From: Rhodobacter calidifons
Lineage (GTDB): Bacteria; Pseudomonadota; Alphaproteobacteria; Rhodobacterales; Rhodobacteraceae
Assembly (NCBI RefSeq): GCF_011174775.1
Contig: NZ_JAANHS010000004.1
Coordinates: 124,001-188,000 of the forward strand
DNA: 64,000 bases
Direction: 5' to 3'
Within the stretch, counting starts at the first letter, position 1; the number at the start of each line of letters is the position of its first letter. The notes beneath the pieces were generated by a model. That model worked only from the letters and a program-made list of their open reading frames with translations. It was not told the origin of the DNA and made no database searches. The position numbers were made by a program, and so were the translations under genes. Positions 1 through 64,000 of this stretch are shown here, one piece after another.

Positions 1-559
1 CTTCGGCAAGGGCCGCTCGGGCACGGCCCATGACCTCCGCGCCCTGGGCGAACGCTTCGGCTTTGCCACCACCATCGCGCCGCTGGTGCAGATCGCCGGG
101 CGCGAGGTCTCCTCGACCGCCATCCGCCAGGCCCTGACCGAAGGCCGCCCACGCGACGCCGCCGCCATGCTGGGCCACCTGCACCGGATCGAAGGCGAGG
201 TGATCCATGGTGAAAAGCGGGGGCGGGAACTGGGCTATCCCACGGCAAACATGTCGCTTTCCGGCCTGCACCTGCCGCGTTTCGGTGTCTATGCCGTCAA
301 GGTCGATGTCCTGACCGGCCCGCACTCCGGCGCCTACATGGGCGCGGCGAGCCTTGGCGTCCGGCCCATGTTCAGCGGCGAGGTGCCGAACCTTGAAACC
401 TACCTCCTCGACTTCAAGGGCGATCTTTACGGCCACCACCTTTCGGTCGCGCTGGTCGAATTCCTGCGGCCCGAGATGAAATTCGACGGCCTTCCCGCCC
501 TCATCGCCCAGATGGAGGCCGACTGCGCCCAGGCCCGCGCCATCCTGGCGACCGCATGA
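1..559 (+). CDS. ribF: Bifunctional riboflavin kinase/FAD synthetase, 3' part
   Basis: Makes FMN from riboflavin and then FAD from FMN in the cytosol. The gene enters the window already open (frame starts at base 2), so the FAD synthetase N-terminal half is missing. What remains shows the end of the nucleotidyltransferase domain (FGKGRSGT, then VSSTAIRQAL) followed by the riboflavin kinase barrel with the typical GYPTAN motif. The stop overlaps the start of the next gene by four bases (ATGA), so the two are probably co-translated. Confidence 0.95.
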   Translation, partial: FGKGRSGTAHDLRALGERFGFATTIAPLVQIAGREVSSTAIRQALTEGRPRDAAAMLGHLHRIEGEVIHGEKRGRELGYPTANMSLSGLHLPRFGVYAVKVDVLTGPHSGAYMGAASLGVRPMFSGEVPNLETYLLDFKGDLYGHHLSVALVEFLRPEMKFDGLPALIAQMEADCAQARAILATA

Positions 560-1005
560 CGCTCCGCCCCCGGTTCTGGGAAACCGTCCCCCTGGCGAAG
601 ATGACGCAAGCCGAATGGGAGGCGCTGTGCGACGGCTGCGGCAAGTGCTGCGTGAACAAGCTGGAGTATGAGGATACCGGCGAGGTTGCCTACACCCGTA
701 TCAGTTGCCGCCTGTTCGACGGCGACACCTGCCGGTGCCGCGACTATCCCAACCGCAAGCTGCACGTCCCGGAATGTGTGGTCCTGACGCCGAAGACCCT
801 GCCGAAGATCGCCTACTGGATGCCCGCGACCTGCGCCTACAAGCTGCTGTTCCAGAAGAAGAAACTGCCCGACTGGCACCCGCTTGTGACCGGCGACCCG
901 GACAGCACGCACAAGGCGGGCGCGTCGATCAGGGGGTTGACGCTCTCGGAAGCCGACATCCCCGAGGACGACTGGGAAGACTACCTGATCGAGGAAACCC
1001 CCTGA
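556..1005 (+). CDS. YcgN/YkgJ-type cysteine cluster protein
   Basis: 149 residues, close to the usual length of the UPF0260 (YcgN) family. A CDGCGKCC cluster near residue 27, a second group of cysteines (SCRLFDGDTCRCRDYPNR) and a later CVVL and CAY give the cysteine pattern of this family, thought to bind a metal or Fe-S centre; the biochemical role is not established. It overlaps ribF by four bases upstream and shares one base with the start of ltaE downstream (TGATG), so the three genes form one unit. Confidence 0.88.
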   Translation: MTLRPRFWETVPLAKMTQAEWEALCDGCGKCCVNKLEYEDTGEVAYTRISCRLFDGDTCRCRDYPNRKLHVPECVVLTPKTLPKIAYWMPATCAYKLLFQKKKLPDWHPLVTGDPDSTHKAGASIRGLTLSEADIPEDDWEDYLIEETP

Positions 1006-2021
1006 TGCGCTTTGCCTCGGACAACACCTCGGGTGCGGCCCCCGAGATCATGGCCGCGATCCTGAAGGCCAATGAAGGCTATGAGCGCAGCTATGGCGCC
1101 GATGCGGCGATGGCGCGCGTGACCGATCTGGTGCGCGAGATCTTCGAGGCTCCGCAAGCCGAGGTTCGCCTCGTCGCCACAGGCACCGCCGCCAATGCGC
1201 TGGCCATCGCGACCCATGTCCACCCCTGGGACGGCGTGTTCTGCCATGCCCACGCCCATATCGCCGAAGACGAATGCAACGCGCCCGAGTTCTATGCCGG
1301 CGCCAAGCTGGTCCTGATCCCGGGCGAACACGGCAAGATCACGCCTGACGCCCTGGCCGAGGTCCTTGCCACCACCGGCGAAAGCGGCGTCCACGGCGTG
1401 CAGAGGGGCATGCTGTCGCTGACCAATGTGACCGAGGCCGGCACCGTCTACACCCCCGCCGAGATCGCGGCCCTGACCGCGCTGGCCAAAGCCAAGGCCA
1501 TCCCCTGCCACCTGGACGGCGCGCGGTTCGCCAATGCGCTGATCGCCACCGGCGCGACCCCGCCCGAGATGACCTGGAAGGCGGGGATCGACGTCCTGTC
1601 GCTGGGCGGGACGAAGAACGGCTGCCTGGGGGTCGAGGGCGTGGTGCTGTTCAACCCGGCAAAGGCCTGGGAGCTGGAGCTGCGGCGCAAGCGGGGCGGG
1701 CACCTGTTCTCCAAGCACCGGTTCCTCTCGGCGCAGATGGAGGCTTACCTCACCGACGGTCTCTGGCTGCGCCTCGCGGCGCAGGCCAATGCCATGGGCC
1801 AGCGGCTGGTGCAGGGTCTGCGCGACCGTCAGGCGCATGTTCCCCCTGCCGACGCCAACATGCTGTTCCCCGAATGGCCCGCCGGCCACCATGACCGGCT
1901 GGAGGCCGCGGGCGCGCAGTACTACCGCTTTCCCGCGCCCGAGGGCCGCGAGAGGGCGCGCCTTGTCGCGTCGTGGTCCACGACCGAGGCCGATGTCGAC
2001 GCCTTCCTGAACGCCTTCTGA
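1005..2021 (+). CDS. ltaE: Low-specificity L-threonine aldolase
   Basis: PLP enzyme that cleaves L-threonine or allo-threonine to glycine and acetaldehyde. 338 residues starting MRFASDNTSGAAPEIM, which is the normal N-terminus of the family; the open frame extends further upstream but only as a shadow of the preceding gene. Visible family features are GTAANALA (PLP phosphate region), HLDGARFANAL and the LGGTKNG stretch that holds the Schiff-base lysine. Translationally coupled to the cysteine cluster gene through TGATG. Confidence 0.92.
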   Translation: MRFASDNTSGAAPEIMAAILKANEGYERSYGADAAMARVTDLVREIFEAPQAEVRLVATGTAANALAIATHVHPWDGVFCHAHAHIAEDECNAPEFYAGAKLVLIPGEHGKITPDALAEVLATTGESGVHGVQRGMLSLTNVTEAGTVYTPAEIAALTALAKAKAIPCHLDGARFANALIATGATPPEMTWKAGIDVLSLGGTKNGCLGVEGVVLFNPAKAWELELRRKRGGHLFSKHRFLSAQMEAYLTDGLWLRLAAQANAMGQRLVQGLRDRQAHVPPADANMLFPEWPAGHHDRLEAAGAQYYRFPAPEGRERARLVASWSTTEADVDAFLNAF

Positions 2022-2117
2022 TCTGGCGATTTCACTACCTTCCGCCTCACGCCGGGTTGCATTCGCTTGGCCGGGTGATAAGCGGTGCCCATCTCGAATC
2101 CGCTGCCCGGAGCCGCC

Positions 2118-3137
2118 ATGCCCGCTGTCACCGAACCGAAGCTCATCGCCGGTAACGCCAATCTTCCCCTTGCCAAGGCCATCGCCCGGCGGATGTCGAT
2201 GCACCGGGGGATGAGCGTGAACCTGGTGGACGCGCGGGTCGAACGGTTCAACGATCAGGAAATCTTCGTCGAAGTGTTCGAAAACGTCCGGGGCGAGGAC
2301 ATGTATGTCATCCAGCCGACCTCGAACCCGGCGAACGACAACCTGATGGAGCTGCTCATCATGGTCGATGCGCTGCGCCGGTCCAGCGCCAGCCGCATCA
2401 CCGCCGTGATCCCCTATTTCGGCTATGCCCGCCAGGACCGCCGCGCCAAGGCCCGCACGCCGATCAGCGCCAAGCTGGTGGCGAACCTGATCGAGACCGC
2501 CGGGGTGGACCGCGTCCTGACGCTGGACCTGCACGCCGCGCAGATCCAGGGCTTCTTCGACATCCCGGTGGACAATCTTTACGCCGCACCGGTCTTTGCG
2601 CTGGACATCGAGCATCACTTCAAGGGCCAGATGGACGACATCATGATCGTCTCGCCCGACGTGGGCGGCGTGGCGCGCGCGCGCGAACTGGCCAAGCGGA
2701 TCAACGCGCCCCTCGCCATCGTGGACAAGCGGCGCGAGAAGGCGGGCGAGGTCGCGGGCATGACCGTGATCGGCGACGTGAGGGGCCAGAAATGCATCAT
2801 CGTCGATGACATCTGCGACACCGCCGGCACGCTGTGCAAGGCTGCCGAAACACTGATGGAGGCCGGCGCGACCGAGGTGCACAGCTACATCACCCATGGC
2901 GTCCTGTCCGGCCCGGCGGTGGAGCGGGTGGCGAATTCGGTGATGAAGTCGCTGGTCATCACCGATTCCATCGAACAGGGCGAAAAGGTGAAGGGGGCGA
3001 AGAACATCCGCATCGTCCCCACCGCGCCGATGTTCGCACAGGCCATCCTGAACATCTGGGGCGGCATGTCCGTCTCCAGCCTGTTCGAGACCGATACGCT
3101 GGTCCCGATCTACGAAGGGCTGTATCAGCGCCCGTGA
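2118..3137 (+). CDS. prs: Ribose-phosphate pyrophosphokinase (PRPP synthase)
   Basis: Forms PRPP from ribose 5-phosphate and ATP for purine, pyrimidine, histidine, tryptophan and NAD synthesis. The ATG at 2118 gives [19 protein letters not shown] and 339 residues; an in-frame ATG at 2085 would only add an unconserved tail. It carries the ATP-binding flexible loop ([18 protein letters not shown]), the conserved [12 protein letters not shown] segment and the PRPP-binding signature [12 protein letters not shown] perfect 16-bp palindrome lies just after the stop. Confidence 0.96.
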
Positions 3138-3149
3138 AGGAAGCGGCGC

Positions 3150-3165
3150 AGAGCCGCGCGGCTCT
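3150..3165. other. 16-bp perfect palindrome after prs
   Basis: agagccgcgcggctct reads the same on both strands. It can fold as a 6-bp GC stem with a gcgc loop 12 bases after the prs stop. No T-run follows on either strand, so it is at best a weak terminator or an mRNA 3'-end stabiliser between prs and the convergent lectin gene. Confidence 0.4.
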
Positions 3166-3233
3166 TGCCATGACCTCGGGCGGGCCCTGCCGAAGGCAGC
3201 GTGAACCCGCCACGGTGTCCCCCGACTGCACGG

Positions 3234-3587
3234 CTAGGGCACGTCCACGTCCCAGTCCTCTTCGTCGCGGATCGTGCCGATGGCCAGCCAGTCGGCCCGG
3301 ATGCGCGCGATGCGGGTGTCGGCCCAGGTGCGGAACACGATCTCGAAGCCGGTGGCCGTGGTATTTTCGGCGGTGATGTCAACGCGGCTGTTCGTCTGGT
3401 TGGCGATGTCCCACATCGAGATGCTGACCGTCACCACGGGCGGAGACAGGAAGGGCTCGCCGAATTTCTGTTCCTGGCGCACCTCGCGCGGTCCGGACCC
3501 GGTCCACATGGCGCCGTCATGGGCGAAATCGGAAAACAGTATCCTCGAACCCTGATCGATGCCGACTACCCCGGAAAACCAACGCAT
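3234..3587 (-). CDS. H-type lectin domain protein
   Basis: 117 residues without a signal peptide. The core (EQKFGEPFLSPPVVTVSISM, then NSRVDITAENTTATGFEIVF and WADTRIARIRADWLAIG) matches the H-type lectin fold first known from snail agglutinins, in which a six-stranded sandwich binds N-acetylgalactosamine; the phrases 'F..PP.V.vsi', 'v....ATGFEIVFRTWADTRI' and 'ADWLAIG' are the usual conserved strands. It stands alone, convergent with prs and upstream-facing to the atp terminator. The sugar target and localisation cannot be read from the sequence. Confidence 0.8.
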   Translation of the reverse strand: MRWFSGVVGIDQGSRILFSDFAHDGAMWTGSGPREVRQEQKFGEPFLSPPVVTVSISMWDIANQTNSRVDITAENTTATGFEIVFRTWADTRIARIRADWLAIGTIRDEEDWDVDVP

Positions 3588-3649
3588 CGTGACTATACCT
3601 GCAACTCAAGCTGGCCGGATCATGCCCAAGCATTGGGCAAAGGACCGGA

Positions 3650-3683
3650 CAAATGCAAGAGGCCCCGCCGTGGCGGGGCCTCT
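3650..3683 (-). terminator. Terminator of the ATP synthase operon
   Basis: On the minus strand agaggccccgcc/ggcggggcctct forms an almost uninterrupted stem with a short loop and is followed by TTGCATTTG. It lies 24 bases after the atpC stop and is the only strong hairpin there. Confidence 0.7.
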
Positions 3684-3706
3684 GTGAAGGGCTCGGGGCC
3701 AGGGCG

Positions 3707-4099
3707 CTAAAGTCCCGCTGCGGCACGCATGGCGTAAAGATCGGCGACCGCCTTGTCCGCGGAATCCTTGTCCGGATTGACCGCCGCCGCCTCGCAGGCG
3801 TCCGCCACCAGGGCGTCCAGCTGCGCGGGCGTCAGTTCGGTCAAGGGCACGGCCTGCTCGGCCAGGACCGAAACGCCACGGGCGCTGATCTCGGCAAAGC
3901 CGCCGGTGACGACATAGGCTTTCATCCCGTCCGCCGCCGCCACACGCAGGACGCCCGGCCGCAACGAGGTGATGGTGGGGGCATGCCCCTCCATCGCCGT
4001 CAGATCGCCGTCCGCGCCGGGGATCTGGACCTCGGTTGCAGGAAACGACGCAAGGCGCCGCTCGGGGCTGACGAGGTCGAATTGAACCGTGCTGGCCAT
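3707..4099 (-). CDS. atpC: ATP synthase F1 subunit epsilon
   Basis: 130-residue epsilon subunit of the central rotor stalk, which couples rotation to catalysis and inhibits ATP hydrolysis. N-terminal barrel typical of the family: [12 protein letters not shown], then [21 protein letters not shown] and [10 protein letters not shown]; the C-terminal helical part is shortened compared with E. coli, as usual in alphaproteobacteria. Last gene of the operon, 9 bases after atpD. Confidence 0.95.
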
Positions 4100-4108
4100 G
4101 TCGCCCCC

Positions 4109-5557
<1,449 letters not shown>

Positions 5558-5571
5558 CTACTCCGGGTTCG

Positions 5572-6438
5572 TCAGAGCGCCTCGGCGCCCGAAATGATTT
5601 CGATAAGCTCTTTGGTGATCGCGGCCTGACGGCTCCGGTTGTACTGGATCGTCAGCTTGTTGATCATCTCGCCTGCGTTGCGGGTGGCGTTGTCCATCGC
5701 GGACATCCGCGCGCCCTGTTCGCTGGCGCCGTTTTCCAGAAGGGCGGTGAAGATCTGCGTGGCAACCCCGCGCGGCAGAAGGTCGGCAAGGATCGCCTCC
5801 TCGCTGGGTTCGTAATCATACAGCGCAGTCGCGCCGGTGGCTTCGAACCTGGCCGGGATCACCTGCTGTTCGGTCGGGATCTGGCTGATGACCGACTGGA
5901 AGCGGTTGTAGAAGATCGTGACCACATCCGCCTCGCCCGCCTCGAAGGCCGCCATGACTTCGCGCGCGATGTTCTGCGCATTGGCATAGCCGATGCGCTT
6001 CACCTCGCTGAGATCCACATGGCCGACGAAGGCATGGCCCCAGTCGCGGCGCAGCTGCTCTCGGCCCTTCTTGCCGACGGTGAGGATCTTCACAGTCTTG
6101 CCCGCCGCAACCAGTTCGTTGGCGCGCGTGCGCGCCAGCTTGACGATCGACGAGTTGAAGCCGCCGCAAAGGCCGCGCTCGCTGGTCATGACCACCAGAA
6201 GATGCACCTGATCCCGGCCGTTCCCGGCCAGAAGCTTCGGCGCACCTTCCCCGGTGCCCACGCCCGCCGCCAGCGCAGTCATCACCGCCGTCATCCGCTC
6301 GGCAAAGGGCCGGGCAGCCTCGGCGGCCTCTTGCGCGCGGCGCAGTTTCGCCGCCGCGACCATCTGCATGGCCTTGGTGATCTTCCGCGTGCTCTTTACG
6401 CTTCCGATCCGGTTCTTGAGGTCCTTCAGGCTGGGCAT
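5572..6438 (-). CDS. atpG: ATP synthase F1 subunit gamma
   Basis: 288-residue rotor shaft subunit. Begins [24 protein letters not shown] and ends with the conserved coiled helix ([37 protein letters not shown]); [11 protein letters not shown] in the middle is typical. Only one base separates its start from the stop of the inserted PH-domain gene, so its translation may depend on that of the newcomer. Confidence 0.96.
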
Positions 6439-6439
6439 T

Positions 6440-6892
6440 TTAGTCCTTCCCCACGGCTTCTACAGCTTCTTGCACTGCTCGGCGGTAGGCCAACGGTGAC
6501 GAAATAAACCGCGCAGGTGAAGCTGAAAGTCCTGAACCGTTCACAGTCACCGTGCCGTAACCGAACAGGCGACCCAGAATGCTTTGTTGGACCGAGATCG
6601 AGTCGACCTTATCCAGTCGCTGCTCAATCGTTGTTCTGCTCACAAGTCCCCACTTTCCCACTACTTTCTTGTTCGTAACCGCCAGTTCTGTTGTCAGATA
6701 AGCGATCAAACCGCTCAAAGCAAAGAGCAGTAGCAAAACAAAAAAGAGGCCGTAAACCACAGGGGTGTCTCCAGGTCCAGCATATACAAGGATGGCTAGG
6801 GCCGCTGATGGCCAAACGAATGTCATCCAGTGCGCTTTGGCGTGGTGCCTTACCTTCTCACCTTGGGTTAGAGTTTTCTCGACGTAACTCAT
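6440..6892 (-). CDS. PH-domain (bPH2-type) membrane protein inside the atp operon
   Basis: 150 residues from [14 protein letters not shown]; an upstream in-frame start would overlap atpA. Two hydrophobic segments (about residues 24-36 and 44-66, the latter [20 protein letters not shown]) are followed by a bacterial PH-like domain with the usual [30 protein letters not shown] and a TVTVNGSG strand near the end. No catalytic residues expected. It sits 10 bases after the atpA stop and 1 base before atpG, in the same direction. By hand count 6481-6840 is about 52% G+C, whereas a sample of atpA is about 70%, so the gene looks acquired. Its role is unknown; a link to the ATP synthase is not implied by the fold. 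Confidence 0.85.
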
Positions 6893-6902
6893 TGTGAGAA
6901 GC

Positions 6903-8440
<1,538 letters not shown>

Positions 8441-8441
<1 letters not shown>

Positions 8442-9001
8442 CACCCAACCTCTTTCATTGCATTTTGCAGGGCCGCGAGCTTTGCCTTGACCGAAGTGTC
8501 GATCATGGTCGAGCCCAGCTTGACGACAAGACCGCCGATGAGGCTTTCATCGACAGTCGTTTTCAGCTTCACGGTCTTGCCGACGCGGGCCTTCAGCGTC
8601 TCGGCAAGTTTCTTGGTCTGGGCGGCCGTCAGCGCGCGGGCGGCGGTCACCTCGGCGGTCACTTCGCCCTTCTCCTTGGCGATCATGTCGGCAAGCTGGG
8701 TGACCAGCTGCGGCAGCACGAACAGGCGGCGCTTCTCGGCCATCAGGGCCAGGGTGTTCGACATCAGCGTGCTGAGACCCAGCCGGGCGGCAATCGCGGC
8801 GATCACCTTGCCCTGGTCCTCGCGGCTGACCACCGGAGAGGCGATCACGCCGCGCAGGTCGTCGCTTGCGGCCAGGGTCTCGGCCAGGGCGGTTGCGTCC
8901 GATTCCAGTTCCTTCAGCGCGCCGCCTTCCTTGGCCAGATCGAACAAGGCCGACGCATAGCGTGCGGCAATACCCAGAGAGATCGAAGCTGGTTCTGACA
9001 C
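8441..9001 (-). CDS. atpH: ATP synthase F1 subunit delta
   Basis: 186-residue stator subunit that joins F1 to the b subunits. I place the start at the GTG (9001) giving [20 protein letters not shown], the family N-terminus, with ggaaggg a few bases upstream; the frame stays open for 48 more codons but that part has no family resemblance. The C-terminal region [26 protein letters not shown] is strongly conserved. First gene of the operon. Confidence 0.93.
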
Positions 9002-9418
9002 GTCAACCCTTCCGCTGTCTCGTGCCCTGGGCTCTTGCGAACCGGGCGGTCCATCGGCACACACCTCGACCCTGCGGCCGTGGCGAAAGCCATCCGTCGC
9101 GGGCGTCCTTAGCAGAGCCTCATCCACCCCGCAACCGAGTTGCACACGCTTTCTTGACCGCGCCGGGACGCAGATCGTCGCTGTTTGCGCAAACGCAGCA
9201 AAAGCCGGGAACCCCGATCCCGCTCTGCCCGTCCGGGGCCGCCAACGCGCGCCCCGATGCGGCTGTCAAAGCCGCCCGCCACAGCCCCGGATTCGCCCTC
9301 TCGACCGGCCTCACGCCGGCTCGCATGCGTGTCAGCCGGCCGCTTTCGCGCTTGCCGCCGCGCGCGCGGTCGCCGATCACCGTGCCGGACGGGCCGCAGA
9401 CTGGAAGGAAGAAAGCCG
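9002..9418. other. Divergent spacer: atp operon upstream region and start of the L,D-transpeptidase gene
   Basis: 417 bases with no gene that I can support. It must contain the atp promoter on the minus strand. The one clear structure is the 12-bp perfect palindrome at 9183-9194. No textbook -35/-10 pair was obvious. Confidence 0.5.
9183..9194. promoter_or_regulatory. 12-bp palindrome upstream of the atp operon
   Basis: gtttgcgcaaac is a perfect palindrome, about 180 bases upstream of the atpH start, flanked by gct and cgcagc that extend the symmetry imperfectly. It could be an operator, but no regulator is known from the sequence and chance occurrence is possible. Confidence 0.35.
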
Positions 9419-9995
9419 ATGACGATGTCGCGACGCAGCATGATCGGGGCCGCCGCCGGGTTCCTCGCCCTGTCCACCCGCACGCGGGCAGAAACCGCTG
9501 CGCCCGAAACCGCCGCACCCGTGCGCAGCAACACCTCGGCCTTCGTGATGCACCTTCGTGATGCAGGACTGGCGCGACCACTTCGACGGCCTCGGTGTCG
9601 CGACCATCGTCGCCGACACCGGCTCGCGCGCGTTGCATTTCTGGAGCGCGGACGGCACCGACCACCGGGTGTTTCCCACCTCGGTCCCCCTGACGGACGA
9701 ACTGACCAAGCGCGGCTATACCCGGATCGTGCGCAAGAAGGTCGGCCCCAGCTGGACGCCCACGCCGTCGCAGATGCAGCGCTATCCCGACTGGAAGCCG
9801 ATCGGTCCCGGCCCGGACAACCCGCTGGGCACCCATGCGATGTATCTCGGCTGGCCCGCCTGCATCATCCATGGCACCCAGGACACGCGAAAGATCGGGC
9901 GGCGTTCGTCGGACGGCTGCATCGGGCTGTTCAACGAGAACATCGCCGAGCTTTTCGCGCTCTGCCCGATCGGCACCCGGGTCCGGGTGATCTGA
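9419..9995 (+). pseudogene. L,D-transpeptidase (YkuD/ErfK type), frame broken by a 13-bp tandem duplication
   Basis: The first part (ATG 9419, RBS ggaagga) encodes MTMSRRSMIGAAAGFLALST, a Tat/Sec-like signal peptide, then runs into the wrong frame at a duplicated ccttcgtgatgca (9540-9565). The second part in the +1 frame encodes the YkuD domain with HGTQDTRKIGRRSSDGCIGL, where H and C are the catalytic residues of peptidoglycan L,D-transpeptidases. Removing one 13-bp copy gives one 187-residue protein reading through AFVMQDWRDHFDGLG to the stop at 9995. As written, only a signal-less product from GTG 9558 or ATG 9561 could be made. Either a recent mutation, a slippage switch or an assembly error. 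Confidence 0.85.
9540..9565 (+). repeat. 13-bp perfect tandem duplication
   Basis: ccttcgtgatgca occupies 9540-9552 and again 9553-9565 with no mismatch. Thirteen bases shift the frame by one and disconnect the signal peptide from the L,D-transpeptidase domain. Confidence 0.97.
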
Positions 9996-10030
9996 CGGCG
10001 CATCGGCCCGGGGCTTGCCGCCCGCCGTGC

Positions 10031-10786
10031 CTATTCCCGGTTCATCGCCGGTTCGGGCGACCCCTTGCCCACCCCTTCCAGCACGCGCAGCGGCTTCTTC
10101 ACCGCGGCCCGCAGCCCGCCCTGCGTCGGCGCATAGACCTGCTTCGAAGCCTCGACCATCAGCACGCCCCCGGCCAGCCAGGGCATCCGCCGCCCGAAGC
10201 CTTCCCAGAAATCCGCCGACCGCAGCCAGAACCGGGTGGCCGACGGCGGTGCGAACAGGACCGAGCAGCTGCGTTCCGGCGTGAACCCGTGCCGCTTCAG
10301 CTGCGCCTCGAGCTGCGCCACCGAATAGGGGCGGCCGAAGCCGAACGGCGTCACGTCACGGCGCGCCCAGAGGCCCGACCGGTTCGGCACGATGAACAGG
10401 GCCCGCCCCCCCGGCCCCAGGACGCGGCTGGATTCGTCAAGCACCGCCGAGGGGTTTTCCGAGGTCTCCAGCCCGTGCATCAGCACCAGCCGGTCGACCA
10501 GCCCCGTCGGCAAGGGCCAGGCCGTGTCCTCGCAAAGAACGCTCACGTTCTCCATGCCCGCAGGCCAGGGCATCACCCCCTGCGGCCCCGGCATCAGCCC
10601 GATGACCCGCCGCGCCTCGGACAGATAGGGCCGCAGAAGCGGCACCGCGAAGCCGAAGCCCACCACCGTCTCGCCCGACTGCGGCGGCCAGAGCCGCACG
10701 ACCTGATCTCGGATCGCCCGCTGCGCCACGCGGCCCAGTTGCGTCCGGTAGTAGAAATTCCTCAGGTCCAGCACATCAAGATGCAT
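10031..10786 (-). CDS. Class I SAM-dependent methyltransferase
   Basis: 251 residues beginning [19 protein letters not shown]. The Rossmann-type features are [15 protein letters not shown] (a loose motif I), [16 protein letters not shown] and the [13 protein letters not shown] strand of Methyltransf_11 proteins. It resembles the methyltransferases found head-to-head with gloB in many Rhodobacterales. Sixty bases separate the divergent starts of this gene and gloB, so they share a promoter region. The substrate is not known. Confidence 0.8.
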
Positions 10787-10846
10787 TGCGGCGGTCGCCC
10801 GTTGCGGTCAATCCTGTGCATCATACGCACGGGGGGACCAAAAACC

Positions 10847-11614
10847 ATGCCGCTTCAGCTTGTCACCGTCCCCTGCCTGGCCGACAACTACGCCTACCTG
10901 ATCCACGACACTGACACCGGCCACACCGCCGTCATCGACGTGCCCGAACCCGGCCCCGTCCTCGCCGCGCTGGAAGCGCACCAATGGCGGCTGACCGACA
11001 TCCTGATCACCCACCACCACGACGACCACATCCAGGGTGTCGATTCCCTGCGCGCCCGGACCGGAGCCAGGGTGACGGGCGCCGCCGCCGATGCCCACCG
11101 CCTTCCCCGCCTCGATCTTGCGCTGGCCGATGGCGACAGCCTCTCTGTTGGTTCCGAACAGGGCAAGGTGCTCGACGTCCCCGGCCACACGCTCGGCCAC
11201 ATCGCCTTCCATTTCCCGCAAAGCCGCCTCTGCTTCACCGCCGACAGCCTGATGGCCGCAGGCTGCGGCCGCCTGTTCGAGGGCAGTGCCCGCCAGATGC
11301 ACGCCTCGCTGCAAAAGCTGGCCGCGCTGCCCCCCGACACGCTGATCTGCCCTGGCCACGAATACACCGCGGCGAACCTGCGCTTCGCCGCGACCCTTGA
11401 ACCCGGCAATCCCCGCCTTATCTCACGTAGCGCCGAGGTCGCCGAACGGCGCGCCAAGGGCATCCCGACCGTCCCCGTTCCGCTTGCAGAGGAACTGGCG
11501 ACGAACCCTTTCCTGCGGGCGCATCTGCCCGCGCTCAAGACAGCGGTCGGCCTGCCAGATGCCGACGATGTCACGGTTTTCGCCGAAATCCGGGCCAGAA
11601 AAGACAGGTTCTAG
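10847..11614 (+). CDS. gloB: Hydroxyacylglutathione hydrolase (glyoxalase II)
   Basis: Hydrolyses S-lactoylglutathione to lactate and glutathione, second step of methylglyoxal detoxification. 255 residues from ATG 10847. The metallo-beta-lactamase motif THHHDDHIQG, later GHTLGHIAFH, FTADSLMAAGCGRLFEG and CPGHEYTAANLRFA supply the two-metal site and the glutathione-binding C-terminal part (ATNPFLR). The frame is open upstream but only as a shadow. Confidence 0.95.
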   Translation: MPLQLVTVPCLADNYAYLIHDTDTGHTAVIDVPEPGPVLAALEAHQWRLTDILITHHHDDHIQGVDSLRARTGARVTGAAADAHRLPRLDLALADGDSLSVGSEQGKVLDVPGHTLGHIAFHFPQSRLCFTADSLMAAGCGRLFEGSARQMHASLQKLAALPPDTLICPGHEYTAANLRFAATLEPGNPRLISRSAEVAERRAKGIPTVPVPLAEELATNPFLRAHLPALKTAVGLPDADDVTVFAEIRARKDRF

Positions 11615-11774
11615 GCGTCCCGTATCACAAATGGCGTGATGATCCGGGGGAAACCCCGAAATCTGGAAGATTGCGCTTGAAGTGCGGTGAAGAAAACCGA
11701 ACTTTAAGCATATGAGGCCACGGTTGGTGACGGGCGCTCGTGCCCGGCCGACCCGCAGGACAGGAGCACTGAAC

Positions 11775-14093
<2,319 letters not shown>

Positions 14094-14115
14094 GGCGCGT
14101 TGCAGAACCGAACCC

Positions 14116-14147
14116 CCCCCCCCGCCAGCTCCTGGCGGGGGTTTTTC
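14116..14147 (+). terminator. Rho-independent terminator of clpA
   Basis: cccccgccag / ctggcggggg form a perfect 10-bp stem with a ctc loop followed directly by tttttc. Twenty-odd bases after the clpA stop. Confidence 0.9.
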
Positions 14148-14193
14148 ATTGGACGCGTCCGCCTGCCACCGCGTCACGCCCCGCCGGATCCCG

Positions 14194-14224
14194 GCGACGA
14201 GAAGACGAAGTCGCACGAGGAGCC
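14194..14224 (+). repeat. Dispersed 31-bp repeat, copy 1
   Basis: Begins gcgacgagaa, contains gacgaagtcgcacgag and ends gagcc. It matches 40305-40335 at 28 of 31 positions. It lies between the clpA terminator and the end of the DUF2189 gene. Function unknown. Confidence 0.7.
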
Positions 14225-14233
14225 TGCGCGGCG

Positions 14234-15088
14234 TCAGACCACCGCCGCCCGGTACAGATGCCAGGTCGCATGGCCCAGCACCGGCAGCACCACCACCAGC
14301 CCCAGCAACAGCGGCAGGATCCCCAGCACCAGACCGCCCGCCACGATCAGCCCCCAGGTCGCGATCACCCCCGGATTCTCGCGCGCGACCCGGACCGAGG
14401 TCATGACGGCGACCGGCAGGCTCACGTCGCGGTCCAGCAGCAGCGGGAACGAGACCACGCTGACCGCCAGCACCGCCGCCGCCAGCACGGCCCCGACGGC
14501 GGTTCCGACGACCGTCATCACCCAGCCAGCTGGCGTGGTCAGCGCCGCAGTCACCAGCGCCATCAGGCTTGCCGGCCGCTCGGATCCCAGGGTGGCGGCA
14601 TGGATCGCATCGGCCAGAAGCAGCCAGGCCATGAAGATCACCCCGTTGAACAAGGACAGCATGAGGATCCGCGGAAAGCGGGGATTGCGCAGCACGTCGA
14701 ACATCGCGCCCCAACTGGCCTCGAGCCCCGCCTCGCGCCGCCGGCTCAGCTCGTAAAGCCCCAGCGCCGCCACCGGCCCGACCAGGGCAAAGCCCGACAG
14801 GACCGGGAACAGCAGATGCGTCAGGTTGCCCTGGCTGGCCAGCGCCAGAAGGACCGCCCCCATCGCCGGGTACAGCATGCAGGCGAACAGCACGTCCGAC
14901 CGCATCGCGGCCAGATCGTCCCAGCCCTTGCGCAGGGCCGCACGCAGGTCGCCCGGCACCAGCACCCGCGTCTCGGGTCGCAGGTCGGGATCGGCCGCGG
15001 CCTGGGTCGCGACCTCGGTCGCATATCCGGCGGCCGAGCCCAGGGCGCCCAGGGTCCAGGACAGGGGGTTTCCAATCGTCTTCGGCAT
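14234..15088 (-). CDS. DUF2189 multi-spanning membrane protein
   Basis: 284 residues from ATG 15088, chosen because gggagga stands just upstream; the open frame extends further without similarity. After a soluble N-terminus (DLRAALRKGWDDL) there are about six hydrophobic segments, e.g. VLFACMLYPAMGAVLLALA, LFPVLSGFALVGPVAALG, ILMLSLFNGVIFMAWLLLA and GLIVAGGLVLGILPLLLGLV. The arrangement and phrases such as GPVAALGLYELSRRRE are those of the DUF2189 family of inner-membrane proteins of unknown function. Monocistronic as far as can be seen. Confidence 0.82.
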   Translation of the reverse strand: MPKTIGNPLSWTLGALGSAAGYATEVATQAAADPDLRPETRVLVPGDLRAALRKGWDDLAAMRSDVLFACMLYPAMGAVLLALASQGNLTHLLFPVLSGFALVGPVAALGLYELSRRREAGLEASWGAMFDVLRNPRFPRILMLSLFNGVIFMAWLLLADAIHAATLGSERPASLMALVTAALTTPAGWVMTVVGTAVGAVLAAAVLAVSVVSFPLLLDRDVSLPVAVMTSVRVARENPGVIATWGLIVAGGLVLGILPLLLGLVVVLPVLGHATWHLYRAAVV

Positions 15089-15224
15089 CAGGTATCCTCC
15101 CGCAAGGGGGGCGCCCTGGCTGGTCCTGCCCGGGGCGTCCCGGTGGCAATGACGGCAAGCACGACAGTTGACAATTTGACATAGCACGGATCGCCGATCC
15201 GGCCAGTCACGGAATGGTGCGTCC

Positions 15225-16829
15225 TCAGCGTTCGGTCAGCTTCAGCTCGATCCGGCGGTTCAGCGCGCGGCTGGCCTCGTCATCGCCCAAGGCCACGGGG
15301 CGGTATTCGCCAAAGCCCGTCGCGGCCATCCGCTCGGGCGGAAAGCCCAGTTCGTTCTGCATGTAGCGCACGACCGAAAGCGCCCGCGCCTGGCTCAGCT
15401 GCCAGTTGTCCTCGAAGGCCGCACCCGGAGAGATCGGCACGTTGTCGGTATGTCCATCCACCCGGATGATCCAGTCGATCTCGGGCGGGATGCTGGGGCG
15501 GATCTCGTCCAGGATGCGCACCACCCCGGCGATCTGGGCGCGGCCCTCGGGCGCCAGGTCCGCTGAGCCGCGGGTGAACAGGACCTCGGAGGAAAAGACG
15601 AAACGGTCGCCCACCACCCGCACGCCTTCGCGCCCCTGCAAGAGCGCGGAAAGCTGGCCGAAAAACTCGGACCGGAAGCGGGACAGATCCTTGTTCTCGG
15701 CCGCCAGCCGCGCGGCCTCGGCGGCCTCCAGCTCTGCGCGCCGGCGCTGTTCGGCGGCCACCTGGGCAAGGGCCGCGTTCAGGTCGCGGCCCAGGCTGTC
15801 CAGCTGCACCTGTGCGGCTGCGTCCCGCGCCTTCGCCTCGTCCAGCACGGATTGCAGACTGCCCAGCTGGCTGCGCAGCGCCGCGACCTGCTGATTCAAA
15901 AGCTCGACCTCGCGCGCCGCGGCAAGCGCCTTCTCATGTTCGGCCAGAAGCGCAGCCTGGGCCGCCGCCAGCGCCGCCTCCTTCGCCGTCGCACCTTCGG
16001 CGGCGGCACGGGCTCCGGCAAGCAGGGTCAGCGTCTCTTCGGCGCGCTTGCGTTCCGCTTCCAGCGCCAGGGTCATCGCGGTCAGTTCCGTGTCGGCATT
16101 GGCCAGCCGCTCCCGCAGGGCCTGAAGCGCCGCGGCATCGGCCAGCCGGGCGGCCTCGGCCTCGGAAAGTTGAGCCTTTGCGGCCTCCAACTCGGCAGCG
16201 CCAGAGGCAGCCTTGGTCCGTTCCTCGGCAAGAAGCGCCTCAAGCGCGTCTCGGCGGGCGGCGGCCAGACGCGCCGCCTCGGCCTTGGCATCCACCTCGT
16301 CGCGGGCCTTGGCCAGGGCCAGGGTCATCGCCTCGGCTTCGGAAAGCAGTTTCGTCCGCGCCGCCTCCAGTTCGGCGACCGAAGCCGTCAGCCGTTCGGC
16401 ATCGCCCCGCGCCCGGTCGCGTTCGACCAGAAGGGCCGCCACCTGGGCCTCGAAATCGGTGATCCGCGACCGGGCGGCCGCCAGTTCGCCTTCGCGCGCG
16501 GTCAGGTCGGCGGTCAGCGAGGCGATCAGGCCCGCCTGCCGGTCGCCCTCGGCCAGGGCGGCGGTCAGGCCCGCCTGCAACTCTGCCACCCTGGCCTCGA
16601 GCCCGGTAGCCCTGGCCTGCTCCAGACCCAGCGCTTCGGCCAGTTGCGCGACCTGGGCGGTCAGGGCGCTGAGTTCGCTATCCTGCGTGGTGATCGTGTC
16701 GCGCAGGACTGACTGCATCACGGTGAAGATGGTCAGCACGAACATCAGCACCATCAGCAGGGTCGTCACGGCATCGACGAATCCGGGCCAGATCAGGCTT
16801 TGGTCCCGGCGTCGGGCGCGGGTGGCCAT
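15225..16829 (-). CDS. MotB/OmpA-like peptidoglycan-binding protein with long coiled coil
   Basis: 534 residues: one N-terminal membrane anchor (LIWPGFVDAVTTLLMVLMFV) containing the aspartate expected of MotB-type ion-channel subunits, then about 330 residues of alanine/glutamate-rich coiled coil (roughly 45-375), then an OmpA-like domain with VDGHTDNVPISPGAAFEDNW, LSQARALSVVRYM and NRRIEL. It follows its MotA/TolQ-like partner by one base, so the two proteins should form a TolQR/MotAB-type motor anchored to peptidoglycan. No flagellar or Tol genes are nearby. Function unknown; possibly envelope maintenance. Confidence 0.82.
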   Translation of the reverse strand: MATRARRRDQSLIWPGFVDAVTTLLMVLMFVLTIFTVMQSVLRDTITTQDSELSALTAQVAQLAEALGLEQARATGLEARVAELQAGLTAALAEGDRQAGLIASLTADLTAREGELAAARSRITDFEAQVAALLVERDRARGDAERLTASVAELEAARTKLLSEAEAMTLALAKARDEVDAKAEAARLAAARRDALEALLAEERTKAASGAAELEAAKAQLSEAEAARLADAAALQALRERLANADTELTAMTLALEAERKRAEETLTLLAGARAAAEGATAKEAALAAAQAALLAEHEKALAAAREVELLNQQVAALRSQLGSLQSVLDEAKARDAAAQVQLDSLGRDLNAALAQVAAEQRRRAELEAAEAARLAAENKDLSRFRSEFFGQLSALLQGREGVRVVGDRFVFSSEVLFTRGSADLAPEGRAQIAGVVRILDEIRPSIPPEIDWIIRVDGHTDNVPISPGAAFEDNWQLSQARALSVVRYMQNELGFPPERMAATGFGEYRPVALGDDEASRALNRRIELKLTER

Positions 16830-16830
16830 G

Positions 16831-18009
16831 TCAGCTCCGCCCGGCGCTGCGGCCCAGCTGGCGGATCGCCGCGGTCAGCTGGGCGATGTCGGCGCGCAAG
16901 TCGGACAGCGTTTCCTGCCGGCCCGCCGACATTTCCTCCAGGATGCGCAGCAGCTGGACGTCGATCGACCGCAGCCGCATCCGGCTTTCCGGATCGCTGC
17001 CACCCGCGCCGCTCTCGCCGTCCTGCAAGGCGGCCAGCAGCTTTTCCTGCCCTTCGGCAATCCGCCGCAGCAGGGCCGACTGGCCCTTTTCCGCGTCGAT
17101 CCGTTCGGTCAGCTTCGTCATCGCCGCGACCAGTTCGGCGATCTTCGCCTCGGAGTGGAAGCGGTTGGCCTCGGTCTGGGATTGCAGGGCCTGCAACTCT
17201 TCCAGTTGCTGCGCCATGTGATCGACCAGCAGCGCCAGCGCGTTCTGGTCGGTGCCCTCGCCGTCGCCCGCATAGCCCAGCCGGGTGATCGAGGACAGCC
17301 ATTCCTCCAGCTCGCGGGTAAAGCGGTTCTGGCCGTGACCGGCGAACAGTTCCAGAAGCCCCAGCACCAGCGACCCCGCCAGCCCCAGAAGCGAGGAGGA
17401 GAACGCCGTCCCCATCCCGCCCAGCTGGCTTTCCAGCCCCGTCATCAGCTTGCCGAAGACATCCATCCCGCTTTCGCCTTCGGTGGGCGCCAGCGAGCGG
17501 ATGGTCTCGACCACCGCCGGAACCGTGGTCGCCAGGCCCCAGAAGGTGCCCAGAAGGCCAAGAAAGACCAGAAGGTTGATCAGATAGCGCGTGATGTCGC
17601 GCGCCTCGTCGATGCGCTGGGCGACCGAATCCTGGATCGAACGCGAGGAGGTCGCCGAAATCGTCAGCCGGGCCGAGTGCGACCGCAGCAGCGCGGCCAG
17701 CGGCGCCAGCAGGCGGGGCGGGACGGCATCCTCGGTGCCCGGGGTGCCGCGCACGAAGTTCTCGATCCAGTAGACCGACTGGGCCAGGATCCAGACCTGC
17801 CAGAAGCAGGACAGGACGCCGAACAGGAACACCAGCGCGATGATGCCGTTCAGGACCGTATTGGTGTTCAGGATGCCGATGATCTGGGCATGGATCAGCC
17901 AGGCCCCGGACCCGACCAGGGCGCAGACCAGAAGCATCGCGGTGATCGCGCGGATCGGTTGCGAGAAGGTCGTCGCGACCTCTGCCCCCCGGTGGTCTGT
18001 CTGGGACAT
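16831..18009 (-). CDS. MotA/TolQ/ExbB-family proton channel protein
   Basis: 392 residues. Membrane segments at about 19-37 (AITAMLLVCALVGSGAWLI) and 47-68, then the paired family helices YLINLLVFLGLLGTFWGLATTVP and FSSSLLGLAGSLVLGLLEL, followed by a long helical cytoplasmic tail. LGLLGTFWGLATTV is the hallmark TolQ/MotA core. It is co-transcribed with the OmpA-like protein one base downstream and is its channel partner by inference. Confidence 0.82.
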   Translation of the reverse strand: MSQTDHRGAEVATTFSQPIRAITAMLLVCALVGSGAWLIHAQIIGILNTNTVLNGIIALVFLFGVLSCFWQVWILAQSVYWIENFVRGTPGTEDAVPPRLLAPLAALLRSHSARLTISATSSRSIQDSVAQRIDEARDITRYLINLLVFLGLLGTFWGLATTVPAVVETIRSLAPTEGESGMDVFGKLMTGLESQLGGMGTAFSSSLLGLAGSLVLGLLELFAGHGQNRFTRELEEWLSSITRLGYAGDGEGTDQNALALLVDHMAQQLEELQALQSQTEANRFHSEAKIAELVAAMTKLTERIDAEKGQSALLRRIAEGQEKLLAALQDGESGAGGSDPESRMRLRSIDVQLLRILEEMSAGRQETLSDLRADIAQLTAAIRQLGRSAGRS

Positions 18010-18092
18010 GCTGTCCTCTGGTTGCCTTCAGCGTTCCTGCCTGTCGGCGCCAAGACTAGCAGGATGTCGGCAACAGCCAAGCAAAAGGTCAG

Positions 18093-18120
18093 GTCAGATC
18101 GCGCACGTCAGATCGCGCAC
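18093..18120. repeat. 14-bp perfect tandem duplication at the 3' end of chaC
   Basis: gtcagatcgcgcac occurs at 18093-18106 and again at 18107-18120. It changes the end of the minus-strand protein from ...VRDLT to ...VRDLTCAI. With one copy the reading frame would stop directly after VRDLT. Confidence 0.97.
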
Positions 18121-18633
18121 GCGGGCGGCAAGCCATTCCAGATCGGGGTCGGCGATGCCGAGCTCGGCCAGATGCGCGGCGGTGGACCACAGGTAATCCC
18201 GGTTCGCCCCCCGCCCGCCGCTGGCGCGGGCGATGATCTGCGCCTGTTCCTCCAGGGCCAGTCCGCCGCAATACTGGGCGTGGTCGGGGTCGATGACATA
18301 GGTCAGCGCCTCCAGCACGCCCGTATCCGTCGCGACGGGCAGCACCTTTTCCAGATAGGCCGACGACACAAGCTCGCGTTCCCGCAGCGCCGCCAGCGTC
18401 GCGGCCTCCTCTCCCGGCGCCACGCGAAGGGCGACGCCGGTGCAGCTGGCGCCGTCGGCACGGTCCAGCGCCAGCACAAGGCCGGGACTGGCGACCGTGC
18501 CACGATGGTGGATCGACCGCATGCAGAAGCTGCGGTGCCAGCCGTCCGCCCGCGCGATGCGGCGCTCTGCGACCGGAAAGCCGGGATCCCAGATCAGCGA
18601 TCCGTAGCCGAAGACCCAGAGTGTGGCGTGCAT
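18094..18633 (-). CDS. Gamma-glutamylcyclotransferase, ChaC type
   Basis: 179 residues from MHATLWVFGYGSLIWDPGFP, which holds the substrate-binding GYGSL loop; ChaC-type enzymes split glutathione into 5-oxoproline and Cys-Gly. Further family features are GWHRSFCM, GTVASPGLVLALD and the glutamate in RERELVSSAYLEKVLPV. It stands divergent to the DUF2125 gene, whose start region overlaps no coding. The C-terminus carries four extra residues because of a 14-bp tandem duplication. Role in glutathione turnover is inferred from the family. Confidence 0.88.
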   Translation of the reverse strand: MHATLWVFGYGSLIWDPGFPVAERRIARADGWHRSFCMRSIHHRGTVASPGLVLALDRADGASCTGVALRVAPGEEAATLAALRERELVSSAYLEKVLPVATDTGVLEALTYVIDPDHAQYCGGLALEEQAQIIARASGGRGANRDYLWSTAAHLAELGIADPDLEWLAARVRDLTCAI

Positions 18634-18697
18634 GACTGGCCCTGTTGCCTCCGGCCCTGTAAACACCGGGGCAGCGGCAATGAAAAGGGGCGCCCGG

Positions 18698-19726
18698 ATG
18701 CGCAAGCTTCTGATCCTGATCCTTCTGGGCACCGGCCTCTGGTCGGGCTACTGGTTCCTGGGCTCGGGCGCGATCCGGCAGGGGGTGGAGGCCGGCTTTG
18801 CCGATGCCGCCCGGCAGGGGTTGGTGGCCGAGAATTCGGGCGTGACGGTGGCGGGCTTCCCCAACCGGTTCGACCTGACGGTCAGCGGGCTGCGGCTGGG
18901 CGATCCGAAGACCGGGCTCTTCTGGCAGGCGCCCTTCGCCCAGGTCTTCGCGATGACCTGGAAGCCCTGGCACATCATCGCCGCCCTGCCGCCGGAACAG
19001 GTCCTGATCCTGCCCGACGAGGCAGTGACGATCACCTCCACAAACCTGAAGGCCAGCCTGCGCGCGAAACCCGCGACCGACCTGCCCCTGGCCGAGGTGC
19101 GGCTGGCGGGGGACAGTCTGGCGCTGGCCTCCGACCGGGGCTGGACGCTGGCGCTGGGGGAATTCACCCTGGGCCTGCGCGCCGAACCGGCCCTGGGTCC
19201 GGCGGGCTACGAACTGGGCTTCGACCTTGCGCCCCTGACCCCCGATCCGTCCTTCCCGGCGGCCGTGCGCGCGCTGACGCTGCCCGATCTGCCCCCGGCC
19301 GACCTGCCCGATGCGGTGGAAAGCCTCTGGGGCAGCCTCTACCTGACCTTCTCAGCCCCCCTTGACCGGCATGCGGGGGAAAGGCGGCCCTTGCTGACCC
19401 GGGTCGAGGTCAACCAGCTGAACCTCGCCTGGGGCGACCTGTCAGCCAGCGCGAAGGGCACGGTCGAGGCCGACGACCAGGGCTTTGCCGCGGGCCGGGT
19501 CACGGTCGAGGTGACGAACTGGAACCGCCTGCCCGCGATCCTGGTGACCGCCGGCCTGGTCAAGCCCGAGCTCGCCCCCACCATCGCGCGCGGGATGCAG
19601 GCGCTTGCCGCGCAGACCCCCGATGCCAGCATCCTGTCGCTGACCCTGGTGATGGAGAACGGACGGATGAGCTTCGGCCCCTTCCCGCTGGGCCCTGCCC
19701 CGCGGATGGTCCCGCCCACTGGCTAG
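18698..19726 (+). CDS. DUF2125 domain protein
   Basis: 342 residues from ATG 18698 with aaaagggg upstream; an ATG at 18680 is an alternative. N-terminal membrane anchor or signal MRKLLILILLGTGLWSGYWF, then the soluble DUF2125 body (VTVAGFPNRFDLTVSGLRLGDP, FAMTWKPWHIIAALPPEQVL) typical of alphaproteobacteria and probably periplasmic. Biochemical role unknown. Ends three bases before the convergent extensin-like gene. Confidence 0.85.
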   Translation: MRKLLILILLGTGLWSGYWFLGSGAIRQGVEAGFADAARQGLVAENSGVTVAGFPNRFDLTVSGLRLGDPKTGLFWQAPFAQVFAMTWKPWHIIAALPPEQVLILPDEAVTITSTNLKASLRAKPATDLPLAEVRLAGDSLALASDRGWTLALGEFTLGLRAEPALGPAGYELGFDLAPLTPDPSFPAAVRALTLPDLPPADLPDAVESLWGSLYLTFSAPLDRHAGERRPLLTRVEVNQLNLAWGDLSASAKGTVEADDQGFAAGRVTVEVTNWNRLPAILVTAGLVKPELAPTIARGMQALAAQTPDASILSLTLVMENGRMSFGPFPLGPAPRMVPPTG

Positions 19727-19728
19727 GA

Positions 19729-20715
19729 TCAGCGGCAATAGGCGCCGCCGCTGCGGGCCGAGGTGTCGAAGTGGAAATGGTCCTCGTGATAGCCGTCCGA
19801 CCCGGGGCCGAGCGTCGTCTTGAAATACCCGCAGCCCGCCTTGTAGATCCGCCGCAGGATCTGATTGTAGTCGCCCGCCACGGAAAGAACCTTGCCGTTC
19901 GACAGCACGAAGGCCGAGATGTCCACAGCCCGGCCCTTGCCGTGCTCGCTGATCCGCGCGCCCTTGATCTTGTTTCGGCCACGACAGACGTAATGCGCCG
20001 CGATCTGCAACTGCACCAGCCGGCCCTCGAAGGCCGGCTGCGCCACCTCGTCCACCCATGAATTCAGCGCCTTGGCGATCGAACAGTCCACCGTCGCCGC
20101 CTGGCTCAGCCGCACCCCGGATACCGAGGTGATCCGCACCGGGTTCTCGACGCCACAGCCACTCACCTTGGAACTGATCCGCGCGATTTCCTCGCCCTTG
20201 ATCGCCGCGACCCCGCAGACCGACCCGGCCATCGAGGCCTTCTCGCGCCGCTTCTTCCGCTCTTCCTTGCGGGTGGGCGGGGGAATGGCGCCCAGGTCGA
20301 TCTCGGGCTCTGGCGCGGGACGGGTCAGGTCCAGCCCCGGGGCCTTCGCGGCCGCCGTCCTCAGCCCGGCGATGCGCTGCTCCAGCGCCCGAGGCCGGGG
20401 TTGCGGCCGCAGCGACCGCGCCTCGGCCAGGGTCCCGGGCTGCGCCGCCGCCGCGACGGGCGCTGCCCCGACCGCCGCAGCGGCAAGGCCAATCCCCGCG
20501 GGGCGCGGCCGGGGGCGAAGCAGGGCGTCCTGCGCCGGGGCCGGTTCGACCGCGGCCGGGGGGACCGGCGCGACCTGCGGCAGCGTGGCAGGGGCGGGCA
20601 AGACCAGCGTCGCCAGAAGACGCGGATTGGCCGGAGGCCGCGGCGTGCGGTCGATCCCCTCGGCCTCGGCCACCTGCGCCATGCACAGCAGAACGGCAAG
20701 CCAGGCCCGGCGCAC
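19729..20715 (-). CDS. Extensin-like C-terminal domain protein
   Basis: 328 residues from GTG 20715 (VRRAWLAVLLCMAQVAEAEG, a signal peptide), which starts five bases after the tyrA stop. A proline/alanine-rich linker (about 20-140) precedes the extensin-like C domain with cysteines in SVCGVAAIKG, VSGCGVENP, DCSIAKALN, HYVCRGRN and CGYFKTTLGPGSDGYHEDHFHFD. HEDHFHFD resembles the metal-binding end of D,D-peptidase-like (VanY-fold) domains, so a peptidoglycan-related role is possible but not proven. Likely co-transcribed with hisC-tyrA. Confidence 0.85.
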   Translation of the reverse strand: MRRAWLAVLLCMAQVAEAEGIDRTPRPPANPRLLATLVLPAPATLPQVAPVPPAAVEPAPAQDALLRPRPRPAGIGLAAAAVGAAPVAAAAQPGTLAEARSLRPQPRPRALEQRIAGLRTAAAKAPGLDLTRPAPEPEIDLGAIPPPTRKEERKKRREKASMAGSVCGVAAIKGEEIARISSKVSGCGVENPVRITSVSGVRLSQAATVDCSIAKALNSWVDEVAQPAFEGRLVQLQIAAHYVCRGRNKIKGARISEHGKGRAVDISAFVLSNGKVLSVAGDYNQILRRIYKAGCGYFKTTLGPGSDGYHEDHFHFDTSARSGGAYCR

Positions 20716-20720
20716 CGGCC

Positions 20721-21641
20721 TCAGCCCTTGTCCGGCGGCGGCGCCGACCGGCCGAAATCCGGCGCGGCGGTGTCCTGACCGGCCTCGATGATGCCCCGGC
20801 GGATCGCCCGGGTGCGGGTGAAATAGGCGTGCAGATGGTCGCCGTCGCCCATCCGGATCGCGCGCTGAAGGACGAAAAGCTCTTCGGCGAAGCGGCCAAG
20901 GATATCCAGCACCGCTTCCTTGTTGGTCAGGAAGACATCGCGCCACATCACCGGATCGCTGGCGGCAATCCGGGTGAAGTCGCGGAACCCGCTGGCCGAA
21001 TACTTGATGACCTCCTGCTGCGACACGCGCCGCATGTGGTCGGCCACGCCCACCATCGTATAGGCGATGGCATGCGGCACATGGCTGACCACGGCCAGCA
21101 CCAGGTCGTGGTGCTCCACGTCCATCTCGTCCACATTGGCGCCCATGGCCACCAGCAGGGCGCGCAGCCGGGCGACCGCATCGGCATCGGCCTCCGGGGC
21201 CGGGGTCAGCAGCCACCAGCGGTTCCGGAACAGCGTCGCAAAGCCCGAGCGCGGGCCGGAATATTCCGTCCCGGCCAGCGGATGCCCGGGGATGAAATGC
21301 ACATCCGCCGGCATGTGCGGGGCCACCGCATCCACCACCGCCTGCTTGACCGAGCCCACATCCGTCACCGTGGCGCCCGGCTTCAGATGCGGCCCGATCT
21401 CGGCGGCGATCTCGCCCATAGCGCCGACGGGAACCGCCAGCACCACAAGGTCCGCGTCCCTGACCGCCTCGGCCGCGGTCTCGGTGACGCGGTCGCAGAA
21501 CAGATCCTTCGCCACGGCCCGCGTTTCGGGCGACCTGGCGTAGCCCACGATCTCGCCCGCCAGCCCGCCGGCCCGCATCGCATGCGCCATGGACGAGGCG
21601 ATCAGGCCAAGGCCGATCAGGGCGACGCGGGGATAGATCAT
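20721..21641 (-). CDS. tyrC: Prephenate/arogenate dehydrogenase (cyclohexadienyl dehydrogenase)
   Basis: 306 residues from [21 protein letters not shown], a Rossmann NAD(P) site with GLGLIASS. The remaining features are [28 protein letters not shown] and [20 protein letters not shown], all typical of the enzyme that oxidatively decarboxylates prephenate or arogenate on the way to tyrosine. The start overlaps the hisC stop by four bases (ATGA). Which substrate is preferred cannot be decided here. Confidence 0.92.
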
Positions 21642-22723
21642 TTCACCCCCTTGAACTGCCCGACGGCATGGGCGACCTGGCGGCAACTGGCCTCGTCGCC
21701 GATGGTGATGCGCAGGCAATGCGGCAGCTTGTAGCCGGCCACGCGGCGCACGATCAGCCCCTGCGCCTGAAGGAAGGCGTCGCAGGCCTCGGCCTCCTCC
21801 GCGCTGGCAAAGCGGGCGAGGATGAAATTGGCCATCGAGGTATCTGACGGCACGCCCAGCTCGGCCAGCGCATTGGCCAGCCAGCTGCGCATCCGGGTAT
21901 TCTCGGCCCGGCACTTCGCCACGTAGTCCTGATCGCGCACGGCGGCCTCGGCCGTCTCCAGCTGCGTGGTGGACAGGTTGAACGGCCCCCGGATCCGGCT
22001 CAGCACCTCGATCACGTGGCGCGGCCCATAGCCCCAGCCGATCCGCAGCCCCCCCAGGCCATAGACCTTCGAGAAGGTCCGCGTCATCACCACGTTGTCG
22101 CGCGCATCGACCAGCGCCGCGCCGCCGTCATAGCCCTCGACATATTCCGCATAGGCCCCGTCCAGCACCAGCAGCGCCTGCGGCGGCAGGTTCTCGGCCA
22201 GCCGCGCGATCTCGGCGCCCGAGATCATCGTGCCGGTGGGATTGTTCGGATTGGCCAGGAACACCAGCCTGGTGCGCCGGTTGCAGGCGGCCAGGATCGC
22301 ATCGACATCCGCCGTGCGTTCGCGTTCGGGAACCTCGACCGGGGTCGCCCCCACGGCCAGCGCCGAGATGCGATACATCAGGAAACCGTGTTCGGTGAAC
22401 AGCACCTCGTCGCGCGGCCCGGCATAGGCCTGGCAGAGGAAGGTGATGATCTCGTCGGACCCCGCCCCGCAGATGATGCGCGAGGCATCCAGCCCATGCA
22501 CCTCGGCAATGGCCGCGCGCAGGTCCGCATGGTCGGTCACCGGATAGCGGTGCAGGCTGTGGACCGTGCGGGCAAAGGCTTCCTTCGCCCGGTCCGACGG
22601 TCCGAACGGGTTCTCGTTCGACGACAGCTTGATGACATTGGCCACGCCCGCCACATGCGCCTTGCCGCCCTCATAAAGCGCAATGTCAAGAATGCCTGGC
22701 TGCGGCTTGATCTGATCGTTCAT
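21638..22723 (-). CDS. hisC: Histidinol-phosphate/aromatic aminotransferase
   Basis: 361-residue class I/II PLP aminotransferase from [48 protein letters not shown] and the lysine segment [16 protein letters not shown] are intact. Coupled to the prephenate dehydrogenase gene rather than to other his genes, which suggests that it also serves tyrosine and phenylalanine synthesis, as known for this subgroup of HisC. Confidence 0.92.
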
Positions 22724-23029
22724 CCTGCCCCCCGCGGTTGCCGCCCCGTTTACCCGGCCAGACGCCCCAAGGCCAGAGGCTTCCACCCGGTCCGGCCGCT
22801 GTTGAGCGGAGCCCTGGCGCGCAACCCCTTCCTTGTCGTGTCGCAAGCCTGCGCCTCCTCCTCCCGCCTGCGTGCCGCGCGCGCGTATCTTCGAACCGGC
22901 GCGAATACTGCTTGCCCATGTCGCAAATACTCTGGGGGTCCGGGGGTGAAACCCCCATCGCCGAGGAGGAGGCGAAGGCCGACGACGAGAGGAAAGTCTC
23001 GCGCGCCAGCGCTCCGATTGACGGCCCGG
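22724..23029. other. Spacer between homospermidine synthase and hisC
   Basis: 306 bases without a supportable gene. It contains copy A1 of the short dispersed repeat (22911-22956). The hisC promoter must lie here or the gene is read from further upstream; no clear promoter was recognised. Confidence 0.5.
22911..22956 (-). repeat. Dispersed repeat family A, copy A1
   Basis: On the minus strand a hairpin-forming gggggtttcaccccc block leads into gagtatttgcgacatgggca. The latter core recurs at 48155-48175 with one change and, more loosely, at 38717-38750. Intergenic and after the end of the homospermidine synthase gene. Confidence 0.65.
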
Positions 23030-24448
23030 TCAGACCGCGAGGAAGTTGGTGAACTGCCAGGGGTCGTCCTCGTCCCGGTCCTCGGCAAAGCGGTTGATCC
23101 GGTTCTGCAAGGGCGTCCAGTCCGTATAGTGGCACTCGATGGACCCCAGGTAGGGACGCTGGACCTCCAGGCAGCGGACATGGTCCATCTCGTCGGCCTC
23201 GACGAAGCCCGCCTTCGGGTTCTCGGCCGCCCAGACCATGGCCGCCAGCACCGCACTGGTCACCTGCATCCCGGTCGCGTTCTGATAGGGCGCGAGCCGC
23301 CGCGCCTCCTCGCAGGAAAGCCGCGAGCCATACCACATCGCGCCCTTGGCGTGGCCGTAAAGCAGCACGCCAAGATCGTCCCCGCCACTGGTGATCTCGT
23401 CCGCCGTCAGGATGTGCTGCGCCTCGGCCAGCTTTCCCGCTCCGTTGATCTCGTGCAGCGAAAGGATCGCGTCGTTGCAGGGGTGGTAGGCGTAATGGCA
23501 GGTCGGGCGGTAGACCGCTTTGCCCCCCTCCCAGACGGTGTAGTAATCCGGAATCGACAGCGCCTCGTTGTGGGTGATGACATAGCCGAACTGCGGGCCC
23601 ACGTCCGGGCACCAGCTCCGCACCCGCGTGTCCGCACCCGGCCGGTCGATCCAGATCGCATAGCCCGGCCCGTGGTCAAAGCGGTGGCCATGGGGGGGCA
23701 GCTTCTTCTCATGCGTGCCCCAGCCCAGCTCGGCCGGCTGATAGCCTTCGGACAAAAGCCCGTCCACCGACCAGGTGTTCACGAAGACCCCCAGCGGCTT
23801 CGGCCGCGCCGCAACCTGGGTATCGCGCTCGGCGATATGGATGCCCTTGACGCCCAGCCCCTGCATCAGCGCCGCCCAGTCCTCGCGCGATTTCGGATCG
23901 GCCGCGACCCCGGTATCCGCCGCCAGCCGCAGCAGAGCCTCCTTCAAGAGCCAGGACACCATCCCCGGGTTCGCCCCGCAGCAGGACACCGCCGTCGGCC
24001 CGCCGACATGGGCCTTGCCCAGCTCCCGCACCTTTTCGCGCAAGGGATAGTTCGTGCGCTCGGCATTCGGCAGGGTCGAGCCGAAGTAGAACCCCGGCCA
24101 GGGCTCCACCACCGTGTCGATGTACTGGACCCCCAGTTCCTGCGCCAGCTTCATCACCTCGATCGAATCCACGTCCACCGACAGGTTCACGATCATGCCC
24201 CGGCCTTCCGGGAACAGCCCGCGCAGAACCTCGGCGTAGTTGTCGGGCGTCAGCGCGACCTGAAGATGGCGGATCCCGTGCTCGCGCAGGATATGGGCGA
24301 ACTCGCCCGAAGGCTCGATCACGGTGAACCGGCTGCGGTCAAAGCCGATGTGGCGTTCGATCAGCGGCAGCGTGCCGCGCCCGATCGAGCCGAAGCCGAT
24401 CATCACCAGAGCGCCGTCGATATGGGCGTGAACAGTCGTGGTGGTCAT
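23030..24448 (-). CDS. hss: Homospermidine synthase
   Basis: 472 residues, the normal length. NAD site ALVMIGFGSIGRGTLPLIERH at the N-terminus; later EPWPGFYFG, SCCGANPGMVSWLLKEALL and the HNEALSIPDYYTVWEG stretch of the saccharopine dehydrogenase-like family. Converts putrescine or spermidine to sym-homospermidine, a main polyamine of many alphaproteobacteria. Separated from rpsD by a terminator, so it has its own promoter or is read through weakly. Confidence 0.9.
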   Translation of the reverse strand: MTTTTVHAHIDGALVMIGFGSIGRGTLPLIERHIGFDRSRFTVIEPSGEFAHILREHGIRHLQVALTPDNYAEVLRGLFPEGRGMIVNLSVDVDSIEVMKLAQELGVQYIDTVVEPWPGFYFGSTLPNAERTNYPLREKVRELGKAHVGGPTAVSCCGANPGMVSWLLKEALLRLAADTGVAADPKSREDWAALMQGLGVKGIHIAERDTQVAARPKPLGVFVNTWSVDGLLSEGYQPAELGWGTHEKKLPPHGHRFDHGPGYAIWIDRPGADTRVRSWCPDVGPQFGYVITHNEALSIPDYYTVWEGGKAVYRPTCHYAYHPCNDAILSLHEINGAGKLAEAQHILTADEITSGGDDLGVLLYGHAKGAMWYGSRLSCEEARRLAPYQNATGMQVTSAVLAAMVWAAENPKAGFVEADEMDHVRCLEVQRPYLGSIECHYTDWTPLQNRINRFAEDRDEDDPWQFTNFLAV

Positions 24449-24496
24449 GGTCCTTGGGTCCCCCCGGTTACAGAAGGGCGCGAAAGGCGCCGGAAC

Positions 24497-24524
24497 GGAA
24501 AAGGCCGCGCCGGGTGGCGCGGCC
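24497..24524 (-). terminator. Terminator of rpsD
   Basis: On the minus strand ggccgcgcc/ggcgcggcc forms a perfect 9-bp GC stem with an acccg-type loop followed by ttttcc, 24 bases after the rpsD stop. Confidence 0.88.
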
Positions 24525-24547
24525 CTGGGTCACGATCCCCGCAGGGA

Positions 24548-25168
24548 TCAGTTCTTCGCGTAGTATTCGACGACCAGGTTCGGTTCCATCTGCACCGGAT
24601 AGGGCACGTCGCCCAGGCCGGGGGTGCGCACGAACTTCGCCGTCAGCTTGTTGTGGTCCACTTCCAGATAGTCCGGCACGTCGCGTTCGGTCAGGGCGAT
24701 GGCCTCGGCGATGGCGGCCATCTGCTTCGACTTCTGGCGCACCTCGATCACGTCGCCCTCCGACACCCGGTAGGACGCGATGTTCACCCGCTTGCCGTTC
24801 ACCAGCACATGGCCGTGGTTCACGAACTGACGCGCCGCGAAGATGGTCGGGACGAACTTGGCGCGATAAACCACCGCATCCAGACGACGCTCCAGAAGGC
24901 CGATCAGCATCTCGCCGGTGTCGCCGCGCACCCGCTCGGCCTCGGCATAGATCTTGCGGAACTGCTTTTCGGTCAGGTCGCCGTAATAGCCCTTCAGCTT
25001 CTGCTTGGCGCGCAGCTGCGTGCCGAAGTCCGACAGCTTGTTCTTCCGGCGCTGGCCGTGCTGGCCGGGGCCATATTCGCGCTTGTTGATCGGGGATTTC
25101 GGACGGCCCCAGATGTTTTCGCCCATCCGGCGGTCGATCTTGTACTTGGCAGAGGTGCGTTTGGTCAC
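24548..25168 (-). CDS. rpsD: 30S ribosomal protein S4
   Basis: 206 residues. Starts [26 protein letters not shown], contains the S4 RNA-binding domain ([42 protein letters not shown]) and ends VVEYYAKN, all as expected. Primary 16S rRNA binder. Stand-alone gene as usual in Rhodobacterales. Confidence 0.97.
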
Positions 25169-25265
25169 CGCTGATCTCCTTCATCACATTTTGAAGGGCG
25201 TTGTCCTTTCCCCGGGCTTGAACCGGGGCGACAGGCATCCCCTTGCGGGGGCCACCAACACCAAT

Positions 25266-25292
25266 GAAAAGCCCCGGGACCGGCCCGGGACT
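25266..25292 (-). terminator. Probable terminator after aroC
   Basis: On the minus strand cccggg-loop-cccggg is followed by gctttt. The stem is short (6 GC pairs plus flanking partial pairing), 45 bases after the aroC stop. Confidence 0.5.
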
Positions 25293-25336
25293 GGCGGGCT
25301 TATACAGGGGAAAGCGGGGGAGTCAACAGGCCCGCG

Positions 25337-26437
25337 TCAGCCGATCCTGCCCCGCACGCCGCCGGTCTGGGCGCGGTCCAGAAGCAGATGGTCCAGGATC
25401 ACGCAGGCCATCATCGCCTCGCCCACAGGCACGGCGCGGATGCCGACGCAGGGGTCGTGGCGGCCCTTGGTGATGAGGTCGGTCTCTGCGCCGCCCGCAG
25501 TGATCGTCCGACGCGGGGTCAGGATCGACGAGGTGGGCTTGACCGCGAACCGGCACACCACCGGCTGCCCGGTGGAGATGCCGCCGAGGATTCCGCCCGC
25601 GTGGTTCGACAGGAACTCCGGCCCCTCCGGCCCCATGCGGATCTCGTCGGCGTTCTCCACACCCGTCAGCGCCGCCGCCGCCATGCCCTCGCCGATCTCC
25701 ACGCCCTTGACCGCGTTGATCGACATCATCGCCGCCGCCAGATCGCTGTCCAGCTTGCCGTAAAGCGGCGCGCCGAGGCCCGGAGGCACCCCTTCCGCCA
25801 CCACCTCGATCACCGCGCCCACCGAATTGTGCGACAGCCGCAGCGCGTCGAGATACTCGGCCCATTCCTCGGCGGCCACCGGATCGGGCACCCAGAACGG
25901 ATTGCGTTCGATCTCGGCGGGGTCGAACCGCGCGCGGTCGATCCCCTTCGTGCCCATCTGCACCATGTAGCCGGTGATCCTCAGCCCCGGCACCAGCGCC
26001 GCCAGCACTTGCCGCGCCACACCCCCCGCCGCCACCCGGCTTGCCGTCTCGCGCGCGCTGGACCGCCCGCCGCCGCGATAATCCCGGATGCCGTATTTCT
26101 GATGATAGGTGATGTCGGCATGGCCCGGCCGGAAGGACTCGGCAATCTCGCCATAGTCCTTCGACCGCTGATCCGTGTTCTCGATCATCAGCTGGATCGG
26201 CGTGCCCGTTGTCCTGCCTTCGAACACCCCCGACAGGATGCGCACCTCGTCCGGCTCTTTCCGCTGGGTGGTGAACTTCGATTGTCCCGGCTTGCGGCGG
26301 TCCAGCCAGGGCTGGATGTCGGCTTCCGACAGGGCCACCCCGGGGGGGCACCCATCCACCGTGCAGCCGATGGCCGGCCCGTGGCTTTCGCCCCAGGTGG
26401 TGACACGGAAAAGATGTCCGAAGGTGTTCAGGCTCAT
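25337..26437 (-). CDS. aroC: Chorismate synthase
   Basis: 366 residues beginning [25 protein letters not shown], with the FMN-site signatures [29 protein letters not shown] and the C-terminal [17 protein letters not shown]. Makes chorismate from EPSP, the branch point to Phe, Tyr, Trp and folate. Single gene with its own promoter region upstream. Confidence 0.96.
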
Positions 26438-26576
26438 CGCGGGCTCCGACTGCTGTGGCGGACATAAGCGATCCGCCAGCGACGGGAAACCGGATTCTCG
26501 CTCTGCCTCAAGGCTTGTGCCTCACTCGGCAGCCGATCTAGGCTGGCACCGCGCAGCGGAAGGGGTAGGCGACGCC

Positions 26577-27500
26577 ATGCAGATCTGGGGTCATTGCCGG
26601 TTCTCCTTCTTCGGCCGCAGCGACACCGGGCGCGAGATCGACACGCCAGAGGCCGCCTTCGGCAAGCTCTGGCATCCCGCGCGCATGGCGGTGCGGTTCC
26701 ATCTTATGGAAACGATCCTCCTGCCCGCGATCCGGGCGCAGACCGACCCCGATTTCAGGTTCCAGATCGTCACCAGCACGCAGATGCCGGACCTGTTCCA
26801 GGACAGGCTGGACCGCGTGACCGCCGACATTCCGCAACTGCGCATCCTGCGCTCGCCGCACGGCGACCTGAACCGCGCCCTGCGTGCGACCATGGCCGAG
26901 GCCAGCGGCGACGGGTCCGAGCCTTCCGTGCATTTCCGCGTCGATGACGACGATGCGGTGTCGGTCGATTACATCGCCCGCCTGCGCGGCGCGGCGCGGC
27001 GGGTGGACCCCGGCGGGATGGTGACCTTTCCCAGCGGTGTCATCGGCTTCCTGCATCAGGGCATCGCGCGCCATGTGACGTTCCAGAAACATTCCATCGC
27101 CATTGGCCTCGCGCTGGTTGTGGCTCCTGGCGGGCGCAACCCCTTCCACATCCAGCACGGCGTGCATGCGACCCTGGTGCCCAGCTTCACCGACCCGACC
27201 TTTCCTGCCTACCACTACACGCTGCACAGCGCCAACAACACCTCGGGCTATGACCGGCTGTTCCACCTGGACAGCAGCGACAACCGCCGCATCCAGAAGA
27301 TCATCGCCCAGAATCCGGGCTTTGCCGCGGGCGAGGTCACGACCCCGAAAGCCGAGGCCGCCCTCGCCGCCGCCTTCCCCCATGTCGCGCCCGAGGCCCT
27401 GCGTCGCGCGATCGGCCGGGCGGCCGATCCTCTGGGCCTGGCCGAGGAGATGGGCTTCCCGACCGCGCCCTTCACCCCGCCGGTCACCACGGCCCGATGA
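26577..27500 (+). CDS. Putative rhamnosyltransferase-family glycosyltransferase
   Basis: 307 residues from ATG 26577. It begins MQIWGHCRFSFFGRSDTGRE and contains WHPARMAVRFHLMETILLPAIRAQTDPDF, VTSTQMPD, and the acidic HFRVDDDDAVSVDYI that resembles a DXD metal/nucleotide-sugar site, as in the Rhamno_transf family of putative rhamnosyl transferases. No signal or membrane segment. The neighbouring polysaccharide-type block on the other strand fits a role in surface glycan synthesis. Confidence 0.7.
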   Translation: MQIWGHCRFSFFGRSDTGREIDTPEAAFGKLWHPARMAVRFHLMETILLPAIRAQTDPDFRFQIVTSTQMPDLFQDRLDRVTADIPQLRILRSPHGDLNRALRATMAEASGDGSEPSVHFRVDDDDAVSVDYIARLRGAARRVDPGGMVTFPSGVIGFLHQGIARHVTFQKHSIAIGLALVVAPGGRNPFHIQHGVHATLVPSFTDPTFPAYHYTLHSANNTSGYDRLFHLDSSDNRRIQKIIAQNPGFAAGEVTTPKAEAALAAAFPHVAPEALRRAIGRAADPLGLAEEMGFPTAPFTPPVTTAR

Positions 27501-27540
27501 CAGCGCGATGACGGAAAGTTCAGCGCAGGGGTTGAATTGC

Positions 27541-27637
27541 CCCGCGGCGACCCCAATCTCCACTGTCGCGGGCCGGGCCCCTCTGACGACACCACTGTCG
27601 TGATGTCGGACCGCATCGAGAATCTGCGCTCGATGTC
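27541..27637 (+). promoter_or_regulatory. Structured 5' leader ahead of terC (three hairpins)
   Basis: Three consecutive inverted repeats are visible: cccgcg/cgcggg (27541 and 27566), acgaca/tgtcgt (27586 and 27596) and catcgag/ctcgatg (27614 and 27629, loop aatctgcg). They lie 66-160 bases before the terC start. terC/alx genes are often controlled by manganese riboswitches, but I do not recognise the yybP-ykoY consensus here. Confidence 0.4.
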
Positions 27638-27702
27638 AGCCCGGGATCCGCACCCCAGCGATGGTTGACCTCCCGACGCGCCACCGGAAAGGCAAAGCGG
27701 GG

Positions 27703-28740
27703 ATGGAATTCCTCTTCCTGACATTTCTGGCCAAGCCGCTGTGGCTGTGGCTGATGTTCCTGACGATCGTCGTCACGCTGATGGCCTTCGACCTGGGTGT
27801 GCTGCACCGCGACAACCACGAACTTGGCGTAGCCGAGAGCCTGAAGCTTTCGGCCTTCTACATCTTCATCGCCATCCTCTTCGGCGGCTACATCTGGTGG
27901 GCCTGGTCGAACGGGACGCTGGTGACCTCCGACGGCACCAACCCGGTCGCCAGCTATTTCCAGGGCTACATCATCGAGAAGGTGCTCTCGATCGACAATG
28001 TCTTCGTCATCTCGCTGATCTTCGGCTATTTCGCCATTCCGCGGAAATACCAGTATCGCGCGCTGGTCTGGGGCATCATCGGCGTGATCGTGCTGCGCGG
28101 CGTCATGATCGCCATCGGAACCGAGCTGATCTCGGCCTACAGCTGGGTGACGCTGGTCTTTGCCGCCTTCCTGGCCTTCACCGGCATCAAGATGCTGGTG
28201 ATGCCCGAAGGCGAGACGGACATCTCGCAGAACCCGGTCGTGACCTTCGTGTCGCGTCACATGAACGTCACCAAAGAGCTGCACGGGCAGAAGTTCTTCG
28301 TCCGTCAGACCAACCCGGCGACCGGCAGGCTGATGCTGTATGCGACGCCGCTCCTGGTCGCGCTGATCGTCATCAACGTGGCCGACCTGATCTTCGCGGT
28401 GGACTCGGTGCCCGCGATCTTTCTGATCACCACCGACACCTTCATCGTCTATACCGCGAACATCATGGCGATCCTGGGCCTGCGCGCACTGTATTTCGCG
28501 CTGGCCGCCCTGGTGCACCGCTTCCACTACCTGAAATACGCGCTGGCCGTGGTGCTGATCTTCATCGGGCTGAAGGGGTTCTACAGCCATTTCTTCGGCA
28601 AGTTCGACCCCTTCCTGTCGCTTGGCATCACCGTGGGCATCATCGCGGCCGGGATCGCCTATTCGCTGTGGAAGACCAGCGGCAAGGGTGACGGGCACGA
28701 CCCGCAGGTCAAACCGGCAGAGCAGGCGCCCCCTGCCTGA
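27703..28740 (+). CDS. TerC/Alx-family membrane protein
   Basis: 345 residues from MEFLFLTFLAKPLWLWLMFL, reached from a purine-rich aaagcgggg; an in-frame ATG 14 codons upstream is less likely. About seven to nine membrane helices; family landmarks are FDLGVLHRDNHELGVAESLKLS, GYIIEKVLSIDNVFVISLIF, and NVADLIFAVDSVPAIFLITTDTFIVYTANIMAILGLRALYF, with the membrane-buried aspartates of TerC proteins. Family members are linked to Mn2+ export or to metallation of exported proteins. The 3' end overlaps the convergent sulfatase gene by 32 bases. Confidence 0.9.
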   Translation: MEFLFLTFLAKPLWLWLMFLTIVVTLMAFDLGVLHRDNHELGVAESLKLSAFYIFIAILFGGYIWWAWSNGTLVTSDGTNPVASYFQGYIIEKVLSIDNVFVISLIFGYFAIPRKYQYRALVWGIIGVIVLRGVMIAIGTELISAYSWVTLVFAAFLAFTGIKMLVMPEGETDISQNPVVTFVSRHMNVTKELHGQKFFVRQTNPATGRLMLYATPLLVALIVINVADLIFAVDSVPAIFLITTDTFIVYTANIMAILGLRALYFALAALVHRFHYLKYALAVVLIFIGLKGFYSHFFGKFDPFLSLGITVGIIAAGIAYSLWKTSGKGDGHDPQVKPAEQAPPA

Positions 28741-31033
28741 TCTGGGCAGAGATGTCGTGGTCAGCGGGCACCCCGGCGATCCGCAGCACCGACAGGCCCA
28801 GCGTCACGTCCACCGACCCGTCCGGCCGCCGCGCGATGCGCGGCGGCTTCGGCCAGGCGGTCAGGTCATAGACCTGCCCCTCCTGCCAGCGGCTGACATG
28901 GGTCACTCCGCCATAGGCCAGCACGAAGACCACGGCCCCCGGCCCCGGATCGATCAGATTGACGCCGGTGCCCGCATGAACCGTGTCGTTGCCGCCGCCC
29001 AGCCGCACCCGGTTCCGCCCCGGTCCGGTATGCACCACGGATGACCCGTCGCCGTCGATGATCTCGTCATTGCCGTGGCCGCCGTAGATCCGGTTGCGCC
29101 CTGCCGTGCCGATGATCGTGTCGTCGCCCGTGCCGCCGTCCAGAACGTCCCGCCCGCCGCCGCCGATCAGCCGGTCGTTCCCCGCCCCGCCATAGAAGAA
29201 ATGCCGCGCGCTTTCGGAAACCGAAATCGCGCGCAGCACGTCGTCGCCCTCGCCGCCGTAGAACGTCGCGCCACCATACTTCGGCCCGATCATCACATCG
29301 TTCCCGCGCGATCCGCGCACATCCACCACCACGCGCTCGGTCGTCTCGAAAGTGATCGGGCTGTCGGGATGCGCCACGATGCGCAGCACGCGGGGCGATT
29401 TCCTCGCCGCCTCGGGGTCCTCGTGCCGGGCCAGAACGGTGGCGATGCGGATGTTCTCCACGTTCATCGGGCAGTGCAGCACATAGCCATCCGGCCCGCC
29501 CAGATACCACAGCGTGTCGGTGCCGCCGTCCTTCGTCTCGCGGATCTTCTCGGCCTCGGCGCCATAGACCCAGTAATTGTCGTTGCCGCGCCGGCCCTCC
29601 AGCACCACCGAGCCATCGACGGCCAGCATCGCGTTCACGCCATCCGCCGGATTCTCGAAGCCGCGCAGGTCCAGCCCCAGCTCCAGCGCGCCCTTCACCA
29701 GTTCCGCGCGCAGGAACTCCATCGGCGCGGTGGCGACCAGGTTCTCGGTCTCGCCCGGGTCGGCCACCACGTCATAGACATGCTCTTCCCCGTTCGGATA
29801 GCGGAAGTATCGCAGATGCCGGTAGCCTTCGACCGAGGGCCGCACCGACAATGTCCCGAAGACCGAGGTGATCGGCGACTTCGAGGTGTCGAAGGCGCCG
29901 AAACTCGGGTCGATCAGCGGCAGCAGGCTCTGCCCCGACACCCAGTCGGGCCGGGGCGGCAGGCCTGCCAGCTGCATGATGGTCCTGGGGAAGTTGTGCA
30001 AGGACACCGGCAGGTCGATGACGCGGCCTTCCGTCATGCGCGGCGACCAGATGCCCAGGGGCACATGGGCGGCCGAATCCCACTGGCTCATCTTGTGGAA
30101 ACTGTCGTGGTTCCCGAGGTTGAAGCCGTTGTCCGACAGGAAGATCACCGTTGTCCGGTCGCCCAGCGGCGAGGCCGCCAGCGCATCGAGAAACCGGCCG
30201 ATCTCATGGTCCACATGGCTGATCGCGGCGAAATAGGCGCGCACCACCTGCCGCCAGCCGTCATCGCCACCCTTCTCGGGCGTCCAGTTGCCGTTGGCGA
30301 TATAGGCCGCCTCATAGACCGCGAAACCGGGGGGCGGGCCGTAGTAATCCTCGGGCGCGGCGATGTCGGGCCAGCGGATCTCGGCGGGGTCATACAGCTG
30401 ATAGAACCGGTCCGGGCATTCCAGATTGTAATGCGGATGCTTGAAGCCCAGCTGGATCAGATGCCTCCGCGCCGGATCGGCCCGGCCCAGGAAGTCGATC
30501 GCGTTCTGCGCCACGGTGTAATCGTAGAACAGATGGTCCTGCGACCCGTCGTCGTCGGGGTGGTTGATCCCCGCGATCCCCGGCCCGCGATCCAGGTAAT
30601 ACTTCACCTTCTCTCGCCCGCCGCTGTCGAAGGCCGGGACATCCTCGTGGAACAGCACCCGGCGATAGCGTTCGGGCATCGGCTTGTAGGTCGCATCGAC
30701 CTTGCCGGTGGTGAAGGTGTAGAACCCCGCCCGGCGCAGGTCGTAGGCCCAGGCCTTCTCGGGCGGCAGCACCTGGCGCCAGAAGCGGTTCAGGTCCACC
30801 AGCCCGGTGCGGAACGGAGACAGCCCGGTGGCCAGCTCCGCCCGGCAGGGCGCGCACAAGGGGATCGTCGCATAGGCGTTGGAAAAGCGAACGCCCGCGT
30901 TCAGCAGCCGGTCCAGGTTCGGCGTCCGGATGCGCAGCCCGAAGGTGTCGCGCCAGGTGTAGACATCGATCATGTCATCCACCCAGATGACACAGATGTT
31001 GTCCCCGCGGATGCTGTCGGCGTCGAAGGCCAT
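28709..31033 (-). CDS. Sulfatase fused to RTX calcium-binding repeats
   Basis: 774 residues, no Sec signal. N-terminal sulfatase (about 1-430): metal-binding VIWVDDM, and CAPCRAELATG at residues 60-70, a perfect C-x-P-x-R-x4-T-G formylglycine signature; ISHVDHEIGRFLDAL and FLSDNGFNLGNHDS follow. Residues 593-690 carry glycine/aspartate nonapeptides (GGEGDDVL, GGAGNDRL, GGTGDDTI, GGHGNDEI, GGGNDTV), as in type I-secreted RTX proteins. It is therefore probably an exported enzyme that removes sulfate esters from a glycan. Start overlaps the stop of the upstream gene (TGATG). The substrate is unknown, and no type I exporter is in the window. Confidence 0.82.
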   Translation of the reverse strand: MAFDADSIRGDNICVIWVDDMIDVYTWRDTFGLRIRTPNLDRLLNAGVRFSNAYATIPLCAPCRAELATGLSPFRTGLVDLNRFWRQVLPPEKAWAYDLRRAGFYTFTTGKVDATYKPMPERYRRVLFHEDVPAFDSGGREKVKYYLDRGPGIAGINHPDDDGSQDHLFYDYTVAQNAIDFLGRADPARRHLIQLGFKHPHYNLECPDRFYQLYDPAEIRWPDIAAPEDYYGPPPGFAVYEAAYIANGNWTPEKGGDDGWRQVVRAYFAAISHVDHEIGRFLDALAASPLGDRTTVIFLSDNGFNLGNHDSFHKMSQWDSAAHVPLGIWSPRMTEGRVIDLPVSLHNFPRTIMQLAGLPPRPDWVSGQSLLPLIDPSFGAFDTSKSPITSVFGTLSVRPSVEGYRHLRYFRYPNGEEHVYDVVADPGETENLVATAPMEFLRAELVKGALELGLDLRGFENPADGVNAMLAVDGSVVLEGRRGNDNYWVYGAEAEKIRETKDGGTDTLWYLGGPDGYVLHCPMNVENIRIATVLARHEDPEAARKSPRVLRIVAHPDSPITFETTERVVVDVRGSRGNDVMIGPKYGGATFYGGEGDDVLRAISVSESARHFFYGGAGNDRLIGGGGRDVLDGGTGDDTIIGTAGRNRIYGGHGNDEIIDGDGSSVVHTGPGRNRVRLGGGNDTVHAGTGVNLIDPGPGAVVFVLAYGGVTHVSRWQEGQVYDLTAWPKPPRIARRPDGSVDVTLGLSVLRIAGVPADHDISAQIRQGAPALPV

Positions 31034-32445
31034 CAGCCCGTCAGCCTCAGCCGCGCCGGCAGCGCCCAGCGCCGGACCGCACCCGCGCCGAAATCGCCGC
31101 GCAGCGCGCCCCGGTTCGCGGGCCAGGGTCCGTCCCAGGGGCTGGCGGCATGGGCATAGGTGACGAAGACCTCGCCCTCGGGCCGGGCCGAGCAGGTCAG
31201 GATCACCGCCTTCGGATCGGAAGCGTCGATCCCGACCCCGGCGATCCGCGCCCCGTTCGTCACACCCTCCAGCGCGAAGCCCGCCAGGGGACCGGCCCCG
31301 AACGGATCGTCGCCGTCGATCACCAGCCCCTCCTGCGCCTCGCAGATCAGCCGGATATCGTCACCCGCCCGTTCCGCCAGCTGGATCGTCGGGCACAGCC
31401 ACCTGCCGCCGCCCTGCACCGCCATTAGCGCCTCGGCCAGCAGCAGAGCCTTCTCGGCCCGGCCCTCGTCGGTCAGCCTTCCGGTGTCGTCCATGCGGAA
31501 GGCATAGGACGGCGCGGCGAAGACCAACTGGTGGTCGGCATGGTTCCAGGACAGCTCCCACTGACCGTCCAGCGCCGGGCCGCGCGTCACGGCCTGCGTA
31601 CCGCAGTCGAAGGCCGCAAGGAAGACCGGCCGCGCCAGCCCCTGCTTCGCCATGCCGCGCGTGATCCGCTCCATCAGCGCGATCATCCCGTCGCGGTAGG
31701 CCAGCGCATCGCCGGACAGGTCCTCCAGCGTGTAGTCCAGCACCACCGCCAGCACCCGGGCCCCCACGCCCAGCCGACCCGCCGCCGCAACCAGGTTGGC
31801 GCAGGCGCGGTCGAGGTTCGCCACCGCCAGCCCGCTGCCCAGATCATGCGCCGAGGCCGCCATGTCGGTTTCCGTCCGCACCATGACCAGCGGCAGGGAC
31901 CGGCTCCCTGCCCGCCGCCGCGCCAGGATCTCGTCGGCGATCAGCGCCTCGACCGTCAGCTCGCGCAGGGGCTCCAGCGCGTCGGTCGCCACCGCCTCGC
32001 CCGCGCCGCCCATGCCCACCGCACCGATGTCGTCGGCAGGGGCCAGCACATGCCAGGGAAACCGCGCCGGACCGGGCGAGCCCAGCCCCGCCCGCGCCCC
32101 GCCGATCCCCAGGATCGCCAGCAGCGAGCCCCGTGCCTCGGCAATGATCGCCCCGCCCGAGACATGCCGGCGATAGCCGCGCGGCCCGTCCGCCCCCGGC
32201 AGGTTGGCCTGAAACACCACCCAGTCCCCCTCGCGCCGGGGCGCCCAGAGATCGATGTCCTCGGGCAGGTCGGGCAGGGGCGGCGCCTCGACCGGCGCGG
32301 CGGGTCCGGGCAGGTCCAGCCGCGCGGCGATGTCGGCGATCACCCGGTCGGACAGCCGCAGCACGAGGCCCGTCTCGTCATAGCGGATCACGTCGCCGTT
32401 CTCGGCCCGGATCAGCACGCCTTCAGAGGGAATCCGGCCCGCCAT
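31033..32445 (-). CDS. Unknown protein, possibly degenerate SGNH/sialate-O-acetylesterase-like
   Basis: 470 residues, no signal peptide. I do not recognise it with certainty. The middle (SRSLPLVMVRTETDMAASAH, then VAVVLDYTLEDLSG, then TDEGRAEKALLLAEAL) and the end (VFVTYAHAASPWDG, PWPANRGALRGDFG) recall the layout of sialate-O-acetylesterase-like SGNH proteins, but the Gly-Gln-Ser-Asn block is absent (GIGGARAG is at the corresponding place), so it may be inactive or a different fold. Shares a base with the sulfatase start and abuts the glycosyltransferase gene upstream, so it belongs to the same operon. Confidence 0.55.
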   Translation of the reverse strand: MAGRIPSEGVLIRAENGDVIRYDETGLVLRLSDRVIADIAARLDLPGPAAPVEAPPLPDLPEDIDLWAPRREGDWVVFQANLPGADGPRGYRRHVSGGAIIAEARGSLLAILGIGGARAGLGSPGPARFPWHVLAPADDIGAVGMGGAGEAVATDALEPLRELTVEALIADEILARRRAGSRSLPLVMVRTETDMAASAHDLGSGLAVANLDRACANLVAAAGRLGVGARVLAVVLDYTLEDLSGDALAYRDGMIALMERITRGMAKQGLARPVFLAAFDCGTQAVTRGPALDGQWELSWNHADHQLVFAAPSYAFRMDDTGRLTDEGRAEKALLLAEALMAVQGGGRWLCPTIQLAERAGDDIRLICEAQEGLVIDGDDPFGAGPLAGFALEGVTNGARIAGVGIDASDPKAVILTCSARPEGEVFVTYAHAASPWDGPWPANRGALRGDFGAGAVRRWALPARLRLTG

Positions 32446-33335
32446 CAGAACAGCACCCTGAATCGTTCCGGCAGACGGTAAACCCCCTTGGGCCGCGCCC
32501 CGCCGGGGGCGAAATAGACCACCTTCTTCTCGCGCCAGCCGTCCACCATCTCCTGGCGGAACTCGGGGAAATCCACCGTCTCGGCGCGCGGCGTTTCCTT
32601 CGACAGCGCCTTGTAGGTGTCCCAGGCGGTGTCCCAGCCGGTCTTCTGCCGCTCCACCTCTCCCAGAGCGCCGGACTGGATCACCCGCTGCTCGCGCCGC
32701 CTGGCCAGCCGCGCCTCGGTCATGTCGTGGTCGATGAAGCGCAGATGGAACAGGTAGAGATGCGGGTCCAGATGCAGCTTCGGATGGTTGGCGAAATGCC
32801 CGCCCGGCGCGATGTCGATCCGGTCGGCCGTGATGCAGGGCTTGGCGTAATTCGCGTTCAGCCGGAAGATGCGGCGCACCTCCAGGATGTTGCGCCCCTC
32901 GGCGATCGGCTCGGGCTCCAGCACCGGGTTGTGCACCATCTCGATCGCAAAGGGCGTGATGACCTTCGGCCCGCCCTTCACCGCATATTGCGCCAGATAG
33001 TCCGGCAGGCTGTCCGACACCGCCGGATCGACGCAGACGATCTCGTCCACATCGCCGACCAGCACCCAGTTGTAATAGTTGGTGAATCCGCTCGTCAGCC
33101 GCGACAGCATCTGCCAGCGCCGCTGGTTGAAGCAGTTCCGCGTCTCGTCATAGGGCAGGTAGATGACATTGCAGCCCGCGGCGATCCGCTTGTGTTCCGG
33201 GTCGCCGCCATGGGACAGGACAAAGCAGTTCTCCCGCCCCAACTGACGGCCATAGTAATCGACCCAGCGCGAGAGGAAGAAGTGATCCCCCCCCACCATG
33301 GTCATCGCCATCATCCGGCCGCGTGTCGTGTCCAT
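32445..33335 (-). CDS. Glycosyltransferase family 2-like protein (paralogue of 50798-51727)
   Basis: 296 residues from ATG 33335 (agga just upstream; an ATG seven codons in is an alternative). Family features: MTMVGGDHFFLSRWVDYYGR, FVLSHGGDPEHKRIA, the DXD-like VGDVDEIVCVDPAV, and NANYAKPC followed by HLYLFHLRFIDHDM. The same string of blocks is seen in the gene at 50798-51727. Probably transfers a sugar to a surface glycan; donor and acceptor unknown. Confidence 0.75.
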   Translation of the reverse strand: MDTTRGRMMAMTMVGGDHFFLSRWVDYYGRQLGRENCFVLSHGGDPEHKRIAAGCNVIYLPYDETRNCFNQRRWQMLSRLTSGFTNYYNWVLVGDVDEIVCVDPAVSDSLPDYLAQYAVKGGPKVITPFAIEMVHNPVLEPEPIAEGRNILEVRRIFRLNANYAKPCITADRIDIAPGGHFANHPKLHLDPHLYLFHLRFIDHDMTEARLARRREQRVIQSGALGEVERQKTGWDTAWDTYKALSKETPRAETVDFPEFRQEMVDGWREKKVVYFAPGGARPKGVYRLPERFRVLF

Positions 33336-33474
33336 TCCTGCTTTCCTGCCCGCCGCCCCCGGCATAGCATGAGGCCGAAGCCGGGGCCTAGGGTCTGCAT
33401 GCGCCTGCTCGAACACTTCGTGCTCTCGTCGGTGGACCACCCTGAAAGGAGTGCCCGAAGGGCTCGACGAGCCG

Positions 33475-34419
33475 TCATCCGGGTGCCGCCTTCAACGCCT
33501 GCACCGCCGCCCGGCGGGCGCGGCGGATGAACACGGTCTCCTCCTCCGGCAGGTCGGTCCCCAGCCGCAGCATGGCATCCGCCGCCCGGATCACCAGCCC
33601 CGGCCGGCCCCGGCCCGCCGCCCCGGCCAAAAGCGCGCGCTGCCACTTGGGCACGCCGCGCCGGGCGCGGAAGGCCCGCCAGAACTCCGCAGGCACCGTA
33701 TCGCCCGCGATCAGCGCCTCGATCAGCAGCGGGAAGGTCCCGGCCTTCAGCACCACCCGGATCGCCTCGTGCGTGCAGAAGGGCACCCGGACCAGCTGCA
33801 CGTTCGGCCCGGACAGCCGCGCGGCATGGGCGCGGTCCTCGGGCACGAAGGGATCATAGACCACCACCGCCCGCCGGATATAGGGCACCGCCGCCGCCGC
33901 ATCCAGGAACGGCATCCCCTCCCAGTTCGACTTGCGCACGGCGAAGGGAAAGCGGCTCTCGAACGGCGCGATGACCTTGTTCATCGTGGACTGCGGGCTG
34001 AAGGCCAGCACCCGTGCCTCGGGGATCAGCGGCGCGAAGTTCAGCGCCGCAAAGCCTCCCATCGAAGCGCCGGTCAGCACCACGCGGTCGAAGCGGCGGA
34101 AGAAGCCGCGCTCCTCCAGCCCGCGCAGCAGGGCCGGAGCCGTCGGCTGCCGGAACCAGTCCTTCGCATGGCTCTGCACCCCCAGCACGGCATGGCCCAG
34201 GGGCTCCAGCCGCGTCCAGGCCCAGGGGGGGCGCGGCCAGCCCTCGTCGATGGTGGCGAGGTTGTCGAAGGACACCACCAGCGCCCCGGCGGGCTTTGCG
34301 CTGCGGCCCTCGAACCACAGCTTTGCCTGTGCGCCTTCGACCAGGAAGCGATCGGCCGCCGCCGCCTGGTCCAGCCCCATCCCGGGCGGGATGTCCAGCG
34401 GCGCGACGGTCTGCACCAT
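33475..34419 (-). CDS. Serine-hydrolase-like (alpha/beta-fold) protein
   Basis: 314 residues from MVQTVAPLDIPPGMGLDQAA; the frame extends upstream only as a shadow. LTGASMGGFAALNFAP places a G-x-S-x-G nucleophile elbow at Ser119. Later VVVYDPFVPEDRAHA and VPFCTHEAIRVVL could supply the acid and histidine of a catalytic triad. No signal peptide. The gene starts four bases after the ConA-like gene stop and is followed by a 139-base gap. A glycan deacylase is possible, but the fold and role are inference. Confidence 0.6.
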   Translation of the reverse strand: MVQTVAPLDIPPGMGLDQAAAADRFLVEGAQAKLWFEGRSAKPAGALVVSFDNLATIDEGWPRPPWAWTRLEPLGHAVLGVQSHAKDWFRQPTAPALLRGLEERGFFRRFDRVVLTGASMGGFAALNFAPLIPEARVLAFSPQSTMNKVIAPFESRFPFAVRKSNWEGMPFLDAAAAVPYIRRAVVVYDPFVPEDRAHAARLSGPNVQLVRVPFCTHEAIRVVLKAGTFPLLIEALIAGDTVPAEFWRAFRARRGVPKWQRALLAGAAGRGRPGLVIRAADAMLRLGTDLPEEETVFIRRARRAAVQALKAAPG

Positions 34420-34423
34420 CGGT

Positions 34424-35170
34424 TCAGAAGCTCCAGCGGACATGGGCATGCAGCGCAGCGAGGGCGGCGCGGTCCTCGGGATCCTCCGATCCCGGCAGGC
34501 AGCGGTCGGGCCAGAACAGCACCTCGTGCAGGCGGGACTCTCCCAGGGTCTTGGCCAGGCCCGCCCGGTTCGACCGGCAGCCGATGAAGAAATCCGCCGG
34601 ATGCGCCAGCCCGGGGATCGCCGCCGCGGCCTCGGCCCACTGGCCGTCCAGACCAAGGTGCAGGCGGCGCCCGTCATAGCCCATCACCGCCAGCCGTGCC
34701 CCCGGCACCGGCCGCAGGGGCAGCGAGATCCCGACCGTGGCCTGCCGGTCGGCCACCTGCACCATGCCGTCGCGCTCGGACAGGAAGATCATGTTCCGCG
34801 TCTGTCCGGTAAAGACCGAGGCCAGCGTCCGAGCCTCTCCCTGCGAGCGATAGACCACTGCGACCGTGAAAGCCTCGACCTCGGCGGCAAAACCCGGCAG
34901 GGTGAAGCCGCAATTCTCGCCCTCCCGGCACAGCATGGCACCCGGAGGGCCGGGGTCGAACCGGCTGTTGCCCGTGTTCGGACCTGCCGGAAGAGCGACG
35001 GTCGCCCCCTGCTCCTCGCGCCAGCCGGTGATGGCCGGCCCGTCCTGCACCAGATCGACCGCGCGCGCGATGAAGCGCGCCCCGCCGCTGCGCAGGACGG
35101 CCTCGGCCAGGCGCTCCGCATCCCCTCCGATCAGCGCCCCGGGCGGCAGTTTCGCAGCGATCTGAAGCAT
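34424..35170 (-). CDS. Putative ConA/LamG-like domain protein
   Basis: 248 residues, not matched to a named gene. A jelly-roll-like pattern is suggested by FTLPGFAAEVEAFTVAVVYRSQGEARTL, RNMIFLSERDGMVQVADRQATVGI, and the terminal LHEVLFWPDRCLPGSEDPEDRAALAALHAHVRW, which resembles the closing strand and helix of LamG/concanavalin-like glycan-binding domains. No signal peptide or membrane segment. Four bases before the hydrolase-like gene, 51 bases after the SGNH-like gene. Confidence 0.55.
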   Translation of the reverse strand: MLQIAAKLPPGALIGGDAERLAEAVLRSGGARFIARAVDLVQDGPAITGWREEQGATVALPAGPNTGNSRFDPGPPGAMLCREGENCGFTLPGFAAEVEAFTVAVVYRSQGEARTLASVFTGQTRNMIFLSERDGMVQVADRQATVGISLPLRPVPGARLAVMGYDGRRLHLGLDGQWAEAAAAIPGLAHPADFFIGCRSNRAGLAKTLGESRLHEVLFWPDRCLPGSEDPEDRAALAALHAHVRWSF

Positions 35171-35221
35171 CCCACCTCCTGTAGCCTGCCATCTTGCCGG
35201 TCCGTTCCGGCCGCTGCAAGC

Positions 35222-35956
35222 CTATCCCTGCCGCGCCAGCGCCACCGCCCGCGCCAGCAGCAGCGCACCATAGGCGGCGTTGCGATGCTCGTAATCCGCC
35301 TTCGCCAGGTGGTCGGCGACGGCATAGGCCGGATCGGTGAACAGGCCCGCCGTCACCGTTTCCGCCGGCTGGCGCAAGAGGCGGATCCCGTCTGCGGCCG
35401 CGACCTCCTCCAGGATCTCCCAGAAGCGGGGCAGCCGATCGGGGATCAGCCCGGCCATGGCAGGGCTTATAGCCCCGGCGCGCGCCGGAGGGATGGCGGT
35501 GTAGAAGGCGACCGGCGACAGCAGAACCCGCGCCGTCCCGGTCGCGGCCAGCCCGGCAGCCAGCCGATAGCCCGACTGCCCGCGCAACCCGTCGGACAAC
35601 ATGCGCCGGGCAAGACCCGAGCTGACGAAGGGCCCTTCGGCCAGCGCCCCCAGCAGCCGGACGAACAGCCCCCAGACATAGACCCGCGCCCCGGTGACAT
35701 GGATCACGTCGAAGTCCGCCGCGGGCAGGAAGGTCCGGCCCCTGGCGTTGAACTTGGCAAAGCGCCGGGCGGTGAAGTCGTCCAGCGGATGGATGGCGCC
35801 GTCGCGAAACGCGAGATACCGGAACCGGGTTCCGACATGGCCCCAGTATTCCAGATCGACGCCCGAGACATCGACCAGCCCCTGCGCCTCGGCCTGTCTC
35901 AGGCAGGCGTAGTGGCTGTCGCCGAAGATGCACAGCCGGGGCAGCCGCTCAGCCAT
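35222..35956 (-). CDS. FGDSH-motif SGNH-like protein
   Basis: 244 residues beginning MAERLPRLCIFGDSHYACLRQ. The GDSH block is like the nucleophile block of SGNH/GDSL esterases, but no clear GxND or DxxH follows (AADHLAKADYEHRN is the only late histidine region), so esterase activity is uncertain. Similar short FGDSH proteins accompany polysaccharide clusters. Overlaps the preceding GSCFA gene by eight bases. Confidence 0.6.
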   Translation of the reverse strand: MAERLPRLCIFGDSHYACLRQAEAQGLVDVSGVDLEYWGHVGTRFRYLAFRDGAIHPLDDFTARRFAKFNARGRTFLPAADFDVIHVTGARVYVWGLFVRLLGALAEGPFVSSGLARRMLSDGLRGQSGYRLAAGLAATGTARVLLSPVAFYTAIPPARAGAISPAMAGLIPDRLPRFWEILEEVAAADGIRLLRQPAETVTAGLFTDPAYAVADHLAKADYEHRNAAYGALLLARAVALARQG

Positions 35957-37049
35957 GGCGCGGGTCCGGCGCGAAGGCCGCCAGGATTTCCTGTTCGCAG
36001 CGCAGTTCCTCGGCCTCGGTCAGCTCGGGTTCCAGAGCTTCCTCTGCCGGGCGCGGCGGCACCTCGGCCACCGGCGCCGCCACCGGCTCGCCCCCGAAGG
36101 CCGCCGCCTGATCGCGGAAGAACTGGGCCATCACGTGATCGACGCCCTCGGGCAGCACCGACCGCAGGTTCGGCGCGAAGAAGCGGCCGCGGTAGGCGGG
36201 ATGGGTGATGATCTCGTAAGAGGGGAAGTAATCCACCCGCGCCTGGGTCTGGGCCAGCTCTCCGGCAACCGCGCGCAAGAGCGCCTTGGAATGGCTGGTC
36301 GCGGTCAGGACATGCTGGCCGGAGGCGGTGGCGGTCAGCGGCACCGGCGAGACGGTCAGCAGCACCGACAGGCTGCGGTTGGCCCGGAACATCAGCCGCA
36401 AGGCCGCCCGCATCTCGGCCATCAGCGCGGCGAAGCCGTGGTTGACGAACCGGTGCGCCTCGGGGTCGAACCGCCCCGCCACCGTGCCGGGACAGACGGC
36501 ATATTCCACTCCGCTTGCCCGGTCCGCCCAGGCCTCGGTCAGCCCCATGGTAAAGACGAAGACCTGCGCCCCCCGCACCGCCGCGGCGATGGCGGCCAGC
36601 GTTTCCCGGCGCGAGGCGAAAAGCTCCTCGGGGCTGGCAAAGCCGCCGGGCTCCACGCCGGGGCGGAACGGATCGAAGAACCGGCCGTCCCGTTCCCAGA
36701 CCTCCTCGGGAACCGCTGCCGCGCCCAGCGCCCAGCTCAGCCACTGGCGCAACATGCGCGGGGTGTAGATGTTGCCGGTGCGAAAGCTGAAGGTGCCGTA
36801 GTGGTAGTCCTTGCGCTGCTCGGGCGTCAGGCCCGCCGGTCCCGGCTCGAAATCCAGCCAGCGGTAGCACCGCGCCAGCAAGGCCTTCGAGAAATGCTGC
36901 GCAAAGCAGGACCCCGCCGTCACGATCCGCGTGCGCCGCCTGACCCGGACCTTCGGCTTCCACAGGCCTGTGATCTCCAGCGCGTCGCGACCGGCCACGG
37001 CGCTGCGCCAGAAACGGTCCTCGGGCAGGGTCTCGTAGGGATGCGACAT
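35949..37049 (-). CDS. GSCFA-domain protein
   Basis: 366 residues. RIVTAGSCFAQHFSKALL at about 42-60 is the motif that names the family, and FTMGLTEAWAD, DPEAHRFVNHGFAALMAEM and VSPVPLTATASGQHVLTATSHSKALLRAVAG match the rest. GSCFA proteins are predicted SGNH-type hydrolases acting on cell-wall or surface glycans. First gene of the seven-gene block, divergent from dinB across 113 bases. Confidence 0.85.
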   Translation of the reverse strand: MSHPYETLPEDRFWRSAVAGRDALEITGLWKPKVRVRRRTRIVTAGSCFAQHFSKALLARCYRWLDFEPGPAGLTPEQRKDYHYGTFSFRTGNIYTPRMLRQWLSWALGAAAVPEEVWERDGRFFDPFRPGVEPGGFASPEELFASRRETLAAIAAAVRGAQVFVFTMGLTEAWADRASGVEYAVCPGTVAGRFDPEAHRFVNHGFAALMAEMRAALRLMFRANRSLSVLLTVSPVPLTATASGQHVLTATSHSKALLRAVAGELAQTQARVDYFPSYEIITHPAYRGRFFAPNLRSVLPEGVDHVMAQFFRDQAAAFGGEPVAAPVAEVPPRPAEEALEPELTEAEELRCEQEILAAFAPDPRHG

Positions 37050-37162
37050 GCGCGGGCGATCCTTCCTTTCCGACCGGATAAGGCGGCAGGGCGCGTGGCA
37101 AGGTCAACCGCTTTCGACACCTGCCCTCCACAGCCTGAGGGCGGCGTGGTAGCCTTGCCCAC

Positions 37163-38419
37163 ATGCCCAGCCTCTGCCGCGACTGCCTGACCCTGACCGA
37201 CAGCCCGGTGGCGCGCTGCCCTGCCTGCCGCTCGCCCCGCATCGTGGCGCATGACGAACTGACCGCGCTGTCCATCGCCCACATGGACTGCGACGCCTTC
37301 TACGCCAGCGTGGAAAAACGCGACAACCCCGCCCTGCGCGACCAGCCCGTCATCGTCGGCGGCGGGCAAAGGGGCGTCGTCTCCACCTGCTGCTACATCG
37401 CCCGCATCAAGGGCGTCCGCTCGGCCATGCCGATGTTCCAGGCGCTGAAGCTCTGCCCCGAGGCCGTGGTCGTCAAACCCCGCTTCGCCGCCTATACCGA
37501 AGCCAGCCGCGCCATCCGCGCGATGATGGAGGAACTGACCCCCGCCATCGAGCCCCTGTCGCTGGACGAGGCCTTCCTCGACCTCACCGGCACCGCCCGC
37601 CTGCACGGCGCCCCGCCCGCCGTGCTGCTGGCAAGACTGACCAAACGGATGGAGGATGAACTGGGCCTCACCGGCTCCATCGGCCTTTCCCACAACAAGT
37701 TCCTGGCCAAGATCGCCTCCGACCTCGACAAGCCCCGCGGCTTCTCGGTCATCGGCAAGGCCGAAACCGAGTCCTTCCTCAAACCCAAACCCGTCCGCAT
37801 CATCTGGGGCGTCGGCACCGCGACGCAGACCGCCCTCGAACAGGCCGGCATCCGCACCATCGCTGACCTCCTCCGCTGGGACCGCACCGACCTCACCGCC
37901 CGCTTCGGATCCATGGGCGACCGCCTCTGGCATCTGGCGCGCGGCCTCGACACCCGACGGGTGAACCGGGACGAGAAGCCGAAGTCGATCTCCAAGGAGA
38001 CGACCTTCTTCGAGGACACCTCCGACCCCGACCTCCTCGACGGCCACATCTGGCGCCTGTCCGAACAGGTCGCCGACCGCGCCAAGGCGAAACGGCTGTC
38101 CGGCCGCACCGTGACGCTGAAGCTGAAGCGCAAGGACTTCCAGCTGGTCACCCGCCGCCACGCGCTGAGCGACCCGACCCAACTCACCGACCGCATCTAT
38201 CGCGCCGCCCGCGACCTTTTCGACCACGCAGGGATCACCGGCCCGTTCCGCCTGATCGGCGTCGGCATCTCCGACCTCGCCCCCGAGGACCAGGCCGACC
38301 TCTCCCAGGACCTCCTCGACCCGGGCGCCACCAAACGCGCCGCCGCCGAACGCGCCACCGACGCCATCCGCGCAAGGTTCGGAGCGGAAGCGATCATCAA
38401 GGGCCGCGCCCTGCGCTGA
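37163..38419 (+). CDS. dinB: DNA polymerase IV with N-terminal zinc-ribbon-like extension
   Basis: 418 residues. Y-family translesion polymerase: MDCDAFYASVEKR and SLDEAFLDL carry the catalytic acidic residues, with the little-finger domain at about 280-390. Unlike E. coli DinB it has a 35-residue N-terminal CRDCLTLTDSPVARCPACRS block (CxxC...CxxC) that would bind zinc, an extension known in some alphaproteobacterial DinB proteins. No GTTC-N7-GTTC SOS box was seen in the 113-base upstream region. Confidence 0.92.
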   Translation: MPSLCRDCLTLTDSPVARCPACRSPRIVAHDELTALSIAHMDCDAFYASVEKRDNPALRDQPVIVGGGQRGVVSTCCYIARIKGVRSAMPMFQALKLCPEAVVVKPRFAAYTEASRAIRAMMEELTPAIEPLSLDEAFLDLTGTARLHGAPPAVLLARLTKRMEDELGLTGSIGLSHNKFLAKIASDLDKPRGFSVIGKAETESFLKPKPVRIIWGVGTATQTALEQAGIRTIADLLRWDRTDLTARFGSMGDRLWHLARGLDTRRVNRDEKPKSISKETTFFEDTSDPDLLDGHIWRLSEQVADRAKAKRLSGRTVTLKLKRKDFQLVTRRHALSDPTQLTDRIYRAARDLFDHAGITGPFRLIGVGISDLAPEDQADLSQDLLDPGATKRAAAERATDAIRARFGAEAIIKGRALR

Positions 38420-38912
38420 CCCGCTCCTCGCTCGCGTTCCGTATCGCTCCTCGCTGATCGCCCGTGCGCCGACGCGGCCCCGTAGGCTGGGCTACAGCGC
38501 ACCGTTCCTGCACATCATTTCATGGTCGCCGGATGAGACTCACATGTTAACGCGCCGACAAAGGGGAATGTCTGCCGTTCTTCCGGTAGCCGGGCCGATG
38601 GCCGGTTCTGCATATGGACCCGACCACCCCGACACCCCCCAACCCGGGCAATACACCCCAACTGCCCCCCGAACCCACCATGCCGCACACCAGCCGTTCG
38701 GGTCCGGACCGACAACCTTTCATCTGTCCCCAAATATCCCCGCCGGAGGCCCTCCCGAGCCGGTTGGCCGCAGGCCAGAGGCGAGACAAAAGGCGCGCGC
38801 GTCAGCGCTCAATTTCAAAACCGCCCGCAGCGCCAATCCCTAACCTCCGGTAAACGCCCGCAACCAATCCCTTGAAATCATTCACCCGAAGAACCGCGCC
38901 GCGCGCGGCGCT
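38420..38912. other. 493-base spacer between dinB and the N-formylglutamate amidohydrolase gene
   Basis: No gene that I can support. Contains dispersed repeat A2 (38717-38750, minus strand) in a C-rich stretch (38620-38700). A proline-rich open frame at 38614-38853 runs through the repeat and is rejected. Confidence 0.55.
38717..38750 (-). repeat. Dispersed repeat family A, copy A2
   Basis: On the minus strand it reads gcctccggcggggatatttg followed by gggacagatgaaagg. The first half is identical or near-identical to copy A3 at 48144. Confidence 0.7.
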
Positions 38913-39776
38913 TCACTCCGCCGCCAGCGCCACCCCCGGCGGCTGCACCAGCTCGGCCACCACGCCACCGATCAGCTCCCGGAACCCCTCGAACCCCGCC
39001 AGCGGCTCCACCCGGACCTCGTCCATGTAGAGCGCCCGGTCGATCTCGACCTGCACCACATGCACCCCCCGCGACGGCCTCCCGTAGGCCTGAGCCACAT
39101 AGGCCCCGGCGAAAGGCGCGTTCCGGCCGACCCGCAGGCCCGCCCCGACAAAGGCGGCCTCGACCCGGTCCATCACCTCGCGCCCGGCCGCGGCCCCGTA
39201 GCGGTCGCCCAGAACCACCTCGGGCCTGGGCTGGCCGGGCCGCGTATGCGCCTCGATCGCCTCGTGCGGCATTGAATGGCAGTCGATCAGCACTGCCTGC
39301 CCGAAGCTGGCCCGCACCTCCTCGACCAGTGCGGTCAAGGCCCGGTGATAGGGGTGCCAGAACCGCCGGATCCGGTTCTCGGCCTCTGCCAGTGTCAGCT
39401 TGCCGCGATAGATCGCCCGTCCCCCGGCCACGACACGGGGAATCACCCCCAGCCCGGATGAAACGCGCGGATTGTGCGGAGCCCGGGCGATTCCCTCGAT
39501 GACGGCCGGGTCCAGCTCGTCCGCGGCCCGGTTCAGATCGACAAAGGCCCGCGGCGCCCGCGCAGCCAGAAGCGGCGCCCCGAGTCCCGGCGCCATGCCG
39601 AACAGCCGGTCGACGAAGGCATCCTCCGAGGACCGCATCGACCGCCGGTCCAGCACCACCTGACGCAGGAAATCCGGCGCATAGTCGCATCCCGAATGCG
39701 GCGAGGCGAAGATCAGCGGCGAGATCCGGCGGGCGGGGCGGGTCAGGACATAGGCCTCGGTCTCGCTGCGCAGCAT
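38913..39776 (-). CDS. N-formylglutamate amidohydrolase
   Basis: 287 residues beginning MLRSETEAYVLTRPARRISP. PLIFASPHSGCDYAPDFL, DLNRAADELDP, HPYHRALTALVEEV and LIDCHSMPHEAIEA are the family blocks; the histidines would bind the metal. Releases glutamate from N-formylglutamate in histidine catabolism or acts on related formyl/acyl substrates. No other hut genes are near. Confidence 0.88.
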   Translation of the reverse strand: MLRSETEAYVLTRPARRISPLIFASPHSGCDYAPDFLRQVVLDRRSMRSSEDAFVDRLFGMAPGLGAPLLAARAPRAFVDLNRAADELDPAVIEGIARAPHNPRVSSGLGVIPRVVAGGRAIYRGKLTLAEAENRIRRFWHPYHRALTALVEEVRASFGQAVLIDCHSMPHEAIEAHTRPGQPRPEVVLGDRYGAAAGREVMDRVEAAFVGAGLRVGRNAPFAGAYVAQAYGRPSRGVHVVQVEIDRALYMDEVRVEPLAGFEGFRELIGGVVAELVQPPGVALAAE

Positions 39777-39965
39777 GGGCGCTCCGTTCGGGATGCATCG
39801 ACGTCTCGTCTTCGATATAGCCGCTTTCCCGGGAAAGCCAAAACCCCTTGCGGCCCGGAACGCTTGCCAGTATAGACCCCGCCTGACCGACGCGGTTTGC
39901 CCCGCGTACTTTTCGTTTCACCGGAAGGGACGATCCCGCAAGGGACGGGGCGGCGCCAAGGACAC

Positions 39966-40040
39966 GGGCGGTTAGCTCAGCGGTAGAGCACTACGTTGAC
40001 ATCGTAGTGGCCACTGGTTCGATCCCAGTACCGCCCACCA
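39966..40040 (+). tRNA. tRNA-Val (GAC)
   Basis: 75-nt cloverleaf including encoded CCA. Acceptor gggcggt/accgccc, D-arm gctcagcggtagagc, anticodon arm ctacg-ttgacat-cgtag with anticodon GAC, T-arm with ggttcgatccc. Stand-alone; 71 bases before rpmJ. Confidence 0.96.
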
Positions 40041-40111
40041 TTCACCGCCTCCTCCGGGGGGCATGGTTTCAATCTGGCGCGAGGAAGCGCCGCGTAGAAG
40101 GAGAGCCGACC

Positions 40112-40237
40112 ATGAAAGTCGCCAACTCGCTCCGCTCGCTGAAGACGCGTCACCGCGATTGCCAGATCGTGCGCCGCAAAGGCCGCGTCTATGTGATCAA
40201 CAAGACGCAGAAGCGCTACAAGGCCCGTCAGGGCTGA
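40112..40237 (+). CDS. rpmJ: 50S ribosomal protein L36, zinc-free form
   Basis: 41 residues starting [20 protein letters not shown]. Only one cysteine of the zinc ribbon remains, so this is the C-minus paralogue normal for these bacteria. RBS aaggaga is nine bases upstream of ATG. Confidence 0.96.
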
Positions 40238-40760
40238 TTCGCTTCCGGCAGACGGAATTCAGGGGCCGCAGGGGGAAACCTCGGCGGCCCTTTCCTTTCG
40301 GCCTGCGTCGAGACGACGAAGTCGCACGAGAAGCCGTTTCTGGCCACCCTAATCCTTGCGACAGGATTTGCAGACCGCCTGGAAGGATCTTGTCCTTGCC
40401 CAACCGTGCACGCCCGGCAGAATCACCCATGCACAGCGACCCCGCCTTCCGGCAGGAACCCCGCGAACGGACCTTCGCCTTCGCCCCCGCGCGCGGATCG
40501 CAATGCCCTTCACGACCCACCGCGCCGGAGGCGGCAAGGCCCGTCAGATGGCCGGGGCATTGAACGAATGGCTGCCTGGTGCGGGCCAGCCCGGCCCTTG
40601 CTTCCGGGCTGCGGCAGGCCGTCAACCTTCCGTTGCCGGCTGTAGCCAACTCCTTGCACTCGAATGACCTCTCCCGTCTGCCCGGCGCAGACGCCTCGCC
40701 GGCCGGTTTACACCCGGCCCCTTCCTCCCCTACAGTCGCCCCACCAGCCCGGAGGTCACC
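40238..40760. other. 523-base spacer between rpmJ and a small protein gene
   Basis: Nothing supportable as a gene on either strand. It contains copy 2 of the 31-bp dispersed repeat (40305-40335). The short open frames here have no ribosome site or recognisable domain. Confidence 0.5.
40305..40335 (+). repeat. Dispersed 31-bp repeat, copy 2
   Basis: Begins gcgtcgagac, contains gacgaagtcgcacgag and ends aagcc; 28 of 31 positions match 14194-14224. Confidence 0.7.
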
Positions 40761-41078
40761 ATGCCCCTGCCCCTCGCCCCCCTGCTTCCGCTTGCCATCC
40801 GCCTGGGCCTCGTCGCGACGACCACCCTTGCCGTCGCGCGCTGGGTGCGGTCCGGCACCCATCCCGGCCGCACCGACCAGCGGGCCGAGGATGCCCTGGA
40901 CAACCTGGGCGAGGGTTTCTCGCTGCACCGCCCCGCGGACCGGGCCACCGATCATCCGTGGCACAGGCAGACCAACGCCACCGCAAGGATCCGCCGGGTG
41001 ATCCGCCTGCGGGGCCGCAGCTACGAGATCGACGGCGGACTGATGGCGCGCCTGCGCCTGCGGCGGACCGGGGAATGA
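40761..41078 (+). CDS. Small hypothetical protein
   Basis: 105 residues from ATG 40761, preceded by ggaggt. A short hydrophobic N-terminus (LAPLLPLAIRLGLVATTTLAV) suggests a membrane anchor, followed by a basic/acidic tail with DNLGEGFSLHRPADR and RRVIRLRGRSYEIDGGLMARL. I know no function. Overlaps the GST gene by four bases (ATGA), so they are co-expressed. Confidence 0.7.
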   Translation: MPLPLAPLLPLAIRLGLVATTTLAVARWVRSGTHPGRTDQRAEDALDNLGEGFSLHRPADRATDHPWHRQTNATARIRRVIRLRGRSYEIDGGLMARLRLRRTGE

Positions 41079-41683
41079 AACTCTACCACGCGCCGTTCTC
41101 GCCCTTCGTGAGGAAGGTCATGGTCCTGTTGCACGAGGCCGGGGCAACCGGGCGTGTCACCCTGGTCCCGGCCTCCGGCAACCCGCTCGATCCCGGCACG
41201 ATGCCGGTGGATCGCAACCCCCTGGGCAAGATCCCGGCGCTGGAACGGCCCGACGGCCCGACCCTCTACGACAGCCGGGTCATCTGCCGCTTCCTCGACG
41301 ATCAGCTGAAGGCCGGGCTCTACCCGGCAGCGCCGCGGCTCTGGGACACGCTGGTCATCGAGGCCACCGGCGACGGCATCGCGGATGCGGCTGTCCTGAT
41401 GCGCTACGAGATGCATGTCCGCCCCGAGCCCAGCCGGTCTGCCGACTGGGCCAAGGCGCAATGGGGCAAGATCGCCCGCGCGCTGGCCGCGCTGGAGGCG
41501 CGCTGGATGAGCCATCTCTCCGGCCCGATCGACATGGGCCAGATCGCCGTCGGCTGCGCACTGGGCTATCTGGACCTCCGCCACGCCGAGCGGGACTGGC
41601 GCGGCCCCCACCCCGCACTTGCCGGATGGTTCGCCGGCTTTTCGTCCCGCCCCTCGATGCAGGCCACGCTGCCGCCGGGCTGA
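41075..41683 (+). CDS. Glutathione S-transferase family protein
   Basis: 202 residues. Thioredoxin-fold N-domain MKLYHAPFSPFVRKVMVLLHEAGA with serine near the active site, NPLGKIPALERPDGPTLYDSRVICRFLDD (cis-proline and G-site Ser), then an all-helical C-domain (LVIEATGDGIADAAVLMRYE). Typical of cytosolic bacterial GSTs; substrate unknown. Confidence 0.88.
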   Translation: MKLYHAPFSPFVRKVMVLLHEAGATGRVTLVPASGNPLDPGTMPVDRNPLGKIPALERPDGPTLYDSRVICRFLDDQLKAGLYPAAPRLWDTLVIEATGDGIADAAVLMRYEMHVRPEPSRSADWAKAQWGKIARALAALEARWMSHLSGPIDMGQIAVGCALGYLDLRHAERDWRGPHPALAGWFAGFSSRPSMQATLPPG

Positions 41684-41862
41684 ACCCGCGTTAAAGCCGT
41701 CATACGGGACAGTGTGCCGCAGAGAAATGCGCCCGATCTGGGCTAAGTCCGCTGGACGAGGGGGCAAGCCTTGGCTAAACACGCGCCCGGCGGGGCGTGG
41801 ATTTCCATCGCCCCTAAATCCATATGGGCCGGCGCCTCCGGCCTGAAAGGGGAGAAGATCTC

Positions 41863-42435
41863 GTGTCCTACGCAGACGATCACGCAGGCACCGGCGAAGG
41901 CACTCGGCGGGATTTCCTGTACTACGCAACGGCGGGTGCCGGGGCGGTGGCCACTGGCGCCGCGGTCTGGCCGCTGATCAACCAGATGAACCCCTCGGCC
42001 GACACCCGGGCGCTGGCCTCGATCCTGGTCGATGTCTCGACGGTCGAGGTCGGCACGCAGCTGACCGTGAAATGGCTGGGCAAGCCGGTCTTCATCCGCC
42101 GCCGCACGCCCGAAGAGATCGAGGCCGCCCGCGCCACGCCGCTGACCGATCTGCCGGACACCGGGTCGGAAAACGCCAACCGGCCCGGCACCGATGCCTC
42201 GGACCAGAACCGCACGCTGGACGAGGCGGGCGAATGGCTGGTGATGATGGGCGTCTGCACCCATCTTGGCTGTGTGCCTCTGGGCGACGGCGCGGGTGAC
42301 TTCGGCGGCTGGTTCTGCCCCTGCCACGGCTCGCATTACGACACCGCGGGCCGCATCCGCAAAGGCCCCGCACCGAAGAACCTGCCGGTGCCGGTGGCGA
42401 CCTTCTTCGACGAAACCACCATCAAGCTTGGGTAA
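41863..42435 (+). CDS. petA: Ubiquinol-cytochrome c reductase Rieske iron-sulfur subunit
   Basis: 190 residues from GTG 41863 (RBS aaaggggaga). [16 protein letters not shown] is the Tat-type signal anchor. The 2Fe-2S ligands are CTHLGC and CPCHGS, with the disulfide cysteines in place. Electron entry from ubiquinol in the bc1 complex. Operon petABC follows (11- and 13-base gaps). Confidence 0.95.
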
Positions 42436-42446
42436 GGAGCAGCATC

Positions 42447-43796
42447 ATGGCTGGAATTCCGCACGACCATTACGAGCCCAAGACCAGGGGTGAGCGCTGG
42501 CTTCACAGCCGCCTGCCCATCGTCGGGCTTCTCTACGACACCATCATGATCCCCACGCCAAAGAACCTGAACTGGATGTGGATCTGGGGCATCGTCCTGA
42601 CCTTCTGCCTTGCCTTGCAGATCGTCACCGGGATCATCCTGGCGATGCATTACACGCCGCATGTGGACATGGCCTTCGCCTCGGTCGAACACATCATGCG
42701 CAACGTGAACGGCGGCTACTTCATCCGCTACCTGCACGCCAACGGCGCCTCGCTGTTCTTCTTCGCCGTCTACCTGCACATCTTCCGCAGCCTCTACTAC
42801 GGCAGCTACAAGGCCCCGCGCGAGGTGACGTGGATCATCGGCATGGTCATCTACCTGCTGATGATGGGCACCGCCTTCATGGGTTACGTCCTGCCCTGGG
42901 GCCAGATGTCCTTCTGGGGCGCCACGGTCATCACCGGCCTCTTCGGCGCGATCCCCGGTGTCGGCGAGGCGATCCAGACCTGGCTGCTGGGCGGCCCGGC
43001 GGTGGACAACGCCACGCTGAACCGCTTCTTCAGCCTGCACTACCTGCTGCCCTTCGTGATCGCCGCCCTGGTCGCGGTGCACATCTGGGCCTTCCACACC
43101 ACCGGTAACAACAACCCCACCGGGATCGAGGTGCGCCGCGGCTCGAAGGAAGAGGCCGCGCGTGACACCGTGCCGTTCTGGCCCTACTTCGTGATCAAGG
43201 ACCTCTTCGCCCTGGCGGTGATCCTGGCGGTGTTCTTCGCCATCGTCGGCTTCATGCCGAACTACCTGGGCCACCCCGACAACTACGTCGAGGCGAACCC
43301 GCTGGCGACGCCGGCGCACATCGTGCCGGAATGGTACTTCCTGCCGTTCTACGCCATCCTGCGGGCGTTCACCGGCGATGTCTGGGTGGTGATCGCGGCC
43401 AACTGGCTGTCCTTCGGCATCATCGACGCCAAGTTCTTCGGCGTGCTGGCGATGTTCGGCGCGATCGCGGTCATGGCGCTGGCGCCCTGGCTGGACACGT
43501 CATCGGTGCGGTCGGGCAGGTATCGCCCGATGTTCAAGTGGTGGTTCGCGCTTCTGGTGATCGACTTCATCGTGCTGATGTGGTGCGGCGCCATGCCCGC
43601 GGAAGAACCCTATGCCACGATCTCGCTGCTCGCCTCGGCCTACTGGTTCGCCTATTTCCTGGTGATCCTGCCGATTCTGGGCGTGATCGAGAAGCCGCTG
43701 GCCCAGCCCGCGACCATCGAGGAAGACTTCAACGCCCAGTTTCAACGCCCACAACGGAACGCCCACTACGGGGCCCAGGCCACGCCGGCCGAGTAA
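42447..43796 (+). CDS. petB: Cytochrome b of the bc1 complex
   Basis: 449 residues. Eight transmembrane helices with bis-histidine haem ligands ([34 protein letters not shown]) and [10 protein letters not shown] of the Qo site. The C-terminus is longer than expected because of three aacgccca-based 13/14-bp units (43731-43771), which encode an extra in-frame QFQRPQRNA-like insertion before HYGAQ. Confidence 0.95.
43731..43771 (+). repeat. Three 13/14-bp tandem units at the 3' end of petB
   Basis: aacgccca recurs at 43731, 43744 and 43758, each followed by similar bases (gtttc, caacgg, ctacgg). The two extra units add 27 bases and keep the frame. Confidence 0.75.
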
Positions 43797-43809
43797 GGGG
43801 AAACGCCAC

Positions 43810-44601
43810 ATGTTCCGCAATATCGCACTCATCGCCGCATCGGCCCTGACCCTGACCGCCGGCGGCGCGCTTGCCGCCGGGTCTGAAGGGCATGTCGAGG
43901 ATGTGGCTTTCTCGTTCGAAGGCCCATTCGGCAAGTTCGACCAGTTCCAGCTGCAACGTGGCCTTCAGGTCTATACCGAGGTCTGCTCGGGCTGCCACGG
44001 GCTGAAATACGTGCCGATCCGCACCCTGTCGGACGAAGGCGGCCCGGGTCTGCCCGAGGATCAGGTCCGCGCCTATGCCAAGCAGTTCACCGTGACCGAC
44101 AAGGAAACCGGAGAGGACCGCGAAGCCGTGCCGGCCGACAATTTCCCGGCCAACACCGGGGCCGGCGCGCCCGACCTGTCGCTGATGGCCAAGGCCCGCG
44201 CGGGGTTCCACGGGCCCTATGGCACCGGCATCAACCAGCTGTTCCGCGGCATGGGCGGGCCGGAATACATCTACTCGCTCCTCACCGGCTACACGGGTGA
44301 AGAGAAGGAAGAGTTCGGCTCGTATTTCTACGAGAACAAGGCCTTCCCCGGCGGCTGGATCGCCATGGCTCCGCCGCTGTCGGACGACCAGGTGACCTAT
44401 GCCGACGGCCATCCCGCCACCGTGCATCACATGGCCGAGGATGTGGCGGCCTTCCTGATGTGGGCAGCCGAGCCGAAGCTGATGGACCGCAAGAGCGCGG
44501 GCTTTGTCAGCGTGCTGTTCCTGATCCTGCTTTCGACCCTGCTGTATCTGACCAACAAGCGGATCTGGGCCGGGGTCAAGGGCAAGCAGGCCCACGCCTG
44601 A
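43810..44601 (+). CDS. petC: Cytochrome c1 of the bc1 complex
   Basis: 263 residues. Signal [22 protein letters not shown]; haem attachment [11 protein letters not shown]; axial methionine region [15 protein letters not shown]; a C-terminal anchor [20 protein letters not shown]. Passes electrons from the Rieske centre to cytochrome c2. Confidence 0.95.
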
Positions 44602-44622
44602 TCCCGTCGCCATCGCATTCGG

Positions 44623-44650
44623 AAAGCCCCGCCCCCGTGGCGGGGCTTTT
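44623..44650. terminator. Bidirectional terminator between petC and thiQ
   Basis: aaagccccgcc/ggcggggcttt form an 11-bp stem with A-run on one side and T-run on the other, so it can stop both the + strand pet operon and the convergent thi operon. It touches the thiQ stop codon. Confidence 0.88.
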
Positions 44651-45348
44651 CATTTGCGGCCCAGGTAGTCCTGCACCTCGGGGGTGGGATCGGCCAGCAG
44701 CGCCGCGGTTTCGACCGGCGCACTAACCCGGCCCTGTGTGACGAAGGCCAGGCTTCCGCCCAGCGCCCTTGCGTCCTGGGGGTCATGCGTGACCATCAGG
44801 ACCAGCGCCCCGGTCTCGGCAGCGACCTCGCGCACCAGATCCAGCATCTCGGCCCGGAGCGCCGGGCCCAGCGCCGCGAAGGGCTCGTCCAGCAGGAGGA
44901 TCGGTCGGGCGCGCAACAGGGCGCGGGCCAGGGCTGCCCGGCTGGCCTGCCCGCCCGAAAGCTGCGCCGGCCGTCGCCCGCCAAGCCCGGCCAGCCCGAC
45001 ACGGGTAAGGGCGGTCTCTACCCTCTCCCGGTCCCCTGCCGACAGCCGCAGGTCCGGGCGCAGGCCTAGCCCAAGGTTCTGCGCCACCGTCAGGTGCGGA
45101 AAGAGGTTCTGGTCCTGGAACAGGATCGTCACCGGACGCCGGCCGGGCGGAACCGGGGCCAGGTCGGCCCCCTGCCACAGCACGCGCCCCCCGGTCGGCG
45201 CCAGAAAGCCCGCGATCAGCGACAGAAGCGTCGATTTCCCCGCCCCCGACGGCCCCATGACCGCGATCAGGCTGCCGGGTTCGGCCGACCAGTCCGCCGT
45301 CAGGCGGAAGCCAGGTTGCGCAAGGCTCAGGCGGTCAAGATGCAGCAC
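44650..45348 (-). CDS. thiQ: Thiamine ABC transporter ATP-binding protein
   Basis: 232 residues from GTG 45348 (VLHLDRLSLAQPGFRL). Walker A GPSGAGKST, signature LSGGQASRAALARALL, Walker B ILLLDEPFAALG, H-loop THDPQDA. Starts inside the last 14 bases of thiP and continues in operon order thiB-thiP-thiQ. Confidence 0.92.
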   Translation of the reverse strand: MLHLDRLSLAQPGFRLTADWSAEPGSLIAVMGPSGAGKSTLLSLIAGFLAPTGGRVLWQGADLAPVPPGRRPVTILFQDQNLFPHLTVAQNLGLGLRPDLRLSAGDRERVETALTRVGLAGLGGRRPAQLSGGQASRAALARALLRARPILLLDEPFAALGPALRAEMLDLVREVAAETGALVLMVTHDPQDARALGGSLAFVTQGRVSAPVETAALLADPTPEVQDYLGRK

Positions 45349-46882
45349 GGCGGCCTCCGGCGTCGCAGGCCCAGAACAGGGCGAAGGAAAGGGCGACCAG
45401 CACCAGAGCGGCGGCGGCGGCCGCCTCTGTCCGGTAGGCGCCAGCCAGTTGGCTGACCACCAGCGGCAAGGTGGCCTGCCGTTCGCCCGCGAACAGCGCG
45501 ATGACGCCAAGGTCGCCCATCGAAAGCGCCGCCGCGATCCCGGCGCCAAAGCCCAGAGGCCGGGCGAGCCGCGGCAGGACCAGCCAGCGCAGCCGGGGCC
45601 AGCCTTGCAGGTCCAGACTGTCGGCAAGACGGCCATGATCCGCGTGCAGCGCCCGCGCCTCGGGCAGAAGGATGCGGAAGAGATAGGGCAGGGACAGGGC
45701 GACGTTGACCAGCACGGTCACCGGCAGGGCCAGCACCATGGGCGGCGCGAAGGGCTGGATCAGCAGGAACAGGCCCGTGCCCAGCACCAGCCCGGAGGTC
45801 GCCAGCGGCAGGGTCGCCGCGGCTTCGGCCCAGAGGCTTTGCCTTCGGGCTGCCAGCAGGGCGAGCGAAAGGGCGGCAGTCGTGGCCAGAAGCGCCGAGG
45901 CCAGGGCAACCGAGACCGAACGGGCAGCAGCGGGCAGGACCGGGGCCGGCAGATCGGCGAGACCCGGCAGACCGCGCAGGACCACGGCGAAGAGCGGCAG
46001 GACAAGGAACAGGGCGGTCAGGCTCAGGGCCAGCACGTCAAGCCCGTGGCGCCAGCCCGGCGGGGCCTCCAGCCGCAAGGCGCGGTCCAGCCCCGCGCCA
46101 AAGCCCGCCGGCCGGGCCAGAACCCAGGCCGCCAGCGCCGCCAGCCCGCCCAGCGCCAGTTGCACGCCGGCCAGCCCGGCCGCGCGCGACAGGTCGAATT
46201 CGAAGCGCACCGCCTGGTAGATCGCCAGTTCGATCGTGGTGGCCGCAGGGCCTCCGCCCAGGGTCAGGACCACGGCAAAGCTGGTCAGGCAGATGACCAG
46301 GACGATCAGCGCGACCCCTGGCAGGACCTCGCGCAGCATCGGCGCTTCCAGATGCCGGAAGGTCTCGCGCGGGGTGAAGCCCAGCGATTGCGCCAGGCGG
46401 ATGCGCTCGGCCGGAATGGATTGCCAGCCTTGCAGGATCATCCGCGTGGCCAGCGGCAGGTTCAGGAAGACATGCGCCAGCACCACGCCATGCAGCCCGT
46501 AGATCGAGACCGGCGGCAGACCAAGGGCGATCAGCGTCTGGTTCAGGATCCCCGCGCGGCCGAAGACGGCAAGCAGTCCCAGGACGGCGACGACGGCGGG
46601 CAACAGGAAGGGCGCGCCCATCAGGGCGATCAGCGCCGTGCGGCCCGGGAACCGGCGACGGGCCAGCGCGCGGGCAACGGGAATGGCCAGAAGGGTGGAA
46701 AACAGGGATGACAGAAGCGCCTGGGTCGCCGAAAACCGCACCGCCGCCCAGTCGGCCGGCCCGAACGAGACCCCGGCGCCGCGCCAGCCCACGGCCAGCA
46801 GCGGCGCAAGCACCAGCGCCAGCAGCAGGCCGGCCAGCAGAAGCGCGGGCAGGTCCCGCCGCCGGAAGCGGGCGCGGCTCAT
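45335..46882 (-). CDS. thiP: Thiamine ABC transporter permease
   Basis: 515 residues from ATG 46882 (MSRARFRRRDLPALLLAG). About a dozen hydrophobic segments in two halves, each with the EAA-type loop (NLPLATRMILQGWQSIPAERIRLAQSLG and LPEARALHADHGRLADSLDLQG), i.e. a fused permease, as in ThiP. Lies 76 bases after thiB behind a strong hairpin. Confidence 0.92.
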   Translation of the reverse strand: MSRARFRRRDLPALLLAGLLLALVLAPLLAVGWRGAGVSFGPADWAAVRFSATQALLSSLFSTLLAIPVARALARRRFPGRTALIALMGAPFLLPAVVAVLGLLAVFGRAGILNQTLIALGLPPVSIYGLHGVVLAHVFLNLPLATRMILQGWQSIPAERIRLAQSLGFTPRETFRHLEAPMLREVLPGVALIVLVICLTSFAVVLTLGGGPAATTIELAIYQAVRFEFDLSRAAGLAGVQLALGGLAALAAWVLARPAGFGAGLDRALRLEAPPGWRHGLDVLALSLTALFLVLPLFAVVLRGLPGLADLPAPVLPAAARSVSVALASALLATTAALSLALLAARRQSLWAEAAATLPLATSGLVLGTGLFLLIQPFAPPMVLALPVTVLVNVALSLPYLFRILLPEARALHADHGRLADSLDLQGWPRLRWLVLPRLARPLGFGAGIAAALSMGDLGVIALFAGERQATLPLVVSQLAGAYRTEAAAAAALVLVALSFALFWACDAGGRRAAS

Positions 46883-46903
46883 CCGGCAAGCCCCCCACCC
46901 CCA

Positions 46904-46928
46904 TCCCCTCCCCACCGGGGGGAGGGGA
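46904..46928 (-). other. Stem-loop between thiB and thiP
   Basis: tcccctcccc and ggggagggga form a 10-bp stem in the 76-base gap. Such structures after binding-protein genes of ABC operons often stabilise the upstream message so that more binding protein than permease is made. Confidence 0.6.
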
Positions 46929-46958
46929 GGCGCCCGGCGACAGGCCGCGCGCGGTGGG

Positions 46959-47942
46959 TCATCTTGCCAGCGCCGCCTGCCATTCGGCCAGCGCCGGGTC
47001 ACGGGCGGCCTGCGCCTCGGCTGGCGTCAGCAACAGGGATGTCGCAGGGCGGAAGGCGTCGAAGCCTTCGGGCAGGCCGGCCGCCGGCGTGACGGCGGGA
47101 TACATCCAGTTTGTCCGGGGGATGGCCGACTGGAAGGCATCGGTCAACATGAAGGCGAGGAACCGGTCGGCCAGCTCGGGCTGGTCGGTGGCGGCCAGCT
47201 TGCCGGCGACCTCGATCTGCATGTAATGGCCTTCCTCGAACAGCGCGGCGGCCTTGCTGTCGTCGCCTTCCGCGATCAGGTGGTAGGCGGGCGAGGTGGT
47301 GTAGGACAGCACCATGTCCGCCTCGCCTTCGAGGAACAGGCCATAGGCCTCGGACCAGCCGGGGGTGACGGTGACGACATTGTCGGCCAGACCCGTCCAG
47401 ATCTCTGCGGCGCGGTCGCCATGGGCCGCCTTGACCCACATCAGAAGCCCGAGACCGGGGGTAGAGGAGCGCGGGTCCTGGATCACGATCTTCAGGTCCG
47501 AGGCAGCAAGGGCCGCGAAGGAGGTCGGGGGTTCGGGAACCCTGGTCCTGTCGTGGACGAAGGCGAACCAGCCCCAGTCATAGGGCAGGAACAGGGGATC
47601 GGCGAAGTCCACCGGCAGGTCGGTGGCCGGGGTCAGGCCGTGCGGGGCGAACAGCCCGGTCGCGGCGGCGGCGGCGGTCAGGCTGGTGTCGAGGCCAAGC
47701 ACCACATCCGCCTCGGACCCCGCTCCTTCCAGCTGGACGCGGGCCAGCAGCGCCGCGCCATCGCCCGCCGGCACCAGGCGCAGGTCGCAGCCGCAGGTAG
47801 CCTCGAAGGCCTTCTCGATCGCCGGGCCGGGGCCCCAGTCCGAGGTGAAGCTGTCATAGGTCAGCACGGTCAGCACGGGTGTTTCGGCCAGCGCGGCATT
47901 GGCGATGGTCAGCAGGCCCGCAGCAAGGAGGTGTCTTTGCAT
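46959..47942 (-). CDS. thiB: Thiamine-binding periplasmic protein
   Basis: 327 residues from MQRHLLAAGLLTIANAALAE, a signal peptide; GGAG seven bases upstream favours this start over an ATG 12 bases earlier. The mature protein has VLTVLTYDSFTSDWGPGPAIEKAFEATCGC and LPYDWGWFAFVHDRTR, as in ThiB/TbpA. Downstream of the TPP riboswitch. Confidence 0.92.
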   Translation of the reverse strand: MQRHLLAAGLLTIANAALAETPVLTVLTYDSFTSDWGPGPAIEKAFEATCGCDLRLVPAGDGAALLARVQLEGAGSEADVVLGLDTSLTAAAAATGLFAPHGLTPATDLPVDFADPLFLPYDWGWFAFVHDRTRVPEPPTSFAALAASDLKIVIQDPRSSTPGLGLLMWVKAAHGDRAAEIWTGLADNVVTVTPGWSEAYGLFLEGEADMVLSYTTSPAYHLIAEGDDSKAAALFEEGHYMQIEVAGKLAATDQPELADRFLAFMLTDAFQSAIPRTNWMYPAVTPAAGLPEGFDAFRPATSLLLTPAEAQAARDPALAEWQAALAR

Positions 47943-47988
47943 GTCTTTCTCCATGTTGCGACGGAATGGTCGGGGATGGAGAAACCCA

Positions 47989-48077
47989 TGCACCTTCCCT
48001 CCGCCGGTATGATCCGGTTCAGGTTCAACGGGTTCGCTTGCGCGTCTCAGCCCGTTGCCGGGCACCCCGAGGTAGCT
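47989..48077 (-). promoter_or_regulatory. TPP riboswitch (THI element) for thiBPQ
   Basis: On the minus strand the 5' part shows cggggtgcc, then gggctgagac (the conserved pyrimidine sensor CUGAGA), and the 3' part shows gaacctgaaccggatcatac followed by cggcggagggaagg. This is the classic TPP aptamer. It ends 47 bases before the thiB start, so it probably controls translation or an early terminator of thiBPQ. Confidence 0.97.
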
Positions 48078-48130
48078 ACGACCTTACGGAAATCGCTGGC
48101 GGGTGCAAGGGGGCTGGCCGGGTGCCAAGG

Positions 48131-49969
48131 TCAGGCCGCGGTCGCCTCCGGCGGGAGTATTTGTGACATGGGCAAGACCTGGTCGCGGCGCAGGAAGAGC
48201 GTTCCGTTCGGCTCGCCGTTCTCGTCCTCGGCGAATCCCAGTGCGGCGAGGGCGGGGACAAGCTTCGCGCGCGCCGACGTGACTTCGGAGGGGTCGAGGA
48301 AGGGGATCAGGATGCGGCGGACGCCGGTCAGCGCCGCGGCGTCGAAGGCCTCGGCCGGCAATAGGGGGCCGGAGAGACGAAGCGCCTCGGGGCGGGCGGT
48401 GGCAATCAGCCTGTGCAGACCGGACCAGATGCCGTCCGGGTTCAGCGTGGTCTGCGTCCAGGCCAGGCCGTCCGTTTCGGGAAAGTTCAGCGCGGCGATC
48501 CGGCGCGAGAGGAGGAGAAGCGCGGGGCGTTCTTCGTGGATGGTGACGCGCAGGTCGGGCAGCGCGGCGCGGGCGCGCAACGCGACAAAGCCGACGCCGG
48601 CGTCGAGGTCGAGCAAACTGGAACAGCCGTTCAGGAATCCGGCGATGTTGCGCGCGTGGCGGCGATCGAACTTGCCCGACTTCAGCACCTCGAGGCTGGC
48701 GGCGGTGAAGACGCGCGGGTCGAGGGGTATCTTAAGGCCCTGGTTTTCCACCAGTTCCAGCGGGATGTCCTGCGACAGGTCGGCCGAGCCCGAGACATAG
48801 GGCGAGGCGAAGGGCGAGCCCCAGCCGGGCGGTGGCGGGGTGCGGCGTTCTTCCTTGGGCAGGGCGTTGCGGCGCTGTTCCAGCCTGGTCTGGACGGCCC
48901 TCACCGCCTCGGGGTCGCGGGGCTTGGGCGGCTTGGCCACGACCTGGCTGATCGGCACGTTCGAGGCGGCCTCGAGATTGGCGACATAGGCGAGGTAGTC
49001 CGGCGACTGCCGGTACTCGGCCAGCCGCGCCTCGGCCCGGTCGTGGGCGGCCTCGTGCAGACGGCGGACCTCGGGGTCGGACAGAAGCTCGGCCATGATC
49101 GCGGCCCGGCGGTCGCGGTGGCGGAAGATGCGGGTGTCCTCGACCTCGTTGCGGTCCTGCAAGGACCAGTAGTCGGCGTTGTACTTGTCCTTCTTCAGGT
49201 TCGCGTTGCCGCGGAACTTGCGCAGGGAATAGGCCGCCATCGACTTGATGGCATAATGGTTGATCTGCGCCCAGTCGTAGCCGACCGTCCGCCGGATCGA
49301 GCGCCAGCCGCGGAACTTGAACCAGTCCTCGAGCGGCCGGCCAGACCCGTTCACCCAGAGCACGCTTTCGGGATAGTCGGTGTCCTTGTGCTGCGACTTG
49401 ATGATCGGCCGGTGCATCCCCAGCCGCAGGTATTTCGGGTCGAACTTCAGCAGCGTCTTGGTGCCCCAACCCTTGTTCCAGAACTCGGGCGCGGCGCGGG
49501 TGAACTGTTCGGTGATGGGCGCGCGCGACCAGTCGCGGATGCCGGAAGAGCCGAAGATCCGCCAGGTCAGCACCATGGCGCTGGCGCCCATGGCGTTCAG
49601 GTCCGCCACCAGCCCGTCCAGCGTGCCCGAGGGGTGGTTGATGACCATGAACTCGTCGGCATCCAGCACCAGAAGCCAGTCGGAATTGACGATCAGCTCT
49701 TCCTCGGCGGCCGCCTTCAGCATCGAGGGGTGCGGCTTCATCCCTTCGGGGATCACGTTGTCGCGGTGGTGGACGCCGATGTCCAGCGCTGCAAGGCGTT
49801 TCAGAAGGTCGTCGGTCCCATCCGAACAGTCGTTCGTATAGACCATGATCTCGGTGAACCCGATCGCCAGGTGATGCGCAACCCATTCGACGACGGTCGG
49901 GCCCTCGTCCTTCATGGTGGACAGCGCCACCAGCGCGCCGTGCCGGCTGGTCTGTCTGGTGAAGGTCAT
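48131..49969 (-). CDS. Glycosyltransferase with C-terminal methyltransferase-like domain
   Basis: 612 residues from MTFTRQTSRHGALVALSTMK. N-terminal family-2/92-like glycosyltransferase: STMKDEGPTVVEWVAHHLAIGF, VYTNDCSDGTDDL and DXD-like LLVLDADEFMVINHPSG. A proline/charged linker (about 370-405) leads to a second domain with SLLDLDAGVGFVALRARA, like motif I of class I SAM methyltransferases, without a clear acidic motif II. The last codons lie within repeat A3. Two further glycosyltransferases precede it in the same direction, overlapping by four bases. Confidence 0.75.
   Translation of the reverse strand: MTFTRQTSRHGALVALSTMKDEGPTVVEWVAHHLAIGFTEIMVYTNDCSDGTDDLLKRLAALDIGVHHRDNVIPEGMKPHPSMLKAAAEEELIVNSDWLLVLDADEFMVINHPSGTLDGLVADLNAMGASAMVLTWRIFGSSGIRDWSRAPITEQFTRAAPEFWNKGWGTKTLLKFDPKYLRLGMHRPIIKSQHKDTDYPESVLWVNGSGRPLEDWFKFRGWRSIRRTVGYDWAQINHYAIKSMAAYSLRKFRGNANLKKDKYNADYWSLQDRNEVEDTRIFRHRDRRAAIMAELLSDPEVRRLHEAAHDRAEARLAEYRQSPDYLAYVANLEAASNVPISQVVAKPPKPRDPEAVRAVQTRLEQRRNALPKEERRTPPPPGWGSPFASPYVSGSADLSQDIPLELVENQGLKIPLDPRVFTAASLEVLKSGKFDRRHARNIAGFLNGCSSLLDLDAGVGFVALRARAALPDLRVTIHEERPALLLLSRRIAALNFPETDGLAWTQTTLNPDGIWSGLHRLIATARPEALRLSGPLLPAEAFDAAALTGVRRILIPFLDPSEVTSARAKLVPALAALGFAEDENGEPNGTLFLRRDQVLPMSQILPPEATAA
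48144..48176 (+). repeat. Dispersed repeat family A, copy A3
   Basis: gcctccggcgggagtatttg followed by tgacatgggcaag. Its position inside the last coding bases of the glycosyltransferase gene means that the C-terminal tail of that protein comes from the repeat. Confidence 0.7.
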
Positions 49970-50778
49970 TCTTCCAGCGCGGCTGTGGGGTCGATCTCCA
50001 GCCTTTCGCACATCCGGGCGATGTAGCTGCCCTTCAGCGGCGGGTTCTTCCGCCACCAGGGGCGGGCGGCGTTGGTGTAGATGTGCACCGAGAGGGTCTG
50101 GTCGGTGAAATGGCCCTCGACGTTGGAATGGGGGTCATAGAACACGTCGTTCAGCTGGAAGGGCACGGGGTAAAGCGTGTCGGCGGTCATCGCCTTGTCG
50201 ATGTCGCCCGTCAGCTGCGCGAAATGGGTGAAGGCCTGGGGCCCGAAGGCGGTGCGTTCGGTCTGGAAGATGCGGACGGCCTTCGGCAGGCGGGGATCCA
50301 GCTTGTCCATCTTGCGGCGCTGCTTGTTGCCCCACCAGGCGGGGTAGTCGGGCAGGTTGTCGTAATAGTCGAGCAGGCTTTCGATCAGCCGCCCGGTCCG
50401 GGGCATCGCCACCACGCCGCAGTTCAGCGCGCCGCGCATGCCGTGGCCGGCATAGATATGCTCCTGGCCTTCGGGTAAGGGGCGGTGGCAGAAGGCGTCG
50501 CAGTCGATCCAGATCGCCCCGGTCGCGGCGATCATCTTGTAGCGGAACACGTTCGACAGGAACGAGGCCGAGGTCGCCTCGACCAGCGCGCGGTCGATCT
50601 GCATGATCTCGGTCGCGGGCCGCACCTCGACCCCTTCGGGCACGTTGCGCACCTTGTCGGTGCAGTAGAGCGTGACCGGATGGCCCATCACCAGATGCGA
50701 TTTCAGGCAGAGCTGGTTGATGTAGTGCAGGCTTTCGCCAATCCAGAGCGAGGCGACAGGTCGGCGGTTCAGGTCCAT
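49966..50778 (-). CDS. Glycosyltransferase with DXD motif
   Basis: 270 residues. YINQLCLKSHLVMGHPVTLYC, VFRYKMIAATGAIWIDCDAFC (the DXD-like D-C-D) and YPVPFQLNDVFYDPHS resemble capsular-polysaccharide/GT32-type transferases with the sugar-binding DXD region. No membrane segment. Four-base overlap with the downstream glycosyltransferase. Confidence 0.7.
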   Translation of the reverse strand: MDLNRRPVASLWIGESLHYINQLCLKSHLVMGHPVTLYCTDKVRNVPEGVEVRPATEIMQIDRALVEATSASFLSNVFRYKMIAATGAIWIDCDAFCHRPLPEGQEHIYAGHGMRGALNCGVVAMPRTGRLIESLLDYYDNLPDYPAWWGNKQRRKMDKLDPRLPKAVRIFQTERTAFGPQAFTHFAQLTGDIDKAMTADTLYPVPFQLNDVFYDPHSNVEGHFTDQTLSVHIYTNAARPWWRKNPPLKGSYIARMCERLEIDPTAALEE

Positions 50779-50797
50779 GGTCTTGTCCTTTGCACGG

Positions 50798-51727
50798 TCA
50801 GAAGACCGAGGCGAAACGGTCGGGAAGGCGGTAGAGCGATTTGGTGCGGCCGCCGCCGAAGAAGGTGATCTTACCGTCGTGCAGGTGCTGCTGGCCCTCG
50901 ATCATCCGCTTGCGGAACTCGGGCAGTTCGGCGTCCTCGCGTTCAGCCACGCCTTTCGACAGCTTGAGGAAGGTTTCCAGATCCTTGCCCCAGGCCTTGC
51001 CCACGGTCGCGGGATCGCGGTCGCCGGTCATGGTGGCGCGCATGTCCTTGCGGCCGGCCAGACGCTCGGTCACCATGTCGTGGTCGAAGAAGCGCAGGTG
51101 GATCAGGTAGAGATGCGGGTCCAGCACGCGCGGCTGGTGGTTGTTGGCGTGCCCGCCGACGGTAAAGCCGGTTTCCTTGCGCAACACGCAGGGCTTGGCG
51201 TAGTTGGCATTGGCGCGGAACACCCGGCGGCGCGACAGGATCGGCTGGTCATCGGCAAGGGGTTCGGGCTCTTCTTCGGGGTTGTGGATCAGCTCTATCC
51301 CGAAGGGACAGAGCGAGGCGGGCGTCCGTTTCGGGTCGGTGTAGCGGCCAAGGTAGGTCACCAGGTCGGGGGCCACGGCGGGATCGACGATCACCACCTC
51401 GTCCACATCGCCGACGATGAACCAGTTGTAATAGCGCAGCATCCCGGCCGAGAACTGGCTGTTGATGCTCCAGCGCCGCCGCTCCATCCGCCACAGCGTG
51501 GGGTCGCGCGGCAGGCGGATGACATTGGCGCCTTCGCAGATGCGGTCGTGTTCCGGGTCGCCGCCGTGCGAAAGGACGTAAAGATGTTCGCGCCCGAACT
51601 GGCGGCCGTAGTAATCGACCCAGCGGCGCAGGAAGTAATAGTCCTTGTAGACCATGGTCATGGCCCCGGCCGGCTTCTTGGTCGGGTCGAGCGTGGCTGG
51701 TCCGGGCTGGGTGGGGGGTTCGGTCAT
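50798..51727 (-). CDS. Glycosyltransferase family 2-like protein (paralogue of 32445-33335)
   Basis: 309 residues from ATG 51727 (aggaagg upstream). The blocks VYKDYYFLRRWVDYYGR, YVLSHGGDPEHDRI, VGDVDEVVIVDPAV, NANYAKPC and HLYLIHLRFFDHDM repeat those of the other paralogue. First gene of the three-glycosyltransferase block. Confidence 0.78.
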   Translation of the reverse strand: MTEPPTQPGPATLDPTKKPAGAMTMVYKDYYFLRRWVDYYGRQFGREHLYVLSHGGDPEHDRICEGANVIRLPRDPTLWRMERRRWSINSQFSAGMLRYYNWFIVGDVDEVVIVDPAVAPDLVTYLGRYTDPKRTPASLCPFGIELIHNPEEEPEPLADDQPILSRRRVFRANANYAKPCVLRKETGFTVGGHANNHQPRVLDPHLYLIHLRFFDHDMVTERLAGRKDMRATMTGDRDPATVGKAWGKDLETFLKLSKGVAEREDAELPEFRKRMIEGQQHLHDGKITFFGGGRTKSLYRLPDRFASVF

Positions 51728-51908
51728 CCGGCCTTCCTGGGGCATGCGGACGGACCGTATCACGCGGATTCGCGCGGGTTCAAGCGCAGGAAGCGGCTTG
51801 CCGCCCTGCCCGCAGCCGGTCGATCGGTCGGCGCAACGGTCGCTGATGCCGCTGCGGCTCAGGTCCGTTACCCGCCGGCCCTGCCGGACATGCTGCTGTC
51901 CGAACGCG

Positions 51909-51939
51909 GGCCCGGACGTCAGGGACCTGCGTCCGGGCC
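51909..51939 (-). other. Stem-loop after the thioredoxin gene
   Basis: ggcccggacg and cgtccgggcc make a perfect 10-bp stem with an 11-base loop, eight bases beyond the stop of the ccdA-linked thioredoxin gene. No T-run follows, so it is a possible 3' end structure rather than a classic terminator. Confidence 0.55.
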
Positions 51940-51946
51940 GGATGGC

Positions 51947-52357
51947 TCAGCTGGTTGCGGCCTGAAGGGCCAGGTCCATCAGGGCCTTGATCTCGTCCCT
52001 GGCCGTGCCGGCAACGATGCGGCCAAGCTCCTTGTCGCCCTTCAGGACGACAAGGGTGGACCGGCGGGGTATGTTCAACTGTTTGACCAGATCGCCGTCG
52101 GACCAACGGTCCCAGTCGACGTTGATGAAGCTGAGGGATTGCTCATATTTCGGATTTTCCTTCAGCAGCGCAGTGATGACCCGTTCCTGCGCGGCGCAGG
52201 TGGAACACCAGCTGGCCTTGAAATCCAGGAACACGGTCTTGCCCGCGGCCAGTTCGGCCTTGAGCAGCTCGGGCGTGTAATCGGCTGCGGCACGGGCGGC
52301 GACCGGCAGGGCCAGGGTCACGGCGGCGGTGGCAATCAGGAAGTCGCGGCGGTTCAT
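51947..52357 (-). CDS. Periplasmic thioredoxin-fold protein, CcdA partner
   Basis: 136 residues. MNRRDFLIATAAVTLALPVA is a Tat-like signal. FLDFKASWCSTCAAQERVI carries the redox CxxC, and IPRRSTLVVLKGDKELGRI holds a cis-Pro-like turn; it resembles the DsbD gamma domain or thioredoxin_7. Twelve bases after ccdA, so it probably receives electrons from CcdA in the periplasm. Confidence 0.88.
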   Translation of the reverse strand: MNRRDFLIATAAVTLALPVAARAAADYTPELLKAELAAGKTVFLDFKASWCSTCAAQERVITALLKENPKYEQSLSFINVDWDRWSDGDLVKQLNIPRRSTLVVLKGDKELGRIVAGTARDEIKALMDLALQAATS

Positions 52358-52369
52358 GGGAAGCTCCAT

Positions 52370-53083
52370 TCAGAAGGAAACGCTGAGGTCGATCAGCCAG
52401 GTGGGAAGGTGGTCGATGAGCCAGGCTTCGGCGACGTGGTGCCAGCGGAAGAGGATGGCGAGGCCGACGGCCAGGAACATCGCCCCCATCACCGGCTTGG
52501 CGCGGTCGGCCAGACGGCGCAGCAGGTCGCGGCGGCGCAGGATCGCGGCGCGTGCGCCGTAGCCCAGCGCCAGGATCACTGTGGCGACCCCTGCGGCGAA
52601 GGCGGTCATGATCGCGCCCGCCCAGCCGAGGCTCTGGCCCTGGCTGGCCAGGCTGATCGCGCCGCCAAGGGTGGGGCCGATACAGGGGCTCCAGACCGCG
52701 CCGAGGAGGATCCCGGCAAGCACCTGACCGCCGAGGCCCGAGCGGTCGATCCCGTCGATCCCGGCATCGGCGCGGGCGGCGAACCCGGCGGTGACGGTGG
52801 CGAAACCGGCGTTGAGGCGGGGGATCAGGAGGATCAGGCCGAAGCCGATCATCAGGACAGCCCCGGCCTGCGCAAGGGTGCGTTCGTCAAGGCCAACGGC
52901 CTGGCCGAAGGCGGTGACGGTGAGGCCGAGAGTGACAAAGCTGACCGCCATGCCGCCCGCCATGGCCAGGGGTCCCAGCCGATGCGCCTGCAAGGCCGAG
53001 GCCAGCACGATGGGCAGCACCGGCAGGACGCAGGGGTTGATCAGGGTCAACAGCCCGGCAAGATATGCAAAGACAAGTTCCAT
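52370..53083 (-). CDS. ccdA: CcdA-type membrane thiol oxidoreductase
   Basis: 237 residues, six membrane helices. LTLINPCVLPVLPIVLASAL and VWSPCIGPTLGGAISLA are the two cysteine motifs that carry electrons across the membrane. Paired with the thioredoxin-like gene, it should reduce periplasmic thiols, for example in cytochrome c maturation or repair of oxidised proteins. Confidence 0.92.
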   Translation of the reverse strand: MELVFAYLAGLLTLINPCVLPVLPIVLASALQAHRLGPLAMAGGMAVSFVTLGLTVTAFGQAVGLDERTLAQAGAVLMIGFGLILLIPRLNAGFATVTAGFAARADAGIDGIDRSGLGGQVLAGILLGAVWSPCIGPTLGGAISLASQGQSLGWAGAIMTAFAAGVATVILALGYGARAAILRRRDLLRRLADRAKPVMGAMFLAVGLAILFRWHHVAEAWLIDHLPTWLIDLSVSF

Positions 53084-53173
53084 GGCATGACCTTGCCGTG
53101 TGAGCCGGTTACAGTCACTCAAACCTTTCGTTGGCCTGTGTGATCCGCCGCGAGGCGGTTGTAACAATCGGCG

Positions 53174-53533
53174 TCAGCCGGGCGGCTGCCACAGCTCGAT
53201 GGGCGTGCCTTCGGGATCGTGGATGCGGGCGAAGGTGCCGTAACTGCCGTCGCCGTCCCAATCGGCGCGGGTTTCGACCTCGATCCCCGCGGCGCGCAAT
53301 GCCGCGATCATTCCGGTCAGGTCATCGACGCGCAGGTTCAGCATCCATTGCCGTTCGGCGGCAAAATAGTCGGTGTCGGCCTCGAAGGGCGAAAGGACCG
53401 TCGGTCCGGCCTGTTGCATCCAGACCGAGACCTCGGGCTGGGTGATGCCAAGATGCGTGCGATACCAGTCGTTCAACGCCGCAGGGTCCTGCGCCCGGAA
53501 GAAGATGCCACCGATGCCGGTGACCTTGGCCAT
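53174..53533 (-). CDS. VOC-family (glyoxalase/bleomycin-resistance-like) protein
   Basis: 119 residues from MAKVTGIGGIFFRAQDPAAL. Two paired beta-alpha-beta-beta-beta modules: YRTHLGI, then VRVDDLTG-type RVDDLTGMIAALRAAGIEVE and FARIHDPEGTPIELWQPPG. Metal-site residues typical of the superfamily (H/E) are partly present (IELWQ). Function unknown. Confidence 0.82.
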   Translation of the reverse strand: MAKVTGIGGIFFRAQDPAALNDWYRTHLGITQPEVSVWMQQAGPTVLSPFEADTDYFAAERQWMLNLRVDDLTGMIAALRAAGIEVETRADWDGDGSYGTFARIHDPEGTPIELWQPPG

Positions 53534-53544
53534 GCCTGCCTCCC

Positions 53545-53575
53545 AAAGCAAAAGGGCCGCCTTGATGGCGACCCT
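53545..53575 (-). terminator. Probable terminator of the HU gene
   Basis: On the minus strand agggtcgcc/ggcggccct forms a stem with one mismatch, followed by tttgcttt, 27 bases after the HU stop. Confidence 0.65.
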
Positions 53576-53602
53576 CTCACATCCGGCGGACGGCGGAAAG
53601 CC

Positions 53603-53890
53603 TTAGCCGTTGACCACGTCCTTCAGCGCCTTGGCGATGGCGAACTTGACCTGCTTGTCGGCCGGCTTGGTCATCGTCTCGCCCGTGGCGGGGTTGCGGA
53701 CCTGACGTTCCGGGCGGGCCTTGCAGGCCACCTTGCCAAGACCCGGCAGCGTGACGGTGCCGCCAGCGGCGACTTCGCGCGACACGACGGCGGCGATGGC
53801 ATCCAGAGCGGCAGTCGCGGTCTTCTTGTCCCCACCCATCTCTTCGGCAACGGCGGCCACCAGCTGGGTCTTGGTCATCGGTTTGGACAT
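53603..53890 (-). CDS. HU-family DNA-binding protein
   Basis: 95 residues from MSKPMTKTQLVAAVAEEMGG, the normal HU/IHF size; RPERQVRNPATGETMTKPADKQVKF is the DNA-binding beta arm. Basic nucleoid protein that bends DNA. Start has aaggatga upstream. Not clearly identified as HU alpha or beta. Confidence 0.92.
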   Translation of the reverse strand: MSKPMTKTQLVAAVAEEMGGDKKTATAALDAIAAVVSREVAAGGTVTLPGLGKVACKARPERQVRNPATGETMTKPADKQVKFAIAKALKDVVNG

Positions 53891-54055
53891 TTGATCATCC
53901 TTCGTTGTTATTCGCTTCGTGTCATATGCACGGTTCGGCCCGCAAAGCACGGGCGTCCACCCCCGGTTGCGGGGCCACGGCCCAGACACACGGTTTGAGG
54001 GCCGAAATCAAGCCCCGAACCGCGAAACAAGGGGGTTTGACGGTTTTTTCGCCGT

Positions 54056-55534
54056 CTAGAGGAAGGCCGTTTCCTCGAAACTGCGCAGTTTCCGGCTGTG
54101 AAGGCGCTCGATCGGCGTTTCGCGCAAACGCTCCATGGCGCGGATGCCGATCTGGAGATGGCGGCTCACCTGGGTCTTGTAGAAGTCGGACGCCATGCCG
54201 GGCAGTTTCAGCTCGCCATGCAGGGGCTTGTCGCTGACACAGAGCAGCGTGCCGTAGGGCACCCGGAAGCGGAACCCGTTCGCGGCGATGGTCGCCGACT
54301 CCATGTCCAGCGCCACGGCGCGGGATTGCGACAGGCGGCGGACCGGGCCGGACTGGTCGCGCAGCTCCCAATTGCGGTTGTCGATGGTGGCGACGGTGCC
54401 GGTGCGCATGATCCGCTTCAACTCATAGCCTTCCAGCTGCGTCACCTCGGCCACCGCCTTTTCCAGCGCGATCTGGATTTCCGCCAGCGCCGGGATCGGC
54501 ACCCAGACCGGCAGGTCGTCGTCCAGCACATGATCCTCGCGCAGATAGGCATGGGCCAGCACGAAATCGCCCAGCGACTGGCTGTTGCGCAGCCCCGCGC
54601 AATGGCCGACCATCAGCCAGGCATGCGGTCGCAGAACGGCGATATGGTCGGTGGCGGTCTTGGCGTTGGACGGGCCGACGCCGATGTTGACCAGCGTGAT
54701 CCCGTTCCCGTCCGGCCGCTTCAGATGATAGGTCGGCATCTGCGGCATCTTCGCCACGGGCTGGATCACCCCGTCCGGCGTGGTGATGATCTGGTTGCCG
54801 GTCGCCACGAAGGCCGTGTAGCCCGAGGTCGGGTCGGCCAGCGCCGAACGGGCATAGGCCTCGAACTCGTCCACATAGAACTGATAGTTGGTGAACAGAA
54901 CGTGGTTCTGGAAATGCGTCGGGTCGGTCGCGGTGTAATGCGACAGCCGCGCAAGACTGTAGTCCACGCGCTGCGCGGTGAATGGCGCAAGGGGGGCCGA
55001 GCCGTCGTCATAGCGCGTCATCACCCCGTTCACGATGTCGTCGTTGGTGGTGACGAGGTCCGGCACGTCGAACACGTCGCGCAAGCTGAAGTCCATCACC
55101 CCTTCCTGCGGGATCGCAACTTCGCTGCCCGAGACGGCGAAATGCACCGGCATCGGCGTGTCGGACAGGCCCACCTCGACCGTTACGCCGTGGTTGCGGA
55201 TCAGAAGCTCGATCTGCTGGATCAGGTAGTTGCGGAACAGGTCGGGCCGCGTGACAGTGGTGGCATAGGTGCCGGGCGCCGAGACATGGCCGAAGGCAAG
55301 GCGGGTGTCGATCTTGTCGAAGCTGGTGACCGTCAGCCGGATCTCGGGGTAATAGGCGCGGATGCGCCGGCCGGGATGGCCTTTGGACACGGTTTTCAGG
55401 AACTGTTCGGACAGAAAGCGGGTGGCCTGGAAATAGAGCAGCTCAAGACGGTCCACGGCCTCGGCGGCATTGGTGAAACTTTCCATTGCCGGGGCGTCCG
55501 GGGTGAGAATGGCGCTGTTCTGGTCGTCTTGCAT
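54056..55534 (-). CDS. amn: AMP nucleosidase
   Basis: 492 residues from MQDDQNSAILTPDAPAMESF, chosen because gcagga lies eight bases upstream; an ATG 27 bases earlier is possible. Splits AMP to adenine and ribose 5-phosphate. The N-terminal AMP_N domain (LELLYFQATRFLSEQFL) is followed by a nucleoside phosphorylase-like domain with VNIGVGPSNAKTATDHI, AWLMVGHCAGLRNSQSLGDFVLAHAYLREDHVLD and ALDMESATIAANGFRF. Confidence 0.93.
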   Translation of the reverse strand: MQDDQNSAILTPDAPAMESFTNAAEAVDRLELLYFQATRFLSEQFLKTVSKGHPGRRIRAYYPEIRLTVTSFDKIDTRLAFGHVSAPGTYATTVTRPDLFRNYLIQQIELLIRNHGVTVEVGLSDTPMPVHFAVSGSEVAIPQEGVMDFSLRDVFDVPDLVTTNDDIVNGVMTRYDDGSAPLAPFTAQRVDYSLARLSHYTATDPTHFQNHVLFTNYQFYVDEFEAYARSALADPTSGYTAFVATGNQIITTPDGVIQPVAKMPQMPTYHLKRPDGNGITLVNIGVGPSNAKTATDHIAVLRPHAWLMVGHCAGLRNSQSLGDFVLAHAYLREDHVLDDDLPVWVPIPALAEIQIALEKAVAEVTQLEGYELKRIMRTGTVATIDNRNWELRDQSGPVRRLSQSRAVALDMESATIAANGFRFRVPYGTLLCVSDKPLHGELKLPGMASDFYKTQVSRHLQIGIRAMERLRETPIERLHSRKLRSFEETAFL

Positions 55535-55695
55535 TCCGGGGTCCTGCGGTTGATCCGGCATATAAGCCGAAAGCCGGGCAGGTCCGCAAGTGAAGCCATT
55601 GTAACGGCCGTGGCTGCCCCGAAATCCCCCGTGCCAAGCCCCGCCTCCTGCGCTGGCCTCTTGCACACCGCTGTCCGCCCTCCGATAGTCCGGCC

Positions 55696-56541
55696 ATGTC
55701 CACGCTTCTGTCCCTTGGCCACGGCTACTCCGCCCGCGCCCTTGCCCGCCGCCTGCTGCCGCAAGGCTGGCGCATCATCGGCACCACCCGCAATCCCCAG
55801 AAGGCCGAGGCCCTGCGCGCCGAAGGGGTCGAACCGCTGCTCTGGCCCGCCGACCCGGGCCCGGCACTGGCCGAGGCGACGCATATCCTCTGTTCCGCCG
55901 CCCCCGACGCCCAGGGCGACCCCTTCCTGCGCGCCGCACCGGAAATCGCCCGTTCCGGCGCGGTCTGGGTCGGCTATCTGTCCACCACCGGGGTCTATGG
56001 CGACCACGCGGGCGGCTGGGTGGACGAGACGACGCCCCTGACCCCGCAGTCCGACCGGGGCCGACAGCGGGTGCTGGCCGAGGGACAATGGCTGGCAACC
56101 GGACTGCCGGTCCACATCTTCCGGCTGGCGGGCATCTACGGCCCGGGGCGCGGACCGTTCGAGAAGCTGCGCGAGGGCACCGCGCGGCGGATCATCAAGC
56201 CGGGGCAGGTGTTCAGCCGCATCCATGTCGATGACATCGCGCAGGTGCTGGAGGCGTCGATCCGCCGCCCCAACCCCGGCGCGGCCTACAATGTCTGCGA
56301 CGACAACCCCTGCCCGCCGCAGGATGTCATCAGCCATGCCGCCCGGCTGCTGGGAATGCCCGAGCCCCCCGCCGTGCCGTTTGCAGAGGTCGCCCCGACG
56401 CTGACGCCGATGGCACTGGGCTTCTACAGCGAATCGAAGAAGGTGCGGAACGACCGTATCAAAGAGGAGCTTGGGGTCAGGCTTCTGTATCCGGATTACC
56501 CGCAGGGCCTGGCAGCGCTTCTGGCCGAGGAACAGTCCTGA
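55696..56541 (+). CDS. NAD-dependent epimerase/SDR-like protein
   Basis: 281 residues. N-terminal LLSLGHGYSARALARRLLP is the Rossmann NAD site; LSTTGVYGDHAGGWVDE, FRLAGIYGPGRGPF and RIHVDDIAQVLEASI are the extended-SDR motifs, although the usual YxxxK has become poor. It resembles YeeZ-type proteins. Substrate unknown; divergent from amn. Confidence 0.82.
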   Translation: MSTLLSLGHGYSARALARRLLPQGWRIIGTTRNPQKAEALRAEGVEPLLWPADPGPALAEATHILCSAAPDAQGDPFLRAAPEIARSGAVWVGYLSTTGVYGDHAGGWVDETTPLTPQSDRGRQRVLAEGQWLATGLPVHIFRLAGIYGPGRGPFEKLREGTARRIIKPGQVFSRIHVDDIAQVLEASIRRPNPGAAYNVCDDNPCPPQDVISHAARLLGMPEPPAVPFAEVAPTLTPMALGFYSESKKVRNDRIKEELGVRLLYPDYPQGLAALLAEEQS

Positions 56542-56551
56542 CCGGCCCGCA

Positions 56552-57832
56552 TCACTGCGCGGCAATGTCGCGTGGCTGGCTGGACAGGATCGCCTCGGTC
56601 ACTTCGGACAGGGCCAGCGCCGCCGCGCCATGCGCCCACAGAAGGTCGCCCCAGGCGTGGATCTCGATCGGCGGGCGGGGGCGGCCGGTATTGATGGCCA
56701 GATTGTCCATCTCGGCCAGGGTCTCGGCGGCGTAGAGATAGTCATAGCGCATCCGCTCACCCGACAGGATGATCAGCGCGGGGTCGAAAAGGTTGACCAC
56801 GTTCGACAGGCCGACCGCCAGATAGCGCCCGGCGCGGCGGAAGATCGACTTGGCGGTGGCGTTCCCGGCCTTCGCGTGGTCGTACAGGCTTTCCAGCAGC
56901 ACGTTGATCGGCTGGCTTTCCTTGTGGCCCCAGTTCAGCGCCGTCGTCGCCTCGCGCGCCAGCGCATAGTCGGCGACATAGGCCTCGAGACAGCCGCGCT
57001 GCCCGCAGCGGCACAGCGCGCCGTCCAGATGCACCTTGGTATGGCCCAGCTCCATCCCCAGCCGCTGCGCGCCGCGATAGATGCGGTGGTTCATCACGAA
57101 TCCCATGCCGACGCCGTGCTCGATGGTGACGACGGCGAAATCCGACAGGCTGCGCCCGGCGCCGAACCACAGTTCGGCCAGCGCGACCAGGTTCGCGTCA
57201 TTGTCCACCTGCACCGGAATCCCCAGCCGCGCCGTGGCCGCCGCCGCGATCGGCACCGATCGCTCGACCAGGATCGAGGACCACAGCGCCATCCCGTCCT
57301 TGCAATCGACAAAGCCCGGCAATCCGATCCCGACGCCGGAAAGCTCGGCGCGGGCGACCTTCGCCTTGGTGCAGACCCGGTCCAGCAGTGCCTCGATCGT
57401 GTCGAGCAGTTCGCCCAGCTGCATCGGACCGGGCCGGCGCGGGATCGCCTCATCCGCGATCAGCTTGCCGGCGAAATCGACCACCACCGCGGTATGCTCG
57501 CGGTCCGACAGCTTCATGCCTGCGACCAGATGCGCCCCGGCCTTGACCCCCAGCGACACGGCGGGACGCCCGCGCCCGGCCTCGCCCGCGCGCTGGACGG
57601 CGACTTCCTCGATCAGGCCCGCCTCGATCAGCTCGGAGGAGATCGTTGTCACGCTGGCCGGGCTGATGCCCAGATCCTTGGCCAGCTGCACCCGGGGAAT
57701 CAGGCCGGCGGCGCGCACAAGTTCGAAGACCTGCTGGCGCAGCGGACGCTGGCTTTCGGTCAGCGGCGGGATCAGCGGCCCGACACCCTTGCGCGGCTCT
57801 GTCGCGGCGGCATGCGTCGCCTTGGCCAACAT
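56552..57832 (-). CDS. xylR: ROK-family transcriptional repressor of the xyl genes
   Basis: 426 residues from ATG 57832. A winged helix-turn-helix (about 30-80: LRQQVFELVRAAGLIPRVQLAKDLGISPASVTTISSELI) precedes the ROK sugar-kinase-like domain with GVGIGLPGFVDCKDG, ELGHTKVHLDGALCRCGQRGCLEAY (zinc cluster CxCGxxGCxE) and DPALIILSG. ROK/XylR proteins release DNA on binding a sugar such as xylose. Faces the xyl genes and has an operator-like sequence in its promoter region. xylR name is by context. Confidence 0.85.
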   Translation of the reverse strand: MLAKATHAAATEPRKGVGPLIPPLTESQRPLRQQVFELVRAAGLIPRVQLAKDLGISPASVTTISSELIEAGLIEEVAVQRAGEAGRGRPAVSLGVKAGAHLVAGMKLSDREHTAVVVDFAGKLIADEAIPRRPGPMQLGELLDTIEALLDRVCTKAKVARAELSGVGIGLPGFVDCKDGMALWSSILVERSVPIAAAATARLGIPVQVDNDANLVALAELWFGAGRSLSDFAVVTIEHGVGMGFVMNHRIYRGAQRLGMELGHTKVHLDGALCRCGQRGCLEAYVADYALAREATTALNWGHKESQPINVLLESLYDHAKAGNATAKSIFRRAGRYLAVGLSNVVNLFDPALIILSGERMRYDYLYAAETLAEMDNLAINTGRPRPPIEIHAWGDLLWAHGAAALALSEVTEAILSSQPRDIAAQ

Positions 57833-57948
57833 TCCTTCGCCCCCCGAAGCAAAAGCCGCCGATTCTGCTGCGGATGAAGGCAGGCTCGCCGCAGAATGGC
57901 CGGACCTCCACCATTTCCTCCCTGAAGCAAGCTTTGACCAGCAGAATA

Positions 57949-57966
57949 ATTTTGACAACTGAAATT
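57949..57966 (+). promoter_or_regulatory. Putative ROK repressor operator, xylR-xylF1 spacer
   Basis: attttgacaactgaaatt, with AATTT/AAATT symmetry, recurs exactly at 59123-59140. It overlaps a TTGACA-type promoter box. A looser relative (ttttgctcaactgtgg) sits at 57988-58003. Confidence 0.65.
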
Positions 57967-58044
57967 GATGTGTCAGCGTAGCCATAGTTTTGCTCAACTG
58001 TGGGATTAGACACCCAGCAGGATGCAATCTAGGGGGGAGCGTTC

Positions 58045-59070
58045 ATGCGAAAACTGATTTGGGTTGCGGCCCTGGCCCTGATGGCTCTGACCTCGGCCGC
58101 GCTGGCCGAAGGCAAGAAGATCGGCGTCGCCTGGGGCGACCTGGCCCAGCCGCGCTGGCGCTGGGACGTCACCGCGATGCGGTCGATCATCGAGCGCAGC
58201 GGCAACAAATACATCCCCGTCGATGCCGGCGGGTCTGCCGCAAAGCAGTTGCAGGACATCGAGAAGATGATCGTTGACGGCGTGGATGCCATCGTGATCC
58301 AGGCCGTGGACAAGGATGTGATCATGACCGCGGTGGAACGCGCCGCGGAAAGGGGCATCCCGATGCTGGCCTATGACCGGCTGATCGAACATCCGGGCGT
58401 GTTCTACATCACCTTCGACAATGTGGGCGTCGGGCGCATCATCGCCGCCATCGTCAAGCAGGCGCAGCCCACCGGCAACTATGCGATCATCAAGGGCGAT
58501 CCGGGCGATCCGAACTCTGACTTCCTGCGCAAGGGCATGGAAGAGGTGATCGGTGCCTCGGTCGCGGGCGGGCAGATCAGGATCGTCGGCGAGGAATATG
58601 CCGATGGCTGGAGACCCGATGCGGCCAAGGCCATCATGGAAAGGATCCTGGCCGAGAATGGCAACCAGGTCGATGCCGTGCTGGCCGAGAACGACAACAT
58701 GGCCGGTGCCGCCATCGAGGCGTTGCAGGCCGCAGGTCTGACCGTGCCGATCGGCGGCCAGGACGGCGACCCGGCTGCGCTGAACCGCGTCGCGCAGGGG
58801 ATGCAGACGGTATCGGTCTGGAAGAACAGCTTCGATCTGGCCAGGCAGGCAGGCCGCATCGCCGTTCAGCTGGCAGAGGGCACACCGATGAGCCTGATTC
58901 CCGAGGCGCGGCAGTTCACGGGTGGCGAAAAGGGGATTCCGGTCTGGTCGATCCTGCTGAACCCGACCCCGATCACCGCCGACACGCTGGACGTCGTCAT
59001 CGACGCCGATCATGTGACCAAGAAGGACGTCTGCAGGAACGCATTGCCGTCGGTCGCCGCCTGCCGCTAG
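58045..59070 (+). CDS. xylF: Sugar (xylose) ABC transporter periplasmic binding protein 1
   Basis: 341 residues. Signal MRKLIWVAALALMALTSAAL ending ALA-EGKKIGVAWGD, then a periplasmic-binding protein of the LacI/XylF fold: GVDAIVIQAVDKD, MLAYDRLIEHPGVFYITFDNVGVG, YAIIKGDPGDPN and GGQDGDPAALNRV. Strongly similar in all these blocks to the next gene. Followed by a strong terminator, so it is a transcript of its own. Confidence 0.9.
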   Translation: MRKLIWVAALALMALTSAALAEGKKIGVAWGDLAQPRWRWDVTAMRSIIERSGNKYIPVDAGGSAAKQLQDIEKMIVDGVDAIVIQAVDKDVIMTAVERAAERGIPMLAYDRLIEHPGVFYITFDNVGVGRIIAAIVKQAQPTGNYAIIKGDPGDPNSDFLRKGMEEVIGASVAGGQIRIVGEEYADGWRPDAAKAIMERILAENGNQVDAVLAENDNMAGAAIEALQAAGLTVPIGGQDGDPAALNRVAQGMQTVSVWKNSFDLARQAGRIAVQLAEGTPMSLIPEARQFTGGEKGIPVWSILLNPTPITADTLDVVIDADHVTKKDVCRNALPSVAACR

Positions 59071-59088
59071 GCCCATGCTCACGGTTGC

Positions 59089-59126
59089 AAGCGCCGGCCC
59101 GTGACGGGGCCGGCGCTTTTATATTT
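59089..59126 (+). terminator. Terminator between the two xylF genes
   Basis: aagcgccggccc/gggccggcgctt form a 12-bp stem with a gtgacg loop followed by ttatatttt. It separates xylF1 from xylF2 and directly precedes the second operator. Confidence 0.9.
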
Positions 59127-59140
59127 TGACAACTGAAATT
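59123..59140 (+). promoter_or_regulatory. Putative ROK repressor operator upstream of xylF2
   Basis: Same 18 bases, attttgacaactgaaatt, as at 57949, here just after the terminator and 78 bases before the xylF2 start. It indicates that xylF2 is controlled independently by the same regulator. Confidence 0.65.
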
Positions 59141-59217
59141 ATTGGCGGCATCTTCCGCCCTGTTCCGGCGAATCTGCCGGGCCGGTCCAATCAGGCCGAT
59201 CCATAGGGAGGATACAT

Positions 59218-60243
59218 ATGCGTACCGCAATTCTCGCCGCCGTTCTGGCGGTGACTGGTTTCTCGTCGGCTGCTCTGGCCGAAGGCAAGAAGATCGGCGT
59301 TTCCTGGGCCCAGTTCCAGGAAGAGCGCTGGAAGATCGACGAAGCCGCGATGAAGGCCGCGATCGAGGCCGCCGGCAACGAGTACGTCTCGGCTGACGCC
59401 CAGTCCTCGGCCGAAAAGCAGCTGTCGGACATCGACGCGCTGATCGCCCAGGGCGTTGACGCGCTGATCATCAACGCCTGGGACAAGGACGCCATCGGCC
59501 CGGCCATCGAGAAGGCCGCCGCCGAAGGGATCCCGGTCGTGGGTTACGACCGTCTGATCGAGGACAACCGCACCTTCTATCTCACCTTCGACAACGTGGG
59601 CGTCGGCCGTATCATCGCGACCGAGGTCTTCAAGCTGGTGCCGAAGGGCAACTACGCGATCATCAAGGGCGATCCGGGCGACCCGAACGTCGGCTTCCTG
59701 CGCCAGGGCATGGAAGAAGTCATCGGCGCAGCCGTGGCCTCGGGCGACATCAAGATCGTCGGCGAAGCGAACTCGGACGGCTGGAAGCCCGAGAACGCCC
59801 AGAAGAACATGGAACAGATCCTGACCGCCAACAACAACGCCATCGACGCCGTGCTGGCGCAGAACGATGGCATGGCCGGTGGCGTTGCCGCGGCTCTGGC
59901 CGCACAGGGCCTGAACGTGCCGCTGGGCGGCCAGGACGGCGACCTTGCCGCGATCAACCGCGTGGCACGCGGCACCCAGACGGTTTCGGTCTGGAAGAAC
60001 GCGCGCGACCTGGGCAAGGCGGCGGGCGAGATCGCCGGGATGCTGGCCGACGGCATGGCGCTGGACGCGATCCCGGGGGCGACCAAGTTCTCGGGCGGCG
60101 AGAAGGGCGTAGAGATGAACGCGATCCTGCTGGATCCGACCCCGATCACCAAGGACACGCTGAACATCGCCATCGAAGCGGGCCACATCACCAAGGAACA
60201 GGCCTGCGAAGGCGCGATGCCCGACGTCGCTGCCTGCCAGTGA
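59218..60243 (+). CDS. xylF: Sugar (xylose) ABC transporter periplasmic binding protein 2
   Basis: 341 residues, the same length as its neighbour. Signal MRTAILAAVLAVTGFSSAAL; then EGKKIGVSWAQFQEERWK, VGYDRLIEDNRTFYLTFDNVGVG, YAIIKGDPGDPN, and GGQDGDLAAINRV. ggagga lies a few bases before ATG. It heads the permease and ATPase genes, but a hairpin separates it from xylH. Confidence 0.92.
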   Translation: MRTAILAAVLAVTGFSSAALAEGKKIGVSWAQFQEERWKIDEAAMKAAIEAAGNEYVSADAQSSAEKQLSDIDALIAQGVDALIINAWDKDAIGPAIEKAAAEGIPVVGYDRLIEDNRTFYLTFDNVGVGRIIATEVFKLVPKGNYAIIKGDPGDPNVGFLRQGMEEVIGAAVASGDIKIVGEANSDGWKPENAQKNMEQILTANNNAIDAVLAQNDGMAGGVAAALAAQGLNVPLGGQDGDLAAINRVARGTQTVSVWKNARDLGKAAGEIAGMLADGMALDAIPGATKFSGGEKGVEMNAILLDPTPITKDTLNIAIEAGHITKEQACEGAMPDVAACQ

Positions 60244-60251
60244 TCTGACCT

Positions 60252-60290
60252 ACCGGCGCCGTCCTTTTCGGGGCGGCGCCTTCCTTTTCT
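60252..60290 (+). terminator. Attenuator-like hairpin between xylF2 and xylH
   Basis: ggcgccg/cggcgcc with two extra G-C pairs and a wobble forms a 10-bp stem with ttttcg loop, then ttccttttct. Weak T-run, so partial termination is likely, leaving more binding protein than permease. Confidence 0.65.
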
Positions 60291-60382
60291 CCTGGCTGGA
60301 CCTGTGCCCTGCGGGGTGCGATGGCGCGCGGTGACGCGCCCGGATCCGGCACAGCCCCATCCCTCTCAGGCTGGACGAGGAC

Positions 60383-61774
60383 ATGACCGCTGCACCCCAA
60401 TCCACGACGACACATGCGCCGAAGGAAGGCGGGCTCACCCGCTTTCTGCGCACGACCGAGATCGACCCCCGCCTTCTGGGCATGGTCGGCGCGCTGCTTC
60501 TGATCTGGCTGGCCTTCGAGGCCTATTCGACCTTCGTCCTCGGCCGCCCCTCGATGCTGCTGGGCGCATCCCAGGCCGAGGCGAACGGCTTCCTGACGCC
60601 GCGCAACCTGTGGAACCTGTCGGTGCAGACCGCCTATATCGGCATCATGGCGACGGGGATGGTGCTGGTCATCATCACGCGCAACATCGACCTGTCTGTG
60701 GGGTCGATCATGGGCATGGTCGGCATGTACATGGGCCTTTTGCAGGTCGAATACCTGACGCCCGCGCTGGGCCTGGGCCATCCGTCGATCTGGATCATCA
60801 CGGTGATCTTCGGCATCGCGATGGGCGCGCTGATCGGCTGTTTCCAGGGCGTGCTGATCGCCTTCCTGGGCATCCCGGCCTTCATCGTCACGCTGGGCGG
60901 CCTGCTGGTCTGGCGCGGTGCGGCCTTCCTGGTGGCCGGCGGCAAGACCATTGCTCCGCTGGATGAAACCTTCGCGTTGATCGGCGGCGGCTCCTTCGGG
61001 GCGCTGGGCAAGACCGGCAGCTGGATCTTCGCCGTGATCGCCTGTGTCTTCGTGGTCTGGGCCTTCCTCAGCGGCCGCCAGTCGCGCAAGACGCACGGCT
61101 TTACCCTGCGCCCGGTCTGGGCCGAGACCTTCGTCATCGCGCTGGTCTGCGGTGCGATCCTTGGCGCGACGGCGGTGGTGAACAGCTACATCTGGCCCAA
61201 GGGCAATATCGAGAAATACTACAAGGCGCTGGGACAGGAGCTGCCCGAATGCGCCAAGTCGAACAGCACGATCTACAGCGATGTCTGCGCCAGCTTCGGC
61301 CACGGCTTCGCCTATCCGGTGCTGATCATGATCGCCGTGGCCATCGCGATGACCGTGCTGATGACCCGCACCCGGTTCGGCCGCTATGTCTTTGCCATCG
61401 GCGGCAACCCCGAGGCGGCGGCGCTGTCGGGCATCAATACCCGGGCGATGATCGTGAAGATCTTCACCCTGATGGGCGCGCTGGCAGGCATCGCCGCCGT
61501 CATCGGCGCAGCGCGGCAGAACAGCGCCACCAATGCCATGGGCAACCTTGACGAGCTTTACGTCATCGCCGCCGCCGTCGTCGGCGGCACCTCGCTGGCC
61601 GGCGGCGTGGGCACGATCTACGGCGCGATCATCGGCGCCCTGATCCTGACCTCCTTGCAGACAGGCATGGTGCTGATCGGCTTCGGCGACGGGTCTTACC
61701 AGCGCATCGTTATCGGCATTGCCCTCGTGCTCGCCGTGTACCTCGACATCGTTTACCGCAAACGCATCAAGTGA
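60383..61774 (+). CDS. xylH: Sugar (xylose) ABC transporter permease
   Basis: 463 residues with about ten membrane segments. RNIDLSVGSIMGMVGMYMGLLQVEY, GIPAFIVTLGGLLVWRGAAFL and TRFGRYVFAIGGNPEAAALSGINTRAMIVKIFTLMGALAGIAAVIGAARQNSATNAMGNLDELYVIAAAVVGGTSLAGG are the characteristic features of the XylH/FrcC-type permease family. The large insert at about 285-305 is outside the membrane core. Confidence 0.9.
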   Translation: MTAAPQSTTTHAPKEGGLTRFLRTTEIDPRLLGMVGALLLIWLAFEAYSTFVLGRPSMLLGASQAEANGFLTPRNLWNLSVQTAYIGIMATGMVLVIITRNIDLSVGSIMGMVGMYMGLLQVEYLTPALGLGHPSIWIITVIFGIAMGALIGCFQGVLIAFLGIPAFIVTLGGLLVWRGAAFLVAGGKTIAPLDETFALIGGGSFGALGKTGSWIFAVIACVFVVWAFLSGRQSRKTHGFTLRPVWAETFVIALVCGAILGATAVVNSYIWPKGNIEKYYKALGQELPECAKSNSTIYSDVCASFGHGFAYPVLIMIAVAIAMTVLMTRTRFGRYVFAIGGNPEAAALSGINTRAMIVKIFTLMGALAGIAAVIGAARQNSATNAMGNLDELYVIAAAVVGGTSLAGGVGTIYGAIIGALILTSLQTGMVLIGFGDGSYQRIVIGIALVLAVYLDIVYRKRIK

Positions 61775-61786
61775 GGGGATAGGACC

Positions 61787-62551
61787 ATGGTAGACAGAAC
61801 CGGAACCCCGCTTGTCGAACTGCGCGACATCTCGATTTCCTTCGGGGGGATCAAGGCCGTGGATCACGTCACGGTCGATCTCTACCCCGGCGAGGTCGTG
61901 GGCCTTCTGGGCCACAACGGCGCAGGCAAGTCGACGCTGATCAAGTGCCTGTCGGGCGCCTATCAGAAGGACAGCGGCCAGATTCTCATCAATGGCCAGG
62001 AGGTCGAGATCAAGGACCCGCGCGACGCCCGCGCGCTGAACATCGAGACGATCTATCAGACGCTGGCGCTGGCCGACAACCTGGATGCCGCCTCGAACCT
62101 GTTTCTGGGGCGCGAGCTGGTGAACGCCTTCGGCTTCGTGGACGAATCGAAGATGGAGGCCGAGACGCGCAAGATCATGGGCCGTCTGAACCCGAACTTC
62201 CGCAAGTTCAACGTGCCGGTCAGCGCCCTGTCGGGCGGTCAACGCCAGTCGGTCGCCATCGCCCGCGCGGTCTATTTCAATGCGAAGATCCTGATCATGG
62301 ACGAACCGACCGCCGCGCTTGGTCCGCATGAGACGCAGATGGTGGCCGAGCTGATCCAGGAGCTGAAGGCCCAGGGTCTGGGCATCTTCCTGATCGAACA
62401 CGACATCCACAACGTGATGAAGCTCTGCGACCGGGCGTCCGTGATGAAGAACGGCCAGCTGGTCGGCACGGTGAACGTGGACGAAGTCACCGACGACGAC
62501 ATCCTGGGGATGATCATCCTGGGCAAGAAACCCCAGCATCTGGCCGCGTGA
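61787..62551 (+). CDS. xylG: Sugar (xylose) ABC transporter ATP-binding protein, single domain
   Basis: 254 residues: [19 protein letters not shown] (Walker A), [18 protein letters not shown] (signature), [16 protein letters not shown] (Walker B), [10 protein letters not shown] (H-loop). E. coli XylG has two such domains (about 510 residues); the single-domain form here is like FrcA of rhizobia and must work as a homodimer. Start 12 bases after xylH stop; the stop overlaps the xylB start (TGATG). Confidence 0.92.
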
Positions 62552-63990
62552 TGTATATCGGGCTTGATCTCGGCACATCGGGAATCAAGGGAATCCTGAT
62601 CGGCGAGGACCAGCGGGTCCTTGCCGAGGCGACGGCCCCCCTGACCGTTCAGCGCCCCGCCGAAGGCTGGAGCGAGCAGGCGCCGTCCGAATGGATCAGC
62701 GCGGCCGAAACGGTGTTCGACAAGCTGGCGCAGAAGGGTCTGGGCGGGGTGCGCGGGATCGGGCTTTCCGGCCACATGCATGGTGCCACGCTGCTGGATG
62801 CCGCGGACGAGGTGCTGCGGCCCTGCATCCTGTGGAACGACACCCGGGCCCATGCCGAGGCCGCGGCCCTGGACGCCGACCCGAAGTTCCGGCGCCTGAC
62901 GGGCAACATCGTCTTTCCGGGCTTCACCGCGCCCAAGCTGGTCTGGGTGCAAAGACACGAGCCGCAGGTCTGGGACCGGGTGGCGAAGGTCCTGTTGCCG
63001 AAGGATTACCTGCGGCTCTGGCTGACGGGTGAGCATGTCGGAGAAATGTCGGATGCGGCGGGGACGTCGTGGCTGGATACCGGCAGACGCGACTGGTCGG
63101 ACGAGTTGTTGGCCGCCACCGGCCTGACCCGGGCGCAGATGCCCCGTCTGGTCGAGGGAAGCCAGGTTTCAGGCACTTTGCGCGAAGCGCTGGCCAGCCG
63201 CTGGGGCCTGCCTAAGTCGGTCGTCGTGGCCGGGGGCGGTGGGGACAATGCCGCCTCGGGCGTGGGCGTCGGCGTGGTGCGCGCGGGCGAGGCCTTTGTC
63301 TCGCTTGGCACCTCGGGCGTGCTGTTCGCCGCGAATGACGGCTATCAGCCGGATCCGGCGACGGCGGTGCATACCTTCTGCCATGCCCTGCCGGACACCT
63401 GGCACCAGATGGGCGTGATCCTGGCCGCGACGGATGCGCTGAACTGGTATGCCCGGCTTCTGGGCACCGAGGCGGCGCGGCTTACCGGAGAGCTTGGCAG
63501 CACGCTACATGCACCGGGCAAGACGATCTTCCTGCCCTATCTGGGCGGCGAGCGGACGCCCCTGAACTCGGCCAGCGTGCGCGGGGCCTTCACCGGGCTG
63601 GAGCACGCGACCGACCGGCAGGCGGCCACCCGCGCGGTGTTGGAGGGCGTGACCTTTGCCATCCGCGACAGCCGCGACGCGCTGGCGGCCACCGGGACAA
63701 AGCTGGAGCATCTTCTGGCGGTCGGCGGCGGCTCGCGGTCGGACTACTGGCTGAAGCTGATCGCCACCGCGCTCGACTGCCCGGTGCAACTGCCCGTGGC
63801 GGGGGATTTCGGCGGGGCCTTCGGCGCGGCGCGGCTTGGCCTGATGGCCGCGACCGGGGCCGGGGCCGAGATCGCCACGCTGCCCCAGATTGCCCGCACC
63901 ATCGACCCCGATCCTTCCCTCAAGGACGCCTTCGACGCGGGACATCAACGGTTCCGCGCCGCCCAATCTGCCATCAAGGATCTGACATGA
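62551..63990 (+). CDS. xylB: Xylulokinase
   Basis: 479 residues from [24 protein letters not shown]-kinase signatures GLSGHMHGATLLDA, ILWNDTRAHAEA, SDAAGTSWLDT and VAGGGGDNAASGVGVGVV, then GGGSRSDYWLKLIA near the C-terminus. Phosphorylates D-xylulose made by xylose isomerase. Its stop overlaps the start of the next gene by four bases (ATGA). Confidence 0.94.
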   Translation: MYIGLDLGTSGIKGILIGEDQRVLAEATAPLTVQRPAEGWSEQAPSEWISAAETVFDKLAQKGLGGVRGIGLSGHMHGATLLDAADEVLRPCILWNDTRAHAEAAALDADPKFRRLTGNIVFPGFTAPKLVWVQRHEPQVWDRVAKVLLPKDYLRLWLTGEHVGEMSDAAGTSWLDTGRRDWSDELLAATGLTRAQMPRLVEGSQVSGTLREALASRWGLPKSVVVAGGGGDNAASGVGVGVVRAGEAFVSLGTSGVLFAANDGYQPDPATAVHTFCHALPDTWHQMGVILAATDALNWYARLLGTEAARLTGELGSTLHAPGKTIFLPYLGGERTPLNSASVRGAFTGLEHATDRQAATRAVLEGVTFAIRDSRDALAATGTKLEHLLAVGGGSRSDYWLKLIATALDCPVQLPVAGDFGGAFGAARLGLMAATGAGAEIATLPQIARTIDPDPSLKDAFDAGHQRFRAAQSAIKDLT

Positions 63991-64000
63991 CCGACTTCTT
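63987..64000 (+). CDS. xylA: Start of the next gene, probably xylose isomerase
   Basis: Only 14 bases (ATGACCGACTTCTT, MTDF) are in the window. The MTDFF start and position after xylB fit XylA, so the pathway xylose to xylulose to xylulose 5-phosphate would be complete. Identity is inferred from context. Confidence 0.6.

Follow-up and report, generated by a model that had tools for sequence, protein, structure and literature searches.

Membrane-anchored PH-domain proteins of the bPH_2/DUF304 type are exemplified in bacteria by YdbS, the architecture of which is given as two transmembrane (TM) helices and one PHb2 domain (PMC8657885); DUF304 is itself tied to bacterial PH domains in PMC2817789. 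Helpers of membrane bioenergetic complexes include EROS (CYBC1), described as a chaperone of NOX2 (PMC5379978; PMC13296129), and its plant relative Ycf4 (PMC5379978). PuhB, encoded in the photosynthesis gene cluster, is listed as a putative factor in assembly of the photosynthetic complex (PMC6052148). For ATP synthase, the cyanobacterial Atp1 and plant CGL160 proteins provide a precedent, in that the gene for a membrane protein lies in an atp operon-like arrangement and its product is reported to support accumulation of the enzyme (PMC4383579). In PMC11237479 the 'DUF304' of the five matching passages is DUF3046. We found no description of an atp-operon PH protein in the open-licence literature.

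In the window (the whole 64,000-nt stretch of DNA that was analysed), the ORF list and the sequence place a gene for a bPH_2-domain membrane protein (the PH gene) inside the F1 operon and co-directional with it (Table 1). We take the surrounding ORFs to be atpH, atpA, atpG, atpD and atpC, these names having been assigned from their translations. A preliminary description of this DNA had located the PH gene 10 bases after the atpA stop and one base before the atpG start, in the operon's own direction, and the ORF coordinates bear this out. The PH reading frame remains open for ~40 codons further upstream, into atpA (the ORF is listed from 7012); the start at 6892 is favoured, since an M-S-Y-V start is conserved in most of the relatives that occupy the same operon position (hereafter atp-linked, or linked, relatives).

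Table 1. Features of the F1 operon around the PH gene (window coordinates).
Feature	Position	Strand	Remarks
atpH (F1 delta)	8441..9001	minus	first gene of the F1 cluster; start provisional
atpA (F1 alpha)	6903..8444	minus	flank on the upstream side; 98% identity to relative G031 across 1481 nt
atpA-to-PH spacer	6893..6902	minus	10 nt between atpA stop and PH start; no clear Shine-Dalgarno (computed -1.9 kcal/mol)
PH gene	6440..6892	minus	150 aa, ATG start; N-terminal helices at residues 22-38 and 44-67, then bPH_2 domain; carries atp-linked signature KWG...
PH 3' end + 1 nt	6439..6452	minus	GGGGAAGGACTAA-A, then atpG ATG; SD-like GAAGGA for atpG within last PH codons
atpG (F1 gamma)	5572..6438	minus	downstream flank
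atpD (F1 beta)	4109..5551	minus	from the ORF list
atpC (F1 epsilon)	3707..4099	minus	from ORF translation and position

The encoded protein matches the Pfam family PF03703 (bPH_2) at 44.7 bits (cut-off 22), with nothing else in Pfam at E <= 1. A structural model built from 61 sequences (pLDDT 95.7; the first model, from 10 sequences, had a pLDDT of 68.9) comprises, besides a short helix and a strand, two long helices taken to lie in the membrane and a PH-type domain; the Pfam match and the two-helix model together sustain the earlier identification as a membrane PH-domain protein. With YdbS-type bPH_2/DUF304 proteins it shares the Pfam match above cut-off, the two TM helices and the single PHb2 domain. 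It departs from the YdbS/YdbT pair in that its neighbours are atpA and atpG, without an adjacent ydbT partner, and in that it sits in the F1 operon and has clade-specific residues (see below). The comparison with Atp1 and CGL160 extends to the presence of a membrane protein gene in an atp operon, but the lineage is another one and the window protein matches only bPH_2 in Pfam.

Searches with the model returned bacterial PH domains as the highest-ranking Foldseek matches (E about 2e-3), with no solved structure at E 0.001 or lower, and a sequence search of solved structures gave nothing significant (best E 0.58). EROS (8kei_D) was found at Foldseek rank 41, below soluble PH domains; the alignment covers the whole length but is weak (TM 0.52/0.49, rmsd 5.3, 17% identity, E 0.059), and EROS was also matched by the first model. 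It is absent among the 50 VIA-align matches listed, which for both models are mostly soluble PH, PTB and FERM domains. What the window protein may have in common with EROS and Ycf4 is a TM hairpin with a PH-like domain, whilst low identity, a poor Foldseek E value, a different client, and a Pfam assignment to no family other than bPH_2 set it apart. This likeness may reflect the general fold rather than the atp-linked clade in particular. The NCBIfam model of PuhB (NF040894) did not match the window protein; two of the linked relatives (L001 and L132) match it weakly, at 15.7 and 17.5 bits against a cut-off of 110.

The PH gene is a recent arrival in this species, in which it has replaced an ordinary short atpA–atpG spacer. 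The host genome (3.62 Mb, 99.99% complete) contains a single copy, the second match, at E 0.19, not being meaningful. A match at E <= 0.001 is present in this genome only among the 32 of the genus, some of which are incomplete, and in 1 of 23 when counting is restricted to genomes of 90% completeness or more and 5% contamination or less; atpG was detected in 28 of the 32, host included. In 26 other genus genomes (one of which, G008, contributes two loci) the atpA–atpG spacer measures 18–24 nt, compared with 464 nt in the window; the junction was unreadable in four genomes, where atpG was absent from the search results, and in G011, where the atpG start is missing. The nearest relative, G031, with an atpG protein 98% identical to that of the host, has a spacer of 21 nt, and its junction reads TGA-GCCCCCTGAAGGAGTAGGCAG-ATG where the window has TGA-GCTTCTCACA-[PH]-A-ATG. 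Across the family, any PH match is confined to 2 of 394 genomes, namely the host and G097, whose relative is 32% identical and does not lie at an atp locus. It is unlikely that the gene was inherited vertically and then lost from the remaining genomes seen in the genus and family. The view of the preliminary description that the gene was recently acquired is upheld by the lack of a match in the other genus genomes, by the 21-nt spacer of the nearest relative, and by a third-position composition (GC3) far from that of atpA and atpG.

The PH gene has a GC content of 51.9% and a GC3 of 53.6%, whilst GC3 in its neighbours is ~85% (atpA: GC 64.9%, GC3 87.9%). Median values over 48 mechanically picked window ORFs, likely false frames included, are 67.4% for GC and 85.0% for GC3; two of these ORFs have a GC3 below that of the PH gene, with a total GC of 72–75%, and are maybe false frames. 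The earlier hand estimate of ~52% G+C for positions 6481–6840 agrees with the computed 52.2%, but that of ~70% for atpA was too high. Low GC is weaker proof of transfer than had been held, because PH-family genes are GC-poorer than their own loci in 33 of 35 cases (mean -5.7 points; among L001–L052, three of them atp-linked), across high- and low-GC hosts; composition being weakened as sole proof, the direct comparison with the spacers of relatives described above was therefore used. An example of a lower-GC carrier is L003, with 45% in the PH gene and 56% in its locus.

Relatives of the PH protein occur on 70 plasmid records, 281 phage records and 2 viral contigs, all at less than 60% identity. 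Distant relatives are found on tiny Enterobacterales plasmids (about 2–6 kb among the matches listed) and, as trbW, on AM157767, a 70-kb plasmid of an uncultured bacterium; the 20 phage matches listed ('membrane-flanked domain') are from phages of about 155–168 kb. PHROGs files the PH family under moron/host takeover (phrog_3707), and in a library of viral structures the window model matched, at E 1e-4, a phage entry called 'Bacterial PH domain protein', and, at 6e-4, one unnamed entry. A phage or plasmid origin of the window gene was considered and rejected, as these relatives all fall below 60% identity and the one viral row used in the trees, L096, lies outside the linked clade.

The occurrence of relatives on phages and plasmids, the low GC and GC3, and the lack of a match in the 31 other genus genomes would each suit a random insertion of a foreign mobile gene, carried along as a neutral hitchhiker and due to be lost. 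We regard this as very improbable and rejected it because the closest relatives occupy the same atpA–atpG slot, in 17 other genomes; in addition, the window protein carries the signature of that group, its frame is intact, and both boundaries of the foreign stretch coincide with coding ends.

The 17 genomes are G804 (L001), G805 (L003), G806 (L006/L130 and L214), the 11 genomes of L132–L142, and G1189, G1222 and G1184 (L201–L203). For G806 the slot was read from two contigs, L006/L130 supplying the atpA side and L214 the atpG side; the L006 contig ends inside the PH gene. Among 62 loci from the genome collection (compared loci carry ~1.5 kb of flank per side), L001, L003 and L006, which are among the best matches, adjoin atpA, and L001 and L003 also precede atpG as judged by tblastn. 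All three are MAGs labelled Hyphomicrobiales or Alphaproteobacteria.

Searches at successive ranks delimit the distribution of this arrangement. In the order of L001 a PH match is present in 61 of 347 genomes, and 12 of the 30 loci examined are at atp; these are the best 12 of the 30 (L001's own place and 11 others at 46–55% identity to L001), the other 18 not being so placed. The search made for the genome of L003 drew on the same order, with many genomes shared, and gave matches in 40 of 199. In the G1014 family the gene is present in 11 of 12 genomes, every time at atp, whilst in the G804 family 15 of 119 genomes have a match and five (G804, G806, G1189, G1222 and G1184) have it at atp; of 14 new loci from the latter family, four (L201–L203 and L214) are at atp and ten are without an atp gene. 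The slot is absent in all 32 loci L095–L126 (1 from the family, 2 viral, 29 from the class). No further case was seen among the loci fetched from the class search (58 of 385 genomes matched), nor in any of 25 new loci from the phylum search (24 of 398 genomes matched). The clade is rare, with the gene at atp in 12 of the 347 genomes sampled from the G804 order (as judged from 30 loci) and in 5 of the 119 from the G804 family, and ATP synthase therefore works without the PH protein.

Where the arrangement is established it is compact and well kept. In the 11 G1014-family loci the GC content of the PH gene (0.60–0.66) is within 5 points of that of its surroundings (0.65–0.68); the atpA–PH spacer is 10 nt in nine of them, as in the window, and 7 and 12 nt in the others, whilst in 11 of 11 the PH stop codon shares one base with the atpG start (TGATG in ten, TAATG in one). 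The gap before atpG is 3 nt in L003 and 115 nt in L001, where a stretch with a repeated CCGATGTTGAGATTTG motif (L001:6496-6610) parts the two genes, unlike the tight G1014-family spacing. Values of dN/dS are 0.04–0.53 in six pairs, so the PH protein is under purifying selection there. The preliminary description had set an insertion against an old operon member: the insertion reading stands for the host's genus, with the gene in 1 of 32 genomes, but not elsewhere, given near-host GC and the same slot in 11 of 12 G1014-family genomes.

The proteins closest to that of the window are 50–57% identical to it, or 60% over a 111-residue fragment in G806. The 17 linked proteins placed in a tree of 78 rows, that of the window among them, are set apart from all others by a single branch with support of 97/62 (SH-aLRT only 62). 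This grouping was recovered in 99% of 200 bootstrap trees, and none of 500 shuffles of the labels gave a value as low. Long-branch, redundant, archaeal and some over-length rows, L095 among them, were left out of this tree. A quick tree of 113 rows, which excluded the 111-aa L097 and nine archaeal rows, placed the then-14 linked rows in a 16-row set together with L002 and the long-branch L095 (branch 4.63). Neither tree includes the partial L006 protein. In the 78-row tree the clade has as its nearest unlinked relative L002 (L002:6001-8466, plus strand), an 822-aa protein from a Rhodoblastus MAG that joins a PH membrane domain of the same kind to a WD40 beta-propeller at its C terminus.

Residues that distinguish the linked proteins were identified in an alignment (A2) of 61 proteins, nine of them atp-linked, compiled without archaeal, over-length, redundant or non-ATG rows. 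All nine linked rows have Q91 and R92, two residues absent from all 52 unlinked rows; D97 is found in eight linked rows and no unlinked one, and W81 in eight linked rows and one unlinked one. The window protein has all four. K76 is less discriminating (9 of 9 versus 8 of 52). A pattern formulated post hoc, T-[IVL]-E-Q-R-L-x-K-V-[DE]-[SA], matches 39 of 239 loci scanned, without exception in the atp slot (16 genomes are represented, some places more than once), and matches the window protein; the linked L201 and L203 deviate from it (KID for KVD).

These observations bear on whether the PH protein has anything to do with ATP synthase. It could instead be a YdbS-like membrane-protection or export protein that makes use of a strong constitutive operon, and recombination via the conserved atp flanks would account for the repeated slot. 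Proteins of this kind are described as needed for leaderless bacteriocin export (PMC8657885), and a single atp-operon origin followed by homologous transfer requires no functional link. The plasmid and phage relatives noted above fit such an independent existence, as does the neighbourhood of the family at large: among 26 relative loci no widely shared neighbour was found, the clusters present in at least 3 loci being the PH gene itself (22) and three others (3–4 each). The atp genes of L001, L003 and L006 escaped this clustering but were recovered by direct tblastn. What weighs against the lack of a link is that the residues peculiar to the clade (QR, W, D) go together with the slot, that 11 of the 12 G1014-family genomes retain the slot, all 11 with the one-base atpG overlap, and that the closest unlinked relative is a propeller fusion. 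On balance we consider an unrelated function unlikely, though it carries real weight.

The PH gene is most readily explained as a horizontally transferred copy of a gene that already belonged to an atp operon, and not as a chance stray, because elsewhere it is a clade-conserved member of this operon, with near-host GC and in the same slot. The shared slot, the single clade and the common QR residues make it probable that the window gene was transferred between equivalent operon slots. The flanks are of host type up to the coding ends, and the PH gene replaces the spacer rather than lying within it. In the simplest account, inferred from these boundaries alone, the donor would be an unsampled bacterium already carrying atpA–PH–atpG; recombination would have been confined to the spacer by exchange points in the conserved sequence where atpA ends and atpG begins, so that the 'insertion' would really be an allelic replacement of the spacer. 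An independent insertion of a PH gene at the same site is formally conceivable.

Replacement of the spacer also affects the region from which atpG translation is initiated. The SD-like GAAGGA inside the last PH codons replaces the usual atpG leader, and its predicted anti-SD pairing (-6.3 kcal/mol) is close to that in a relative without the PH gene (-6.6 kcal/mol), for which reason initiation of atpG seems to have been retained unaltered. PH and atpG are likely to be translationally coupled, since the atpG SD now lies in the last PH codons and the PH start is without a clear SD of its own. The suggestion of the preliminary description that the PH gene may tune gamma production is plausible.

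The position in the atp operon, together with the same slot in distant bacteria, suggests an undescribed helper of ATP synthase. The protein would be anchored by its two-helix hairpin with the PH domain in the cytoplasm, where F1 sits; made beside gamma through coupled translation, it would help F1 assembly or the docking of F1 at the membrane. The hairpin-plus-PH fold, the weak EROS match, the sub-cut-off PuhB match and the Atp1/CGL160 precedent are the reasons for which an accessory factor is favoured; the evidence for a link with F1Fo is genomic, and assembly is the favoured one of several possible roles. Taken as a whole, the proposition that the gene belongs to a rare bPH_2 clade at home between atpA and atpG, was acquired horizontally, and encodes a dedicated accessory factor most likely for F1 assembly or docking, seems to us evenly poised. 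The more specific proposition of a dedicated F1Fo accessory protein built on an EROS/Ycf4-like hairpin-plus-PH fold and moved between species from slot to slot is doubtful at present.

The same genomic evidence for an F1Fo link would equally suit a protein that regulates or inhibits ATP synthase, or senses membrane tension or lipids on F1Fo, rather than assembling it. The alphaproteobacterial zeta subunit is a regulator/inhibitor of ATP synthase, PH folds bind peptides or lipids, and the sporadic distribution of the clade suits an optional regulator. The one full-length solved match listed that has a membrane hairpin and a known role is, however, an assembly chaperone, albeit a weak match, and we judge a regulatory or sensory role distinctly unlikely. 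An accessory factor in F1 assembly or docking is the role that we continue to favour.

It is usual to regard the F1 operon of bacteria as complete with its five subunit genes. Family-wide retention of the slot, operon-specific residues and the apparent move into the same slot of a distant species point to an unrecognised partner of ATP synthase, and the near-identical operons with and without the PH gene form a natural pair for gauging its effect on F1Fo. If the kinship in fold with EROS and Ycf4 were true, the proteins that assist NADPH oxidase, photosystem I and ATP synthase would all be built on a single ancient chaperone fold.
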